Notes: generated by a model not told the origin, from the sequence alone. Shown: positions 1-64,000, numbered from the stretch's first letter. The stretch is 64,000 bases of DNA from Ignavibacteria bacterium (GCA_026417495.1 JAOADD010000057.1:1-64000), one strand, 5' to 3'. Translations and numbers: made by a program.

Positions 1-42
1 TTTTTAAATTTCTTTTTGAAAATTTTGGCTTTAATTTTGATT

Positions 43-960
43 ATGGAAAATGATGTTTTAACTAAAGCATACGAATATTGTAAAAATATATCAAAAAAGT
101 ATGCAAAGACTTTTTATTTTGCATCATTTTTTTTACCTAAAGAAAAAAGATACGCTTGCTATGCTATTTATGCTTTTTGTAGATATGCAGATGAATTGGT
201 TGATAGAAAAGTCGCATTAGATACGAACATAAAAGAAAAAGAAACAAATATTAGAACAGATAGAATAATTTCTTTATTGAACGATTTAAAAAACCAGCTT
301 CAAGATGCATATAATAATAAAATAAATATTGAGAATAATATTATGATTGCTCTAAGTAATGTATTTAAAAAATACAATATACCCATAGAACAAGCTTTTG
401 AATTAATAAGTGGTGTTGAAATGGACACTTTTAAATCAAGATATGAGAATTTTGAAGAGTTGAAAATTTATTGTAAAAAAGTTGCATCCTCTGTTGGTTT
501 AATGGTTTTGAATATATTCGGGTATTCAAATGAAAAAGCAATTGAATATGCTATTGATATGGGAATAGCTTTACAACTTACAAATATTTTAAGAGATATA
601 AAGGAAGATGCATTAAGAAATCGAATTTACTTACCACTTGAAGATTTAGAAAGATTTAATTATTCTGAAAAAGATTTATTGGAAAATATATACAATGAAA
701 ACTTTATTAACTTGATGAAATATCAAATAGATAGAGCAAATGAATATTATAATAATGGAAACAAAGGACTGAAGTATATAGATAGAAAATGTTTACTTGG
801 AGTATTATTAATGACACACAATTATAGAATGATACATCGTGAAATTGAAAGATTAGGATATAATGTCTTCTCCCACAGAGCATACCTCCCATTTCACAAA
901 AAGGTTTTGAATCTTTTTATAATTTATTTAAAGTATTTGTTTAAACATTTCAATTATTGA
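43..960 (+). CDS. Squalene/phytoene synthase family protein
   Basis: Head-to-head prenyltransferase of the trans-isoprenyl diphosphate synthase fold. It would condense two prenyl diphosphates (FPP or GGPP) to squalene, phytoene or a related C30/C40 product for hopanoids or carotenoids. Both Asp-rich Mg-binding motifs are visible: DELVD in the first third (after FCRYA) and DIKED after LTNILR. YAKTFYFAS near the N-terminus is typical of the family, and about 305 residues is normal length. The frame is open from a TTG at 16, but the ATG at 43 (MENDVL) gives the usual family N-terminus. It is the first gene of a long co-directional run; the next gene starts 71 bases downstream. Sequence alone does not separate CrtB-, CrtM- and HpnC/D-type specificity. 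Confidence 0.9.
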   Translation: MENDVLTKAYEYCKNISKKYAKTFYFASFFLPKEKRYACYAIYAFCRYADELVDRKVALDTNIKEKETNIRTDRIISLLNDLKNQLQDAYNNKINIENNIMIALSNVFKKYNIPIEQAFELISGVEMDTFKSRYENFEELKIYCKKVASSVGLMVLNIFGYSNEKAIEYAIDMGIALQLTNILRDIKEDALRNRIYLPLEDLERFNYSEKDLLENIYNENFINLMKYQIDRANEYYNNGNKGLKYIDRKCLLGVLLMTHNYRMIHREIERLGYNVFSHRAYLPFHKKVLNLFIIYLKYLFKHFNY

Positions 961-1031
961 TATTAATTATTTACATTTTTATTTTGACAATAAATTAATA
1001 ACTTAAAAGATTATATAATTTATAACCCTAT

Positions 1032-3650
1032 ATGGGAAGTAAAAATATATTTAGAAAAATTGACAAATTTTTACTGATAATATTTTTGTTTACCATTTTC
1101 TACTTGAATAGTTTCTCACAAATAAATGTATATGAAAAACCTATAGAAAAAGACATCCCTTACCGAGGACTAATAAGTAAAACAAAAACCAGATACATAC
1201 TTGACCTGAATGGACAATGGAGCTTATCAATAAATGATGGAAAAAATTTTACACCAATTAATGTACCATCTACAATTGACTACAAAGGTAAATTACTTCT
1301 TAAAAGATATTTCAATTTAAATGATGCAGCTTTAAAAAATTTCTTCTTTATACTTGTTGCAGAAGGGATAAGTTATGAATCAGAAATACATATTAACAGA
1401 ACTTTTGTATCAAAAAATTTATACGGTTTTGCATCAATTATAACACCACTCGATGAAAATATTTTGAACAATTCAAATGAAATCGTTATAACCCTTTCAA
1501 GTGACTTAAGTTATATAAATTCAATACCATTAAAAGATCAAATCAATTACGGAAAAATTAATGCGGGTATAACACAGGATATTTATATAGTAGCAGTACC
1601 AAAATTATTCATATTAGAAACAAAACCAGATATAAAATTAGAATCTGAAAATTATGCAAGAATTACAAACAAGATATCGTTACTTGCAGGTAATATTGCA
1701 AAATACAAGGAAGGAGGTAATCTATATTTAAAAACATCTATATTCAAACCAGAAGATATAGAAAACCCTATATCTGAAAGTAATATGTTGAGAGTAAATA
1801 TTTCGGACTACCAGCATTTGAATAATTTGATCAATGAATTATCTATAAGAAATCCAAATATATGGAAACCATCCAATCCAAAACTATATATAATTAAAAC
1901 AACTTTATATCAAGAAAACGAAGTAATAGATGAGTTCATAGATGAATTTGGTATTAACGATATTAAATTCTCAGCTTCTAAAAAATCATTTGTGAACCTT
2001 GCAGGTGAACCAATAAAAATAATCGGAATTAATTACTTTGCGGAATCATCTCATTATAATAATGTAATAACTTATAAAAATATAGAGAAAGATATTTTAC
2101 TAATAAAAGATTTAGGATTTAATTGTATCAGAGTTCCAGGTAAACCCGCACATCCATACATCATTGATGCATGTAAAAGGAATGGGTTATATATATTTAA
2201 TGAAATACCATTTAATGAAGTCCCATCAAAAATACTAAGCAAAACTGAGTATATAAAAAATGCTACTGAATACATAGAATCAATTATTAAAAGAGATAAA
2301 TCTGCACCATGTATAATTGCATGGGGAGTGGGTAATGATTTTGATGTAACAGAAGAAATTTCACAAACTTATTTAATAAAAGCAAGGGAAGCAATTTCAA
2401 AATACGATTCAAGACCAGTCTATTACACAACAAGCAATATTGAAGATGATATTTGCTTAGAGCTATCAGATTTACGAGGTATTAATATAAGGACTTATAA
2501 CATTAGCAAACTAGAAGAGATAAGCGAAAAGTTCAAAAAAATAAACACACCTAATAATCCACCATTATTTGTTTCTCACATAGGAGTACCAATCGAAAAT
2601 AATAACAAAAATGGTTATAATGATAAACATTCCGTAGAATATCAAACTAAGTTTCTTGTTGAATCTTACAACCTTTTCGTTAAAAACTATCCTTGTATAT
2701 TCATTTCTTCATTTTCCGACTGGTTTTCTCAAAGACCATTAAACTACCCACTATCGGAAAATTACTATTTAAATACAAATGGAATTTTAGATTTAGAAAG
2801 AAATCAGAAACTCTCTGCTGTATTTTTGAAAAGATTAAACTACGACCAAAGTTTATCTAAGATTTCTGAAGGTAGTTCAGAAAATATCCTAAAGGATAAA
2901 TCATTTATAATTATAATATTCGGAGTTCTTGTTGCTATATTCTTTTCTTTCCTATATACAAGACTCCCACGCTTTAAAGAATCTGTAAGCAGAAGTTTTA
3001 GTTCACTTACCCGCTCAGTAAACTTTTTCCAATATGCAAAAGAGCAAAATATACTCTCTGTAAATTACGATATAATATTTGCACTAATATTATCTTCATC
3101 TGTTAGTGTATATCTAACTTCTATTTTATATTTTTATAAGGAAAATCCTTATCTTGATATGTTAATTTCTAATCTTGTATCTTCAGATAACTTGAAAATT
3201 CTACTATCATACTACTTTACAAATCCATTACTTTCTATAATTTTTTTAATAATAATATTTCTAATTTTAATTGTACTTGTAACATTTATTCTAACTGTAA
3301 TAACGGTTATTATGAAACATAGATATAATTTTAAAAATATATTCGCTGTTACAGTTTGGTCTCTGTATCCATATTTAATTTTTCTTCCTATAGGTATAAT
3401 AATCTATAAACTTGGAACCTTAAGCACAGTTTATATAACTTTAAGTTTGGTTCTATTCTTAGTTTGTTACATACTTTCTATTCTAAGGTTGATTAGCGGT
3501 TTTAAGTTTATGTTTGAACATCATTTTGGAAGAGCGTTCTTATATGGTTTAATATTTTATTTTATAACTGCTGGAGGACTACTTGTATATTTATATTTTT
3601 ACAAAAATACATTAAGTATTTTAAATCTAATCTTAAGTTATAATATATAA
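1032..3650 (+). CDS. Membrane protein with degenerate glycoside hydrolase family 2 ectodomain
   Basis: An 872-residue protein with three parts. A signal/TM segment sits at about residues 12-30. A GH2-like ectodomain follows: jelly-roll sugar-binding start (DLNGQWSLS, about 55), Ig-like middle, and TIM barrel (IKIIGINYFAESS to FSDWFSQRP, about 325-580). A C-terminal region (about 620-870) has roughly six hydrophobic segments resembling Yip1-type membrane domains. In active GH2 enzymes the acid/base Glu lies in a WSLGNE-like motif; here it is WGVGND (Asp436). The nucleophile Glu expected in a SEFG-like motif is His516 (FVSHIGVP). It is therefore probably a non-catalytic glycan-binding or scaffold protein. 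It ends 3 bases before smc, suggesting co-transcription. GH2 ancestry is well supported; the lack of activity is inferred. Confidence 0.75.
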   Translation: MGSKNIFRKIDKFLLIIFLFTIFYLNSFSQINVYEKPIEKDIPYRGLISKTKTRYILDLNGQWSLSINDGKNFTPINVPSTIDYKGKLLLKRYFNLNDAALKNFFFILVAEGISYESEIHINRTFVSKNLYGFASIITPLDENILNNSNEIVITLSSDLSYINSIPLKDQINYGKINAGITQDIYIVAVPKLFILETKPDIKLESENYARITNKISLLAGNIAKYKEGGNLYLKTSIFKPEDIENPISESNMLRVNISDYQHLNNLINELSIRNPNIWKPSNPKLYIIKTTLYQENEVIDEFIDEFGINDIKFSASKKSFVNLAGEPIKIIGINYFAESSHYNNVITYKNIEKDILLIKDLGFNCIRVPGKPAHPYIIDACKRNGLYIFNEIPFNEVPSKILSKTEYIKNATEYIESIIKRDKSAPCIIAWGVGNDFDVTEEISQTYLIKAREAISKYDSRPVYYTTSNIEDDICLELSDLRGINIRTYNISKLEEISEKFKKINTPNNPPLFVSHIGVPIENNNKNGYNDKHSVEYQTKFLVESYNLFVKNYPCIFISSFSDWFSQRPLNYPLSENYYLNTNGILDLERNQKLSAVFLKRLNYDQSLSKISEGSSENILKDKSFIIIIFGVLVAIFFSFLYTRLPRFKESVSRSFSSLTRSVNFFQYAKEQNILSVNYDIIFALILSSSVSVYLTSILYFYKENPYLDMLISNLVSSDNLKILLSYYFTNPLLSIIFLIIIFLILIVLVTFILTVITVIMKHRYNFKNIFAVTVWSLYPYLIFLPIGIIIYKLGTLSTVYITLSLVLFLVCYILSILRLISGFKFMFEHHFGRAFLYGLIFYFITAGGLLVYLYFYKNTLSILNLILSYNI

Positions 3651-3653
3651 AAA

Positions 3654-6600
3654 TTGTATTTATCAAAAGTTGAAATATTCGGATTTAAATCATTTCCTGA
3701 TAAAGTAAAGATTGAATTTGCAGAAGGTGTATCTGCTATTGTAGGTCCTAATGGTTGTGGTAAATCAAATATTGTAGATGCTATCAGATGGGCTCTTGGT
3801 GAACAAGGGGATAAAATACTTAGAAGTGAAAAACGGGATGACATTGTATTCAATGGTTCTAAGACACGAAAACCACTTAGTATTGCAGAAGTTTCACTAA
3901 CTTTTGATAACAGTAAAAAAATACTACCTACAGAATATACTGAAGTTAAAATAGCTAGAAGATACTTCAGGAATGGTGAGACGGAATACTTCCTAAATGG
4001 GGTTAAAGTAAGATTGAAAGACATTAGAAATTTATTCCTTGACACAGGTATTGGGCCTGATGCATATTCCGTAATAGAATTAAAAATGGTTGAGACGATA
4101 CTATCACCAATAAAGAATGAACGAAGAAAACTTTTTGAAGAAGCAGCGGGAATAATCTCATACAAACAAAACCGAGATTTAACATATAAACGACTTGAGT
4201 CAGTGAGAGAATCACTTGTAAGGATTAATGATATAATAAGAGAGAAACAACGAAATATTAATATGCTTGAAAGGCAGGTAAAGAAAAATGAGGAAGCAAG
4301 GGCTGTTTTTGAGGATTTGAAAAAGCTTGAGATAATAACAGCAATTGCAGAAACAAACTATTTACAAAATGAAATAAATTCAATAAAAGAAAACGAATCT
4401 ACAAATATATCATTAAAAGAAACACTCTCAAAGAAAATACAAGCCAATGATATTGAAATTGATAAATATACCGAAAAGATTAAAGAGATAGAAGAAAAGC
4501 TTAATGAATCAGAATCAAATTTAAACAAGAAAAAAGATAGTTTAAATAAACTTGAAAAAGAAATTCTTGTTTTAGAACAGAAAATTTCTCATCTTGAAAA
4601 TGATTTAGAAAGACTGCATAATGAAAATATTAATTTAGAAGAAAATATTAAAAATAATCAAGCAAGGAAAGAAGCATTATTACATAGAATTAATATCTTA
4701 AAAAGCACAATAAACATATCCGAAAAATCACTAGCTGAAAAGAAAACAAAACTTGAGGATGCGATAGAACTTATATCAAACAAAAAGAATGAATTAACAT
4801 CATTAGGAACAAAAGTCAAAGAAAAAAATAAACTGCTAAATGAAAAAAGAAGGGAATATGAACAATGCAAAGTTAAATATGATACAAATTTAGATCGTAT
4901 GAAGACAATTTCTTTAATGATAGAAAATAATATTAACAGGCAAAATGCTTATAACAATGAAAAACAAAAATTAGAATCAGAATTACAGATACTTGAAACA
5001 GAGATTAGAAAGATAAATAGTAATTTATCAAACTTACAAGAACAACAAAGCACAATAAAAAATCAAATTGAGAAAGCAGAATCAGAATACAATTTAAAAT
5101 ACTTAGAGCTACAAAAACAAAGAACTAAAATATCACATCTTGAAAATATGTATAATAATCTAGAAGATTATGCTGAAGGTGTTAAATATTTAGTAAATGA
5201 AAAAAAATATAAAGGATTAGTAACAGTTATTGACATAATTGATGTTGACCCAAAATTTAAAACTGCGATTGAAACAGCTTTGGGCGAAGTAGCCAACTAT
5301 TTAATTTTAGAATATTCGGACAAAGTATTTGATCTAATAGAACTGTTAGAAAATAACAATAAAGGTAAAGTTACATTTATCTTATATGATAAACTCTTCG
5401 GAGAGAGAATAAATTTTGTTACTTTTTCTGATGAAAGTTTGGACTTTCTTAATTATGAAGGTGTTTATGGTTTTGCGGATACATTGGTACAATGTAAACA
5501 AAAAAAGTTTGAAAAACTTATTAAATACTTATTAGATGAATATGTGGTAGTTGATAACTTAAATATTGCTTACAAACTTTCTAAGGATAATTATTATAAA
5601 TTCATTACCCTTGATGGTGATATAGTAACAGAAGGTGTTGTTAGAGCAGGTGGCAAAACCAATGAAGAAAGTATCAGATTAGGTAGAGATGAATATATTA
5701 AAAGGCTTAAAACAATAGAGAAAGAGTTAGAAATTAATTTAAAAATAATACAGGATACAATTGAAGAATATAAAAATAAAATAAGAGATTTAAAAGTATC
5801 AGAAACCATAAGTATATTGAATGAATATGAGAAAAGAAAAAGCGTCCTAAATAACGAGATATCCATTATTAATTTTAAAATCGATTCTCTAAATAAAAAT
5901 ATAGATGAGAATAATTTAGTTTATAAGAAATTACAAGAAGAAAATAATCAACTTAAAGATACCTTAAATACGAAAACAGAAGAAATTAGAATTGCAGAGA
6001 ATGAAAATTCGAATCTCGATAAAGAGTTCACATTTTTAACAGATGAATTTAACGAGATAGAAAAATCATATACTGAATATCAAAATGATTATAATAGTTT
6101 CAACCTTGAACTTATTAAATTAAAAAATGAACTAAAAACTGAGGAATCAACACTTGATAGAATAACAAATTCAGTGGAATTGCAGACAAAACAGCTTGAG
6201 AAAAATAAATCTGCAATAGAGAACAGTAATCAAGATTTAAAAGAGAAGCGGGAAAAGATTAAAAGAGATAGAGAGTTATTCGATGAATTAAAGCGAGAAC
6301 AAGAAAAAATATTAGAAGAGTATGATAGCATTAAATTAGAATTAGATAATTTGAGAGAAATTCAAAATAAACTCAATACAGAACAGAGGAACCTCAGGAA
6401 TCAATATGACAGAGTATCTCAAAAATTAATTGACTCACAAATTTTAATTAGAGAATACACTATTAAATCTGAACAGGTAATTGATTATATATTAAGAAAA
6501 TATGATTATAAGATTTCAGATACAGATAAAGTTGATATTGATGATAAATTTATAGAAGAATTTATTAATGAAAATTCTGAATATGATATCATACGGGCAA

Positions 6601-7274
6601 AGAAAAGGATAGAAGAATTAAATGAAAAGTTGAAAAAACTCGGTGGAGGATATCAACAACTTGTATGGGATAGTTTTCAAGAAGAAAAAGATGAATTAGA
6701 AAATATAATTAAGCAAAGGGATGATTTAGTTGAATCTGAAAAACAAATAAGAAAAACTATAGAACGAATAAACACAGAAGCCCGAACAAAATTCCTTAAA
6801 GTATTTGAACAGATAAGGGAGAATTTTATAAAAATTTTCAAGGAACTTTTCCATGAAGGGGATGAAGCAGATTTAAAATTGGTATATGATACCGATGAAG
6901 AAGGTAATATAATAGAAGATCCACTTGAAGCAAAAATAGAAATATCAGCTAAACCAAGAGGAAAAAGACCTACATCAATTGAGTTGTTATCACAAGGGGA
7001 AAAAACTTTAACAGCTATTGCATTGCTTTTCGGAATCTATTTAATAAAACCATCTCCATTCTGTGTTCTTGATGAGGTAGATGCATTACTTGACCCAGCT
7101 AATTTAATCAGATTTAATAAAATGATAAGAAAGTTTTCAGCTAATACTCAATTCATTCTAATTACGCACAATGAAAGAACAATGGAAATGGTTGATAGAT
7201 TATATGGTATCACAATGCAGGAACCTGGTGTTAGTACAATAGTAGAGACAAGATTCAAACCAGTTAGTCAATGA
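3654..7274 (+). CDS. smc: Chromosome segregation protein SMC
   Basis: Structural maintenance of chromosomes ATPase, the core of the condensin-like complex that compacts and segregates DNA. All hallmarks are present over 1206 residues: N-terminal IFGFKSFPDK and Walker A GPNGCGKSN (about 32-40); long coiled coils rich in E/K/N; a hinge around 520-680 ending in a VRAGGKT-like segment; and C-terminal signature LLSQGEKTLTAIALL with Walker B FCVLDEVDALLD. The start is TTG at 3654; no in-frame ATG precedes the conserved MYLSKVEIFGFK. It begins 3 bases after the GH2-like gene and shares ATGA with the HAD gene downstream. ScpA and ScpB are not in this window. Confidence 0.97.
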   Translation: MYLSKVEIFGFKSFPDKVKIEFAEGVSAIVGPNGCGKSNIVDAIRWALGEQGDKILRSEKRDDIVFNGSKTRKPLSIAEVSLTFDNSKKILPTEYTEVKIARRYFRNGETEYFLNGVKVRLKDIRNLFLDTGIGPDAYSVIELKMVETILSPIKNERRKLFEEAAGIISYKQNRDLTYKRLESVRESLVRINDIIREKQRNINMLERQVKKNEEARAVFEDLKKLEIITAIAETNYLQNEINSIKENESTNISLKETLSKKIQANDIEIDKYTEKIKEIEEKLNESESNLNKKKDSLNKLEKEILVLEQKISHLENDLERLHNENINLEENIKNNQARKEALLHRINILKSTINISEKSLAEKKTKLEDAIELISNKKNELTSLGTKVKEKNKLLNEKRREYEQCKVKYDTNLDRMKTISLMIENNINRQNAYNNEKQKLESELQILETEIRKINSNLSNLQEQQSTIKNQIEKAESEYNLKYLELQKQRTKISHLENMYNNLEDYAEGVKYLVNEKKYKGLVTVIDIIDVDPKFKTAIETALGEVANYLILEYSDKVFDLIELLENNNKGKVTFILYDKLFGERINFVTFSDESLDFLNYEGVYGFADTLVQCKQKKFEKLIKYLLDEYVVVDNLNIAYKLSKDNYYKFITLDGDIVTEGVVRAGGKTNEESIRLGRDEYIKRLKTIEKELEINLKIIQDTIEEYKNKIRDLKVSETISILNEYEKRKSVLNNEISIINFKIDSLNKNIDENNLVYKKLQEENNQLKDTLNTKTEEIRIAENENSNLDKEFTFLTDEFNEIEKSYTEYQNDYNSFNLELIKLKNELKTEESTLDRITNSVELQTKQLEKNKSAIENSNQDLKEKREKIKRDRELFDELKREQEKILEEYDSIKLELDNLREIQNKLNTEQRNLRNQYDRVSQKLIDSQILIREYTIKSEQVIDYILRKYDYKISDTDKVDIDDKFIEEFINENSEYDIIRAKKRIEELNEKLKKLGGGYQQLVWDSFQEEKDELENIIKQRDDLVESEKQIRKTIERINTEARTKFLKVFEQIRENFIKIFKELFHEGDEADLKLVYDTDEEGNIIEDPLEAKIEISAKPRGKRPTSIELLSQGEKTLTAIALLFGIYLIKPSPFCVLDEVDALLDPANLIRFNKMIRKFSANTQFILITHNERTMEMVDRLYGITMQEPGVSTIVETRFKPVSQ

Positions 7275-8011
7275 AAAATCATAAACTGAAAATTTTCTGC
7301 GACTTTGATGGGACAATTACTTTAAATGACGTATGGGTAAATTCTCTTGGGAAATTTATAAAAAATAAATCTAAATTTCAGGAACTATGCAATTTATTTG
7401 ATACAAATATTATTTCCGCAAGGGAGTGTATTAAAAGAGAATTGGAATTAGTTGAAGATTTTTCATTTGAAAAATTTAATGAATATTTAGACGAGGAAAA
7501 AATTGACCCATATTTTAAAAAATTTATTGATTACTGCAATCAGAACAATTACGACATTTTTATAATAAGTGAAGGATTGGATTACTATATTGAACGAATA
7601 TTGAAAAGAGAAAACATCAGTCTTCCATATTTTTGCAATAAAATGTTTACTTATATAGACGAAAATTCCAGGTTAAAACTTACCTGTGAATTCCCATATT
7701 CTGATGAAAACTGCACATTCTGTGGTATGAGCAAGAGAAATATCATACTAACCTACACAAACGAATTTGAGAATGAAATTTCTGTTTTAATTGGAGATGG
7801 GACATCAGACTTTTGTGCAGCAAATTATGCTGATATTGTATTTGCTAAAAAAAAATTGGTATCTTATTGCTGGAAAAATAATATAACTTATTTCCCTTAT
7901 AATAATTTTCTTGATGTTATAAATAAAATAAACAAATTGAAAGAAAAAAATAAAATTAAAGTACGTCAGACAGCACAAATGCTGCGAAGAGATGTTTATA
8001 TGGGAGGGTAA
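7271..8011 (+). CDS. HAD-superfamily phosphatase, MtnX/phosphoserine phosphatase-like
   Basis: Subclass IB HAD hydrolase of 246 residues. HAD motif I DFDGT at about 11-15 carries the nucleophile Asp and acid/base Asp. Motif II is FIISEG near 100, and motif IV IGDGTSD near 175 provides the Mg-binding acidic residues. The cap region contains a cysteine pair (CTFCGMSK), a feature I associate with MtnX-type proteins (methionine salvage, 2-hydroxy-3-keto-5-methylthiopentenyl-1-phosphate phosphatase). No other methionine-salvage gene is nearby, so the substrate is open. Its ATG overlaps the smc stop codon by 4 bases (ATGA), so it is probably translationally coupled. Confidence 0.8.
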   Translation: MKNHKLKIFCDFDGTITLNDVWVNSLGKFIKNKSKFQELCNLFDTNIISARECIKRELELVEDFSFEKFNEYLDEEKIDPYFKKFIDYCNQNNYDIFIISEGLDYYIERILKRENISLPYFCNKMFTYIDENSRLKLTCEFPYSDENCTFCGMSKRNIILTYTNEFENEISVLIGDGTSDFCAANYADIVFAKKKLVSYCWKNNITYFPYNNFLDVINKINKLKEKNKIKVRQTAQMLRRDVYMGG

Positions 8012-8017
8012 AATATT

Positions 8018-8620
8018 ATGCTAAAAAAAATTGGAAAATTCTTATTTACAAATAGAAGTTATACACCTATACCGTTTTTTTTCATTAGCATATTCTTTAT
8101 AAATCCCACATATAAATCAATTATAATTGGTTTAATACTTGTTGTGCTAGGTGAAATTATTAGAATATGGGCTGTAAGTTATGCGGGAAGTGAAACAAGA
8201 GCAACAGCAGAAGTAACGGGTAGTGTTCTTGTAACACAAGGACCATTTGCAATAATAAGAAATCCTTTATATCAAGCTAATATTATTATTTATACTGGAA
8301 TTGGATTAATGACAAATTCTCTTTTCCCTTACTTACAAATTATTGGGATTGTATACTTTTTATTCCAATACTACTGCATAATATTGGTAGAAGAAGATTA
8401 TCTAGAAAAACAATTTGGCGAAAGTTACTTAGAATATAAAAAAAATGTAGGAAGATTTATTTTTCTTTTCAAAAAAGTACCACTCAAGATAAAATCAAAT
8501 ATAAAATTCGATTTAAAAAAAGGGTTACAATCAGAATCTAAAACCCTATTAGCTATTGCTTTTATCACATTTATTATTCTCATAATTTTTATTTTAGAAA
8601 TAAGAATTTTTAAGGTTTGA
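8018..8620 (+). CDS. Isoprenylcysteine/phospholipid methyltransferase family membrane protein (ICMT/PEMT-like)
   Basis: A 200-residue integral membrane methyltransferase with about five hydrophobic segments. The family signature is clear: GPFAIIRNPLYQAN in the middle, then EEDYLEKQFGESYLEYKKNVGRF, the conserved SAM-binding C-terminal motif of PEMT/ICMT proteins. Members methylate phospholipid head groups, prenylcysteines or quinone-like substrates; bacterial homologues are mostly uncharacterised. It sits between a HAD phosphatase and lpxB, so a lipid substrate is plausible, but this is inference from position. The last hydrophobic segment (about 175-195) lies beyond the catalytic motif. Confidence 0.85.
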   Translation: MLKKIGKFLFTNRSYTPIPFFFISIFFINPTYKSIIIGLILVVLGEIIRIWAVSYAGSETRATAEVTGSVLVTQGPFAIIRNPLYQANIIIYTGIGLMTNSLFPYLQIIGIVYFLFQYYCIILVEEDYLEKQFGESYLEYKKNVGRFIFLFKKVPLKIKSNIKFDLKKGLQSESKTLLAIAFITFIILIIFILEIRIFKV

Positions 8621-9759
8621 TAAACAATTCAAAAAATAAATCAATCTTCATCATAGCAGGAGAACAATCAGGAGACGCTAATGCTTCTACAATTATTGAT
8701 GAGCTTTTGAAAACTAATTCTGAAGTTACAATCACAGGTATCGGAGGATTTGAGTTAGAAAAAGCAGGAATGAAATTATTATACCACTATAGAGAGGTGA
8801 ATTACATTGGATTATATTCTGTACTTTCTAATATCAATAAAATCAAAAATGTATTGAAAAAATGTGTAGAATATATAAAAAATAATCCACCTGATATTGT
8901 AATTTTAGTAGATTTTCCTTCATTTAATTTAAAATTTGCAGAAAAGATAAAGGAATTTTATAAAGGAAAAATTATATATTACATATCACCACAAGTTTGG
9001 GTCTGGAATACTAGAAGAGTAAAAAAAATAAAAAGGTTAATTGACAAAATGATGGTAATATATCCCTTCGAAATCGAATTTTATAATAAGTTTGGCGTTG
9101 ATGCAATTTATGTTGGTAACCCATTGTTAAAAAGAGTTGAGGAATTTTTAAATACTCACAGAAAAATACCAAATAACAAAAAAGTAATAACAATCCTACC
9201 AGGCAGCAGAGATGAAGAATTCAGAAGAAATTTACAAGCATTAGAAAATCCGATAAAACAAATTAAGAAGCAATTGGATTGTAATATTCATCTTTTATTA
9301 TCAAAAAATATTAATTTAGATAAATATAAAAAGTGTATTGATAACCTTGGTATAGAAATTATAGAAAACACAGGTAAAAATAATTATAACACTATTCTCA
9401 ACAGTGATTTGGTTATAACAAAATTTGGCACATCAGCAACTGAATGTGCATTTTTAGAGACTCCATTTATTACAATTTATAAAGCAAATCCAATTAACTA
9501 TTTAATTGCAAAAGCTGTTGTAAAAGTGAAATATGTTACTTTAATTAACATTATTTCTGATAGTTTAATCGTTAAAGAATTTATACAAAAAGATATGACT
9601 GCGGAAAATATTTGCAATGAAGCATTAAAAATATTAAATAATGACACCTATAGAGAACAAATGATAAACAAATTTAAGCAAGTGAAAAAAATCTTACTTG
9701 AGTATCCCGTAAAAAAATCAGCAACAGAAATTATTAATGAATATTTACTCAGGAATTAG
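8617..9759 (+). CDS. lpxB: Lipid-A-disaccharide synthase
   Basis: GT19 enzyme that joins 2,3-diacylglucosamine-1-phosphate and UDP-2,3-diacylglucosamine to form the lipid A disaccharide at the inner-membrane cytoplasmic face. The N-terminus has AGEQSGD, the LpxB hallmark. IYYISPQVWVW at about 127-137, VGNPL near 167, LPGSR near 193 and the acceptor/donor region TKFGTSATECA follow in the family order. 380 residues is normal. The start is TTG inside TTGA, overlapping the upstream TGA stop by 3 bases, and the end overlaps lpxK by 23 bases. It implies an LPS/LOS-bearing outer membrane. Confidence 0.96.
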   Translation: MINNSKNKSIFIIAGEQSGDANASTIIDELLKTNSEVTITGIGGFELEKAGMKLLYHYREVNYIGLYSVLSNINKIKNVLKKCVEYIKNNPPDIVILVDFPSFNLKFAEKIKEFYKGKIIYYISPQVWVWNTRRVKKIKRLIDKMMVIYPFEIEFYNKFGVDAIYVGNPLLKRVEEFLNTHRKIPNNKKVITILPGSRDEEFRRNLQALENPIKQIKKQLDCNIHLLLSKNINLDKYKKCIDNLGIEIIENTGKNNYNTILNSDLVITKFGTSATECAFLETPFITIYKANPINYLIAKAVVKVKYVTLINIISDSLIVKEFIQKDMTAENICNEALKILNNDTYREQMINKFKQVKKILLEYPVKKSATEIINEYLLRN

Positions 9760-10774
9760 TTTTTTAAGACTTATTTTCTTTCCAATATCAATTCTCTATG
9801 GAATTTTTATTTTGATTCGTAATTTTTTATATGATAATGACATATTGCTAAAATATAACTCTCAATGTAAAATAATATCCATTGGAAATATTAATGTTGG
9901 AGGGTCTGGAAAAACACCACTTGTAATTAAAATATCAGAACTACTTCTTGAAAAGGGATATAAAGTTGCAATAATTTCAAGGGGTTACAAGAGAAAAACT
10001 AAAGGGATGCAAATTGTTTATGACTCAAAAAATGTTATTCTAACAGTTGATGATAGTGGTGATGAACCTTATATGATTGTCGAAACACTGAAAAGAAAAT
10101 TTAATAATTTTTACTTTATTGTTTCAGAGGATAGAATCGAAGCAATCCGATATCTTGAAAGAAATTTCAAACCAAATTTTATCTTGCTTGATGATGCATT
10201 CCAACAAAGAAGGATAAAAAAGGATTTTGATTTTTTAGTAATTGACATAAATAATTTTCAGAAACACAAATTTATAAACAAAATTTTATTACCTGTAGGG
10301 AATCTGAGAGAACCAATTGGAAATATCAGGAGGAGCACAGCTATTTTCGAAAACCACAAATTCTTTAGAAATGAATCTCCACGGTTTCTAAAGAAATTCA
10401 ATAAACCCATATATAAGATTCATTACACAATTGAAGGGATTTATAATAAAGATTATAACAAGATTGATGGTAAATTTAACAGTTTGATTGCTTTTTGTGG
10501 GATAGCAGATCCAAATTCATTCAAAAATGCATTGCAAAATTATAATATAAAAGAATTTATTACTTTTGAAGACCATAAATATTACTCTGAAAATGATATA
10601 AAATATCTAAAAACAAAATATTCTACATCAGATATATTCATTACAACAGAAAAGGACTTTGTAAAAATTAGAATTTTTAATAATTTTATAGAAAAATATC
10701 CTGTGTATTTTATTAAACTTGATTTGAAAATCGAAAATGAATGCGATTTGTTTGATTCAATTATAAGCAAATAA
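9737..10774 (+). CDS. lpxK: Tetraacyldisaccharide 4'-kinase
   Basis: Phosphorylates the 4' position of the tetraacyl disaccharide to give lipid IVA. An N-terminal membrane-associating helix (about residues 8-30) precedes the P-loop GNINVGGSGKTPLV, which is characteristic of LpxK. FILLDDAFQQRRIKKDFD (about 150) is the conserved DDGFQ-like segment, and the expected FEDHK motif occurs near 275. 345 residues is typical. The ATG start lies within the 3' end of lpxB, and the two genes act on successive steps of the same pathway. Confidence 0.95.
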   Translation: MNIYSGISFLRLIFFPISILYGIFILIRNFLYDNDILLKYNSQCKIISIGNINVGGSGKTPLVIKISELLLEKGYKVAIISRGYKRKTKGMQIVYDSKNVILTVDDSGDEPYMIVETLKRKFNNFYFIVSEDRIEAIRYLERNFKPNFILLDDAFQQRRIKKDFDFLVIDINNFQKHKFINKILLPVGNLREPIGNIRRSTAIFENHKFFRNESPRFLKKFNKPIYKIHYTIEGIYNKDYNKIDGKFNSLIAFCGIADPNSFKNALQNYNIKEFITFEDHKYYSENDIKYLKTKYSTSDIFITTEKDFVKIRIFNNFIEKYPVYFIKLDLKIENECDLFDSIISK

Positions 10775-10779
10775 TAATT

Positions 10780-11556
10780 GTGAGATCATATTGTTCAAAA
10801 ATTATTCTAATTATAATAGCTTTATTCGTTTCAGAGTTTACTTTCAGTAAAACTCTTGATAATGATTCTCTTAAAGTATTGAATATTATAAAGAAGATTA
10901 ATCAAAATTCTTCTCGGATAATGAAAGTTGAACTTGAAGGGAATATTGAATATGAAAGCAATCAGAGTGGTAATTCTGGTAGCTTGTTTGCGGTTATTTT
11001 TAAACCCGATAGTTGCTATGCAAGGATAAGAGGAACTTTCGGAATAACTGGTGCTATAATGATGTTAACAAGAAAAGAATTTACTTATTATAATGCAATA
11101 GAGAACTTTGTAATAAAAGGACCTCCTACAGAAAAAAATCTTGGAATAATTTTAAGAATTTGCATATCATTTGATAATCTAATAAATATAATTACAGGTT
11201 CATTTATATTACCCGATTCATTAACAAAAGACTGTAAATACATATTTACAAATGCAGGACTTATATTCAGCAAAATAGACTCTACAAACACAAAAAAAGA
11301 ATACTGGATTGATACGACAAATTCTACAATTTTTAGAATAAAGAGTTATAACGACTCAAGCAAAGTTGATTATGAAATTAATTTTTCAGAATATAAAGTT
11401 ATTAATGGTATCAAGTTCCCTTTTTCAATAGATTTTAAAAGAGAATTAAAAAAAGAATACTTATGGTTAAAATATACAGAAGTTAATTTTAGCGTCTATG
11501 AATTCAATTATAAAATAAACATTCCCAAAAGTGCAAAAATATATATCTGGAATTGA
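10780..11556 (+). CDS. DUF4292/LolB-like exported protein
   Basis: A 258-residue protein with an N-terminal signal segment (SKIILIIIALFVSEFTFS) and then an acyl-chain-binding-like, beta-rich sequence. The order of features (SGSLFAVIFKPDSCYARIRGTFGI, a nucleation strand, then a segment about membrane-proximal potential) recalls the DUF4292 family of Bacteroidota, which is distantly LolA/LolB-like. The start is GTG at 10780, 5 bases after lpxK. No lipobox Cys is evident at the end of the signal. Position between lpxK and an EnvC-like gene suggests an envelope role, perhaps in lipoprotein or lipid handling. Family assignment is from pattern recall and is moderate. Confidence 0.6.
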   Translation: MRSYCSKIILIIIALFVSEFTFSKTLDNDSLKVLNIIKKINQNSSRIMKVELEGNIEYESNQSGNSGSLFAVIFKPDSCYARIRGTFGITGAIMMLTRKEFTYYNAIENFVIKGPPTEKNLGIILRICISFDNLINIITGSFILPDSLTKDCKYIFTNAGLIFSKIDSTNTKKEYWIDTTNSTIFRIKSYNDSSKVDYEINFSEYKVINGIKFPFSIDFKRELKKEYLWLKYTEVNFSVYEFNYKINIPKSAKIYIWN

Positions 11557-12719
11557 ATAAGACATTAACTAATTTAATAATATTATCAGTTTTATTGTTT
11601 GTAAAATATAGTTTTTCAGATGAGTTCAATCTATTATCTGATTTAGAACTACAAATAAGAACATATAAAGAAGAAATAAAGTATATTGAAAGTGTTATCA
11701 ACAACAACAATAATCTTCTAATAAATTATAAAAAAGATTTAAAAGAATACATATCACAGTTAAATCAATTAGCAAAACTCCTTGAGGGATCAGAAGTAAC
11801 AGATCTAAAAGATGAAAGTAAATTAATTGTACAGGAATTAGAATTAGCAGAACAAAGAGAAAAGCTTGAGAGGATAAAAAATTCTTATAAACAAAAAATT
11901 ATTACACTCTATAAACAAGGAGCTGATTATCCAATACAAATACTTTTTTCATCTGAATCAATTCCACAACTTTATACAAGACTTGAATATTTACAAAGAC
12001 TTTCCCAACTTAGATTAAGTGAATTCGAGAAAATTAAAACAGAATCTTTTATATTACAAGAGAAGAAAAAGTTATATAAGTTAAGTAGCAAAGATAGAGA
12101 AAAATATTTATCGGAAAAAAAGAATTACCAAAAATTAATTCTAGCAAGTAAAATACAAACAGAATCAATAATAGACTCTTTGAATTATTTAAATGAAGTT
12201 CTCTTTAGAAGAATAGAAAATATTAATAATCACATAAAACAGATTGAAACCAAGAAGCAAAATATTACACAGGAACTGAGATTCATTGTAAATCATATTC
12301 CTAATTACTCAGGGCAACCTTTTAGTTCATTAAAAGGAAAATTAATTTCTCCTGTTACAAGTGTATACATAACACAAGATTTCGGTAAAACATATAATGA
12401 ACAGACGAGAGCGATTTCCTACAATAATGGTATAGATTTTTCAATTGCAAAAGGTTCTGAAGTATACTGTGTAGCAGATGGCATTGTATTTAAAATTTTT
12501 TTCATACCAGAATTTGGTAATGTTATAATAATAAAACACGATTATCAATATTTCACAGTATATGCTGTTGTTGAAAAAATTTCGGTTGCAGAAAACGAAA
12601 AAGTAGAAGCAGGAAAAGTTATTGCAAAAACTTCTCAAAACAATATTGGACAAATATTTCATTTTGAAATATGGGAAAATAAACAACCTGTTGACCCAAC
12701 TGAATGGATAGAATGGTAA
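11553..12719 (+). CDS. EnvC-like murein hydrolase activator, degenerate M23/LytM domain
   Basis: A 388-residue exported protein with a signal segment (about 1-23), a long coiled coil (about 25-230) and a C-terminal LytM/M23 domain (about 265-388). The architecture matches EnvC, which activates cell-division amidases rather than cutting peptidoglycan itself. The LytM zinc-site motifs are altered: HxGxD is NNGID (Asn291 for the first His), and HxH is IFH (Ile368 for the first His), while Asp295 and His370 remain. This supports a regulatory role, as known for E. coli EnvC. The start is TTG in a TTGA overlap with the upstream stop. Confidence 0.85.
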   Translation: MNKTLTNLIILSVLLFVKYSFSDEFNLLSDLELQIRTYKEEIKYIESVINNNNNLLINYKKDLKEYISQLNQLAKLLEGSEVTDLKDESKLIVQELELAEQREKLERIKNSYKQKIITLYKQGADYPIQILFSSESIPQLYTRLEYLQRLSQLRLSEFEKIKTESFILQEKKKLYKLSSKDREKYLSEKKNYQKLILASKIQTESIIDSLNYLNEVLFRRIENINNHIKQIETKKQNITQELRFIVNHIPNYSGQPFSSLKGKLISPVTSVYITQDFGKTYNEQTRAISYNNGIDFSIAKGSEVYCVADGIVFKIFFIPEFGNVIIIKHDYQYFTVYAVVEKISVAENEKVEAGKVIAKTSQNNIGQIFHFEIWENKQPVDPTEWIEW

Positions 12720-13375
12720 TACCCAAATCATCAAAAGAATTTTTAGTATCAGTAATTATTTCAGTTTATAATAGAAAAAGAAAATTACTTAAAGCTTTAG
12801 AGTCAGTAATAAATCAGACTTACCAAAATATAGAAATCATTATTGCTGACGATGGTAGTACTGATGAAGTTGAAAAATCTATCTCCAAATACATATATAA
12901 ACTTGATAATATTATCTATTTTAAGCATAAAAACAGAGGTCCAGCTCTTACACTAAATAGAGGTATAAAAATTTCAAATGGAGATTATATCACATTTCTT
13001 GACTCAGACGACGAATATCTACCCGAACACATTGAAAGGAGAGTTAATATATTTTATAATAACAGCAGTTTAGATATTATTCATACTACTGCAAAGATAA
13101 TTGGGAAAGAGGAATATATGCTTGTTCCTGATGCAAATAATCCTGAAAAATTAATACACCTTAATCAATGTGTGATTGGTGCAACTATTTTTGGTAAGAG
13201 AAAGGTTTTCTTAAAATTAAATGGTTTTAAAAATATATACGCTTATGATTACGATTTAATAAAGAGAGCCTCTAAAAAATTTACAGTAAAAAAATTTGAT
13301 ATACCAACATATATTTACAACAGAAATTCAAGGGATAGTATTTTAACCAAGTATAAAAGGAAAAGTGAACTTTAA
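12704..13375 (+). CDS. Family 2 glycosyltransferase
   Basis: A 223-residue GT-A fold glycosyltransferase. The N-terminal VSVIISVYNRKRKLLKALES and IIIADDGSTDE nucleotide-binding segment, then FLDSDDEYLP carrying the DxD-like metal/donor motif, are standard GT2. No transmembrane helix is seen, so it is cytoplasmic or peripheral. The C-terminus is short compared with many GT2 proteins, but it retains an acceptor segment (GFKNIYAYDYDLIKRA). It overlaps the EnvC-like gene by 16 bases and is the last gene of the run. Donor and acceptor are unknown; LOS core or another envelope glycan is a reasonable guess. Confidence 0.88.
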   Translation: MDRMVIPKSSKEFLVSVIISVYNRKRKLLKALESVINQTYQNIEIIIADDGSTDEVEKSISKYIYKLDNIIYFKHKNRGPALTLNRGIKISNGDYITFLDSDDEYLPEHIERRVNIFYNNSSLDIIHTTAKIIGKEEYMLVPDANNPEKLIHLNQCVIGATIFGKRKVFLKLNGFKNIYAYDYDLIKRASKKFTVKKFDIPTYIYNRNSRDSILTKYKRKSEL

Positions 13376-13473
13376 CATAAAATTGTTGTTTAATAAAATG
13401 TAATGAATTCTGTATTTTTTAAAAAAAATTTTTCTTAATTTGATAAATTATTTTAAATTAAATATCTATACAT

Positions 13474-14337
13474 ATGCAAAAATTACTCTTAATGCTATTC
13501 TTTTCATTTACATTAGTAATTACATTAAATCTTTTTGCACAAACAGAAGAGGATCACATCATTTACGGTAATGAAAAATTCGATGCTGAAGATTATAAAG
13601 GTGCAATAATTGATTATACAAAAGCATTAGAAATTAATCCTAATAGTACTTCCGCTTATGTAATGCGCGGAAATTGCTATTATAACCTTGGAGAATATGA
13701 AAATGCTATCGCTGACTTTACAAAGGCACTTGAGATAAATCCAAGCCATTTAAAATCACTTTTTGCAAGAGCAAATTGCTATAGAATTATCAAGAAATTT
13801 GAAAATGCGATACAAGATTATACAGCCATTATTGAAATGGATCCAGAGAATTCAGATGCATTGGGTTTTAGAGGCATATCATATTATTCAATTCAAAAAT
13901 ATCAAGATGCACTCTCTGATTTATCCAATTCTATAAATTACAATAAAGACAATTCCCGATTTGTTTGGTATAGAGGTAAAACATATCTAAAACTTGGTGA
14001 TACAGTAAAAGCACTTGATGATATAAATAAATCAATCGAATTGAATCCCAAAAATTCATATGCATACTATGACAGAGCTGGTATTCACATAGATAAAGGT
14101 GAGTGGGATAAAGCACTATCAGACTTAAATACAGCAATTAGTCTAAATTCTAAAGATGCATCTTTCTATTATAATCGCGGTTATACTTATGAGAATTTAG
14201 GTAAATTAGCTGAAGCACTAAGTGATTACGAAACAGCATTAAATATGAATTCTAATTATGAAAGTAAACTTAAAGATAAGATAGAAGAATTAAAGACAAA
14301 GCTAACTGAGAAAAAAGAAGATAACAATAAGAACTAA
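13474..14337 (+). CDS. Exported tetratricopeptide repeat protein
   Basis: A 287-residue protein with a signal peptide (MQKLLLMLFFSFTLVITL, cleavage likely after FAQ) followed by seven to eight consecutive 34-residue TPR units. The repeats carry the usual pattern (GxxxYxxG, A at 20, P at 32), for example AYVMRGNCYYNLGEYENAI and SALYYNRG-like helices. The C-terminus is charged (KEEDNNKN-like). TPR solenoids mediate protein-protein interactions; a periplasmic scaffold is likely and no enzymatic role is evident. A 98-base AT-only gap precedes it, so it probably has its own promoter. Confidence 0.88.
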   Translation: MQKLLLMLFFSFTLVITLNLFAQTEEDHIIYGNEKFDAEDYKGAIIDYTKALEINPNSTSAYVMRGNCYYNLGEYENAIADFTKALEINPSHLKSLFARANCYRIIKKFENAIQDYTAIIEMDPENSDALGFRGISYYSIQKYQDALSDLSNSINYNKDNSRFVWYRGKTYLKLGDTVKALDDINKSIELNPKNSYAYYDRAGIHIDKGEWDKALSDLNTAISLNSKDASFYYNRGYTYENLGKLAEALSDYETALNMNSNYESKLKDKIEELKTKLTEKKEDNNKN

Positions 14338-14351
14338 ATAATCTAGTTCTT

Positions 14352-15377
14352 TTGTCAAATAATGAAAAATATATTCTAAAGTGTATAAATTTAGCCACTA
14401 ATGGATTAGGTAGAACATCACCTAATCCATTAGTAGGTTGTATTATAGTAAAAAATAATAGAATAATAGGAAGAGGATATCACAAGTATTATGGTGGAGC
14501 TCATGCGGAAATAAATGCAATCAATGATGCTTTAAAAAGAAAAGAAAATTTAGAAGGTTCAACATTATATGTAAATCTTGAACCATGCTGTCATTACGGT
14601 AAAACCCCTCCTTGTACCAATGAAATAATCAAGAATAAGATTAAAAATGTTGTTATTGGTATGGAAGACCCCAATCCACTGGTAAGTGGAAAAGGAATAA
14701 AACAATTAAGAAATGCAGGTATAAAAGTTGAATATGGAATAAAAAAGGACGAATGCATAGAATTAAACAAAACCTATATTAAAAATATATGCGATAAACT
14801 TCCCTATGTATCTTTAAAAATTGCACAAAGTATTGATGGAAAAATATCTTTAACAAATAATGAATCAAAATGGATTACTAACCCTGACTCAAGAAAATAT
14901 GTAAAAAAATTAAGAAATCAATATGATGCAATATTAATTGGCCATAACACAGCATTGTTAGATAATCCATCCTTGTTACCTGAAGATTTATCAAAAATTC
15001 CATATAGAATTGTTCTTTCAGATACCCCTGAAAAACTTCCTGCTACTCATAAACTTTTTTCTGATAAATATAGTAGTAAAACTCTTATTTTATTTTCAGA
15101 AATCAGTAAAAAAGGTTATAGGAAAATTTTGAAAACCCTATATCGAATGAATATATACAATATTCTGGTTGAAGGCGGAGCTTTCATTTTTTCTAAATTT
15201 ATTGAGTATAAACTCTTCGATGACATATTTTTATTTGTTGCAAATAAGATAATAGGTAAAGGGATTTCCCCATTTGAAATGTATTCAATTACTAATTTGA
15301 AAAAGACCCAAACACTAAAATTAAATTATTCTAAAAGAATTCAAGATGATTTATTAATTTATTATAAGAAAGGATAG
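14352..15377 (+). CDS. ribD: Bifunctional riboflavin deaminase/reductase RibD
   Basis: Second and third steps of riboflavin synthesis. The N-terminal deaminase has TSPNPLVGC, the zinc motif HAEINA and PCCHYGKTPPC (about 50-90). The C-terminal reductase starts near LPYVSLKIAQSIDGKIS and includes ILVEGGAFIFSKF. 341 residues is slightly short but complete. The start is TTG at 14352 (MSNNEK), 14 bases after the TPR gene stop. A 13-bp perfect inverted repeat (14398-14410 with 14421-14433) lies inside the early coding region, and no FMN riboswitch fits upstream. ribE follows after 4 bases. Confidence 0.95.
   Translation: MSNNEKYILKCINLATNGLGRTSPNPLVGCIIVKNNRIIGRGYHKYYGGAHAEINAINDALKRKENLEGSTLYVNLEPCCHYGKTPPCTNEIIKNKIKNVVIGMEDPNPLVSGKGIKQLRNAGIKVEYGIKKDECIELNKTYIKNICDKLPYVSLKIAQSIDGKISLTNNESKWITNPDSRKYVKKLRNQYDAILIGHNTALLDNPSLLPEDLSKIPYRIVLSDTPEKLPATHKLFSDKYSSKTLILFSEISKKGYRKILKTLYRMNIYNILVEGGAFIFSKFIEYKLFDDIFLFVANKIIGKGISPFEMYSITNLKKTQTLKLNYSKRIQDDLLIYYKKG
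14398..14433 (+). repeat. Perfect 13-bp inverted repeat within ribD
   Basis: Arms CTAATGGATTAGG (14398-14410) and CCTAATCCATTAG (14421-14433) are exact reverse complements, separated by a 10-base loop. The element lies about 46 bases inside ribD and encodes the conserved NGLGRTSPNPLVG region. No T-run follows, so it is not an obvious terminator. It could fold in mRNA near the translation start, or it could be a by-product of the protein motif. Confidence 0.85.
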
Positions 15378-15381
15378 AAGA

Positions 15382-16002
15382 ATGTTTACTGGAATAGTAA
15401 CAGATATGGGAAAAATTTTAAAGATGCAAAATATTGGTGATAGTATAAAATTTACAGTTAGACCAACAATTAAGGGTTATCTAAAAAATGTTAAAAAAGG
15501 TTCTAGCATTGCAATCAATGGTGCGTGTATGACCATTACTGAAAAGAAAGGAGATACATTTGCGTTCACCACAGTTCACGAATCATTAAGTAAAACAAAT
15601 CTTGGTGATTTAAAAATAGGCAGTTATGTTAACCTTGAAAAACCTATGCAAATTAATTCCACAATAGATGGTCATATAGTTCAAGGACATGTTGATACCA
15701 CAGGATATGTTCATAAAATTATTAAACTTAAAGATAGCTGGGAATACTATTTTACTTTTCCTGCTACCTTTAGAGATAACATTATTTATGTTGGTTCTAT
15801 AGCAATTAATGGAGTTAGCCTAACAATTGCTCAAATTATTAAAGAAACGAAAAAGGAAATTTTAATTAAAATTGCTATAATCCCTCACACATGGAAGGTA
15901 ACAAATTTCAGATATATGAAACCTGGAGATAGAGTTAATATTGAATTTGATATGTTAGGAAAGTTTGTTAAGCGAATTCTTGAGAATATAAAAATCAAAT
16001 AG
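15382..16002 (+). CDS. ribE: Riboflavin synthase alpha chain
   Basis: Dismutates two 6,7-dimethyl-8-ribityllumazine molecules to riboflavin. The start MFTGIVTDMGKI is nearly diagnostic. The two pseudo-symmetric lumazine-binding halves are visible: GSSIAINGACMTIT with TTVHESLSKTNLG in the first, and GSIAINGVSLTI in the second. HIVQGHVD links them. 206 residues is normal. A purine-rich AAGGA lies about 10 bases upstream of the ATG, making this one of the clearer ribosome-binding sites here. It is coupled to ribD (4-base gap), and its 3' end overlaps the convergent GT9 gene by 8 bases. Confidence 0.96.
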   Translation: MFTGIVTDMGKILKMQNIGDSIKFTVRPTIKGYLKNVKKGSSIAINGACMTITEKKGDTFAFTTVHESLSKTNLGDLKIGSYVNLEKPMQINSTIDGHIVQGHVDTTGYVHKIIKLKDSWEYYFTFPATFRDNIIYVGSIAINGVSLTIAQIIKETKKEILIKIAIIPHTWKVTNFRYMKPGDRVNIEFDMLGKFVKRILENIKIK

Positions 16003-17023
16003 AGTTAATAATTTCATTGTATATTTTTTCTTCTTCTATTCTTTCAAAACATTCGAAAGTTTTTATAGGGCACTTTTTTCCACCATGTATAGAACAAGGT
16101 CTACATTTTAAACCCTTTGTTTCAAATATTACATCATTCTTCCCGTAAGGATAAAATCCAAACTCAGGTACTGTTGCACCGAAGACAGCAATTACTTTAG
16201 TCCCAACAGCATTTGCTAAATGCAATGGTGCTGAGTCATTAGTTAAAATAAGCTTTGAGCGCCTAATTAATTCAGCTGATTGGAGAATATTTAGTTTTCC
16301 TGCTGCTATGTTTATATTTTTATTTTCTGTTTTATCCAAAATATATTTCGAAATTTCAATATCCCCTTTCCCTCCAACGAAAATTACTTTAATATCCTGT
16401 TTTGCTAATAAATCAAGAACTTTTATGAGCTTATGAGGAGGGAACTGCTTGGTGTACCATATAGTTCCAGGTGCAACAGTAATAAAATTATCATTTTCTG
16501 CAATGTTAAACCTTTTCAAAAGAAGTTCTACTATTTTTTTGTCTTCTTCCGAAATATTAAGTTCAGGTTTTACTATTTCAGTTTCTTTGATTCCTAAAGG
16601 CTCCAACAGCATTAGATTTCTCTGTATTTCATGAACATTTTTCTTATAAGGTATTCTTCTGTCATACAAGAAACTCATTGTGGAGTTATCAAAGGAAATA
16701 GTCAACTCCGATTTAGAAAAATATGATAGTAAAGTACTTCTCAGCGAACGATGTGGAGAGATTATTGCATCGTAGCGCCTAAACTTAATACGATTAGCGA
16801 GCATTTTGAATGAACTGTAACCTTTATCCTTACCATGCTTATCATAAACAATAGTATTATCTACATATTTGCTACTTTTGACTATGATACTCGTTTTAGG
16901 AATACATAAGAAATCTACTTCAGCATCTAACTTATTTTTTAATACTTGTGCAACTGGTAATGTTAAAACCACATCACCTATATATGCTGTCTGAATAATC
17001 AAATACCTCGGTTGCATTTGCAT
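15995..17023 (-). CDS. Family 9 glycosyltransferase (heptosyltransferase-like)
   Basis: A 342-residue GT-B enzyme of the ADP-heptose:LPS heptosyltransferase family, acting on the LOS inner core at the cytoplasmic face. The N-terminal RYLIIQTAYIGDVVLTLP is the family start; a C-terminal segment ILTNDSAPLHLANAVGTKVIAVFGAT matches the conserved donor-binding TxDSGxxH region. A Cys-rich tail (LKCRPCSIHGGKKCP) is common in GT9. It overlaps the upstream acyltransferase by 50 bases. It is last in the xseA-to-GT9 run and convergent with ribE. The exact sugar transferred cannot be read. Confidence 0.9.
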   Translation of the reverse strand: MQMQPRYLIIQTAYIGDVVLTLPVAQVLKNKLDAEVDFLCIPKTSIIVKSSKYVDNTIVYDKHGKDKGYSSFKMLANRIKFRRYDAIISPHRSLRSTLLSYFSKSELTISFDNSTMSFLYDRRIPYKKNVHEIQRNLMLLEPLGIKETEIVKPELNISEEDKKIVELLLKRFNIAENDNFITVAPGTIWYTKQFPPHKLIKVLDLLAKQDIKVIFVGGKGDIEISKYILDKTENKNINIAAGKLNILQSAELIRRSKLILTNDSAPLHLANAVGTKVIAVFGATVPEFGFYPYGKNDVIFETKGLKCRPCSIHGGKKCPIKTFECFERIEEEKIYNEIINSI

Positions 17024-17912
17024 TTATAGATTTAATATTTTTAAATCTTCTATGAAACCAAAGCCATTGGCTTGGCTCTTCCCTGATACATTCTTCTAAA
17101 GAATTCTGTAATCTTTGTGTCAATTCATCTATATTCTCTTTATTATACTCTTTTAAATCAGAGAAATCAATTTTTTTAGAATATAAATTATATTTTAAAT
17201 TTTTATCTCGTCTAAAGTAGGCAAAAATTAATTCAGTTTTATACTTGAGTGCAAACTTTGCTGCTCCACTAAATGAAGATACATTAACATTAAAAAAATT
17301 TACATAACTTGAATAATCAGGATGTGCAGATTGATCAATTAACATCATAATAACTTCATTTTTTTTTAACCTTTCATATACTTCTCTCAAAGAAACTCCA
17401 ACCTCAATAGCTTGATATTTGAATTTATTTCTTAAATAATTTATCCTTTCATTTACAAATAAATTTGATTGTGTTTTCACTATGCAACTTGCCCTAACAG
17501 GAATCTGAGTTGCAATATATCCTCCAAAATATTCCCAATTCGAATAATGCCCACTGGCAATAATTAATCCTTTCTCTTTATTTATGCAATCTTGAATCAA
17601 TGATAAATCACCATTAATTACAGAAGAGTAGAGTTTTTTGCTTGAAAGGAAAAACATATATAATATTTCCAGAATCACTATGCAAATATTAACGTAAGCT
17701 AATCTAGCAATATTAGATTTCCACTTTTTATCTTTTTCAGGATAACACAAATCTAAATTTGTTTTTAAGATCTTCTTTCTAATTGGTAATAAAAGATATA
17801 TCAAATTCCCAAGTATGACTGCAAATCTTCTAACAACATCTAAAGGGAAAAAACTTATTATTACAGATAATTGTATGAAAAGGAAATAAATAATCTTATG
17901 TGAAATTTTCAT
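16974..17912 (-). CDS. Lipid A acyltransferase, LpxL/HtrB family
   Basis: A 312-residue inner-membrane acyltransferase that adds secondary acyl chains to lipid A. An N-terminal hydrophobic segment (about 8-40) is followed by the catalytic HX4E motif, read as SGHYSNWEYFGG near 120. MMLIDQSAHPD and the C-terminal PSQWLWFHRRFK, conserved in LpxL/LpxM proteins, are also present. Its ATG overlaps the miaB stop (ATGA). Together with lpxB and lpxK elsewhere in the window it completes several late lipid A steps. Acyl-chain specificity is not predictable by eye. Confidence 0.92.
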   Translation of the reverse strand: MKISHKIIYFLFIQLSVIISFFPLDVVRRFAVILGNLIYLLLPIRKKILKTNLDLCYPEKDKKWKSNIARLAYVNICIVILEILYMFFLSSKKLYSSVINGDLSLIQDCINKEKGLIIASGHYSNWEYFGGYIATQIPVRASCIVKTQSNLFVNERINYLRNKFKYQAIEVGVSLREVYERLKKNEVIMMLIDQSAHPDYSSYVNFFNVNVSSFSGAAKFALKYKTELIFAYFRRDKNLKYNLYSKKIDFSDLKEYNKENIDELTQRLQNSLEECIREEPSQWLWFHRRFKNIKSINANATEVFDYSDSIYR

Positions 17913-19279
17913 ATAACTGTACCAAATAGTGTAGCAGAGTTAACTTTGTTAATTTTTACAAATGCAAAATCTCCAATATTTAGATTACCCTTTGGTACTA
18001 TTACTGTTTTATTACAATCAGTTCTACCTAATAAATATTCTTTCGATTTTTTACTAAACGATTCAATTAATATTTCTTTTTCTTCACCTATTAATTTCTT
18101 ATGAATGTTAAGTGATATTTTTCTTTGTAAGTTTATAATTTCTCCAAGTCGTCTCTTCTTAACTTCTGCGGGTACATCATCTGTTAATTTATAAGCTTTG
18201 GTGCCTTCACGTGGTGAATAAATAAATGTAAAAGCACTATCAAATTGCACCTCCTCTAACAATTTCAATGTTAATTTATGATCTTCTTCAGTTTCACTTG
18301 GAAATCCTGCTATTATGTCTGTCGATATTCCAACTGAAGGAATTATTTCTCTAGCACTTTTAATAATTTCTTTATACTGCTCTATTGTATAAAATCTATT
18401 CATCAATCTAAGAATTCTATTAGAACCAGACTGAACAGGCAGATGAATATAATTACATATATTTTCTCTTGATGCAATTGCTTCTAAAAGTTTTATAGAT
18501 AAATCATAAGGATGAGAAGTAGTAAATCTAATTCTAACTTTACCTACAGCATCAGCTACAGCTAGTAAAAGGTCAGCAAAATCATTACCTGCATATTTAT
18601 ATGAATTAACATTTTGACCTAACAAAGTTATTTCTTTAACCCCTTCATCACTCAAGCATTTTGCTTCCTTAATAATGCTGTTATAACTTCGACTTCTCTC
18701 TCTTCCCCTTGTAAATGGGACAATACAAAAGCTACAAAATTTATCACACCCTCTCATTATACTTATCCATGCACTAATACCTTTTTTTCTTAAAGGAATA
18801 ATATCATCATAAGTTTCCTTTTTTGACAGTTTAGTTGCAACTCCTTTTTTCCCTTTTCTGACATTCTTAATTAAATCAGGTAATTTCCTATATTCATCTG
18901 GACCCGTTATTAAATCTAAAAATTCAAAATCATCAAATAATTTACTCTTCATCCTTTCTGCCATGCAACCAAGTATCCCAATTACTATGTTTGGATTTTT
19001 TTTCTTTAATTTCTTAAAGGAATGTAGTCGACTGTAAATTTTTTCCTCCGCATGCTTCCGCACGCTACAAGTGTTAAGCAATATTATATTTGCTTTAGAT
19101 AAATCTGAAGTTTCAAAGAAATTGTTTTCAGCTAAAATTCTCAATAAAATTTCAGTATCAGAAAAATTCATCTGACACCCGAAAGTTTCTATATAGACAT
19201 TTCCCCCACTGACTTGAATATTATTGGAAGCATTTTCCACTTTTTGCAATTCATTAAAATCATTATTTCTGAAAAACAT
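17909..19279 (-). CDS. miaB: tRNA-2-methylthio-N6-dimethylallyladenosine synthase
   Basis: Radical-SAM methylthiotransferase that modifies A37 of tRNAs reading UNN codons. Domain order is normal: N-terminal UPF0004 cluster-binding domain (ETFGCQMNFSDTE, NTCSVRKHAEEK, LGCMAER), radical SAM domain with CDKFCSFCIVPFTRG (the CxxxCxxC motif) near 176-190, and a C-terminal TRAM domain. 456 residues is typical. An N-terminal extension of about 27 residues precedes YIETFGCQ. The start codon overlaps the dxs stop by a single base (TAATG). Confidence 0.96.
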   Translation of the reverse strand: MFFRNNDFNELQKVENASNNIQVSGGNVYIETFGCQMNFSDTEILLRILAENNFFETSDLSKANIILLNTCSVRKHAEEKIYSRLHSFKKLKKKNPNIVIGILGCMAERMKSKLFDDFEFLDLITGPDEYRKLPDLIKNVRKGKKGVATKLSKKETYDDIIPLRKKGISAWISIMRGCDKFCSFCIVPFTRGRERSRSYNSIIKEAKCLSDEGVKEITLLGQNVNSYKYAGNDFADLLLAVADAVGKVRIRFTTSHPYDLSIKLLEAIASRENICNYIHLPVQSGSNRILRLMNRFYTIEQYKEIIKSAREIIPSVGISTDIIAGFPSETEEDHKLTLKLLEEVQFDSAFTFIYSPREGTKAYKLTDDVPAEVKKRRLGEIINLQRKISLNIHKKLIGEEKEILIESFSKKSKEYLLGRTDCNKTVIVPKGNLNIGDFAFVKINKVNSATLFGTVI

Positions 19280-21210
19280 TAAAGATTTCCTTTATTATAC
19301 AATTCTTTTTTATCCTGTTGTAAAAACATCTCCGTAACCTCAGCAATACCTTTATCATCAAGTTTTAGTAAAGCATACAATTCATCAAGAGAACCATGCT
19401 CAATGAATTTATCAGGTAAACCATGCATAAGAATATCATTTTTAAAACCATATTGTTCAGCAAACTCAGAAATTGCAGAACCAAAACCACCTATTATAGA
19501 ATTATCCTCTACAGTAACAATTTTGCTGAAGTTGTCAAATATATTTTTTAATATCATAGCATCAAGTGGCTTTACAAATCTCATATTAACAATTTCTGCA
19601 TCAATACCTTTCTCCTTTAAAATCTCTGCCGCTTTTAAACTATGGTTAACCATATTTCCAATAGCCAAAATAGCAACATCAGTTCCTTTTCTAAGAACCT
19701 CAGCTTTTCCGATAATTAGTTCTTTAAAATTACCCAATTTAGCCCCAATACCCTCAGCTCTTGGATACCTAATAGCAACAGGTCCTTTTTCATAAACAGT
19801 AGCAGTATAAAGCATATTTCTCAATTCATTCTCATCTTTTGGAGCCATTATAACCATATTAGGAATCATTCTTAAATAAGTCAAATCAAAGCTTCCATGG
19901 TGAGTAGGACCATCAGCTCCCACAAGTCCTCCTCTATCAATTGCAAAAACAACATTCAAATTTTGAAGTGCAATGTCGTGAATTATCTGATCAAACGCTC
20001 TCTGGAGAAAAGTAGAATAAATAGCAACTATCGGTTTATAACCCTCAGTTGCAAGCCCTGCTGCAAATGTTACTGCATGTTGTTCTGCAATTCCAACGTC
20101 ATAATATCTTTCAGGTATCTCTCTCTGTAAATGATTCAAACCTGTTCCGTCAGGCATCGCAGCACATATACCAATTAATTTATGATTCTTTTTAGCAAGC
20201 TCCACCAAAGATTTACCAAAGATTTCTGTATATGAAGGATTATTAGACTTCTTTATTTCTATGCCCGTTGTTTTGTCAAACGGATTTAATGCATGCAATT
20301 TTTGAGAATGCTTATCTGCATACTGTGGTCCTTTGCCTTTTTCTGTAATTATGTGTAAAAGTATTGGTCCCTTTAATTTCTTAATATCATTAAGAATTTT
20401 TACAAGTTTTGCAATATTATGACCATTAATTGGCCCGAAGTATCTAAAACCTAATGCTTCAAATAACATTCCAGGAGTAATAATACCTTTTAATCCACCT
20501 TCTATTCTAGATAATAGTAATTGTAACCTATCACTCTTACCATCAATTCTTGTAGTTATGTCCCAAATTTTATTTCTTAATCTGTTGAAATTTTCACTTG
20601 TAATAAGTTCATTAAAATATTTTTGGAATGCCCAAACATTAGGTGATATAGACATTCTATTATCATTAAGAATAACAATTATATCTTTCTTAAGAATACC
20701 AATATTATTCATTGCTTCGTAAGCCATTCCACCTGTCATAGCTCCATCACCGATAACAGCAATAACTTTATAATTTTCATTCTTATAATCCCTACCCGTT
20801 GCAATTCCTAACGCAGCAGAAAGAGAAGTACTTGCATGACCTGCTCCAAAGCAATCATATTCACTCTCAGTTCTTTTTAAAAAACCACTAATACCACCGA
20901 ATTGCCTGATAGTTTTTAAAGCTAATTTTCTTCCTGTTAATATTTTGTGAATATATCCCTGATGTCCTACATCCCAAACAATCTTGTCCTTTGGTGTGTT
21001 AAAAACATAATGAAGTGCAACTGTTAACTCACATACACCTAATGATGCACCTAAGTGACCACCTATCTTTGAAATAACTTCTAGTAAATAATCTCTTATC
21101 TCTTCGCATAAAATGGGAAGATCAGAAACTGTCAATTTTTTTAAATCATCAGGATAATCAATATCTTTTAAAAATCTTGTTTTTGAAAAGTCATATTCTA
21201 TGTCAAACAT
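19279..21210 (-). CDS. dxs: 1-deoxy-D-xylulose-5-phosphate synthase
   Basis: TPP-dependent first enzyme of the MEP isoprenoid pathway, condensing pyruvate and glyceraldehyde 3-phosphate. Visible features are HLGASLGVCELTVALHY (about 47), WDVGHQGYIHKIL, the TPP motif GDGAMTGGMAYEAMNN (about 152-167), the transketolase pyrimidine region YSTFLQRAFDQIIHD, and DRGGLVGADGPTHHG. A C-terminal domain (VTVEDNSIIGGFGSA) completes it. 643 residues is normal. Clustering with xseB is common in bacteria. It supplies precursors for the prenyl synthase-like enzyme at the start of the window. Confidence 0.97.
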   Translation of the reverse strand: MFDIEYDFSKTRFLKDIDYPDDLKKLTVSDLPILCEEIRDYLLEVISKIGGHLGASLGVCELTVALHYVFNTPKDKIVWDVGHQGYIHKILTGRKLALKTIRQFGGISGFLKRTESEYDCFGAGHASTSLSAALGIATGRDYKNENYKVIAVIGDGAMTGGMAYEAMNNIGILKKDIIVILNDNRMSISPNVWAFQKYFNELITSENFNRLRNKIWDITTRIDGKSDRLQLLLSRIEGGLKGIITPGMLFEALGFRYFGPINGHNIAKLVKILNDIKKLKGPILLHIITEKGKGPQYADKHSQKLHALNPFDKTTGIEIKKSNNPSYTEIFGKSLVELAKKNHKLIGICAAMPDGTGLNHLQREIPERYYDVGIAEQHAVTFAAGLATEGYKPIVAIYSTFLQRAFDQIIHDIALQNLNVVFAIDRGGLVGADGPTHHGSFDLTYLRMIPNMVIMAPKDENELRNMLYTATVYEKGPVAIRYPRAEGIGAKLGNFKELIIGKAEVLRKGTDVAILAIGNMVNHSLKAAEILKEKGIDAEIVNMRFVKPLDAMILKNIFDNFSKIVTVEDNSIIGGFGSAISEFAEQYGFKNDILMHGLPDKFIEHGSLDELYALLKLDDKGIAEVTEMFLQQDKKELYNKGNL

Positions 21211-21222
21211 GGTATTAAATAT

Positions 21223-21435
21223 TTAATTACTTTCTGATTTAATTTTTTCAATCTTTAATTCTGCTTCGTTTAACTTATCTCTACATATTTTTAACAATTT
21301 CAATGATTCTTGATATAATGATAACATTTTTTCTAATGGAATATTTTCTGCGTTAACTTCTAAATCTTCCATTATCTCCTCAAGCCTTTTATATGCTTGT
21401 TCAAAGGTGTTTTTAGTTTGCTTCTTCGTTGTCAT
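21223..21435 (-). CDS. xseB: Exodeoxyribonuclease VII small subunit
   Basis: A 70-residue helical subunit that binds the XseA C-terminal region to form ExoVII, which degrades single-stranded DNA into oligonucleotides. FEQAYKRLEEIMEDLE followed by IPLEKMLSLYQESLKLLKICRDKL is the family pattern. It overlaps xseA by 23 bases and ends 12 bases before dxs, so coupling to xseA is likely. Confidence 0.94.
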   Translation of the reverse strand: MTTKKQTKNTFEQAYKRLEEIMEDLEVNAENIPLEKMLSLYQESLKLLKICRDKLNEAELKIEKIKSESN

Positions 21436-22654
21436 ATAAATTTGTTTGTTTTACCTCTGGTTTTTCTTTCAATATTTCAGCTCCAATAGTTCCATCATAA
21501 AATACTATATCAATATTATCAAAAGGTTTTAATAATGCTTTTCTTGATACAACTTTTCCATCTTTTTTTACATAAGCAAAACCTCTTTTTAATGTATGTT
21601 CAGGAGAAGTATTAAGTAACAATCTTTCCATATAATTTAATCTTTCCTTATATTTATTCACAGTATTCTTTAAAACATCAGAAATCATTTTATAATTCTC
21701 ATCTAATCTAATTTTATATTGGTTTAAAATATCTACTGGTCTATTCATAACATAGCTGTTTTTTATTCTATCCAAATTATCATAATAATATCGGAACCAA
21801 CTTTTAATAGAATCATTTATATAATAGTCAATTTGTGTTAATCTTTCAAGTAATTGATTCTTATCAGGAAAAATTATCTCAGCAGCAGCTGATGGTGTAG
21901 GAGCACGTAAATCCGCTACAAAATCGCAAATAGTAAAATCTGTTTCATGTCCAATAGCACTAACTGTTGGTACTTTAGATTTAAATACTTCTCGTGCTAA
22001 CCTTTCATCATTAAAACTCCACAAGTCTTCAATTGAACCACCCCCTCTTGCAAGGACAATAATATCTAAACTATACTTTTCCTTATTTGCCTCTTTCAAT
22101 GCGCAAATTATACTTTCAACAGAACCTGGACCTTGAACAGATACAGGAAATAATAGAATATCTACTAATGGATATCTTTTCAAAGTGACTCTTTTAAAAT
22201 CCTCAATAACAGCACCAGATTCAGAAGTAATTATTCCAATCCTGTTTGGAAATTCAGGTAATGCTCTTTTTCTCGATTCCTCAAAAAGTCCTTCTTCTTC
22301 TAACTTCCTTTTTAACCTCTCAAACGCTAATTGCAATTCCCCGATACCAGCTAACCTGATTTCTATTATATCTATCTGATAATTACCTCTGGGTTCATAT
22401 ACTGTTATTTTACCTCTTACGATAACTTTAAGCCCATCTTCAGGAGTGAAGTTCAATAAATTATATCTATAATTCCATAGAACTGCTTGTAAAGCAGCGT
22501 TTTCATCTTTCAAAGTAAAGTAGCAGTGACCTGAGATAGCATGTTTTTTAAAATTCGATATTTCCCCTGTAATATATACATCAGAAAACTCTTCCTGTAT
22601 CAGAATTTTAAGCTTTCTTGTAAATTCAGTTACCGTTAAGGGTTGTATATCCAT
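21413..22654 (-). CDS. xseA: Exodeoxyribonuclease VII large subunit
   Basis: Catalytic subunit of ExoVII. The N-terminal OB fold is seen (YITGEISNFKKHAISGHCYFTLKD). The core nuclease region includes PNRIGIITSESGAVIEDF, IIVLARGGGSIEDLWSFNDE, SAIGHETDFTICDFVADLRAPTPSAAAE, all highly conserved. A helical C-terminal part then a short KRGFAYVKKDGK segment follow. 413 residues is normal. It starts 6 bases downstream of the tRNA-Asn terminator hairpin, so its promoter must overlap that hairpin or lie in read-through from further upstream. Confidence 0.96.
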   Translation of the reverse strand: MDIQPLTVTEFTRKLKILIQEEFSDVYITGEISNFKKHAISGHCYFTLKDENAALQAVLWNYRYNLLNFTPEDGLKVIVRGKITVYEPRGNYQIDIIEIRLAGIGELQLAFERLKRKLEEEGLFEESRKRALPEFPNRIGIITSESGAVIEDFKRVTLKRYPLVDILLFPVSVQGPGSVESIICALKEANKEKYSLDIIVLARGGGSIEDLWSFNDERLAREVFKSKVPTVSAIGHETDFTICDFVADLRAPTPSAAAEIIFPDKNQLLERLTQIDYYINDSIKSWFRYYYDNLDRIKNSYVMNRPVDILNQYKIRLDENYKMISDVLKNTVNKYKERLNYMERLLLNTSPEHTLKRGFAYVKKDGKVVSRKALLKPFDNIDIVFYDGTIGAEILKEKPEVKQTNLYDNEEAN

Positions 22655-22660
22655 AAATAA

Positions 22661-22684
22661 AATAACCCCATTTTTGGGGTTATT
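22661..22684 (-). terminator. Hairpin terminator of tRNA-Asn
   Basis: A 9-bp stem (AATAACCCC with GGGGTTATT) and 6-base loop lie immediately after the tRNA 3' end on the minus strand, followed by TTATTTATG, where the ATG is the xseA start. It is either the tRNA terminator or a leader hairpin for xseA. Confidence 0.75.
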
Positions 22685-22685
22685 G

Positions 22686-22757
22686 CTGGCAGAGCGGGAC
22701 TCGAACCCGCAACCCTTCGGTTAACAGCCGAATGCTCCACCATTGAGCTATCTGCCA
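22686..22757 (-). tRNA. tRNA-Asn (anticodon GTT)
   Basis: Read on the minus strand, the acceptor arms TGGCAGA and TCTGCCA pair fully over 7 bp, with discriminator G. The anticodon stem TTCGG/CCGAA encloses loop CTGTTAA, anticodon GTT. The T arm GCGGG-TTCGAGT-CCCGC is intact. CCA is not encoded. About 72 nt. Confidence 0.96.
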
Positions 22758-22812
22758 ATTTTGTACAAATATATTATTATTTGAATGTAAATTCAATGAT
22801 ATCTTAAATAAT

Positions 22813-24418
<1,606 letters not shown>

Positions 24419-24423
24419 TATTA

Positions 24424-25371
24424 TTACTTCTTAAATGCTGGTTTCAATGCTTTTTCTCCAGTATGTTTTAACAATTTATGTTTCCAATCAACCACAATTG
24501 CACCAGATACAAAAACTGAAGAATAAGTACCTGTAATGATACCAATACCAAAAGTAAATGAAAAACTCCTTAAGACTTCACCTCCAAAGATAAATAACAC
24601 AAGCACTGTTAAGAATACTATACCACTTGTTATTACAGTTCTACTCAAGGTTGCATTTATACTTCTATTCATTACAACTTCGATGTCTTCATTTTTATAT
24701 AGTTTAATATTTTCTCTAATTCTATCAAAAACTATAACAGTATCATTAACAGAAAAACCTATAAGTGTGAGAAACGCAGCAAGCATTGTTTGACCAAATT
24801 CTAACCCTATTGATGGAATAAAAGCATGAGAAAGAGCAATTGCAGCAATAGTTATAAAAACATCATGGAAAAGACCAATAACAGCAGCAACGGCATAAAT
24901 AAATTGGAATCTAAATGATAAATAGACTAGAATACCAATCAAAGAAAAAATCACTGCAAAAAAAGCATTTGTTCTAAGTTCAGCTCCAATCTTTGGACCT
25001 ACTTTATCAACTCTCAGAACTTCATATTTATTATTTGGTAGAGCATTATCAATTGCAGACCTAATTCTATCAGCAATTGTTTGCCCTTCTCCTTGCATTG
25101 GTGTTCTCAAAAGGATATCTTTATCAGTACCCATAGTTTTAATTTCCATACCCCAAAATCCAGCATTATCCATTATAGTTCTAATTTCTCCAATATCAAC
25201 AGGATTTTCAAATTTTACTTGCAGTTCCGTACCACCCTGAAAATCAATACCTACAGGAATTCCTACAAGGAACAATGCAATAAATCCTGCAATTATGAAA
25301 GTAATTGAAACAATGTAAAAGATTTTTCTTTTACCTAAAAAGTTTATATTTGTATTTTCAAATAATCTCAT
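24424..25371 (-). CDS. secF: Protein translocase subunit SecF
   Basis: Partner of SecD, using the proton gradient to help late steps of Sec translocation. The topology is standard: one TM near 18-38, a periplasmic domain beginning GIDFQGGTELQVKF, and five C-terminal TM helices including the conserved FSVNDTVIVFDRIREN. 315 residues is normal. It follows secD after 17 bases. Confidence 0.96.
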   Translation of the reverse strand: MRLFENTNINFLGKRKIFYIVSITFIIAGFIALFLVGIPVGIDFQGGTELQVKFENPVDIGEIRTIMDNAGFWGMEIKTMGTDKDILLRTPMQGEGQTIADRIRSAIDNALPNNKYEVLRVDKVGPKIGAELRTNAFFAVIFSLIGILVYLSFRFQFIYAVAAVIGLFHDVFITIAAIALSHAFIPSIGLEFGQTMLAAFLTLIGFSVNDTVIVFDRIRENIKLYKNEDIEVVMNRSINATLSRTVITSGIVFLTVLVLFIFGGEVLRSFSFTFGIGIITGTYSSVFVSGAIVVDWKHKLLKHTGEKALKPAFKK

Positions 25372-25388
25372 AAAATTTATCTATTATA

Positions 25389-27404
25389 TTAACCAAAATT
25401 AGGTTGAATTTCTTTTTCAATAAGAATATCAAATATAAAGTGAGTAATAACAATAGCAGTAAATAAGTTAGAAAGTAACCCAAACATCAAAGTTAAAGCA
25501 AAACCTTGAATAGGTCCAGAACCAAATTGGTATAAAATTACACCAGTAATTAAACTTGTAATATGCGAGTCAATAATAGCTGAAAATGCTTTTTTATAAC
25601 CAATATCAATAGATGTTTTTAACGGTTTACCAGTTTTTAGTTCTTCTCTAATTCTTTCATATATAAGAACATTAGTATCAACTGCCATACCAATAGATAA
25701 AATCAAACCAGCAATACCTGGTACTGTAAGAGTTGCTTTAAAAGAAGCCATAATACCAAACACAAAAAGCACATTTATCATAAGTGCAACTACTGAAATA
25801 GCACCTCCCATTCTGTAATAAATAACCATAAACAATGCAACCAGAATTAAAGCAGCAACTGAAGAATTAATGCCAGCTCTAATAGAATCCTCTCCAAGAG
25901 ATGGTCCTATAGTTCTTTCCTCAATAATATTGAGCGGTGCAGGTAAAGAACCTGCTCTTAATACAATTTCGATTAACTTTGCTTCTTGAAGATTTGGAAT
26001 CCCACTTATTTCTGATCTACCACCAGTAATTTTGTTTTGAATTACTGGAGCAGAATAAACAACACCATCAAGAACAATTGCACATCTTTTTCCAACATTT
26101 GCACCAGTTATTCTAGCCCATTCGTTAGCACCTTCAGTATTCATTGTCATACTAACTTTTGGTTGATTATCATAAGGGTCAATATCTGCTTTTACTTCCT
26201 CAAGAACCTTTCCGTCTAATTCCGCTTGCTTTTTCAATGGATATAATTCATAAACGTCAGGTCTATCATCGCGTGTCGCTGACCATGCAATCAATAAATC
26301 TGATGGTATTAATGCTTTTATATCTTCTCTTCTAAGGATTAAGTCAATTTTTTCTTTATTAACTGCATTCGTATATAGTGACCCATACTGCTGTAACGTC
26401 TGCAAATCAAATAAAGAAGAAAATGGATAATTCCTTCTAAACTCTTCCTCTGTCATTTGTTTAGTAGTATCTTCTTCTAAAGTCGTGTCCGCACCTTTGG
26501 AAGTATCTTTAGTTTTTGTAGTATCCTTTTTAGTTTTTATTGTATCTTTTTTTACTTTGGTTTTCTCTTCCTTAGTTTCTTTTTTCTTTGCAGTATCTTT
26601 TACACCAGAAGATGTCTTATCTGGGTTTTCGGAAGTAATTTTAGTTGTATCCTTTGGCTCATTTCCAAATAATGCTGAGTCAAGATTCAAAAGACTATCA
26701 CTACCAGAAGCAGCAAGTTTCTTATCAATATCTCTCATAACTTTTACAAACTTATTCATATCATAAAGTAAATGAAATTGTAATACTGCAGTTTGTCTCA
26801 ATAACCTTCGTACTTCTTCAGCATTTGCTACGCCTGGCAGTTCAACAATAATTCTTTTGCCACCCACAGTTTGTATTTGTGGCTCTGCAACACCATATTG
26901 GTCAACCCTATTTCTGATTGTTCTAACAGCACCTTCAATTGCTTTATCAATTTTATCTTGTAACTCTGATTCTACTTGTGATTCATCTTGCCTCGTATCT
27001 CCATAGTATGATAGTAGAGTTTTACCTCGTTCTTTTAATTTTGCAATAAAAATCTTTAAAAGGGGTTCATCAGTTGTTTTGGCAATCTCCTTCAATTCAT
27101 TCAGTATAGAAGTTAGCACTTCATCTTTCGTCTTGGGATTTGCAAGATCTTCCAAAAGTTTGACAACATCAACATCCATAACTACATACATACCACCTTT
27201 CAAATCCAACCCGAGTTTTAATCTTTTATTCCTTGCTTTCTTAATACTTTCCAATCTTTCGTTTACATAATCGATACTATCTTTTCCTTTTAGTCCAGAA
27301 ATTTCTTTAGTGTAGACATAATCTTTATAGGTTGGAATAAGTAACCAAACGGAAATGATAATAAGTACAACTGTAATTACGATTCTAGTAAGATTCTTTT
27401 TCAC
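25389..27404 (-). CDS. secD: Protein translocase subunit SecD with charged insertion
   Basis: A 671-residue SecD: N-terminal TM (about 8-27), RLKLGLDLKGGMYVVMDV, the periplasmic P1 domain with RVDQYGVAEPQIQ and RIIVELPGV, and a C-terminal six-TM bundle with GMAVDTNVLIYERIREEL. Between about residues 245 and 320 there is a low-complexity stretch dominated by Lys, Thr, Asp and Glu, followed by a further P1 segment. This insertion makes the protein longer than typical SecD of 500-620 residues. It lies outside the membrane, so a flexible periplasmic linker is likely. Confidence 0.95.
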   Translation of the reverse strand: MKKNLTRIVITVVLIIISVWLLIPTYKDYVYTKEISGLKGKDSIDYVNERLESIKKARNKRLKLGLDLKGGMYVVMDVDVVKLLEDLANPKTKDEVLTSILNELKEIAKTTDEPLLKIFIAKLKERGKTLLSYYGDTRQDESQVESELQDKIDKAIEGAVRTIRNRVDQYGVAEPQIQTVGGKRIIVELPGVANAEEVRRLLRQTAVLQFHLLYDMNKFVKVMRDIDKKLAASGSDSLLNLDSALFGNEPKDTTKITSENPDKTSSGVKDTAKKKETKEEKTKVKKDTIKTKKDTTKTKDTSKGADTTLEEDTTKQMTEEEFRRNYPFSSLFDLQTLQQYGSLYTNAVNKEKIDLILRREDIKALIPSDLLIAWSATRDDRPDVYELYPLKKQAELDGKVLEEVKADIDPYDNQPKVSMTMNTEGANEWARITGANVGKRCAIVLDGVVYSAPVIQNKITGGRSEISGIPNLQEAKLIEIVLRAGSLPAPLNIIEERTIGPSLGEDSIRAGINSSVAALILVALFMVIYYRMGGAISVVALMINVLFVFGIMASFKATLTVPGIAGLILSIGMAVDTNVLIYERIREELKTGKPLKTSIDIGYKKAFSAIIDSHITSLITGVILYQFGSGPIQGFALTLMFGLLSNLFTAIVITHFIFDILIEKEIQPNFG

Positions 27405-27488
27405 TTTTTAACACTAAATTATTAAAAAATAGAAATTTTAAATTATCATTATTTATTTCTAAAATCAATGAATTTTTATGTATCTGAA

Positions 27489-28250
27489 TTAACTTTTGGA
27501 TTTTATTAAATTTCTTCGGGTGGTTCTATCTAAAAACTCTTTTATTATTGGGTCTTTTGAATTCATTAAATCTTTTGGTTTACCATGAAAATATATTTTA
27601 CCATCATAAAGCATAGCTACATAATCGGCTATGTGTAGAACTGTAAATATATCGTGAGTAACAACAATAGAAGTTACTTTCAATTTATCCGACAATTCTT
27701 TGATAAATTCATCAATATTATTACTCATAATAGGATCCAAACCTGTTGTAGGTTCATCGTAAAGTATTATTTCTGGATTTGTAGCAAGAGAGCGAGCAAG
27801 AGCAACTCTTTTTTTCATACCCCCAGATAAATCAGCAGGCATTAAATCCTGTATTCCCGGTAACCCAACTATTTCCAATTTTTCCGCTACTATTTTTTTT
27901 ATCTCGCTGTAGGATAAATTAGTATTTTCTCTAAGAGCAAGTCCAATATTTTCTTCAACAGTCATCGAATCAAATAATGCAGAACCTTGAAATTGAAACC
28001 CAAATTTACTCCTGATTTTATACAATTCCTTCTTATTCATTTTAACAATATCTTGCCCTTCAATATATATTGCACCTTCATCTGGCTCTATCAAACCAAT
28101 TATTAATTTAAGTAATACTGATTTACCACATCCACTACTGCCAATAATAACCAATGTATCACCCTTATTAACTGAGAGATTTACCCCTTTTAATACCTCT
28201 TTCTCGCCAAATCTTTTCTTTAAATTTACAATCTCTATAATTTTTTCCAT
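27489..28250 (-). CDS. ABC transporter ATP-binding protein, MlaF type
   Basis: A 253-residue nucleotide-binding subunit. Walker A GSSGCGKSVLLKLI (about 38-51), Q-loop FGFQFQGSALFDSMTVEEN, signature LSGGMKKRVALARSLA and Walker B EIILYDEPTTGLDPI are all intact. The FQGSALFDSMTV segment and the LDPIMS-type D-loop are typical of MlaF/Ttg2A proteins in lipid trafficking between the membranes. Usually mlaE (permease) and mlaD (MCE) are adjacent; neither is here. It reads away from murI; the 96-base intergenic region probably holds divergent promoters. Confidence 0.88.
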   Translation of the reverse strand: MEKIIEIVNLKKRFGEKEVLKGVNLSVNKGDTLVIIGSSGCGKSVLLKLIIGLIEPDEGAIYIEGQDIVKMNKKELYKIRSKFGFQFQGSALFDSMTVEENIGLALRENTNLSYSEIKKIVAEKLEIVGLPGIQDLMPADLSGGMKKRVALARSLATNPEIILYDEPTTGLDPIMSNNIDEFIKELSDKLKVTSIVVTHDIFTVLHIADYVAMLYDGKIYFHGKPKDLMNSKDPIIKEFLDRTTRRNLIKSKS

Positions 28251-28346
28251 ATTGCAAATTAACTTAATTAATATTCATAATAAATTCTATTTTAAAATTA
28301 CTTTCTTCGTTTTTAAAGAAAATAAAATAAACTATTTTAGAAAGTT

Positions 28347-29168
28347 ATGGAAAATATAAGTAAAAGAATAAAAAACCTGCCAATTGGTATTTTTGACTCT
28401 GGTATAGGTGGTCTAACAGTTGCAAAATCAATATTCAACCTATTACCAAATGAGAAAGTAATTTACCTCGGAGATACAGCAAGATTACCTTATGGTACCA
28501 AATCAAAAGAAACCGTTATTCTTTATTCTATTGAATGTTTGAAATTCCTATTGAAAAAAAAGGTTAAATTAATTGTGGTGGCATGCAACACAGCTTCTTC
28601 AGTTGCTGTACCTTTTTTAAAAAAAATAACCAAAATCCCAATTCTCGGTGTAATCGCTCCTGGTGCTAAAGCAGCAGTTCAAAAGACAAAAAATAAAAAA
28701 ATCGGAGTTATTGGAACAGTCAGGACAATTAAAAGTATGTCTTATATTAAAGAAATAAGAAAGATAAGTACTGATGTAAAGATTTACAGTCAACCATGTA
28801 GTCTTTTCGTTCAATTAGCAGAAGATGGATGGACAGATAATAAAATCGCAATTCTCACAGCGGAAACATATTTAAATACATTAAAAAAAGAAAAAATAGA
28901 CACTTTAATACTTGGTTGTACACATTACCCAGTCCTGAAAAAAACAATTGCAAAAGTAATGGGAAAAAATGTTATATTAATAGATTCTGGAGAAGAGACT
29001 GCTAAAGAAGTGAAATCATTATTAGAAAAGCAAAATTTATTAACAAATAGAAAAACGAAAGGTACACATAAATTCTATGTAACAGATTTTCCAAGTAATT
29101 TTAAAGACATAAGTGAAAGGTTTTTAGGGAAAAAAATAAGAAAGGTTGAAAAAATAAAATTGCAATGA
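28347..29168 (+). CDS. murI: Glutamate racemase
   Basis: Makes D-glutamate for peptidoglycan. IGIFDSGIGGLTVAK at about 13-27, the catalytic Cys motif VVACNTASS near 78, and the second catalytic motif LILGCTHYPVLK near 190 are all present. 273 residues is typical. It overlaps pyrE by 4 bases (ATGA). Confidence 0.96.
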   Translation: MENISKRIKNLPIGIFDSGIGGLTVAKSIFNLLPNEKVIYLGDTARLPYGTKSKETVILYSIECLKFLLKKKVKLIVVACNTASSVAVPFLKKITKIPILGVIAPGAKAAVQKTKNKKIGVIGTVRTIKSMSYIKEIRKISTDVKIYSQPCSLFVQLAEDGWTDNKIAILTAETYLNTLKKEKIDTLILGCTHYPVLKKTIAKVMGKNVILIDSGEETAKEVKSLLEKQNLLTNRKTKGTHKFYVTDFPSNFKDISERFLGKKIRKVEKIKLQ

Positions 29169-29737
29169 CACAGGAAGAAGTAATTAAAATATTTATAGAA
29201 ACAGGTGGTTTATTAGAGGGTCATTTCATTTTAACATCAGGTTATCACAGTCCACATTATTTCCAATGTGCTAAAGTATTAGAATATCCTCAATACAATA
29301 CACTATTCGCAAATGAAATTGCGAATCATTTTAGAAATTTTGATATCAATCTTGTTATATCCCCTGCTATTGGTGGTATTGTTTTGGGAACGGAAGTAGG
29401 TAGAATTCTAAATGTTAGAACGATATTTGCCGAAAGGGAAAATGATAAGATGACTCTCCGAAGGGGATTTAATATATCTGAAAAGGACAATATTTTAATT
29501 GTTGAGGATGTTGTTACAACAGGAAAAAGTGTATTCGAAGTAATTGATATAATAAATGAATACAAAGGAAATCTAAAGGGGGTTGGATATATTATAGACC
29601 GAAGTAATGGGAAAGTAAAATTTAATACTGAACAATTTTGTTTAGCAAAGTTAGATGTAGTTAAATATGCACCTGATGAAATCCCCGAATGGCTTAATAA
29701 AATTCCTCCTATAAAACCCGGTAGCAGAAAAATATAA
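29165..29737 (+). CDS. pyrE: Orotate phosphoribosyltransferase
   Basis: Transfers phosphoribose from PRPP to orotate in UMP synthesis. GGLLEGHFILTSGYHSPHYFQC at the N-terminus and the PRPP-binding loop ILIVEDVVTTGKS near 115-127 are diagnostic; FAERENDKMTLRRGF is the flexible-loop region. 190 residues is normal. Translationally coupled to murI, and only 3 bases separate its stop from the convergent outer-membrane gene. Confidence 0.95.
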   Translation: MTQEEVIKIFIETGGLLEGHFILTSGYHSPHYFQCAKVLEYPQYNTLFANEIANHFRNFDINLVISPAIGGIVLGTEVGRILNVRTIFAERENDKMTLRRGFNISEKDNILIVEDVVTTGKSVFEVIDIINEYKGNLKGVGYIIDRSNGKVKFNTEQFCLAKLDVVKYAPDEIPEWLNKIPPIKPGSRKI

Positions 29738-29740
29738 AAA

Positions 29741-30535
29741 TTAATAATAGGAATACCAGAAAGATACTCCGCCTGTTGGGCCTATACCAATATTTTTTCC
29801 GTAAGGGACAAGCTCTGTAAATATTCCCAAACCAACGTTCTTGCTAACTCTAAAAAGTAATGTTCCCCCAACTTTAAGAACTCTAAAATTTGTGTTTACA
29901 GAATGGGCATATTCAGCACCAGCAAAAATTGTAAACTTTTTCGATAAATCAATTCCATCAGCAGTGTAAATCCTATATTGGAATTCAGTAAAAACATTCG
30001 CTTTGTAATGTGCTGCTATCCCAAAACTCCAAAACCCGTTTTTGTTAAATGCTCTGTATCCATCACCTATAGCAAATGCTAAATCATATTCAAAAAACTT
30101 TGCTCCAAGTTCGGGTAATTGATTTCTTGGTAAATGAATCGGCAAATCTATGCTGAACAATACCCCAGTTACTGGTTTAGGGTATTCAGTTATTTGATAC
30201 ACTACACCCACTTTTGGATTAGTAAAACCAGCACTCTTATTATCAAGGTATTTATCCTTATATTGTAATGCGGCAAAAGAAAATCCAGTAAAAAGTCCCC
30301 ACTTCTTACCTAACCCGACGGAATACCAAACCCCTAATTCTGCTTTTTGAAATTTTCCATCATTAACAGCACTCCTTAAAATACCATCAGCATCATAATA
30401 CTGATCACTTTCATAATAACGAAAACTGATTATTGCACCATGTTCACCTTTCCTAAGTGCCCATTGTGAAAACGAATTTGATAATTGTATGAAAACAATT
30501 AATAATATAAATAAAAAGACCCTTTTTGCTGCCAA
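29741..30535 (-). CDS. Putative outer-membrane beta-barrel protein
   Basis: A 264-residue exported protein of unknown function. It has a TTG start, a signal segment (RVFLFILLIVFIQLSNSFSQ) and then alternating hydrophobic/polar strands rich in Gly, Tyr and Phe (ISFRYYESDQYY, GVWYSVGLGKKWGLFTGFSF), ending in an aromatic strand (GGVSFWYSYY). This is typical of an 10-12 strand barrel, but no named family is recognised. It converges on pyrE and is divergent from the GT39-like gene at 30616. Confidence 0.72.
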   Translation of the reverse strand: MAAKRVFLFILLIVFIQLSNSFSQWALRKGEHGAIISFRYYESDQYYDADGILRSAVNDGKFQKAELGVWYSVGLGKKWGLFTGFSFAALQYKDKYLDNKSAGFTNPKVGVVYQITEYPKPVTGVLFSIDLPIHLPRNQLPELGAKFFEYDLAFAIGDGYRAFNKNGFWSFGIAAHYKANVFTEFQYRIYTADGIDLSKKFTIFAGAEYAHSVNTNFRVLKVGGTLLFRVSKNVGLGIFTELVPYGKNIGIGPTGGVSFWYSYY

Positions 30536-30615
30536 TTAAATAAATTTTGAGTATTTAAAATTACATTGAAATTAAATATAATTTTAGTAAAAATAAAGAT
30601 AAATTAATAAATCAA

Positions 30616-32184
30616 GTGGCAAAATTTATTAAGTTTATTAGGGAGGCAATACAATCTAATTCTGATATTAAAAATTCATTTAGATTTGTAATTTTAATAT
30701 CAGCAATTGTCGGACTCATTGCTCAGGTTTTATCTTATACAGATGGGTTAGTACTAGCCTATAATGACGCTGGACTCCATCTTGATGTTGCAAGAAGAAT
30801 ATATGATTCAAGAGATCCAGGTATAATTAATCAGATCGGAATTATTTGGCTGCCAGTACCACATCTAATTTATATACCACTAGTGTATTTTGATTTCCTA
30901 TGGGTAACAGGTTTAGCAGGATGTATTGTCGGGTTTATCTGCTTTATTATTTCATCAGGGTTTTTGTATAAGGTTATTAGAACTATCACAGGAGAAAACA
31001 TCTCTGCCCTTTTAGGGACAGCATTTTTCGTTTTCAACCCTAACATACTTTATCTTTATACTACTGCAATGACAGAACCAATATTCCTGATGTTTATAAT
31101 ACTTGCAATTTATCACATATTGAATTGGGAAAAAACTGAATTCTCAGGTGAACTGGTTAGAGCAGGAATAATTTTAGGGTTAGCATCTCTTACCCGATAT
31201 GAAGCTTGGGGATTTTTCGTTGTATTAACATTTGTTGTATTATTAGTTGCAATAATTGAAAAGAAAAAGCACCCAATTAAATCTATCATATATTTTTCAT
31301 TTGTACCAATTGCCTGCATTGCCTGGTATTTATGGTTAAATTACTCTTTACATGGTGATATTTTAACTTTTCAAAGAGGACCATATTCAAGCGAGTTTCA
31401 AGTGAATCTTCGTTATTCAAGCATTGGTGGACCTCCTTACAAATATAATTTAGATGCATCACTAGATATATTAAATACCACACTCATCTCTAATACTGGT
31501 TTTGTAATGGCAGCATTAGCATTTATTGGGATAATATTATTCATCGTTAGGAGAAAATTCTCTGTCTTTTGTCTAATTCCACTTGCTATGCTGGTATTTT
31601 ACATCTTAAACTTGATATCACTATACTACGGACAAGTATCAATAGAAACACCAAAAACAATACCCAAGGGTTATTTTCAGACAAGATATGTCGTTGGAAT
31701 CATTCCTGGTTTATGCGTTTTCGTTGGATACTTTTTCACAATAATAAAAGAAATTAATTTCAAGATAGTTGCATTCTGTATATTTATATTTTTAGAATTT
31801 ATGAGCTGGTATATCGTTTGGCCTATGGGTGTTCCTGCTATTGGAGAAGCAAAGTCTGCTATTATGCTTTCTCAACCTTTTAGAAGAACAGCAAATTATT
31901 TAAAATCTTACTATGATGGTGGTAATATTTTATATGATGACTTTTCAATAATCTTCTTTTCAGGCAGTGGAATCCCGATGAAAGATAGAATTCATGAATA
32001 TACTTGGGATGTAGGAAATCAAGCATTAAGTAAACCATCAACAGTAGTCAGGTGGGTAATGTTTAATAAATTAAACCCCAATGATAAGATTTATATTGCA
32101 ATGAAAAATAATTTAGACTTTGCGGAAAATTTTAAATTGATGTATCATGATGAAGGTATAGAGGTATATAAACGAAAATTTTAA
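30616..32184 (+). CDS. Multi-pass GT39-like membrane protein, paralogue A
   Basis: A 522-residue protein with about ten TM helices and a short soluble C-terminus. The first periplasmic loop carries an acidic/His motif (YNDAGLHLDVARRIYD), positioned like the catalytic loop of polyprenyl-phosphate-dependent GT-C enzymes (GT39/ArnT type). SLTRYEAWG in the middle is another recurrent GT39-like motif. It aligns clearly by eye with the convergent gene at 32188-33750 through the N-terminal 120 residues, the RYEAW motif, FQRGPYSS/FQRGEYSS and the C-terminal MKDRIHEYTW/MKERINKHTF segment. The start is GTG at 30616. Likely role: transfer of a lipid-linked sugar onto an envelope acceptor. Confidence 0.78.
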   Translation: MAKFIKFIREAIQSNSDIKNSFRFVILISAIVGLIAQVLSYTDGLVLAYNDAGLHLDVARRIYDSRDPGIINQIGIIWLPVPHLIYIPLVYFDFLWVTGLAGCIVGFICFIISSGFLYKVIRTITGENISALLGTAFFVFNPNILYLYTTAMTEPIFLMFIILAIYHILNWEKTEFSGELVRAGIILGLASLTRYEAWGFFVVLTFVVLLVAIIEKKKHPIKSIIYFSFVPIACIAWYLWLNYSLHGDILTFQRGPYSSEFQVNLRYSSIGGPPYKYNLDASLDILNTTLISNTGFVMAALAFIGIILFIVRRKFSVFCLIPLAMLVFYILNLISLYYGQVSIETPKTIPKGYFQTRYVVGIIPGLCVFVGYFFTIIKEINFKIVAFCIFIFLEFMSWYIVWPMGVPAIGEAKSAIMLSQPFRRTANYLKSYYDGGNILYDDFSIIFFSGSGIPMKDRIHEYTWDVGNQALSKPSTVVRWVMFNKLNPNDKIYIAMKNNLDFAENFKLMYHDEGIEVYKRKF

Positions 32185-32187
32185 AAT

Positions 32188-33750
32188 TCAATCACCAATT
32201 CTCTTATATATTTCCAGACCTCTATCAACATAGACTATCTTAAAGTTTGCTTTAAAATCAGGTGAACTTTTTAGGTGAAATAATACTTCATCGTTTATTC
32301 TACTATCTACCATAATCCAACCAACAACAAGAGATGGGCTTCTTAAAGCAATTTCACCGAACTTAAAAGTATGTTTATTAATTCTTTCCTTCATTGGAAT
32401 CCTGCAAAAAGGATATAAATTCAGATTTTTGTCATCAAAAAGAATTTTTTTGCCATTGTAATGATTCTTTAAAAATATCGATGCTCTTTTCAATTCTGGT
32501 TGGTAAGTATCAAAATAATACGCTTCTTCAATCGAACCAGCAGAATATGGATAATTGATAATCCAACTAAAAGAAAAAATCAGAATAATAAACAATCCAA
32601 CAATTCTATATAATTTTTTATAAGAAATTCTATCATATAAATAACCAACAAAGTAAATGATAAATGGAAAAGCAAACAAGCCATATCTAGCATTGAAATA
32701 ACCAGGTGGAGTTGTATTTGGAAGCAAAACTGCAACTTGTCCTAAAAAAAGTGATGCGATTCCCACTATAAAAACAGTAATATTAGCATAAGGTATTAAA
32801 GATTTTTCAGAAAATTTAAACCTTTTATAATATATAACAAGACCTATTAGTGATAGAAGAAAAAAGAAAAAATTGATATTAGAGAATATAGCTTTAAAAT
32901 AAATTTCTATAGCAATAATAATATTTCCTTTTGCTGGTAAATTTCCTGCTTCCTCAAAAGGTTTCATAAGAGCTTGAGAAGAATATTCCCCTCTTTGAAA
33001 ATCAAGTGGATCATTGAAGAAAATCCAGTTATATAATAACCAAAGGAAAATAAAAAATAAAGGGACCGAATAATATAAAAACAGACCTCTTATCGGGTTT
33101 CTTTTCCTTTTAATGTATATAATTGCAATAACTATAGCAACAAAACTTGTATAAAGCCATGCCTCGTACCGAGTGCCCATTGCTAAAGCGGAAAAAAAAC
33201 CAGCAGCTATTAAGTCAAATTTCTTTCTATAATCTTGCCACTTAATTAAAAAATATAAAGCTGTAATTAAGAACATATAGAATACTGGTTCCGTCATTGC
33301 GGTGGTTTGGAAATATAAAATATTGGGATTTAAAGCAAAAAGAGTAAAAGTTACCCATTTAGTCCATCCCTTTTCAGTAATTAATTCCCCAATCCTGAAT
33401 GAATTATAGCAGGTAATCACATAACAGAATAAACCTAAAATACACCCCGCTAAACCAGTATACCATAGATAATCAATATAAGCTAATGGCATAAGTAAGA
33501 TATGCGGAATAGGAAGCCAAACGGTTCCCATTTGAGATAGCACACCAGGAGTAATTGAGTCAAAAAACCTTCTTGCACTATCAAGATGAGTAACTGCATC
33601 CCGATATGAAAAAATCAAATCATTTATATAAAAATAAACTTGAGCTAATAAACCAGTGATAATAGATATAATTAATGCTGCAATTCTCCCCGACCGATAC
33701 TCGAAAAAATTTTTTACTCCGCTCTTAAAAGTATTAATTAACCAATGCAA
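32188..33750 (-). CDS. Multi-pass GT39-like membrane protein, paralogue B
   Basis: A 520-residue, approximately ten-TM protein, homologous along its length to the convergent gene at 30616-32184. The first-loop motif is SYRDAVTHLDSARRFFD. The GTRYEAWLY and FQRGEYSSQ motifs, and a soluble C-terminal domain ending in DRGLEIYKRIGD, are shared. It lies 34 bases after the MshEN-GT2 gene on the same strand, placing it last in the exopolysaccharide series. Only 3 bases separate the two paralogues' stop codons. A polyprenyl-phosphate sugar transferase is inferred from the topology and loop motif. Confidence 0.78.
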   Translation of the reverse strand: MHWLINTFKSGVKNFFEYRSGRIAALIISIITGLLAQVYFYINDLIFSYRDAVTHLDSARRFFDSITPGVLSQMGTVWLPIPHILLMPLAYIDYLWYTGLAGCILGLFCYVITCYNSFRIGELITEKGWTKWVTFTLFALNPNILYFQTTAMTEPVFYMFLITALYFLIKWQDYRKKFDLIAAGFFSALAMGTRYEAWLYTSFVAIVIAIIYIKRKRNPIRGLFLYYSVPLFFIFLWLLYNWIFFNDPLDFQRGEYSSQALMKPFEEAGNLPAKGNIIIAIEIYFKAIFSNINFFFFLLSLIGLVIYYKRFKFSEKSLIPYANITVFIVGIASLFLGQVAVLLPNTTPPGYFNARYGLFAFPFIIYFVGYLYDRISYKKLYRIVGLFIILIFSFSWIINYPYSAGSIEEAYYFDTYQPELKRASIFLKNHYNGKKILFDDKNLNLYPFCRIPMKERINKHTFKFGEIALRSPSLVVGWIMVDSRINDEVLFHLKSSPDFKANFKIVYVDRGLEIYKRIGD

Positions 33751-33784
33751 AGTATTTTTATATTTAACATTTATGCAAAAAAAA

Positions 33785-35761
33785 TTATGCTTTCTCAGGA
33801 GTAATTTTTCTAGCTTTAACTTGATTTATTATTTCTTCAATTTCTGAAGAACTTGCCTTTGGTTTATATGAAGTTAAACCGTGTTGAGTTTTTTCCCAAT
33901 AAAATGGTTTGGTTATTAATTGCAATGTACCTTTCCACGCAGCATAACTCATCAATACCCAATAAAAAGGTATTAAAATAGCAAATGGAATAGAAGTATA
34001 GTGTTCCTTAATTACAGTGGGACCTATATGCAGAATAATATAAACAAGGTTTCCAAGAATGAGATTAAACTCACAAATAGTTTTAACTTCAGGAGTAAAT
34101 AAAGTAAGAGTTGATTCTGGAAAAATAAAAGTTAGAATAGTAACTAACCATAATAGAGGGTTAACCAATGGGAATAAAATATTAAACCCAAAAGTAAGAA
34201 TAAAATAAAAAGTTTGCTTAACACCGAGTTTTCTGAACAATTTAATTGGGTGTCTCATATGTACAAAAAATGTCTGCACATAACCCTTTATCCAACGAGA
34301 GCGTTGCCGTATCCAATTACCAACTTTTAAATTTGCTTCCTCAAGTGTATATGAATTTAGCATTGCAGTTTTATACCTCTTCTGAGAAATCCTCACACCT
34401 AAATCTGCATCTTCTGTCACATTATATGGATCCCATCCACCAAGTTCTTTTAATGTTTTCGTTTTGAAATGGTTACTTGTTCCACCTAATGGTAAAGGTG
34501 CTCCTGATATATCAAGACCTTGCAACCAGTAATCAAACCAGAAAGTATATTCAAGTGCAAACCACCTTGCAAGTAAATTTTCTTTCGGATTATAGAAGTT
34601 TAAATGCGCTTGCAAGCAAGCATATTCATCACCTAATTTCTGAAATGCAACAATTGCTTTCTTTAATTGATCAGGCTCTGGTTCATCTTCTGCATCATAA
34701 ATAACTATATGTTCACCATATGCTCTATAAAGTCCATAGTTACATGCTCTTGGTTTTGTTTTTATTGGAGAATCAGGAATAATAATCGGGTCAAACATTT
34801 TCACCATTTCTTTATAATATTCTTTGGACAATCCAAATAACGTAACTTCAGGTTCACCAATTAAACCATATTTTTTACATGCTTCTATTGTTTCTGTATC
34901 TTTCTCTTCAATTAAAATTTTTATATCAAGTTTTTCCTTAGGATAATCGAGTTTATTCATATTATTAATAATATTCGGAATAACCTCTGCTTCTTTATAT
35001 ACAGGTATTAAAATTGTATACATGGGTAGTGAACCTTCATCTAATGCTCTGACTTCTGGTTGTGTTATATTAACTTTTCTTCTTATACTTTCAAAACCTT
35101 TAAGAGCAATAATAAGTTTAAATGGATTAATTATGAAATAAATTAGATTAATTATTAAAAATAGTAGGAAAAAAACTCTCCCAGGTTCTAAAATAAGAAG
35201 TATAAAGAAAATTATTATAGATACAATTAAAAAATTTTTTTGCCAGTTATAAAGAACCTTAGATGCAGAGTATTCAGGAGATTTGAGTCGAAGTTCATTC
35301 ATTGCTTTAACACTGTGAATCTCTTTATATCCTTCATCTAGCACATACTCAATCGCTTCTGCAGAAGTAATATATATTTCAACTTTTCTTTTAAAAATCT
35401 TTTCAAGTTCTCTAAATAGTGGAAAATTAAAAGGATTGGCTATTGCTAAAACAATTTTATCAGTTTTGACCTGCAAAAGAAATATTAGATTTTTATACAT
35501 TACACTATATGGTAATGTAGTAGCTCTATGTGTAATTTCTTTTAATAAAGCAGTTTCAAAGTATGGTAAATCAAGATACTTTGCCAGTTCCTTATAAAAA
35601 TCTTCAGGAGGATATATTTTTTTATCACGAAGAGTGTATAATAAAGTTCTTAATTTCATCTCCTTCTTGGAAAATATAGCATCCGGATTATATCCGTATT
35701 TCCTTAGAAGGTCAAAAACGAAATTAAGAAGCTTTTTCTCATAACTAGATTTAAAAATCAT
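33785..35761 (-). CDS. Processive GT2 polysaccharide synthase with N-terminal MshEN-like domain
   Basis: A 658-residue inner-membrane synthase. Residues about 1-150 resemble the T2SSE_N/MshEN domain: KLRTLLYTLRDKK, KELAKYLDLPYFE, then IVLAIANPFNFPLFRELE and ending VEIYITSAEAIEYVLDEGY. Two TM helices (about 170-215) follow. The GT2 core (MYTILIPVYKEAEVI, IVIYDAEDEPEPDQL, TEDADLGVRI, RQRSRWIKGY) contains all D, DxD, TED and QxxRW-type elements of processive synthases. Four or so TM helices close it. MshEN domains can bind c-di-GMP, and E. coli NfrB also joins MshEN and GT2. The RLG motif is KLR here, so binding is uncertain. The bcsB-like gene ends 5 bases upstream. Confidence 0.87.
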   Translation of the reverse strand: MIFKSSYEKKLLNFVFDLLRKYGYNPDAIFSKKEMKLRTLLYTLRDKKIYPPEDFYKELAKYLDLPYFETALLKEITHRATTLPYSVMYKNLIFLLQVKTDKIVLAIANPFNFPLFRELEKIFKRKVEIYITSAEAIEYVLDEGYKEIHSVKAMNELRLKSPEYSASKVLYNWQKNFLIVSIIIFFILLILEPGRVFFLLFLIINLIYFIINPFKLIIALKGFESIRRKVNITQPEVRALDEGSLPMYTILIPVYKEAEVIPNIINNMNKLDYPKEKLDIKILIEEKDTETIEACKKYGLIGEPEVTLFGLSKEYYKEMVKMFDPIIIPDSPIKTKPRACNYGLYRAYGEHIVIYDAEDEPEPDQLKKAIVAFQKLGDEYACLQAHLNFYNPKENLLARWFALEYTFWFDYWLQGLDISGAPLPLGGTSNHFKTKTLKELGGWDPYNVTEDADLGVRISQKRYKTAMLNSYTLEEANLKVGNWIRQRSRWIKGYVQTFFVHMRHPIKLFRKLGVKQTFYFILTFGFNILFPLVNPLLWLVTILTFIFPESTLTLFTPEVKTICEFNLILGNLVYIILHIGPTVIKEHYTSIPFAILIPFYWVLMSYAAWKGTLQLITKPFYWEKTQHGLTSYKPKASSSEIEEIINQVKARKITPEKA

Positions 35762-35766
35762 TTTTC

Positions 35767-37827
35767 TTATATTTTTGCAGAACTACGCTTCCTAATATAC
35801 CTGATTATTAAATAGGCAATGATTAATATGACTATTATTCCTCCTATCAAATATCTTAATGGTATATTTTTTAAAGGACCACTTACAGTTTCAACTATAA
35901 ATCTTTTTTCAGGGGTAGAAAGAGGTATTACTTCAGATTCCTTTGAGATTAAACAAACCTGCCCGTCTATCTTAGAAATCTTTTCAGGAATAGTAAGAGC
36001 ATCAGCAATATTGCTCACCCCAGCAGCATTATTAGGTAAGATAGCATATACAACACCATTTGCATTCCATGGTGACTCAAAAGCTTCAATAATGTTCATA
36101 TTTTTTAATGTTTCATTAGATGTTTCAATCTTTGGGTCAATTATAAAATTATTATCATTTGTAGGTTTTACTAACATTTTATCCTTAAAATAACTCCATC
36201 TTTGTAAATCATTCGGATAACCAATAACGAATAAAACATTTGCATCTGATTTAAATCTATCGTCTATATCATTAGAAAGTACAACTTTGGGATCTATTCT
36301 CTTTTTAAGAGTTTGCCCCGCTCTTGCTGAGATAATTGATGCTATTTTTATTAACTCATCATTAGCATTATCTGGTAACCAGAAATAAATTTTCTTAATA
36401 CTTTCTTCATCCAAACCAATCATATTTGGAAAATCGACTAAACTCGGTTTTACTTCTGTTCCCCCTGGAGCAAGATAAATTTCAGATTTTCCTTCAATCA
36501 ATGTCCACACAGAATTATCATAATCATAGGTGCAATTAATCTCCTCAATTGAACCGACATAATGATATACAACAAAACTAATAACCCAGGAAGGTTTATT
36601 TAATTCCGACTCTGGTATTTTTACAACTAACTCACCTCCCTTAACATTCTCAGGACCTAAGGATATGCTACCTGCTGGTACTCCATTTATATATATAGAA
36701 AGCAGAGATTGTTTTTTATCCAGATTTTCTGAATGATAGAAATATAATTTTATATATGATTCTATCCCCGCTCCGTATCTAACAGGTCTTCTAACAACTA
36801 CAACTTTGCTTTGTGTGAATACCCCTTCTAAATAAATTTGAGGTAAACCTAAATCTGTTAGTAAAAATAGCCCCTGTTTTGGTAAATTGTAGTCTTCTAC
36901 ATTTTCAGGAAAAGACCTTGTTACAAATTGAAAACTTTCATCATTCTGAGGTAGTATATTTGGAGAAAGCAAAGAATATAATGCTTTGCTGATGCTACTT
37001 TTATCAGCACCCGTTATGTAAATTTGTTGATAATTTCCTTCTCTTGTCTGATAAAGATATCCATTACCTTGTGGAATATTTGCTGTTATCTTACCTTTTA
37101 ATTTACTAAAATCACTAATATAAACTCTATTTTCATTTGGGGATTCATCAATTTTTGAAGAAAAATTAATATTCAACCCTCGGAAAGGAACCCTTGCACC
37201 CCAATCACTTACTAATTTCATTAAATATTCAATTTCTTCATTGCTATATGGTTGTGGTACTACAATTTTACAATTTATAGGGTTATCTCTCAAATAATTC
37301 AAATAAGGAAAAGGGAATCTATATAAAGCAAGTGGATTACTTAATGTTAACTCAAGGTGTAAGTTTGAAGAATTTTTAATACGCACCCAGTTCGCTTTAT
37401 TATAAAGGTCTTTGCACGGGTCATCGGTTGTTCTTTGTAGGGTAGTTATTAATATTGTATTGTATCCTGCTATAATGTATTCAGGTGGTATATTCACTCT
37501 CCAAACAGCAGTATCAGGTGTTTTTGCATTAATATAAATGCTTGAGAGTGGTTTACCATTAATATGCAAAGTCATGAAACTTGCACTACTTAAAATAACT
37601 TCGGAATTCGTGTAAACTATATCGATATGAGTATTACCTGTTGCTTTGCTAAGAGGCATTATTTGAAAATATCCATATAGAGCCCCCAAAGGTCCCATTA
37701 TTACTTCTGTTTCAGGAAAGATTTTAAAGTCGTATACTCTTGTACCCTCCTCTACTTGTGAATATGATAATCCAAAAGTAAAACAGAAAACAAGTACAAT
37801 AAGAAGTAGAATATTTATTTTTTTCAT
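35767..37827 (-). CDS. BcsB-like periplasmic polysaccharide-secretion protein
   Basis: A 686-residue exported protein: signal peptide (about 1-24), a large periplasmic part, and one C-terminal TM helix (about 658-678, LIGGIIVILIIAYLIIRY) with a basic tail. Two repeated jelly-roll/flavodoxin-like halves are suggested: SFMTLHINGKPLSSIYI with IPPEYIIAGYNTILITT and later LLSIYINGVPAGSISL with VKIPESELNKPSW. This matches BcsB, which forms the periplasmic channel partner of the cellulose synthase. Immediate linkage to a GT2 synthase supports this. The polymer is not necessarily cellulose, and no bcsC or bcsZ homologue is present. Confidence 0.8.
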   Translation of the reverse strand: MKKINILLLIVLVFCFTFGLSYSQVEEGTRVYDFKIFPETEVIMGPLGALYGYFQIMPLSKATGNTHIDIVYTNSEVILSSASFMTLHINGKPLSSIYINAKTPDTAVWRVNIPPEYIIAGYNTILITTLQRTTDDPCKDLYNKANWVRIKNSSNLHLELTLSNPLALYRFPFPYLNYLRDNPINCKIVVPQPYSNEEIEYLMKLVSDWGARVPFRGLNINFSSKIDESPNENRVYISDFSKLKGKITANIPQGNGYLYQTREGNYQQIYITGADKSSISKALYSLLSPNILPQNDESFQFVTRSFPENVEDYNLPKQGLFLLTDLGLPQIYLEGVFTQSKVVVVRRPVRYGAGIESYIKLYFYHSENLDKKQSLLSIYINGVPAGSISLGPENVKGGELVVKIPESELNKPSWVISFVVYHYVGSIEEINCTYDYDNSVWTLIEGKSEIYLAPGGTEVKPSLVDFPNMIGLDEESIKKIYFWLPDNANDELIKIASIISARAGQTLKKRIDPKVVLSNDIDDRFKSDANVLFVIGYPNDLQRWSYFKDKMLVKPTNDNNFIIDPKIETSNETLKNMNIIEAFESPWNANGVVYAILPNNAAGVSNIADALTIPEKISKIDGQVCLISKESEVIPLSTPEKRFIVETVSGPLKNIPLRYLIGGIIVILIIAYLIIRYIRKRSSAKI

Positions 37828-37847
37828 TTTAATATAAATTAAATTAT

Positions 37848-38288
37848 TTATTCATCTAATTTATTTAATCTATCTTCAATCCACTGTGAGATTCTATCAT
37901 CTGTAAGCATTTCATTCTTAGCTTGTTCTTCAAGTTTCTCTTCTAATAACTTTAATAACTCAGCAGGGTTAACTGGTTTCATAATATATGCGTTAGCACC
38001 AAGATTTAAAGATTCAACCGCATTATCTATATCAGCAAAACCTGTTATCATAATTTTAATCATACCAGGTCTTATTTTTTTAATTTCTTTAAGAACTTCA
38101 GTTCCATCTTTATCGGGTAATTTAATATCCAATAAAGCAGCATTAAAATTTGTTTTTTTAATCAGCTTTATACCATCCTTTGCTGTTGATGCAGTTTCTA
38201 CTTCATAACCCTGCTTTTTTAAAATAGTTTCAAATGATTTTAAAATTCCTAAATCATCATCAACAACTAATATTTTTTTGGGATTCAT
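37848..38288 (-). CDS. Single-domain response regulator
   Basis: A 146-residue CheY-like receiver. KKILVVDDDLGI gives the acidic pocket, AALLDIKLPDKDG (Asp near 53) the phosphorylation site, MITGFAD the Thr switch and IMKPVNP the conserved Lys. About 25 residues follow with no DNA-binding or enzymatic output domain. Its ATG overlaps the stop of the upstream kinase by 4 bases, and bcsB lies 20 bases downstream. Output probably goes through protein interaction, or it relays phosphate. Confidence 0.92.
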   Translation of the reverse strand: MNPKKILVVDDDLGILKSFETILKKQGYEVETASTAKDGIKLIKKTNFNAALLDIKLPDKDGTEVLKEIKKIRPGMIKIMITGFADIDNAVESLNLGANAYIMKPVNPAELLKLLEEKLEEQAKNEMLTDDRISQWIEDRLNKLDE

Positions 38289-39784
38289 ATTTTATTCTCC
38301 TCTATTAATTCTGGAATTGTTAATTTTACTGTTGTTCCTCTTCCTTCTATACTGTCAACTTCAATTTTACCTTTATGGGCTTCAATAATTCTTTTGCATA
38401 CACTTAACCCTAAACCTGTACCCTTTGCTTTTGTGGTAAATAATGGTTTGAATAAATTAGGCATAACATCCTCTGGAATTCCTCTGCCATTATCAGAAAC
38501 CGTAATAATGTAATTTTTCCTTGATTTCACCGCTTTTATTTTAATTATACCTTCATCTTTCATAGCAGCTTGACTATTAGAAAACAAATTTATAAATAAC
38601 CTTTGCATCAAGTCTTTATCAAAATAAATTTCATTTGCTTTGGGTTCAATTATCACCTGATATTCAATATTATCAAAATTTGCATGTTCTGAAATAATCT
38701 TATATAAAAAAGCTTCCAAATCTACCTTCTTAAAATCAGGTTTTAGATTCTTTCCGTAATATTGCAAATCGGAAACAATCTTATTCATATATTCTACCTG
38801 CTCCATCATTTCATTAAAAATGGCTGCAACTTCATCTATAGCTTGGTTCCCAACCGATTTTTCATTAATGCTTGATTTTGCAATATATATAGAATTTATT
38901 AATACTTGCAAGGGATTTCGTAAATCGTGTCCTACCATTGTTGCTGTCTCTCCAATTGTAGCTAACCTTTCTTTTTCGCGTAACTCTTTTGTTTTTTCTT
39001 CTACAAGTTTTTCAAGATGTTCAGAGTATTTTTTTAATACTAATTGCGTTTTCTTTTGTTCCGTTATATCTCTTGCAATACCAACACTAGCTATTATTTC
39101 TCCATTTTTCTGTTTTATTGGAGTATATGTTAACGATACAGGAAATACAGTTCCATCACTTTTCACACTGTAATAATCACCAGAAAATTTTTTATCATAA
39201 AATTTTTCAAAAACCTTACCACTTTTTTCCCATATAACACCCAAGTTTTTCCCTAAAATTTCTTCTCTATCATATTGATACATTTTACAGAAGGCATCGT
39301 TCACATATATAAATCTATTTCTTGTATCTATGAAAAAAACAGCATCTGTGATATCCTGTATTGCTTGAGAATGCATCTGTATCAAGTCATCCATTTTTTT
39401 TCTTGTTACTGCATTCTCAATAGTAAATGATAACTTTTTTAAATGGGTCATCTCAGGTGTTTTCACAAGATAATCATATGCACCAGATTTCATAGAATTA
39501 ATAGCTATCTCTTCATCACCAGCACCAGTTATTATAATCAAGGGAGCACCTCTTAAATATTTTATCAAATTAATTCCCTCACCATCCCCAAGATAATAAT
39601 CCGCTAAAACAACATCAAATTTATAATTCTTTAACTTCTCAACTGCTTCTTCAAATGAACCAGCTAAAGTTACATTATAAGGATAATTATAAGTTTTAAC
39701 ATAATCATATAATAATTTTTGAGCAATGGTATCATCCTCAGCGTATAAAACCTCATATATAGACTTTTCTGATGTAACTATCAT
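38285..39784 (-). CDS. Hybrid sensor histidine kinase (REC-PAS-HisKA-HATPase)
   Basis: A 499-residue cytoplasmic kinase. An N-terminal receiver (EVLYAEDDTIAQKLL; DVVLADYYLGDGEG, about 8-125) precedes a PAS domain (ITDAVFFIDTRNRFIYVND to GIARDITEQKK, about 135-255). A HisKA domain follows with MVGHDLRNPLQVL (His near 291), then HATPase with INLFSNSQAAM, VSDNGRGIPEDV and TKGTGLGLSVCKRI-like boxes. No TM segment is seen. Because the receiver is at the N-terminus, it may take input from another kinase. It probably phosphorylates the adjacent stand-alone regulator. It heads the polysaccharide series, 147 bases from tsaD. Confidence 0.93.
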   Translation of the reverse strand: MIVTSEKSIYEVLYAEDDTIAQKLLYDYVKTYNYPYNVTLAGSFEEAVEKLKNYKFDVVLADYYLGDGEGINLIKYLRGAPLIIITGAGDEEIAINSMKSGAYDYLVKTPEMTHLKKLSFTIENAVTRKKMDDLIQMHSQAIQDITDAVFFIDTRNRFIYVNDAFCKMYQYDREEILGKNLGVIWEKSGKVFEKFYDKKFSGDYYSVKSDGTVFPVSLTYTPIKQKNGEIIASVGIARDITEQKKTQLVLKKYSEHLEKLVEEKTKELREKERLATIGETATMVGHDLRNPLQVLINSIYIAKSSINEKSVGNQAIDEVAAIFNEMMEQVEYMNKIVSDLQYYGKNLKPDFKKVDLEAFLYKIISEHANFDNIEYQVIIEPKANEIYFDKDLMQRLFINLFSNSQAAMKDEGIIKIKAVKSRKNYIITVSDNGRGIPEDVMPNLFKPLFTTKAKGTGLGLSVCKRIIEAHKGKIEVDSIEGRGTTVKLTIPELIEENKI

Positions 39785-39931
39785 AGCAAAATATTTGTAT
39801 TTGTTCCCATTGAAATATAATAAAAATTATTAATTTAATTAATACAAATATATAAAATTAAAAAACTTAAATTTTATTTTTTAAAGTATTTTATTAAAAG
39901 ATATGTTCAACCATAATATTCCTTTACTATT

Positions 39932-40951
39932 TTATATTTCATTTAATCTAGGGGTAACTGTCTCCTTTAAGCTCTCAACCAGAAAACATTCTTTATTGTA
40001 GATGTATTTATATTTCAATAATGCTGTATACCCTATCATTGCTCCATTGTCTGTTATGTAACCTAATGGTGGGATGAATATTTTAAATCCTTTTGATTTT
40101 AAACTTTCAAATTTATTCTTCAATTCCGAATTTGCTGCTACACCTCCTGATATTGCTATTGTTTTTATATTATATTCTTTTGCTACTTTAACAGTTTTTC
40201 TGAATAAGCTTTCCGTTACTGCTTCCTGAAATGAGGCACATATATCAGAAATTAATTTCTCACTTTTATTTCTCTCAAAATCTATTTCCTTTAAAAAATA
40301 CAATACCGAAGTTTTAATCCCTGAAAATGAGAAGTTATAAGGAGAATTTTTAACTGTTGCAAGAGGAAATTTATGAAACTTTTTATCTCCTTCCTTAGCT
40401 AACTTATCAATAATAGGACCACCAGGATATCCAAGTCCCAATAACTTTGCTACTTTATCAAATGCTTCTCCAGCAGCATCATCAACTGTTGTTCCTAAAA
40501 TTCTATGTTTAAAATAATCTTCTACGAGAACTAGTAATGTATGACCACCAGAAACAATTAGTGAAATGAACGGGAAATTGGGTTTCTCTTCTTGTAAAAA
40601 TGATGAATACAAATGTGCTTGGATGTGATTAACTGGGATAAAAGGAACATCAAGAGCAATCGCAAGTGATTTAGCAAAACTAAATCCTATTAGTAAAGCA
40701 CCCACTAAACCAGGCTGGTTAGTAGCAGCAATAAGTTCAATTTTTTGTATGTCTGTATTTGCACTTTTAAGAGCCTTCTCAGTAATATAAACGATATTTT
40801 TTAGATGTTCCCTTGAAGCAAGTTCTGGAACGACACCACCCCATTGGTTATGAGATATTTGTGATAGCACTACATTTGATATAACTTTTTCATCTTCTAA
40901 TACTGCGGCAGAAGTTTCATCACAAGATGTTTCAAAAGCGAGTATTTTCAT
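39932..40951 (-). CDS. tsaD: tRNA N6-threonylcarbamoyladenosine transferase
   Basis: Kae1/Qri7 family ATPase-fold protein that, with TsaB and TsaE, transfers threonylcarbamoyl to A37 of ANN-decoding tRNAs. LAFETSCDETSAAVLE at the N-terminus, PELASREH, PVNHIQAHLYSSFL (metal-binding His pair), LIVSGGHTLL and AISGGVAANSELK are present. 339 residues is normal. A 147-base AT-rich gap separates its start side from nothing obvious; the histidine kinase series lies downstream. Confidence 0.97.
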   Translation of the reverse strand: MKILAFETSCDETSAAVLEDEKVISNVVLSQISHNQWGGVVPELASREHLKNIVYITEKALKSANTDIQKIELIAATNQPGLVGALLIGFSFAKSLAIALDVPFIPVNHIQAHLYSSFLQEEKPNFPFISLIVSGGHTLLVLVEDYFKHRILGTTVDDAAGEAFDKVAKLLGLGYPGGPIIDKLAKEGDKKFHKFPLATVKNSPYNFSFSGIKTSVLYFLKEIDFERNKSEKLISDICASFQEAVTESLFRKTVKVAKEYNIKTIAISGGVAANSELKNKFESLKSKGFKIFIPPLGYITDNGAMIGYTALLKYKYIYNKECFLVESLKETVTPRLNEI

Positions 40952-41050
40952 TTTTAGTAAAAATTAAACTTTTCAACACAAATATTAGTTCAAAATATAA
41001 TAATTACAATGCATTTGACTTTTAAATTATTGATTAATAATTTAAACACT

Positions 41051-42307
41051 ATGATACGAGTTATTTTAATATTAATGATTTATATTTCCAACTGTTACGC
41101 ACAGGTAAAGTTACTAATTCCTATGGAAGAGACACAAACAAATCACTTAAAAGCATACGGTATAGCATATAGACACCTTTTAGCAGGTAAAGAACTTGAC
41201 TGGTTGTTAAATTATAGAGGTGGTTCATTTATGTTTAATTATTCAAAAAATCTTGAAGAAGAATGTAAAGTTAATAAGGTCTCTTTCGAATTATTAAACG
41301 GGACAGAAACAGCACAGGTATATGCATATGTACAGGATGAAAAAAATAATACAGAACTTGTTAGACTTGAAAAAGCTGCAAGAATTGCTGTATATGTTCC
41401 CCCAAATGCATTACCATGGGATGATGCAGTACAACTTGCTCTTGATTATGCTGGTATACCTTATGAAAAACTTTGGGATGAAGAAGTACTTGCAGGGAAA
41501 TTGAAAGGATTTGATTGGATACATTTACATCATGAAGATTTTACTGGCCAATATGGGAAATTTTTTGCTACTTTTTCAACAAGTGATTGGTATTTAATTC
41601 AAAAGAAAACCAACGAAGATATGGCAAAGAAACTTGGATATAAAAAAGTTTCTTTGTTAAAAAGAGATGTTGTAAAAAAACTTAATGAATACATCGCAAA
41701 TGGTGGATTTTTATTTACAATGTGTTCTGCTACGGATACTTATGATATTTCTCTTGCGACAGAACATACGGATATATGCGCTGAAATATACGATGGTGAC
41801 CCACTTGACCCCAAAGCAAATGAAAAACTTGATTATTCAAATTGCATAGCATTTGAGAATTTTCAAATAATTCTTGACCCACTTATATATGAATATTCAA
41901 ATATAGATATAACAGATGAACTTCTATACATAGGACAATATTACGATAATTTTAAACTTGTTGATTTTCAAGCAAAGATAGACCCAGTTCCAACAATGCT
42001 TACTCAATGTCATACATCATTGATAAAAGGATTTATGGGACAAACATCAGGATTCAAAAAAGAATTTCTTAAAAAAAATGTAACAATACTTGCTATGAAT
42101 GAAGGAACTAATTGGGTTAGATATATTCATGGAAATTATGGTAAAGGAACATTTACTATGTTGGGTGGTCATGACCCTGAAGATTATCAGCATCTGGTTG
42201 GAGCTCCTGCTACAAACCTTGATGAGTATCCAAACTCACCTGGATACCGATTAATATTGAACAATGTTCTTTTTCCTGCTGCTAAAAAGAAAAAAATGAA
42301 GACTTAA
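41051..42307 (+). CDS. Conserved secreted protein, often labelled 'asparagine synthetase B' in Bacteroidota
   Basis: A 418-residue exported protein. The frame is open from 41009, but the ATG at 41051 directly precedes a good signal peptide (MIRVILILMIYISNCYAQ). LIPMEETQTNHLKAYGIAYRHL and DWLLNYRGGSFMF near the mature N-terminus match, from memory, a Bacteroidota family commonly named asparagine synthetase B. I see no glutaminase or ATP-pyrophosphatase domain, so that name is probably misleading. Acidic/aromatic motifs (IHLHHEDFTGQYGKFF, TMCSATDTYDISLA, YGKGTFTMLGGHDPEDY) suggest a GATase-like or metal-binding fold. Function unknown; an M28 peptidase follows 20 bases later. Confidence 0.7.
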   Translation: MIRVILILMIYISNCYAQVKLLIPMEETQTNHLKAYGIAYRHLLAGKELDWLLNYRGGSFMFNYSKNLEEECKVNKVSFELLNGTETAQVYAYVQDEKNNTELVRLEKAARIAVYVPPNALPWDDAVQLALDYAGIPYEKLWDEEVLAGKLKGFDWIHLHHEDFTGQYGKFFATFSTSDWYLIQKKTNEDMAKKLGYKKVSLLKRDVVKKLNEYIANGGFLFTMCSATDTYDISLATEHTDICAEIYDGDPLDPKANEKLDYSNCIAFENFQIILDPLIYEYSNIDITDELLYIGQYYDNFKLVDFQAKIDPVPTMLTQCHTSLIKGFMGQTSGFKKEFLKKNVTILAMNEGTNWVRYIHGNYGKGTFTMLGGHDPEDYQHLVGAPATNLDEYPNSPGYRLILNNVLFPAAKKKKMKT

Positions 42308-42327
42308 ATAAAACCTAAATTATAATT

Positions 42328-43776
42328 ATGAAAAAAGCTCTTATATTACCATTAACATTTATATTGTTAAAGATATCTTTTTCACAGTACAGTTTCCCAT
42401 CATTAGATTCAATAAACTCTCGTAATCTACTAAAAACCGTTGAATATCTTTCCTCAAAGGAATTGTATGGTAGATTAAGTGGAAGTGTTGGTTATTATAA
42501 GGCAGCTGACTTTTTTGCAAAAGAATTTCTTTCTCTTGGATTGAAACAAATATCTAACAAAAGTTATTTCCAAAAATTTCTAATTGAATATAATGAAATT
42601 AAAAAAGCAGAATTCTACTTAATTACTAATAATGTAAAAAAAGAATATAAACTTGCTAAGGATTTTATATGCAGGGGTTTTACAGGTTCTGGAAAAATAA
42701 TTGCAGATGTTGTATTCTGTGGATATGGTATCTCAGAACCAGCATTGGGTTATGACGATTATTGTAATGTTGATGTGAATGGTAAAGTGGTATTGGTATT
42801 TAAACAGCAACCAGACTGGTTATTAGATCCCAATTTCAAATGGAATCCGTCTTTAAGAAATAAAGCCTATACAGCATTTAATAAAGGTGCGGTTGCAATT
42901 CTGTTCGTACCAAAACCAAACGCACCTGAAAAACAAAAACCAATTGGAAGTGTTATGGATGGTGAAGGTATACAATTGAACAATTTCCCTATGTTACAAA
43001 TTGATTACAGTGTAGCAGATGAACTAATGGAAGCTAATAGAGAAAAAACCTTATCTGATTTGCAAAGTGAAATTGATAAATATAGAAAGCCTTTATCTAA
43101 AAATTTAAATTCAAAAGTGGAGATAAATGTTGATGCTGAATATTCTTACCATAGAACAACAATGAATGTAATTGGAATGCTTGAAGGAACTGATGAGGAT
43201 TTAAAAGATGAGTACATTATTATATGTGCACATCTTGACCATGTAGGGGGTCAAGCTGGAAAGATATATTTCCCAGGTGCAAATGATAACGCATCAGGTT
43301 CAGCAGCAGTATTAGAACTTGCAAGAATATTCGCTAATTCAGAAGAAAAAATCAAAAGGTCTATCCTTTTTGTTTTGTTTTCTAATGAAGAAACAGGTCT
43401 CCAAGGTGCAAGATATTTTGTTGATAACCCAGTAGTACCTTTAAAAAATATAGTTGCAGTTTTAAATATGGATTGTATAGCTAGTGGAGATAGTATAAGA
43501 GTAGGAAACGGATTATCATCACCAGAACTTTGGAGAATCGCTAAAACTCTTGATTCGCTATATACAAAATCTATGGTTGAAGATACCTGGTCTGGTGGTG
43601 GTGCAGACTTAACTCCGTTTTTTGAAAAAGGTATTAACGGTTTGTATTTTGTTACAACGAATGGATATCAACATTTGCATTTAACAACAGATAAGCCAGA
43701 AACATTAAATTCATCTCTTTATGAAAAAGTTGTTAAATTAGTATATCTAATTGCATCATATATCGCGAATAATTAA
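42328..43776 (+). CDS. Exported M28 family metallopeptidase with PA domain
   Basis: A 482-residue zinc aminopeptidase-like enzyme. After a signal peptide (KALILPLTFILLKISFS), residues about 100-250 resemble a protease-associated insert (VFCGYGISEPALGYDDY). The M28 core has all zinc ligands: ICAHLDHVGG, PGANDNASGSAAVLELARIF, SNEETGLQGARYF (general base Glu plus ligand), LNMDCIASGD and the C-terminal YQHLHL His. It is likely periplasmic or outer-membrane associated, releasing amino acids from peptides. It follows the unknown secreted gene by 20 bases. Confidence 0.92.
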   Translation: MKKALILPLTFILLKISFSQYSFPSLDSINSRNLLKTVEYLSSKELYGRLSGSVGYYKAADFFAKEFLSLGLKQISNKSYFQKFLIEYNEIKKAEFYLITNNVKKEYKLAKDFICRGFTGSGKIIADVVFCGYGISEPALGYDDYCNVDVNGKVVLVFKQQPDWLLDPNFKWNPSLRNKAYTAFNKGAVAILFVPKPNAPEKQKPIGSVMDGEGIQLNNFPMLQIDYSVADELMEANREKTLSDLQSEIDKYRKPLSKNLNSKVEINVDAEYSYHRTTMNVIGMLEGTDEDLKDEYIIICAHLDHVGGQAGKIYFPGANDNASGSAAVLELARIFANSEEKIKRSILFVLFSNEETGLQGARYFVDNPVVPLKNIVAVLNMDCIASGDSIRVGNGLSSPELWRIAKTLDSLYTKSMVEDTWSGGGADLTPFFEKGINGLYFVTTNGYQHLHLTTDKPETLNSSLYEKVVKLVYLIASYIANN

Positions 43777-43803
43777 TACTTTTCATTAAAGAATAATACT
43801 GTA

Positions 43804-44703
43804 TTGAAAAAAGTAAATAACATTTTTTTATATTTATTATTAGTCTCACTTATAACTTTTTACTGCAAAGAAAATACTGATAAAATAAATAAAAGCTTAA
43901 CATTTATTGATGATTTAGGCAATGAAATTAAAATTGATACCCCACCGAAAAGAATAATATCTCTTGCACCTAACATAACTGAGACTATATATGCAATTGA
44001 AGCAGACACATTCCTCGTAGGTGTAACTGACTATTGCAACTATCCACAAACTTGCAAATCAAAACAAACAGTAGGGGGAATGATTAATCCAAACATTGAA
44101 AAAATATCATCACTTAAACCTGATATAATATTTTTAACTGTTGAAGGGAATTCGAAATCAACATACAATTCATTGATAGAAAACAATTTCAATGTTTTTG
44201 TTACAAACCCAAGAGACATAAATGGTATAAAAAAGTTGATAAATGATATAGGGATTATAACAAATCGCAGGAATCAATCAAATTATTTATGCGCAAAGAT
44301 TGACTCAACAATAAAATATTACGATTCAATAAATAGTGTTAAATCTAAAGCAAAAGTACTATTTTTACTTTCAATTAATCCAATAATAACAATAAATAAA
44401 TCAACATATATTAACAATGTTTTAGAATTAGCAGGATATGAAAACATATATGCAGAAGTAGAATTACCGTACCCTCAAATAAATTATGAAGATATTTTAG
44501 TAAGGGATCCTGAATACATAATAATTACAAGCGAGATAGCCACAAATTGGAGTGATTATAGGGAAATTTTACAAAAAAATTTATCTACAACAAAAGCTAT
44601 TAAAGAAAATAAAATAATAGTTATTGATGCAGATATAATTTCAAGACCTGGTCCAAGAATAATTAATGCTTTACAAGAGCTCGTAAATAATAAAGGTAGA
44701 TGA
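43804..44703 (+). CDS. Periplasmic metal-chelate binding protein (BtuF/FecB family)
   Basis: A 299-residue type III substrate-binding protein. PPKRIISLAPNITETIYAIEADTFLVGVTDYCNYP at the N-terminal lobe is characteristic of BtuF/vitamin B12 and siderophore-binding proteins. SLKPDIIFLTVEGN and the C-lobe VLELAGYENIYAE complete the fold. The start is TTG at 43804; a hydrophobic leader follows, with a Cys at about 21 but no standard lipobox. No BtuC/BtuD permease is adjacent, though two TonB receptors lie downstream. Cobalamin or a siderophore is the likely ligand class. Confidence 0.87.
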   Translation: MKKVNNIFLYLLLVSLITFYCKENTDKINKSLTFIDDLGNEIKIDTPPKRIISLAPNITETIYAIEADTFLVGVTDYCNYPQTCKSKQTVGGMINPNIEKISSLKPDIIFLTVEGNSKSTYNSLIENNFNVFVTNPRDINGIKKLINDIGIITNRRNQSNYLCAKIDSTIKYYDSINSVKSKAKVLFLLSINPIITINKSTYINNVLELAGYENIYAEVELPYPQINYEDILVRDPEYIIITSEIATNWSDYREILQKNLSTTKAIKENKIIVIDADIISRPGPRIINALQELVNNKGR

Positions 44704-44720
44704 ATACATCATCTACCTTT
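44692..44720 (+). terminator. Intrinsic terminator of the BtuF/FecB gene
   Basis: AAAGGTAGATGA and TCATCTACCTTT pair perfectly over 12 bp with a 5-base loop, overlapping the stop codon, and a T-run follows. It separates the binding-protein gene from the TonB receptor region. Confidence 0.85.
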
Positions 44721-44919
44721 TTTCACTCCCACCCACCCTACCAATAAAACCTCTATAATGTATATAGTGTACATTTTTTAATTTTTCTAAAAAATTCATA
44801 AAAATTTTTTATTAAAAAATTATTAAGAATAATTAGCATTTTATCATTTTACAAAATTAATTAATTAAGTGCAAAATATAATATATTGAAATCTAATAGT
44901 TTATGTATTAATTTATAAT

Positions 44920-45468
44920 GTGAATATAAGAAATAAATTATTAATTTCTATTCTAATTTCAATAATCTTTTTTGATTTATCAATATATACACTTTATTTC
45001 TTAATTTCATTAAATTACATTAAAAAAGAGGGGGAACTTAAAGTCTCAAGATTTTCCGTTTTCAATGAAAAAGTGGAACTTATAGTTATTAATAAATCAA
45101 ATATAAATAATAAAGTTGAATTTACAAGTAATAACGAAATAAACTTCAATGGTATAATGTATGAAGTATCCAGAATAGATGAAGATGAAAGCAATATTTA
45201 TATTTATTGCATTAAGGATGAAGAAGAAACAAATTTAATTAATTCTTACAAAAAATTAATTTCAAACACGAATAACAATACAAAGAGTAAAAATACACAA
45301 AATATTATGTGTTTTTATTTTTTGGGATTATTAAATAATTTGATTACTATCCCAAAGAATAATAATTTTTTAATATTATCATTATTTACCAAAGAGAATA
45401 TAATTCATAATTTTATCCCACCCTTAAGCCCACCACCAAAAATTTTCATAACTTTAAAAAATATTTAA
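44920..45468 (+). CDS. Small membrane-anchored protein upstream of TonB receptors, unknown function
   Basis: A 182-residue protein not assigned to a named family. The start is GTG at 44920. One strong TM helix (about 7-31) precedes a basic/Asn-rich soluble part with beta-like stretches, and the C-terminus contains HNFIPPLSPPPKIF, a Pro-rich tail. Cys residues at about 96 and 126 might pair. It sits 34 bases before a TonB receptor, and small N-anchored proteins in this position recur in Bacteroidota. Codon and base use match the neighbours. It could help TonB-receptor function or metal handling. Confidence 0.7.
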   Translation: MNIRNKLLISILISIIFFDLSIYTLYFLISLNYIKKEGELKVSRFSVFNEKVELIVINKSNINNKVEFTSNNEINFNGIMYEVSRIDEDESNIYIYCIKDEEETNLINSYKKLISNTNNNTKSKNTQNIMCFYFLGLLNNLITIPKNNNFLILSLFTKENIIHNFIPPLSPPPKIFITLKNI

Positions 45469-45502
45469 AGAATATTTTTTCATTAATTAATATCTAAAAG
45501 TT

Positions 45503-47629
45503 ATGAAAATATATAAATTCATTTTATTAATAATATTTATTAGTAATACTCTTTTATACTCTCAATACGAGGGGAAAGATACCACAATTTTACAATATAT
45601 TTATCCCATAGATATCGTAGTATCTGCACAAAGAATTAATGCACCTTTAAAAGACCTACCCTTATCGGTGAGTATAATAAATAAAGATATCTTGAATGCA
45701 ACTCTTAATAAAAGGGTATGTACAGATGAAGCATTTAAACTTGTACCTGGAGTAAAAGTAGACAATCAAGCAGGAGGAAATAGGATACACCTTTCAATGC
45801 GAGGGCAAGGGATATTATCCGAAAGAGGAATAAGAGGAATAAGAACATTACTTGATAACATACCACTAAATGACCCCGCTGGATTTACACCAGATTTATA
45901 TGATGTTGACTGGGCAACACTAAATAAAATTGAAATTATCAGAGGTCCATCAGCATCACTTTTTGGTGCCAGTGCCTCTGGTGGAATAATCAACATTTCT
46001 ACAAAAGACGGATATGAAAAACCTTTAGGAGGCGAATTTTTACTTTCTTATGGAAAATTTAATTCATGGAAAGCATTAGGACAATTTGGAGCAACTGTAA
46101 ATAATATTAACTATAGAGTTTCATTTTCAAGATATATGGGTGATGGATATAGAGTACATACTCATTATTGGGGAAATAATGTCTATGGCAAGTTGAATTA
46201 TTATCCAACTAAGGATATAAAGTTAACACCCGTTTTATTTTACACAGAGTCTTATAGTGAGAATGCGGAAGGACTTAATTTAACTCAAGTAAATGAAAAC
46301 CCACAACAAGCGAACCCAGATGCTGTTCCCAAGCACGAATATTTATATACTCAAAGATTTACATCGGGAATATCGGGAGATATTGGATTTGGGAATAATT
46401 ATGGAATTAATTTCTATGGTTTTATTAAAGGATATAAATTTCAAGAAGCGGTTCCAAGTTCTGTGTTACACAGATACTATTTAATACCAGGAGGTGCTTT
46501 ACAGTTTAATGTACTTTTGGGAAATAAAAATATTAAACACAACATTAGTGTAGGCACAGAATTTCAAACTCAAAATATAGATGAAAAAAGATATCCAAAT
46601 TTAGGTGCCGCAAGAGAAGACTTCTCAACATTACTATCAAATGAAACAATATTTCAGAGCGGAGTTGGTACTTACTTGATTTATAGAATTGGATTATTTG
46701 ACAAATGGAGTATAATGTTAAATGGTAGATATGACTATGTATATTATAAATTAGATGATAAACTTAAAAACCCGAGAGATTTATCTGACACAAGAAATTA
46801 TGATCGTATAACTGGAAGAGTAGGTATATCATATACTCCCCTTCCGAATTTAAATATATATGCTGATTTCGGTCAAGGTTTTACTCCTCCATCCATAGAA
46901 GAATTAGCTAATAATCCAAAATCTTTTGGTGGTTTTAATCCTGACCTAACTTATGCAAAATCTAATGGGTTTGAATTTGGGGTTAGAGGAGATGTATTTA
47001 GTAAGAAATTTAATTATGAGGCAACATTCTTTTATTTAAAAACTGATAATGACTTCAACAGGTTTAGAATCCCTGGTAGACCACTAGAAACTTTTTATAG
47101 AAATACTGACTCCCTTGGAAACAGTTTAGGTAGTGAAAGATTTGGTTCTGAAATATATTTCAGATTAAGACCAATTGAACAGGTTACATTCCAGGTTGCT
47201 TATACCTATTCTAATTTTAAATATAGAGTTAAAGTACCTGAAAGAATAATTATGGATGACACCACGATTTTCAAATATATTGAAGATGGAAAATTCTTAC
47301 CCAACTCACCTGAACATCAAGCATATATTGATTTACAATATAATATAATTCCTGAGCTATATGTAGGTATTAGTGCTGAAGTTTACAGTCGCTCTTATAT
47401 TGATGGTGCTAATATATTAGCTGAATCCGTTCCTGGGTTTGTGCTTTATAATGCAAGAGCAGGGTATAATTTTAACATTTATGGTTATGAATTAGAAACC
47501 TCAATTTTTGTTAAAAATATTTTCAGTAGAAGATGGATTGCTTTTACAGAACCAGACCCAGGTGGTAATTCATACCAGCCAGGAACACCAATTGAAGTAT
47601 TTGGAACTTTAATATTTAAATTTAAATAA
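45503..47629 (+). CDS. TonB-dependent outer-membrane receptor 1
   Basis: A 708-residue receptor: signal peptide (about 1-20), plug domain (DIVVSAQRINAPLKDLPLSVSIINKDIL, RIHLSMRGQGILSERGIRGIRTLLDN, EIIRGPSASLFGASASGGIINI, about 35-165) and a 22-strand barrel ending in an aromatic residue (FGTLIFKFK). It imports a scarce ligand such as cobalamin, heme or a siderophore using TonB. The ligand is not determinable. The BtuF/FecB binding protein upstream fits. A strong hairpin follows the stop. Confidence 0.95.
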   Translation: MKIYKFILLIIFISNTLLYSQYEGKDTTILQYIYPIDIVVSAQRINAPLKDLPLSVSIINKDILNATLNKRVCTDEAFKLVPGVKVDNQAGGNRIHLSMRGQGILSERGIRGIRTLLDNIPLNDPAGFTPDLYDVDWATLNKIEIIRGPSASLFGASASGGIINISTKDGYEKPLGGEFLLSYGKFNSWKALGQFGATVNNINYRVSFSRYMGDGYRVHTHYWGNNVYGKLNYYPTKDIKLTPVLFYTESYSENAEGLNLTQVNENPQQANPDAVPKHEYLYTQRFTSGISGDIGFGNNYGINFYGFIKGYKFQEAVPSSVLHRYYLIPGGALQFNVLLGNKNIKHNISVGTEFQTQNIDEKRYPNLGAAREDFSTLLSNETIFQSGVGTYLIYRIGLFDKWSIMLNGRYDYVYYKLDDKLKNPRDLSDTRNYDRITGRVGISYTPLPNLNIYADFGQGFTPPSIEELANNPKSFGGFNPDLTYAKSNGFEFGVRGDVFSKKFNYEATFFYLKTDNDFNRFRIPGRPLETFYRNTDSLGNSLGSERFGSEIYFRLRPIEQVTFQVAYTYSNFKYRVKVPERIIMDDTTIFKYIEDGKFLPNSPEHQAYIDLQYNIIPELYVGISAEVYSRSYIDGANILAESVPGFVLYNARAGYNFNIYGYELETSIFVKNIFSRRWIAFTEPDPGGNSYQPGTPIEVFGTLIFKFK

Positions 47630-47640
47630 CTAAATTATAA

Positions 47641-47676
47641 GGCTGTTTTGATGATGAAAATATCATCAAAACAGCC
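47641..47676 (+). terminator. Strong hairpin between the two TonB receptor genes
   Basis: GGCTGTTTTGATGAT (47641-47655) pairs perfectly with ATCATCAAAACAGCC (47662-47676), a 15-bp stem with a 6-base loop. The downstream TAAATTTATTTTATT is T-rich but not a pure U-run. It probably terminates or attenuates transcription into receptor 2. Confidence 0.85.
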
Positions 47677-47691
47677 TAAATTTATTTTATT

Positions 47692-49827
47692 ATGACATAT
47701 TTGAAAGAAATTCTTTCAAAATTTGATGGTATAATTGCTATTTTTTTTCTCGTTGCAATTTTATTACCATACGAAAACCTATACTCACAAGAAGAGGAAG
47801 AAGATACTCTGAAATATCAAATCGAAGAACTTGTAATTACGGGGTCAAGATATATGAAAAAAATTATTGATATACCATACTCCGTTTATAGAGTTGATGT
47901 AAAAGAATTGAACTTCGGAAGAAAAATTTCTGCTAAAGATGTACTTGCGGATGTTCCTGGATTATTTTTACAATCTCGATTTGGAAATCATGATATTAGA
48001 ATTTCTTTAAGAGGATATGGTACCAGATCAAGTTCTGGAATAAGAGGTGTTAGAATTTTGCATGATGGTATACCAGTAACTGAAACAGATGGTGAAACCG
48101 TTATTGATGTTGTAGATTTTACATCACTGGGAGGGGTGGAGGTTGTAAAAGGGAATATGTCGTTCTTGTATTCTAGTTCTCCTGGTGGAGTTATTAACTT
48201 CCTATCGGATTTTTCTTTCAATGAATCTTTTATTACCTCCACAAATCAAGCAGGTAAGTTCGGGTTTCGACAAAACGGTTTCAAAGCTGGTGTTAAAACC
48301 GACCACTTCAGAGCTTTTATTTCATATAGTTACAGAAATATTTTTGGGTATCGAAAACACAGTGAAGAATATACTCATTTATTAAATTCTTTATTCCAAG
48401 GATATTTAGGTACAAGAACTTCTTTTGATATACTAATTAATTATGTGAATGGATTAAATAGACTTCCTGGTTCTTTAACGGAGACAGAGTTTAATTCCGA
48501 CCCTTTTAAAGCACAAGATTTAGCAGTTTCACAGGATTATAGAAGAATTACGGCAAAAGGTCAAGGGGGGATAAGGATAAAAACATTTTGGGGAAAAGCA
48601 GAAAATAATGAATTAGAATTTACATTATATGGAGGTGTGAAGGATTTGGAAAAAACTGATGATACTTATTATACTATCTCAACAAGATATTCTCTTGGAG
48701 GATATCTTAGATTTACAAACAAATCATATTTGGATGTTCATTATAATGAATTCACAATTGGAATTGACGCAGCAAATCAAAATGGACCTCTTACAGAATT
48801 CAATAATATAAATGGGAAAAAAGATTTAACAATACAAAATCAGTATCAGAATGTTTCAAATAATGTTGGAGTATATTTTCAAGACCAACTTTCTATTTTC
48901 CCTGATAAAATGGATATATACATTGCAGGCAGGTACGATATAATTAAATATTCAAAGACTGCTTTACAGTTTAACGGCATGATAGATACTACAAGATTGT
49001 TTGCAAAATTTACTCCGAAAGTTGCATTAAATTATAAACTGCTGCCATCTCTTTCTGTATATACTTCTTATTCACTTGGTTTTGATGCTCCGATATTAAG
49101 TGAACTCGAAAATATAACACGAGTAGGTCCACTACTCACACCTAACTTAGAACCTGCTAAATCCTATAACTATGAACTAGGGGTAAAAGGTAACTTTATT
49201 AACAAAGAATCAGAAATAATGAGAAAAGTATTTTTTGAGATAACATTATTCAATTATAGAATAATTGATGATATTATCCCTTATACAATTAATAATGCAA
49301 CCTACTTCAGAACTGCTTCAAAAACTAATCGCTTTGGAATAGAGTTTGGGCTGATGACAGAACCCTTAGATAGAGTCGAATTAACTGTAAATTATGTTTT
49401 CACTAATTTCAAATACATAGATTATACAACGAATGTAATTACTCCCTCTGGAACATTTTTCTATAATTTCTCTGATAATTACATGCCCTCTTTTCCTCAG
49501 CATATATTAAATATTATTTTCAATTATGAGTGGTATATAACTAAAAACTTGAATGGACTTTTACAATTTGACTGTGACTACATTTCAAAAATGTTCGTTG
49601 ATGATGCTAACTCAAAATCTACTAATGGCTATTTTTATGCTAATCCTTTATTTGGCATTAACATCTATTATAATAAACTTAATTTTCTTGCATATATTGG
49701 GATTAATAATATTTTTGATAAAAGATATGTTGGATACATAAATATAAATGACTATTGGGGTAGATACTACAATGTTGGTGAACCAAGAAATATTTATGGT
49801 GGCTTAAACATTAAATATAGTTTATAA
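47692..49827 (+). CDS. TonB-dependent outer-membrane receptor 2
   Basis: A 711-residue receptor. A long N-terminal leader (about 1-32; hydrophobic GIIAIFFLVAILL) is followed by a plug (EELVITGSRYMKKIIDIPYSVYRVD, IRISLRGYGTRSSSGIRGVRILHDG, VEVVKGNMSFLYSSSPGGVINFL) and a barrel. The C-terminal strand (YGGLNIKYSL) lacks a final Phe but has the usual pattern. It is a diverged paralogue of receptor 1 and starts 15 bases after the hairpin. The T9SS cargo gene follows after 2 bases. Confidence 0.94.
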   Translation: MTYLKEILSKFDGIIAIFFLVAILLPYENLYSQEEEEDTLKYQIEELVITGSRYMKKIIDIPYSVYRVDVKELNFGRKISAKDVLADVPGLFLQSRFGNHDIRISLRGYGTRSSSGIRGVRILHDGIPVTETDGETVIDVVDFTSLGGVEVVKGNMSFLYSSSPGGVINFLSDFSFNESFITSTNQAGKFGFRQNGFKAGVKTDHFRAFISYSYRNIFGYRKHSEEYTHLLNSLFQGYLGTRTSFDILINYVNGLNRLPGSLTETEFNSDPFKAQDLAVSQDYRRITAKGQGGIRIKTFWGKAENNELEFTLYGGVKDLEKTDDTYYTISTRYSLGGYLRFTNKSYLDVHYNEFTIGIDAANQNGPLTEFNNINGKKDLTIQNQYQNVSNNVGVYFQDQLSIFPDKMDIYIAGRYDIIKYSKTALQFNGMIDTTRLFAKFTPKVALNYKLLPSLSVYTSYSLGFDAPILSELENITRVGPLLTPNLEPAKSYNYELGVKGNFINKESEIMRKVFFEITLFNYRIIDDIIPYTINNATYFRTASKTNRFGIEFGLMTEPLDRVELTVNYVFTNFKYIDYTTNVITPSGTFFYNFSDNYMPSFPQHILNIIFNYEWYITKNLNGLLQFDCDYISKMFVDDANSKSTNGYFYANPLFGINIYYNKLNFLAYIGINNIFDKRYVGYININDYWGRYYNVGEPRNIYGGLNIKYSL

Positions 49828-49829
49828 AA

Positions 49830-51437
49830 TTGAAACATTTATTTATAACATTATTATTTTTCCTAACCTTTCGAGTAACATTCTCACAGGATATTTTCAT
49901 AGGCAATAGTTATAGAATTTACCCAAGCTCAGTCACTCAAACTGAACCTGTAATTTGTGTTCATCCCACTAATCCCCTATTCCTTTTTGCAAGTTCAGTT
50001 ACAATTAATACTGCAAATGGTTTTAGGAGTGAAGGAATTTATTTATCAACAAATGGGGGTCTGAATTGGTTCGGAACTGACACTTGTACAGGTGAAAATA
50101 TTCTTAATCATGGTGGAGATCCAGGGGTTGTAATAAACAACAATGGAAATTTAATATTAACACATATCGGTTCAATATTTTACGGCGTTTACTCGCATTA
50201 TTCCACAAATAATGGATTGAATTGGTCATCAGCTTATGTAATCACAACTCAACAAGTAGAAGATAAAGGGACAACAACTTCTGACAAAATCTTAACAAGT
50301 TTATATTATGGTAGAGCATATACTGCCTTTGTTCAATTCGTATCTCCATTCCCAGTAATGGTATCTTATACAACAAATGGTGGTTTAAGTTGGACAATTC
50401 CACAGGCAATAAATTCACCTCCTCCAAAAAGATGTTCTGGTGGAGAAATAAAAGTAGGTTTGAATGGAAGAGTATATGTTTCTTGGGCTGGAGTAACTTC
50501 TACTATTCCATATACAGAAGATTATATTGGTCTTGCATATTCTGATAACGGTGGTGTAAATTGGACAGTTAATCAAAACATCTATGATGTAAATGGTATT
50601 AATGGTACTCTTCCATCAAAAAATAACATTAGAGTTAATGGTTTACCCAGAATGGATATAGATTTAACAGGAGGAACCAGGAATGGTTGGATATATATAG
50701 TAACAACAGAAAAAAATTTACCACCTGCTGGCTCAGATCCTGATATTATTCTTCACTATTCTTCAAATGGTGGTTCGACATGGTCTCAAGGAATTAGAGT
50801 CAATCAGGATTCTTTGAATAATGGTAAAATACAATATTTCCCTGCGATTAAAATAGATAACACAGGTGCGATTAATATTATCTATTATGATGATAGAAAT
50901 ACAACATCAGATTCAGTTGAGGTGTTCTTATCTCGTTCAACCAATGGAGGTGCAACCTGGCAAGAATACCCAATAAGTGGACATAGATTTAAACCAAAAC
51001 AAATAACAGGTGGACCATCTAGTTATCAAGGAGACTTTATTTCTCTCGAATTCACAAATGGCAAATTAATACCACTTTGGATGGATGATTACTCAGGGAT
51101 ATATCAGATCTGGACTGTTCCGATTGATATTAATTACTTCGCAATCAAAAAAAATCCCGAAATTCATTTACAAGATGATTTTAAATTAACAAAATGTTAT
51201 CCAAATCCATTTAATTCATCATTAAAAATCGAATTTGAAGTAAGAAAAACTAATAATTACACTTTTGAAATATATAATACTAATGGAGAAATAATATTAA
51301 AATTATTTGAAGGAATTCTTACACCTGGTATCAATATAATTAATTGGTATGCCCCAAATATACCCTCAGGTGTATATTTCTTAATTGTCAAATATGAGGG
51401 AACTCTAAAAACTGAAAAAGTGGTTTTAATAAAGTAA
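49830..51437 (+). CDS. T9SS-exported protein with Asp-box (sialidase-like) repeats
   Basis: A 535-residue secreted protein. After a signal peptide (about 1-19), Asp-box motifs of the S/T-x-(D/N)-x-G-x-x-W type repeat: YLSTNGGLNWFG, YSTNNGLNWSS, YTTNGGLSWTI, YSDNGGVNWTV, YSSNGGSTWSQ, RSTNGGATWQE. They imply a six-bladed beta-propeller as in sialidases, but no catalytic Arg triad is claimed. The C-terminus (CYPNPFNSSLKIEF to KTEKVVLIK) is a type A T9SS sorting domain. The start is TTG, 2 bases after receptor 2, so it may share its transcript. Confidence 0.88.
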   Translation: MKHLFITLLFFLTFRVTFSQDIFIGNSYRIYPSSVTQTEPVICVHPTNPLFLFASSVTINTANGFRSEGIYLSTNGGLNWFGTDTCTGENILNHGGDPGVVINNNGNLILTHIGSIFYGVYSHYSTNNGLNWSSAYVITTQQVEDKGTTTSDKILTSLYYGRAYTAFVQFVSPFPVMVSYTTNGGLSWTIPQAINSPPPKRCSGGEIKVGLNGRVYVSWAGVTSTIPYTEDYIGLAYSDNGGVNWTVNQNIYDVNGINGTLPSKNNIRVNGLPRMDIDLTGGTRNGWIYIVTTEKNLPPAGSDPDIILHYSSNGGSTWSQGIRVNQDSLNNGKIQYFPAIKIDNTGAINIIYYDDRNTTSDSVEVFLSRSTNGGATWQEYPISGHRFKPKQITGGPSSYQGDFISLEFTNGKLIPLWMDDYSGIYQIWTVPIDINYFAIKKNPEIHLQDDFKLTKCYPNPFNSSLKIEFEVRKTNNYTFEIYNTNGEIILKLFEGILTPGINIINWYAPNIPSGVYFLIVKYEGTLKTEKVVLIK

Positions 51438-51576
51438 GTTTAAATAAATTTTATTTAATTGAATAAAAATATTAAACTACAATTAGGAAAGATGCATATA
51501 ATAGAATAATAGACTTGATAAATCCATATCTAATTATTAACTTAAATTATATAAAACACTAAAAAAGGAGTAAAAG

Positions 51577-53556
51577 ATGAAAAAATTAATTCTCCCACTT
51601 TCTGCAATACTCATCGTTGGGATTCTTCTTTTCGGATTTGGATTCCAAAATGAAGACCCAAATGATGTAGTTACCGAATGGGATCTGGCACATCCCACAA
51701 ATACATTAGATTATGCCAATCAAACTGGGTCAAAGATTCTTTACTCTAATGTTGATATGATGGCATTGCTAGCAGACTCAGGACAACTGATTACTCACCC
51801 GAACCAAGGTTTCGGTGGAGCACATGCAAGTGCTATTTTCACTGGTGGAACAATCTATGGTTTCGGTTCAAATTACACTCAAGGTTATGGTGTTGGTGAT
51901 GACTTCACTGTACCAGCAGGTGTAAAATGGCAAATTGACTCAATTAGATTCTTTTCCTATCAAACAGGTTCTACTACTACTTCAACAATTACAGGTTCAA
52001 GACTTGCAATTTACACAAACAATACATTTACGACATTGGTTGCTGGTGATACAACAACTTCAAGGTTGAAATCAACCTATTTTACAGGAATTTATCGTGT
52101 AACAGGTACAGACTTGACTAATAGTCAAAGACCTATTATGGCTGTTACTGATACACTTTCTGTAACACTTATGCCCGGTAACTATTGGTTCTATACAGCA
52201 TTTATCGGTTCATTAACTTCTGGTCCTTGGGCACCCCCGAGATCAATACTTAACCAACAAGTAACTGGAAACGGAAAACAAAAACAACCCACAGGATGGG
52301 TTGATTTATTAGATGGAACTTATCCACAAGGAGTTCCATTTGTAGTTTATGGAACTGCAATTCCTTTAACGCCTCCATCATGGACAGAACAAACATCACC
52401 TGTTACTACCTCACTGTACTCCGTTTCTGCAGTAAATGATAATGTTGCATGGGCATGTGGAGCAAGTGGAAAGGTATTAAGAACAACTAATTCTGGTTTA
52501 AACTGGGTTGACAGAAGCGGAAATATTCCAGCTGCTTATCCACTTTACAACATTTTTGCATGGGATGAAAACATTGCTTTAGTTACTGGTTCTCCAGCTG
52601 CAGGTAATTACATTTATAGAACCACTAATGGTGGACTAAACTGGACTGAAGTATTCAATCAACCTGGAGGTTTTGGAAATGCATTATGGATGACTGATGC
52701 AAATACAGCTTATCACATGGGTGACCCAGTGGGTGGTAACTGGACACTCAAAAAATCCACAAACGGTGGTGTTAACTGGTTTGATTGGGCTACTGTTCCA
52801 ACAACCGCAGCTGGTTGGAACAATTCATTTATGATGCTTGGTAACAATGTCTGGTTCGGAACAAATACAAATAATATAATGTATTCATCCAATTTAGGCG
52901 TTAACTGGACTACTCAGACCACAACATTTGTAAATCAATATGCAATCTGGTTCAATAGTGCTACTGTTGGATTAGCAGCATACAACGCTCTGAATGTAAC
53001 AACAAATGGTGGACAAAACTGGTCTGCATTAACATCACCATTAGCAGCATCCTGCGGTGGTATTACGGGCGCTGGTTCAGAATGGTGGGTAGCTCCTCAA
53101 GCAACTGCTATTTATTATTCCTCAAATAATGGTGCAAACTGGACTACACAATATACCGCTCCTGATGGTGCCTGGTATCATATAACAAAAGCAAGAAATG
53201 GAAGTGTAATCTGGGGTGTAAGAAGTAATGGAAAAATTGCAAGATATGGCCCACCACCTGTAGGAGTAAAACCAATTTCTTCAAATGTTCCTGAAAACTA
53301 TTCATTATCTCAAAACTATCCGAATCCATTCAATCCATCAACAAAAATTAATTTTGCAATTCCAAAAGCAGGACTTGTAACACTAAAAGTATATGACATT
53401 CTTGGAAAAGAAGTTATGACTCTTGTTTATCAAAATATGAACGCTGGAACATACACCGTTGAATTCAACGGAGCAAATCTAACTAGTGGAGTATATTTCT
53501 ACAAATTAGATGTTAATGGATTCAGCGAAGTTAAGAAAATGATGCTCGTTAAATAA
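51577..53556 (+). CDS. T9SS-exported beta-propeller protein (Ycf48/Asp-box-like)
   Basis: A 659-residue secreted protein. Signal peptide about 1-25. Residues about 60-260 form a Gly/Thr-rich domain of unknown type. Then about six Asp-box/Ycf48-like blades: LRTTNSGLNW, YRTTNGGLNW, KKSTNGGVNW, YSSNLGVNW, VTTNGGQNW, YSSNNGANW. The C-terminus (NYPNPFNPSTKINFAI to EVKKMMLVK) is a textbook type A T9SS sorting domain. A strong AGGAG lies about 8 bases before the ATG, and codons are more C-ending than in neighbours, suggesting high expression. It has its own 139-base leader and terminator. Confidence 0.93.
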   Translation: MKKLILPLSAILIVGILLFGFGFQNEDPNDVVTEWDLAHPTNTLDYANQTGSKILYSNVDMMALLADSGQLITHPNQGFGGAHASAIFTGGTIYGFGSNYTQGYGVGDDFTVPAGVKWQIDSIRFFSYQTGSTTTSTITGSRLAIYTNNTFTTLVAGDTTTSRLKSTYFTGIYRVTGTDLTNSQRPIMAVTDTLSVTLMPGNYWFYTAFIGSLTSGPWAPPRSILNQQVTGNGKQKQPTGWVDLLDGTYPQGVPFVVYGTAIPLTPPSWTEQTSPVTTSLYSVSAVNDNVAWACGASGKVLRTTNSGLNWVDRSGNIPAAYPLYNIFAWDENIALVTGSPAAGNYIYRTTNGGLNWTEVFNQPGGFGNALWMTDANTAYHMGDPVGGNWTLKKSTNGGVNWFDWATVPTTAAGWNNSFMMLGNNVWFGTNTNNIMYSSNLGVNWTTQTTTFVNQYAIWFNSATVGLAAYNALNVTTNGGQNWSALTSPLAASCGGITGAGSEWWVAPQATAIYYSSNNGANWTTQYTAPDGAWYHITKARNGSVIWGVRSNGKIARYGPPPVGVKPISSNVPENYSLSQNYPNPFNPSTKINFAIPKAGLVTLKVYDILGKEVMTLVYQNMNAGTYTVEFNGANLTSGVYFYKLDVNGFSEVKKMMLVK

Positions 53557-53576
53557 TTAATAAGATTTAATAAATA

Positions 53577-53614
53577 AAAAATGCCTGAGACTGTGAAAAG
53601 TCTCAGGCATTTTT
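53577..53614. terminator. Bidirectional intrinsic terminator
   Basis: ATGCCTGAGACT (53581-53592) and AGTCTCAGGCAT (53599-53610) form a perfect 12-bp stem with loop GTGAAA, flanked by A-run and T-run that serve both directions. It separates the T9SS gene (+) from the convergent lipoprotein gene (-). Confidence 0.93.
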
Positions 53615-53634
53615 ATTTTATAATTAAATAACTA

Positions 53635-54444
53635 TCAATGATTAATTGTCTCTATTAATTCGTATGTCTTAGAGCGTTTTTTGTAATCTGAAATAACTTG
53701 AATATCTGCTTTAATAATTTTGGGATATTCATCCGCACTTATCCAATATGTATCTATTGTTCCGTTTTCTTCATCAGTAACAAAAACTCTATAGCAATCA
53801 ATACTTTCATTTCCAAATGGATATAATTCCATAGTTGCAACTTCAACATTAATATTTCTAATATCATCTAATTTAAAATCGTAATAGGAAAGTTTTGTTT
53901 TGTATCCCACCGACAGCGGTAATAAAGTAATTGCGAGATCTATTGAAAAACCATCACTAAATACAGGTTGTTGTAATATTCTTGAAAAAGGTGTTACACC
54001 ACTTGGTAATAATATATTCCCTTCGATACTTGAAGATGAAAATTTAACATTGATAATCTCTTCTATACCCGATGAATATACCCTTGAGTAAGGTAATAAT
54101 GAAATTGAGTCTATAACAAATCTATCAGTAGTTCGTTCAGTAGAGTTATAAACATCCTCAGTAATTATTATATTCCCAAATTGAAATTTTACCTCACGAA
54201 AAATTTTAGTATCAAAAAACCCTTCTTCTTTTTCTACTGATGCTTTATAAACAAATTTTCCGAGTTTAAGAGCACCTATTCTCATACCTTTAACTATTGG
54301 TTTCTTCATTTCAGTTTTATCAGGAGTCTGCTTTTTCGGTGGGTCTGTATGTTTTACCTTGAAGATTTGACAAGAAGATATCACAAATGTCGTCGAAATA
54401 AGCAGAATATATAATGTAATATAATAAATATTTTTCAATTTCAT
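53635..54444 (-). CDS. DUF3108-like lipoprotein
   Basis: A 269-residue lipoprotein. A TTG at 54459 is possible, but the ATG at 54444 (MKLKNIYY) gives a compact leader with lipobox VISSC at about 25. After a Lys/Pro linker, the fold is beta-rich: LGKFVYKASVEKE, DRFVIDSISLLPYSRVY and ATMELYPFGNESIDCYRVFV resemble DUF3108/outer-membrane beta-sandwich proteins. No catalytic residues are seen. Family assignment is moderate. Confidence 0.65.
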   Translation of the reverse strand: MKLKNIYYITLYILLISTTFVISSCQIFKVKHTDPPKKQTPDKTEMKKPIVKGMRIGALKLGKFVYKASVEKEEGFFDTKIFREVKFQFGNIIITEDVYNSTERTTDRFVIDSISLLPYSRVYSSGIEEIINVKFSSSSIEGNILLPSGVTPFSRILQQPVFSDGFSIDLAITLLPLSVGYKTKLSYYDFKLDDIRNINVEVATMELYPFGNESIDCYRVFVTDEENGTIDTYWISADEYPKIIKADIQVISDYKKRSKTYELIETINH

Positions 54445-54510
54445 CTCAAATATATTCAAATAGCATTTTTAATTAAATCTAATTACGACATTTAAATTTA
54501 ATATATAAAA

Positions 54511-54541
54511 AAGGTTATAATTATTTTCAAATCATAACCTT
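54511..54541 (-). terminator. Intrinsic terminator of the beta-barrel gene
   Basis: On the minus strand AAGGTTAT and ATAACCTT pair over 8 bp around a 15-base loop, followed by a run of T. It lies about 25 bases beyond the stop at 54565. Confidence 0.7.
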
Positions 54542-54564
54542 AATATTAAATTTGTTTCAAATGT

Positions 54565-55284
54565 TTAGAAACCTAATCCCCCTTTCAGATTAATATAGAA
54601 ATAATTCATATTAGGAGAAAAATCAGATACAACAGCAGCTTTCCATTCTGGTTCTAATGGAACAATTCTATACCCAAGTTCTATACCAAGTCCAAATCTA
54701 GATTGAAATTCATATCCAACAAAAAATTGAGAATTAAAAGCCCATTGATTCTTTTTGCTTACAACAGTTCCTAATGGAGTTTGAGAATTTTCATCTGCAT
54801 AAATATAATTATCGTAACTCTCTCCCACAAACATAACTCCAAATCCTGTTCCAAAATATAATCCTGAAACAAACTCATTCACCATAGCTTTTTTTGCAAA
54901 TGGATATACTTTCCCCCTTGCATTCAATGGAATCGCAACTAGAGTCACATTTTGTGGAATATAGTATTGTTTTATATTAAGGGTTTTACTTGTAAAATAA
55001 AAACCATTTTTACTATATGACCTATTAATTAAAATCCCTGGTGCAAACTCAAGTGCAAATGTTCTGTTAAATTTATATCCAAGATAAGGTGTCACTTCAG
55101 TTACAAATGAAGTATTTGATACATCAAGGATAGGATAAATATTCCACACATCTTGTTGAGTAAAGAAAACAAGTGATAGACCAACGCCACCATATCCACC
55201 ACTCCCACTTGACTTGATTTCATCTTGAGAAAACCCACTTAAACTAAACAGAAAAATAAAAATAAATAATAATATCTTTTTCAT
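54565..55284 (-). CDS. Outer-membrane beta-barrel protein
   Basis: A 239-residue exported protein: signal peptide (MKKILLFIFIFLFSLSGFS), a Ser/Gly linker (SSGSGGYGGVGLSL), then alternating aromatic strands (EVTPYLGYKFNRTFALEFAPGI, FVSGLYFGTGFGVMF, FVGYEFQSRFGLGIELGYR) and a final MNYFYINLKGGLGF strand with C-terminal Phe. This is the usual signature of an eight-to-ten strand outer-membrane barrel. It follows hslU by 14 bases. The function is unknown. Confidence 0.8.
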   Translation of the reverse strand: MKKILLFIFIFLFSLSGFSQDEIKSSGSGGYGGVGLSLVFFTQQDVWNIYPILDVSNTSFVTEVTPYLGYKFNRTFALEFAPGILINRSYSKNGFYFTSKTLNIKQYYIPQNVTLVAIPLNARGKVYPFAKKAMVNEFVSGLYFGTGFGVMFVGESYDNYIYADENSQTPLGTVVSKKNQWAFNSQFFVGYEFQSRFGLGIELGYRIVPLEPEWKAAVVSDFSPNMNYFYINLKGGLGF

Positions 55285-55298
55285 AATATATATTTTAA

Positions 55299-56771
55299 TT
55301 ATAGAATATATCTGCTTAAATCTCTGTTCATAACTATTTTACTTAATTTCTCTTCGACAAGTTTCGCATCTATAATAATTTTTTTACTTTTCCTCTTATC
55401 AGGTATCTCAAAGAGAATATCTTCAAGTAGAGAAGTTAAAATTGTATGCAATCTTCTTGCTCCAATGTTTTCAACTTGGTCATTTACTTCAGTAGCAATT
55501 CTTGCAATTGCTCTTAACGATTCATCTTCAAATTCTATTTGAACACCTTCAGTTTCTAATAATGCTTTATATTGTTTGATAAGTGCATTTTCAGGTTTAG
55601 TTAATATTTGAAAAAAATCTTCTTCAGTTAAACTATTCAATTCAACACGAATTGGAAATCTCCCTTGAAGCTCAGGGATTAAATCGCTAGGTTTAGAACT
55701 ATGAAACGCACCTGAAGCCATAAATAATATATGGTCTGTTTTAACTGGACCATACTTTGTCATTACTGTTGAACCTTCAACAATTGGTAATAAATCTCTC
55801 TGAACACCCTCTCTTGATACATCAGGACCTGAAGTACTTTTATGAGTACTTGCAATTTTATCTATCTCATCAATAAAAACGATACCTGAATTTTGTACTC
55901 TTTCAATCGCTTCTTTCACAACTGATTCCATATCAATTAATTTCTGGATTTCTTCCTGCTCAAGTATTGTCTTTGCTTCCTTTATTGTCATCTTACGCTT
56001 TTTTGTCTTCTTAGGCATAATACTACCGAATAAGTCTTGAATATTTAATCCCATTTCTTCTAACCCTATTGGTCCTAATACTTGCATCATAGGTATATTG
56101 CTGGTTGTTAAATCTATTTCTATTACTCTTGAATCAAGTTCTCCATCGATAAGCATTTTTCGGAACTTTTCACGAGTTTGTCTATTTGCTTCCTCTGAGT
56201 CTATTTCATCTTGTAAAATATCCGCTGTTGTTGTAGTTGATATTGATGCTGTGCCTTCAGCTGGTCGGGAAGGTAGATTATTTTTCTTTCTTAATGGTGG
56301 AATTAAAATGTCAAGTAATCTTTCAATAGTATTTTCTCTTGCTTTTATTTCTACTTCTTTTGTCTTCTCCTGTTTAACCATATTCACTGCAAGATCAGTT
56401 AATTCCCTAATCATAGATTCTACATCTCTTCCGACATACCCAACCTCAGTAAATTTTGAAGCTTCTACTTTAACAAATGGAGCATTTGCGAGTTTTGATA
56501 TTCTTCTTGCAATTTCTGTTTTTCCTACTCCTGTAGGTCCAATTAATATTATATTATTTGGCATTATTTCATCTTTCAAAGGACCTGTTACTTGTTGCCT
56601 ACGCCAACGATTTCGTAATGCAATTGCAACTGACTTTTTTGCATTATCCTGACCGATTATATATTTGTTTAGCTCTTCAACTATTTGACTTGGAGTAAGT
56701 TGTTCAATCTTCTTTACTTTTTTTCCTTTATTACTGTTATTCATTTCATTCCCTGATTTGTTCTTTTGCAT
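55299..56771 (-). CDS. hslU: ATP-dependent protease ATPase subunit HslU
   Basis: AAA+ unfoldase that feeds Hsl[23 protein letters not shown], Walker [16 protein letters not shown] (about 83-97), [26 protein letters not shown], Walker [12 protein letters not shown], and C-terminal [23 protein letters not shown] with RYIL are all diagnostic. The insertion I-domain (about 150-270) has Pro/Thr-rich linkers. 490 residues is slightly long. The start may be 56771 or the ATG at 56744; 56771 is kept because AAGGAA lies upstream. Confidence 0.96.
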
Positions 56772-56789
56772 AATTTATTTATTTCCTTT

Positions 56790-57323
56790 CTATTCAAGTT
56801 CTTCAATGTTAATATAAGAATTCGTGTAAATGCAGATTTCAGCAGCTTGCCTAAGTGCTTCCTCTGCAATTTCTCTAGCGCTTAGTTTTGTGTACTTTAA
56901 TAATACTCTCGCTGCACTTAATGCATAAGGTCCGCCCGAACCTATCGCAACAATACCATCATCTGGTTCAATCACATCACCATTACCTGAAATTATCAAT
57001 GTTTTTTCTTTGTTTACAACAGCAAGCAAAGCTTCTAATCGTCTCAAATATTTGTCCGTCCGCCAATCTTTTGCAAGTTCTGTTGCTGCTCTAAGTAAAT
57101 TACCTTTATACTGTTCAAGTTTCGATTCAAATCTTTCAAATAGTGTGAATGCATCTGAAGTAGCACCTGCAAAACCAACAAGAACTTTATTGTTATAAAT
57201 TTTCCTTATCTTACTTGCTTTATGTTTCATTACGGTGTTACCCATTGAAACCTGACCATCACTGGCTATGACTGCTTTACCATCTCTTATTAGGCCGATA
57301 ACCGTTGTTGAGTGAGACTTCAT
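56790..57323 (-). CDS. hslV: ATP-dependent protease subunit HslV
   Basis: Proteasome-like N-terminal-nucleophile peptidase. The sequence begins [16 protein letters not shown]; the catalytic Thr follows a short propeptide (Thr6, aligned to the mature start of other HslVs). [33 protein letters not shown] and [18 protein letters not shown] match the family. 177 residues is typical. It lies 18 bases before hslU and 4 bases after rpoN, so expression is probably joint. Confidence 0.96.
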
Positions 57324-57327
57324 ATTT

Positions 57328-58803
57328 TTAGATTTTTCTTCTTAATCTTGCTTTTGGAATTTTCATTGCATCCCTATACTTAGCAACTGTTCTTCTCGAT
57401 AATTTATAACCAAGTTTTTCTAATGCTATTACGAGCTCTTCATCAGTATAGGGAGCGTTTTTATTTTCATTATCTATTAATTCCTTAATTTTGTTCTTTA
57501 TTTCCCTTGTGGATACATCGTTACCATCTTCTGACTTCAAAGCATTACTAAAGAAATGTTTTAATTCAAAAATACCAAAATCAGTTTGTACATATTTTCC
57601 TTTGACTGTTCTACTTACAGTAGAAATATCCATTCCAATATCCTCCGCAATATCTTTTTCAAATAATGGAGCAAGTTGTTCACCTGATGTTTCGAAAAAT
57701 TTATACTGTCTTTTAAGAATTGCATTCATAACTTTAAGCATGGTTTCCCGTCTGGAATTAATTGCATCTATAAACCACTTGGCTCTTTCATAATTTTCTT
57801 TAACATATTTTTTTGTTTCACTTTTTACTTTTGCACCTTTCTTTATATACTTTAAGTAGTCAGAATTAATTCTAATTGATGGTAAATGCCAATCAGTTAA
57901 TTCAACCTTAAACTGACCATCATCTTCATATACAATAAAATCTGGATAAATAACAACATTTGGTATAGATTCAGAAGTTAAACCTGGTTTGGGATCCAAT
58001 TTTGCAATAAAGTCAAAGATTTTATTTACTGTATCTGTATCAAGATTTAATTCACGAATTAATTTTTCATATCTTTTCAATCTTAAATCGTCTAAATAAT
58101 CAGTTAAAACCTTTATACATAATTTTTTAAATTCATCATTTTCATCTGAACGCTTCACTTGAGTAATAAGGCACTCTTGGAGATTTTTTGAAGCTATACC
58201 TGGTGGATCAAAAGTTTTTATTATATCCAAAACTTTCTTCACTTCCTCCTCAGTTATCTCCGATGAAATTAATGGATTTTCTTCCCGTAACTTATTAAGT
58301 GATTCTGTTAATTCAGGAATTTCTTCTCTTATATAACCTTCTGAGTCGATAAACTCTATTAACTCTTCACCAATGAAAAACTCTCTGTCTGTTAATGATT
58401 GTAAATATAATTGTATAAGTAAATTATCTTTTAGTGTTGCTTCTGTCTTATACAAATTTTCAATAGCAAGTCTTTTATTCACTGCATCATCTGTTTGGGT
58501 CTTGTATCCCTCATAATCATCATCAATGAAATCTTCTATATCAAATTCCTCTTCCTTATCTGGTTCGGTATTTTCCACTTCAGAAGTATCAGTATCTAAA
58601 GCATCAATTTCTTCCTTCCTTGGTTCTTCAGAATGTTCAACTTCCTCAATTTCATCAACCTCTTCTAAAAATGGATTAAGTTCAATTTCTTGTTTAATTC
58701 TCTGCTCAAGAGCTAGATTAGGAAGCATTAAGAGATTTTGTTTTTGTACTATAACTGGTACTAATTTTTGTGTCTGTTTTTGTATTTGTGAAGTTTTTAG
58801 CAT
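57328..58803 (-). CDS. rpoN: RNA polymerase sigma-54 factor
   Basis: Enhancer-dependent sigma factor recognising -24/-12 promoters. Region I is Gln/Leu-rich ([37 protein letters not shown]). An acidic region II follows (about 50-115). The core-binding and helix-turn-helix region III includes [14 protein letters not shown] and [19 protein letters not shown], and the RpoN box is [16 protein letters not shown] near the C-terminus. 491 residues is typical. Unusually it is clustered with hslVU and dprA. No sigma-54 activator is in the window, except that the receiver-only regulator lacks the domain. Confidence 0.96.
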
Positions 58804-58823
58804 ACTATTATAAAATAATAAAA

Positions 58824-59390
58824 TTATTTTTTAATTTGATTAACAAATTCCATACCAAAAACTCTCTCTAATGCTTCACTGACAAAATCAACTAATCTGG
58901 TTTTTTCCTTATTCCCCTTTTCTACTGCAGAATTACACGTTTCTATTTTTTCATATCTAAGAGAAGTATTTTCTCCTCTGTAGATTCTTATTGGGAATAA
59001 ATCGCAGGAAATTGGTTTTTTAAAATCAATTTTCCTCTCAGAAAATGCTTTTTGAAAAATACATTTTGCAATATCAGATTCATAATAAGAAAATATACAA
59101 TCATCTCCATACAAAGTTTTCAAATACAAATTACCTCCAAAATTATCATAAAATCCATTGGAATATAAATACTCAAGTTTTGGTTTCTCAAAATATTCTA
59201 ATATAACAGGAATAATTTTCTCTATTAGTTCAACCTCTTCCTGAGATACAGGAGGCCCCAGTGTCCCTTTTATAACACAACAAAATCCTTTGCATCTTGA
59301 TAAGTCACAACAGAAAAATGTCTTTAATATCTGTTTATCAACATAAACATTATCAATTTTCACATATTCTTTATCATAATTATTTCCCAT
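58824..59390 (-). CDS. DUF3109 family cysteine-rich protein
   Basis: A 188-residue cytoplasmic protein. FFCCDLSRCKGFCCVIKGTLGPPVSQEEVELIEKIIP near residues 26-62 is the conserved Cys-rich core of DUF3109/YkgJ-type proteins, which may bind zinc or an Fe-S cluster. Further Cys residues occur in GDDCIFSYYESDIAKCIFQKA and ISCDLFPIRIYRG. The tail ends EALERVFGMEFVNQIKK. Function unproven. It lies between rpoN (20 bases) and dprA (13 bases). Confidence 0.85.
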   Translation of the reverse strand: MGNNYDKEYVKIDNVYVDKQILKTFFCCDLSRCKGFCCVIKGTLGPPVSQEEVELIEKIIPVILEYFEKPKLEYLYSNGFYDNFGGNLYLKTLYGDDCIFSYYESDIAKCIFQKAFSERKIDFKKPISCDLFPIRIYRGENTSLRYEKIETCNSAVEKGNKEKTRLVDFVSEALERVFGMEFVNQIKK

Positions 59391-59403
59391 AACTGTATTT
59401 ATA

Positions 59404-60546
59404 TTATACTCTTACAAAATTTTTACCGGGTATTTGCCTTATTAATCCTTTAAATTCCAGTGATAATAAATTCACTAAACAATCGGAAATACTTAAAGAT
59501 GTTAATTCACTTATTTTATCAATATGTATTGGTTCATTGTTTATAACATCGAAAATTCTCTTTTCAAATATATTAAGCTCGATATTTTTACTTAACTCAT
59601 CTGATGTTAAAATTTTATTTTGATTTTCATTGAGTTTTTTAAAGTATTTGAATTTTGACTCAAGCTCCAATAGTATATCCTCTGCTGATGTAATAAGTTT
59701 TGCATATCCTTTTTTTATCAAATCGTTTGTCCCTTCAGATTTCTTTGAATTTATGTGACCAGGTATAGCAAAAATTTCTCTATCCTGATCAGAAGCGCAA
59801 CTTGCGGTAATAAGAGAACCACCTCTTAAACCTGTTTCTACAATTACCGTTCCAAGACTTATTCCACTAATTAAACGATTCCGCAATGGAAAATTGACCT
59901 TATCGGGTTTAGTACCAGGAATAAATTCTGAAATTACAGCACCAGATTCAATAATTCTTTCATAAACCTTTTTATTCTCCATTGGGTAAACCACATCAAC
60001 TCCAGAACCTAAAATAGCATATGTAATACCGCTTTTTTCAATTGCAGATTTATGAGCAACTGTATCTATCCCCCGAGCCATTCCACTTACAATAGGAATA
60101 CCTATTTTTGCCAATTCACTAGCAATATTATGACAAATAGTTTTTCCATATTCAGTCGGGAATCTTGTTCCAACAATACTAATAGAAAATTTATCATCTG
60201 ATGTTAAATTTCCTTTATAAAATAGCAAAACGGGTGGGTCATAAATAAATTTTAAATTTTCTGGATACTCTTTATCCTTAATTGAAATTACCTTTATTTT
60301 CTTTTTTATAAGTAATTCATTTAATTCTTCGAAAGTTCTCTCAAGTTCATTAATATTATCAAGAGTCCTTCTTATTGCAGTTGCGATGTTTTTATTAATA
60401 CCATTGACTTCAAGTAGTTCTCTTAAACTTGCCTGAAAAATGTCGGAGGGTTTTCTAAAATGCTTTAATAAACTATTAATTCTAACATTCCCAAGATTTT
60501 CCACCAAAGTTAGAAAGTAAATATATTTAATATCGTCTGAATGCAT
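59404..60546 (-). CDS. dprA: DNA processing protein DprA
   Basis: Loads RecA onto single-stranded DNA during natural transformation. An N-terminal helix-hairpin-helix/SAM-like region (about 1-90), then the Rossmann fold: FSIVGTRFPTEYGKTIC, IVSGMARGIDTVAHKSAI, YAILGSGVDVVYPMENKK, and ETGLRGGSLITASCASDQDREIFAIPG. A C-terminal winged-helix (about 315-380) is present. 380 residues is normal. It suggests, but does not prove, competence. Confidence 0.95.
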   Translation of the reverse strand: MHSDDIKYIYFLTLVENLGNVRINSLLKHFRKPSDIFQASLRELLEVNGINKNIATAIRRTLDNINELERTFEELNELLIKKKIKVISIKDKEYPENLKFIYDPPVLLFYKGNLTSDDKFSISIVGTRFPTEYGKTICHNIASELAKIGIPIVSGMARGIDTVAHKSAIEKSGITYAILGSGVDVVYPMENKKVYERIIESGAVISEFIPGTKPDKVNFPLRNRLISGISLGTVIVETGLRGGSLITASCASDQDREIFAIPGHINSKKSEGTNDLIKKGYAKLITSAEDILLELESKFKYFKKLNENQNKILTSDELSKNIELNIFEKRIFDVINNEPIHIDKISELTSLSISDCLVNLLSLEFKGLIRQIPGKNFVRV

Positions 60547-60573
60547 AATAATTAATATATTGCTTTTTAATCA

Positions 60574-60616
60574 AAAAAAAAGTCTCGAAACTTTACACTG
60601 TTCCGAGACTTTTTTT
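60574..60616 (-). terminator. Intrinsic terminator of the NlpC/P60 gene
   Basis: On the minus strand AGTCTCG and CGAGACT pair, extended by A/T flanks and a partly paired loop, followed by a run of about nine T. It lies between the NlpC/P60 stop and dprA. Confidence 0.88.
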
Positions 60617-60631
60617 ACTTCAAAATCGGTC

Positions 60632-61285
60632 CTAATAAAGAACTCTTTTTGCTTTTACAAATGTCCTGGAGTAGTAGTCAGAATTTAAATTTGCTATTGC
60701 AACACCAGTTCTTGAACCTGAATGAGCAAAATAACCATCTCCAAGATAAATTCCAACGTGTGAAACACGGTTTTTATTCATTGTATCAAAAAATACCAAA
60801 TCACCAAACCTTAAATCTTGCGGGTCTACATCCTCTCCAACCATAGATTGTTCCAAAGATGTTCTTGGTAAAACTAATCCGAACGCTTGATACATTACTG
60901 TTTGAACGAAAGCTGAGCAATCAATACCCGATTTTGAAGTTCCACCATAAAGATATGGTGTATTGATGTATTCAATGATTGCTTTCATCAATTCATCACT
61001 AAGACCATCGTAATTTAATTCTGATGATGCTAATGTTCCAGCTAGTGAACTCGTAAGAGACTCGAGATTACCTTGGATTAGCTCTGTTTCTGTTGGAAAG
61101 GTGTTAGTGGCTACTAATTCAGATGAATTTGTGTAGGCATTAACATCTTTTGAGCTAATATTATTCAGGTTTTCTTTGGTCCCTTGTTCGGAGAGTTCAT
61201 AAGAACTGGAACATCCGGTTATTAATCCTACCGCTAAGATTAAAATCGGTAAGAGAAATAACCGAAGGGATTTTGTTCTTCGCAT
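60632..61285 (-). CDS. NlpC/P60 (C40) peptidoglycan endopeptidase lipoprotein
   Basis: A 217-residue lipoprotein. The frame is open from 61324, but the ATG at 61285 is preceded by a strong AAGGAG about 8 bases away and starts a proper leader (MRRTKSLRLFLLPILIL) with lipobox LITGC. A Ser/Thr/Asn-rich linker (about 25-100) follows. The catalytic domain has TPYLYGGTSKSGIDCSAFVQTVM (catalytic Cys), FFDTMNKNRVSHVGIYLGDG (catalytic His) and a final FAHSG. It cleaves D-Glu-to-diamino-acid stem peptides. It likely acts in the periplasm at the outer membrane. Confidence 0.95.
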   Translation of the reverse strand: MRRTKSLRLFLLPILILAVGLITGCSSSYELSEQGTKENLNNISSKDVNAYTNSSELVATNTFPTETELIQGNLESLTSSLAGTLASSELNYDGLSDELMKAIIEYINTPYLYGGTSKSGIDCSAFVQTVMYQAFGLVLPRTSLEQSMVGEDVDPQDLRFGDLVFFDTMNKNRVSHVGIYLGDGYFAHSGSRTGVAIANLNSDYYSRTFVKAKRVLY

Positions 61286-61324
61286 TATCTCTCCTTTTTT
61301 AATTAGACCAATATAAAAGAACAA

Positions 61325-61908
61325 AATTTATTTTACAAAATACAAATATCAGATATTTATGTCAAGAGAAAAATTAAAAAATAATAAAATCTTAAATTGA
61401 ATATTTATAGTAATTTAATTATCTAAAAATCTTTAAATATTAAGAATTATCAAACAAATGAACTAATTTAATTTATAATTTGTTTGTAAAAATGAAGAAA
61501 GTTTCATTTCCCCCCTCCTACGGAGCTGCTGAAGGGTAACACCAGAGGTAGCTCCGATATTTTTTTTATACCACTTGCGTATGACAAACAAAAAATTATA
61601 AACTAATTACCAAACCTTAACTTAAATCAGTATCCTGAATCGTAATTAAGAAAACATTAATATTTAATAATTTCTTTATTTAATCTTATTGTAAAATAAC
61701 TAAATATCATTGAATTTATATCATTTAAAAATTATTTTTGTATGTCGTTTATAGTTCTTTAAATACACAAATTTCTTTAATAGTATATAAAATCTTTTAA
61801 AAAAATTAGCAACATTTTTAGCAACATTTTGGTTACATTTTGGTGAATTTTATCAGATTTTATTATTACGAACTTGAAAAAATACTTAAAAAAATGCACG
61901 TTTTTCAC
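61325..61908. other. Gene-poor AT-rich intergenic stretch
   Basis: No supported coding gene lies here. The stretch holds the GC-rich hairpin at 61510-61568 and a short imperfect direct repeat at 61804-61842 (AGCAACATTTT twice, then a related GGTTACATTTT). A minus-strand frame that runs through it and across tRNA-Ser is not credible. Confidence 0.8.
61510..61568. repeat. GC-rich hairpin island followed by T-run
   Basis: CGGAGCT (61521-61527) and AGCTCCG (61550-61556) pair, with a C-rich lead (CCCCCCTCCTA) and a 22-base loop, then ATATTTTTTTT. Its composition is far above the surrounding AT-rich sequence. It could be a terminator, a small structured RNA or a dispersed REP-like repeat; I cannot tell which. 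Confidence 0.5.
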
Positions 61909-61995
61909 AGAGAGATGGCTGAGTGGTTGAAAGCGGCGGTCTTGAAAACCGTTGTACCCATTCGGGTACCGGGGGTTCGAATCCCTCTCTCTCTG
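61909..61995 (+). tRNA. tRNA-Ser (anticodon TGA)
   Basis: Acceptor arms AGAGAGA and TCTCTCT pair over 7 bp, discriminator G. D arm TGGCTGAGTGG, anticodon stem GCGGT/ACCGT with loop CTTGAAA gives TGA. A long variable arm (GTACCCATTCGGGTAC) and T arm GTTCGAATC are class II features of tRNA-Ser. CCA is not encoded. About 87 nt. Confidence 0.97.
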
Positions 61996-62001
61996 CAAGA
62001 T

Positions 62002-62036
62002 AAAAAAGGTTTTTTCGTCAAGAAAAGACCTTTTTT
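62002..62036. terminator. Intrinsic terminator between tRNA-Ser and the subtilase gene
   Basis: AAAAAAGGTTTTTTC pairs with AGAAAAGACCTTTTTT across a short loop, with T-runs on both strands, so it can serve tRNA-Ser (+) and the subtilase gene (-). Confidence 0.8.
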
Positions 62037-62129
62037 ATTTTAGAGAATACGTATGTAAATTTTAGATAGAATACATCTAATTTAATTTAAATAGAATTAT
62101 ATTCAGTTTAAATGTTTAAAAAATTTAAT

Positions 62130-64000
62130 TTACTTTTTCTGTAAAGTAGCTCTCCATTTTCCGTTCATATTCATAGAGCCGTTTGTGGCTCTCGAATTCC
62201 AGACACCTGAAAGTTTAATACTACCCTCTTCCTCGAAAATATTCGCAGAATAATTATATGCAACCATATTATGGACAAACTCAGCACTAAGTTTCCCTTG
62301 ACTAAAAGTAAAGGGCATCTTTGGCATAGGGAGACCACCTTTAACCTGCATATCAAACAACAAAGCATTTTCGGAAACATATTTAACCGATATATGTAGA
62401 GGAAGTTCTTCACCCGGACCTGCAAGTAAACGTTTTTGAATTTCTTTTTTTGCCATTTCATAAGGAGTTGACCAGCTATCATAAGAGGTTTTACCTTCCC
62501 ATTCGCCTTCGAGGTCTTTTGCAGTTAATTCTCCACCTACGAGAATTGTTGTACAACTTTTGGTATCTAAACGAGTCACTTTTACAACTACTTTAGTATC
62601 GGAATTACTTAAAGTTAAATCCCAACTAACGTTACCAGGGGAAACTAAAGTCTTTACTCTATCACCAGAAAATATATAATTACTTCCAGAAATATCTATT
62701 TCGAGAGGTGTTCCTTTTTCACTTGCTAATTTAATTGAGGCAGTGATTGTAAAATCCCTAGGACCTCCAGAAGAATTTACTTCAACATTACCCATTGAAA
62801 GCAAATCTTCTTTTTTCAGAGGTGTTTTATTTTCCTTTTTCCGAAGTTGATTGATGACTTCAAGTACTGCATCATCGGCACGTACAAAGCCCCCACCCAA
62901 ATTAGCAGGAATTTCTTTTCCATTAAATGTCTTTGACGATGTTTTTTTTATAATATCTTTAATTTCTAGAGCAGTTAAATCAGGATTTATACTTTTCATT
63001 AGAGTTATTACACCAGAAACCTGAGGAGCAGTAAAACTTGTTCCTACTTCTACAGTACCTTTAGAAATCACAGCATTATCAAAAGCTGAAATCGTAACTT
63101 CTCCATCTCCAACAGAATAAACCGAATAATCTGCCCTATCACCATTTGAATTAAGAGCTCCGACTGTAATTAGATTCGGTAGTTTATGACCCCAGTAATC
63201 ATTTTCTCCATTTGTACCGACATTATCGTTACCTGCAGCACTGACAAAAATTACATCGGGATGTTCCTTATTCATTTTTTCGAGGAATTTTTTCATAGCC
63301 TTTGATCTTCGCTTCATTTCAGTATTTACTTCTTTATCATCAGTATTTTGCATTTTAGCCCCGAAAGAACAATTAATAATTTTAGAACCCTTCTCAACCT
63401 GCCTTAGCATATTACACATTTCATAGAAAAGATTACTTTTCCCACCTTCATCAACAATTTGGTATTGCGGATCTGCCTTGAACCTTTCCTTATCTTTATC
63501 TCCAAGATATGCATAGTCATTGACATTAATATTAAGTTTATCTCCCAAAATTGAAGCAATTCCAGCAACTCCTCCATTTTTTGAATTTGCTGCAATTATA
63601 TTCGTTACATAGTTACCATGTGAATTAATTTGATTATAAAACTCCACATCTTGATCCGTCATTCCTGTCTCTTTAAATCTTTTCTTCTTAGACCTCATAA
63701 TTTTCATTTCAGGATTATCTTCATCTTCTTCATCAAGAATATTTATTTTTGCTTCTCCCTGAAGTTCTGTATTGAAAATATTTATTGGCTCATCAATTAC
63801 TCCCACATCCACTTTATTCAGTTCCACTCCTGAAGCCTTTATTATATCCCAGGCTTCTTTAGTTCCCAACATTCTATTAGAGAAGCCATTAGTACCCCTG
63901 TAAGTATCATCATCAAAAGGATTGCAAGAAACATTTATATTACCTCTAGGTTCATTTACCGGGTTTCGAAGAACATAATATGTAGATTTTAAATCTCTTG
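62130..64000 (-). CDS. S8 subtilase-family protease, partial at the window edge
   Basis: The frame remains open from an internal ATG at 63872 through to 64000 with plausible protein (RDLKSTYYVLRNPVNEP), so the true start lies outside the window. The subtilase triad is visible: Asp in VDVGVIDEP, His in NSHGNYVTNIIAA, and Ser in VGTSFTAPQVSGVI, with oxyanion Asn in VSAAGNDNVG. Acidic/Lys-rich loops sit between Asp and His. After the peptidase domain, about 200 residues (SSGGPRDFTITASIKLA to the C-terminus NGKWRATLQKK) form a beta-rich extension of unrecognised type. No T9SS sorting signature is seen at this end. The signal peptide, if any, is off the window. Confidence 0.9.
   Translation of the reverse strand, partial: RDLKSTYYVLRNPVNEPRGNINVSCNPFDDDTYRGTNGFSNRMLGTKEAWDIIKASGVELNKVDVGVIDEPINIFNTELQGEAKINILDEEDEDNPEMKIMRSKKKRFKETGMTDQDVEFYNQINSHGNYVTNIIAANSKNGGVAGIASILGDKLNINVNDYAYLGDKDKERFKADPQYQIVDEGGKSNLFYEMCNMLRQVEKGSKIINCSFGAKMQNTDDKEVNTEMKRRSKAMKKFLEKMNKEHPDVIFVSAAGNDNVGTNGENDYWGHKLPNLITVGALNSNGDRADYSVYSVGDGEVTISAFDNAVISKGTVEVGTSFTAPQVSGVITLMKSINPDLTALEIKDIIKKTSSKTFNGKEIPANLGGGFVRADDAVLEVINQLRKKENKTPLKKEDLLSMGNVEVNSSGGPRDFTITASIKLASEKGTPLEIDISGSNYIFSGDRVKTLVSPGNVSWDLTLSNSDTKVVVKVTRLDTKSCTTILVGGELTAKDLEGEWEGKTSYDSWSTPYEMAKKEIQKRLLAGPGEELPLHISVKYVSENALLFDMQVKGGLPMPKMPFTFSQGKLSAEFVHNMVAYNYSANIFEEEGSIKLSGVWNSRATNGSMNMNGKWRATLQKK

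Follow-up and report, generated by a model that had tools for sequence, protein, structure and literature searches.

Secreted bacterial polysaccharides of the kind considered here are usually switched by c-di-GMP. The closest described systems are the xag/sfz/sfb clusters (xagABCD of Xanthomonas, sfz1-6 of Mariprofundus and bcsB-xagBCD of Ferriphaselus), which place a BcsB-like protein beside a synthase that joins a GSPII/MshEN domain to a GT2 core. In iron oxidisers, a cluster with BcsB beside such a GSPII-GT2 fusion has been put forward as a candidate for making the stalk polysaccharide (PMC4643136, PMC8250860). NfrB/NfrA of E. coli pairs a c-di-GMP-activated GT2-MshEN synthase with an outer-membrane pore (PMC8669469), and MshEN is known to contact c-di-GMP via two 24-residue motifs (PMC5013675). 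Control by receivers has also been described: in Myxococcus the phosphorylated single-domain receiver EpsW~P activates the polysaccharide enzyme EpsZ (PMC12802240), and in Methanobacteriaceae a REC domain is fused to a BcsA-like glycosyltransferase, MTH_548 (PMC5847659). A literature search by title and abstract for exopolysaccharide loci of Ignavibacteria yielded nothing relevant.

We analysed a 64,000-nucleotide stretch of DNA from an Ignavibacteria bacterium (GCA_026417495.1 JAOADD010000057.1:1-64000), referred to here as the window. A sequence-only reading had proposed five same-strand genes at 32188-39784 as an exopolysaccharide locus, and an ORF check of the window bore out these gene calls, giving five minus-strand ORFs that overlap or are separated by gaps of at most 34 bases. 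The receiver and kinase genes overlap by 4 bases, while gaps of 20, 5 and 34 bases separate the receiver from the BcsB-like gene, the BcsB-like gene from the synthase gene, and the synthase gene from the GT-C gene, respectively. A barrel gene lies two genes beyond the five, outside the span of the earlier reading. That reading also implied that the pairing of MshEN-GT2 with BcsB was novel, for which the clusters of the stalk-forming iron oxidisers are a precedent. Since the pairing has already been described in xag/sfz, the locus is a variant of that kind, set apart by the loss of c-di-GMP-binding residues and by a receiver/kinase pair. Its features are:

38285..39784, minus strand: soluble hybrid histidine kinase, REC-PAS-HisKA-HATPase_c, with no membrane segment (Pfam, hydropathy, relatives)
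37848..38288, minus strand: lone receiver with a conserved C-terminal tail (Pfam, family alignment, neighbourhoods)
35767..37827, minus strand: BcsB-like periplasmic co-subunit with a signal peptide, two BcsB-matching stretches and a C-terminal membrane anchor (Pfam, hydropathy)
33785..35761, minus strand: membrane GT2 synthase with an N-terminal MshEN/GSPII domain, residues 1-170 (Pfam, alignment, AlphaFold, Foldseek)
35252..35761, minus strand: MshEN-like domain of the synthase, without c-di-GMP-binding residues, 3/14 kept (motif comparison)
32188..33750, minus strand: GT-C-type multi-span membrane glycosyltransferase-like protein (sub-threshold PMT_2/LA3751, hydropathy)
30616..32184, plus strand: second GT-C protein, paralogue of 32188..33750 and convergent with it (PMT_2, 34.1 bits)
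29741..30535, minus strand: outer-membrane beta-barrel of about 12 strands, XagA-like, probable polymer exit channel (AlphaFold, Foldseek, neighbourhoods)

Judged by profiles and predicted structure, the synthase is an N-terminal MshEN/GSPII fold joined to a processive-type GT2. Pfam returns MshEN at 39.1 bits (cut-off 23.1) over residues 63-147, as expected from the MshEN-like N-terminus called earlier, together with GT2 families and no PilZ match, so that the reported absence of PilZ holds. The AlphaFold model of residues 1-170 (pLDDT 91) has PilF GSPII-A as its best Foldseek match and also matches the N-domains of MshE, including the c-di-GMP-bound MshE 5htl, and of XpsE. The GT2 core, which aligns to BcsA of known structure (E 9e-14), carries the same catalytic signatures as the xag/sfz synthases (DAED at 356-359, TED at 449-451 and QxxRW at 486-490), with TED and QxxRW invariant across the synthase clade. 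Its neighbour is, from its family score, a genuine BcsB-type protein, as had been proposed (PF03170 147 bits, cut-off 21; membrane segments at 4-22 and 660-678), for which a PDB sequence search gave nothing useful; like Sfz1 it has a signal peptide and a C-terminal anchor, and it adjoins the synthase. The loci of M. ferrooxydans PV-1 and Ferriphaselus R-1 were recovered in this analysis (L105 and L108), both reading bcsB then gt2.

The BcsB family score and the alignment with BcsA would also suit an aberrant bcs operon making cellulose, and the locus does share a BcsB-type co-subunit and a BcsA-like GT2 core with canonical Bcs (BcsA-BcsB-BcsZ-BcsC). However, both proteins fall far under the NCBIfam cellulose equivalog cut-offs, the synthase scoring 78.7 of the 699 bits required for CelA and the BcsB-like protein at best 84 of 750. 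Furthermore, PilZ is absent, no BcsZ or BcsC match occurs among the Pfam-examined genes at the locus and neither is recognised beside it, and in the tree the synthase sits in the family that contains XagB and Sfz2. Cellulose was rejected as the product on the NCBIfam cut-offs, and we consider an aberrant bcs operon highly improbable. With NfrB/NfrA the locus shares a processive GT2 joined to MshEN and an outer-membrane exit protein, but the MshEN domain of NfrB is C-terminal and functional, whereas that of the window is N-terminal and has lost its binding residues; NfrA contains TPR repeats as well as a large region that may form a pore, and BcsB is not mentioned in PMC8669469.

The earlier statement that BcsC is missing stands for the five genes, none of which is of BcsC type, but not for the wider neighbourhood in so far as an outer-membrane barrel is encoded nearby. 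The AlphaFold model of 29741-30535 (pLDDT 86.8) shows about 12 strands forming a barrel, which in Foldseek is closest to the COG4313 outer-membrane channel 4rl8 (TM 0.71) and also similar to the amyloid exporter FapF. A profile of the window's barrel family matches the gene preceding the Xanthomonas GT2 (L087, E 1e-15), which from its position would be xagA; thus the window has a barrel of the same family as the one in the expected XagA position. The window barrel is the probable exit channel for the polymer, and the locus thereby offers synthase systems that lack BcsC a probable way out for their product.

Relatives were surveyed in 59 genomes, the window's own included. A synthase orthologue is present in 8 of the 59, and BcsB is found in exactly those 8, the window's being the sole BcsB of its genome. 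The barrel gene is likewise found in 8 of 8 system-bearing genomes, adjoining the synthase in G005, G019 and G053 and lying elsewhere in the genome, unlinked, in G008 and G020; G056, which is not among these 8, shows a weak barrel match together with a weaker GT2. Within the window's genus the gene order is the same as in the window. Thus the expected co-occurrence of synthase and BcsB is seen in relatives, but the five-gene order is not fixed, three others being found: BcsB-HK-RR-GT2 (G008 and G020), BcsB-RR-GT2-OMP-GTC (G005) and BcsB-OMP-GT2-GTC-RR (G053).

The last of the five genes, 32188-33750, had been called GT39-like. It falls short of PMT_2 in Pfam (17.2 bits, cut-off 26.1) and scores 35.6 bits with NCBIfam LA3751, also under cut-off, but it has 8 hydrophobic membrane segments and its paralogue 30616-32184 passes PMT_2, the two types being about 35-38% identical. 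The assignment of 32188-33750 as GT-C, resting on these sequence features, is a weak one. A GT-C homologue comes after the synthase in many loci, and the position of 30616-32184 is conserved in G001 and G002. The place after GT2 that XagC/Sfz3 would occupy is taken by GT-C in the window, while the corresponding genes of the Mariprofundus and Xanthomonas loci match neither the GT-C profile nor Pfam.

Where the locus differs from xag/sfz is in its inputs. The synthases of Xanthomonas, Mariprofundus and Ferriphaselus keep 10-13 of the 14 key c-di-GMP ligand positions, and the homologues L063 and L071 keep all 14, whereas the window synthase keeps 3 and has lost 11. The two 24-residue RLG...Q motifs are not present in its MshEN-like domain, which has the motif score of a shuffled sequence. 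The xag/sfz genomes are rich in GGDEF (27-44 matches); by contrast, no GGDEF (diguanylate cyclase) domain occurs in the window's genome, which is 99.8% complete. Of the genomes examined, 0 of 44 from the order contain GGDEF, as against 15 of 15 from elsewhere in the class, and the domain was not found in those carrying archaeal and Aerophobetes relatives of the synthase. The organism therefore seems unable to make c-di-GMP. The sequence-only reading had supposed joint control by phosphorelay and c-di-GMP, with MshEN replacing PilZ as the sensor. Because so few ligand positions remain and GGDEF was found neither in the genome nor in the 44 order members examined, c-di-GMP control of the locus is unlikely, and the same findings speak against MshEN as a replacement sensor.

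It could still be argued that c-di-GMP acts through the MshEN domain, as expected for XagB and Sfz2 and demonstrated for NfrB, the phosphorelay being an additional input, given that the domain scores above the Pfam cut-off, that its fold matches MshE with the nucleotide bound, and that a perfect motif may not be needed according to the authors of the MshE work (PMC5013675). However, PilF GSPII-A, with deviations described as small, was shown not to bind c-di-GMP (PMC12002112), and the window domain retains just 3 of 14 positions in a genome and order where GGDEF was not found; we give this explanation very little credence. Across 54 synthase-bearing loci, the motif is missing in 14 of 14 from GGDEF-free genomes versus 10 of 40 from genomes with GGDEF. 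A statistical tie between the two losses was nevertheless rejected, as the raw Fisher p of 6e-7 is not matched by significance in a tree-aware test, because there are only about two independent lineages or events. An association of motif loss with kinase/receiver neighbours (20/32 vs 4/50 raw) was also not significant in the tree-aware test.

Unlike xag/sfz, the window locus has a dedicated kinase/receiver pair. In the kinase, REC, PAS and HATPase_c (92 bits) are above the Pfam cut-off and HisKA is just under it (25.3 vs 26.9 bits). The receiver (Response_reg, 96.5 bits) has no DNA-binding domain in Pfam, and its family has invariant D10, D11, D54, T82 and K104, so that the phosphoacceptor Asp is present and the protein phosphorylatable. 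The C-terminal tail has the motif W-[IML]-E-x-[RK]-[LI], and the window receiver scores 237 bits against its own family profile, compared with 111 bits for the next-best receiver in the genome. Homologous kinases adjoin the synthase in G001, G002, G008 and G020, although none was found beside the fast-evolving G005 receiver. That the pair goes with the synthase in relatives agrees with the earlier proposal that the locus has its own phosphorelay.

Among 89 synthases compared in a tree, that of the window falls with members of its order and with records whose titles name Bathyarchaeota, Nitrososphaeria, Methanoregula and Aerophobetes, separately from the G053/Bacteroidota lineage; a more careful tree gives the window/archaea clade support of 100/99. 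In the phylum that includes the Nitrososphaeria-titled genome, 10 of 300 genomes have a synthase family match (E below 1e-60), and in that of the Methanoregula-titled genome 6 of 394 do, L166 being the one survey match placed outside the clade. In the archaeal-titled L057, L058 and L059, and in 6 further loci of those phyla (L148, L155, L156, L158, L164 and L165), the synthase has as its neighbour a lone receiver carrying the tail described above, mostly with a kinase and on either strand; the homologous kinases are in L057, L058, L148, L155, L156, L164 and L165. Neither BcsB nor barrel was detected in the receiver-bearing archaeal loci, both being found only in bacterial members, and in the archaeal synthase subclade L149-L154 the stretch read contains no receiver. 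Pure contamination was rejected as the source of the archaeal relatives, since the synthase turns up in the 10 of 300 phylum genomes already mentioned, in one of them on a contig of 1.68 Mb, and the contig bearing L058 measures 501 kb. Some doubt remains for the receiver-bearing archaeal records because, L058 excepted, their contigs are shorter. The receiver and synthase trees agree (r 0.74, 0/5000 permutations) with the fast-evolving L038 left out; with L038 kept, r is 0.49 (15/2000 permutations). What looks new is a synthase clade common to archaea and bacteria whose most constant neighbour is a tailed lone receiver, usually accompanied by a histidine kinase. That receiver and synthase lie side by side could also stem from their being transcribed together, or the receiver could have another target.

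The locus probably makes and secretes a sugar polymer; both the secretion and the identity of the polymer are inferences. Our preferred explanation, which we hold with some confidence, is a synthase-dependent exopolysaccharide secretion machine of the xag/sfz kind that has lost its c-di-GMP input, with a two-component relay probably replacing it. The soluble hybrid kinase would phosphorylate the lone receiver, either directly or via its own receiver domain, and the phosphorylated receiver would act directly on the membrane GT2 synthase, most likely through docking and possibly via the nucleotide-blind MshEN-like domain. This domain is the best candidate docking site because its fold is kept and its nucleotide residues are not. 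The activated GT2 would then polymerise a sugar chain and extrude it through the inner membrane, BcsB would take the chain over on the periplasmic side, and its release would be through the roughly 12-stranded barrel; the GT-C proteins may decorate the chain with lipid-linked sugars.

There are parallels, by analogy, for a receiver acting in this way. EpsW, too, is a lone receiver that can be phosphorylated and is believed to work directly on an enzyme of polysaccharide synthesis, but EpsZ is a monotopic phosphoglycosyl transferase and the window enzyme a GT2 synthase. MTH_548 couples a receiver to a BcsA-like GT2 in archaea, but as a gene fusion, whereas the window receiver is a separate gene. 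The receiver-synthase interaction is itself proposed from conserved linkage and tree agreement, and the kinase and receiver might merely share the operon while acting on something else, for instance a transcription factor or a chemotaxis-like protein, leaving the MshEN-like domain as a relic or as a site for another partner. Some archaeal relatives do lack a neighbouring receiver, and GSPII N-domains dock other proteins, with the EpsE/GspE N-domain and PilB-PilZ complexes among the structures listed by Foldseek. However, receiver and synthase remain adjacent in distant bacteria and archaea despite variable arrangement and strand, which counts against this alternative because a shared operon alone would not preserve adjacency; the agreement of the two trees and the missing DNA-binding domain of the receiver argue in the same direction. 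We therefore judge a separate target to be unlikely, though worth serious consideration. Going further than replacement of the c-di-GMP input by a relay, we suggest tentatively, and with rather less conviction, that in the archaea/Ignavibacteria synthase clade a receptor domain for c-di-GMP has been repurposed as the place where a phosphorylated lone receiver docks.

The locus provides a natural case in which a sensor domain persists in organisms without a recognisable c-di-GMP-making enzyme, with a candidate substitute encoded alongside. It suggests that a Pfam match to MshEN calls for a motif check before c-di-GMP control is read from it. About 40% of archaeal response regulators are stand-alone receivers, mostly without inferred function (PMC5847659), and the locus offers a testable target for them. 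If the docking-site reading is true, a BcsA-like synthase would be switched by phosphorylation in place of a second messenger, and bacterial members would add BcsB and an outer-membrane barrel to suit their two-membrane envelope.

Across the 44 genomes that we examined from the order of the window genome, proteins with a GGDEF (diguanylate cyclase) domain are apparently lacking altogether, whereas other families of the class retain one or two. In alphaproteobacterial loci, a receiver protein of 313-350 aa lies close to the MshEN-GT2 gene, as in the following:

L072:13257-14222, alphaproteobacterial receiver matching REC and GGDEF (the GGDEF match being sub-threshold)

Receivers similar in size to this one are found at L085, L099, L122 and L124.

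Within the window, two GT-C paralogues (membrane glycosyltransferase-like proteins) share about 35-38% identity and lie on opposite strands, their ends separated by 3 bases, a layout retained in relatives G001 and G002:

30616-32184 (+), GT-C paralogue
32188-33750 (-), GT-C paralogue

The synthase orthologue of relative G005 (L038:9700-11790) is broken by an in-frame TGA close to the end of its MshEN-like domain; either the gene is split or the assembly may be wrong at this point.

The synthase of locus L166 (4660-6777), adjoined by a receiver/kinase protein, carries an intact-looking MshEN motif (KLG...Q, RLG). Its genome, G535, falls within the phylum of a Methanoregula-titled record, and this synthase may either lie on a misbinned contig or be a c-di-GMP receptor of an archaeon.
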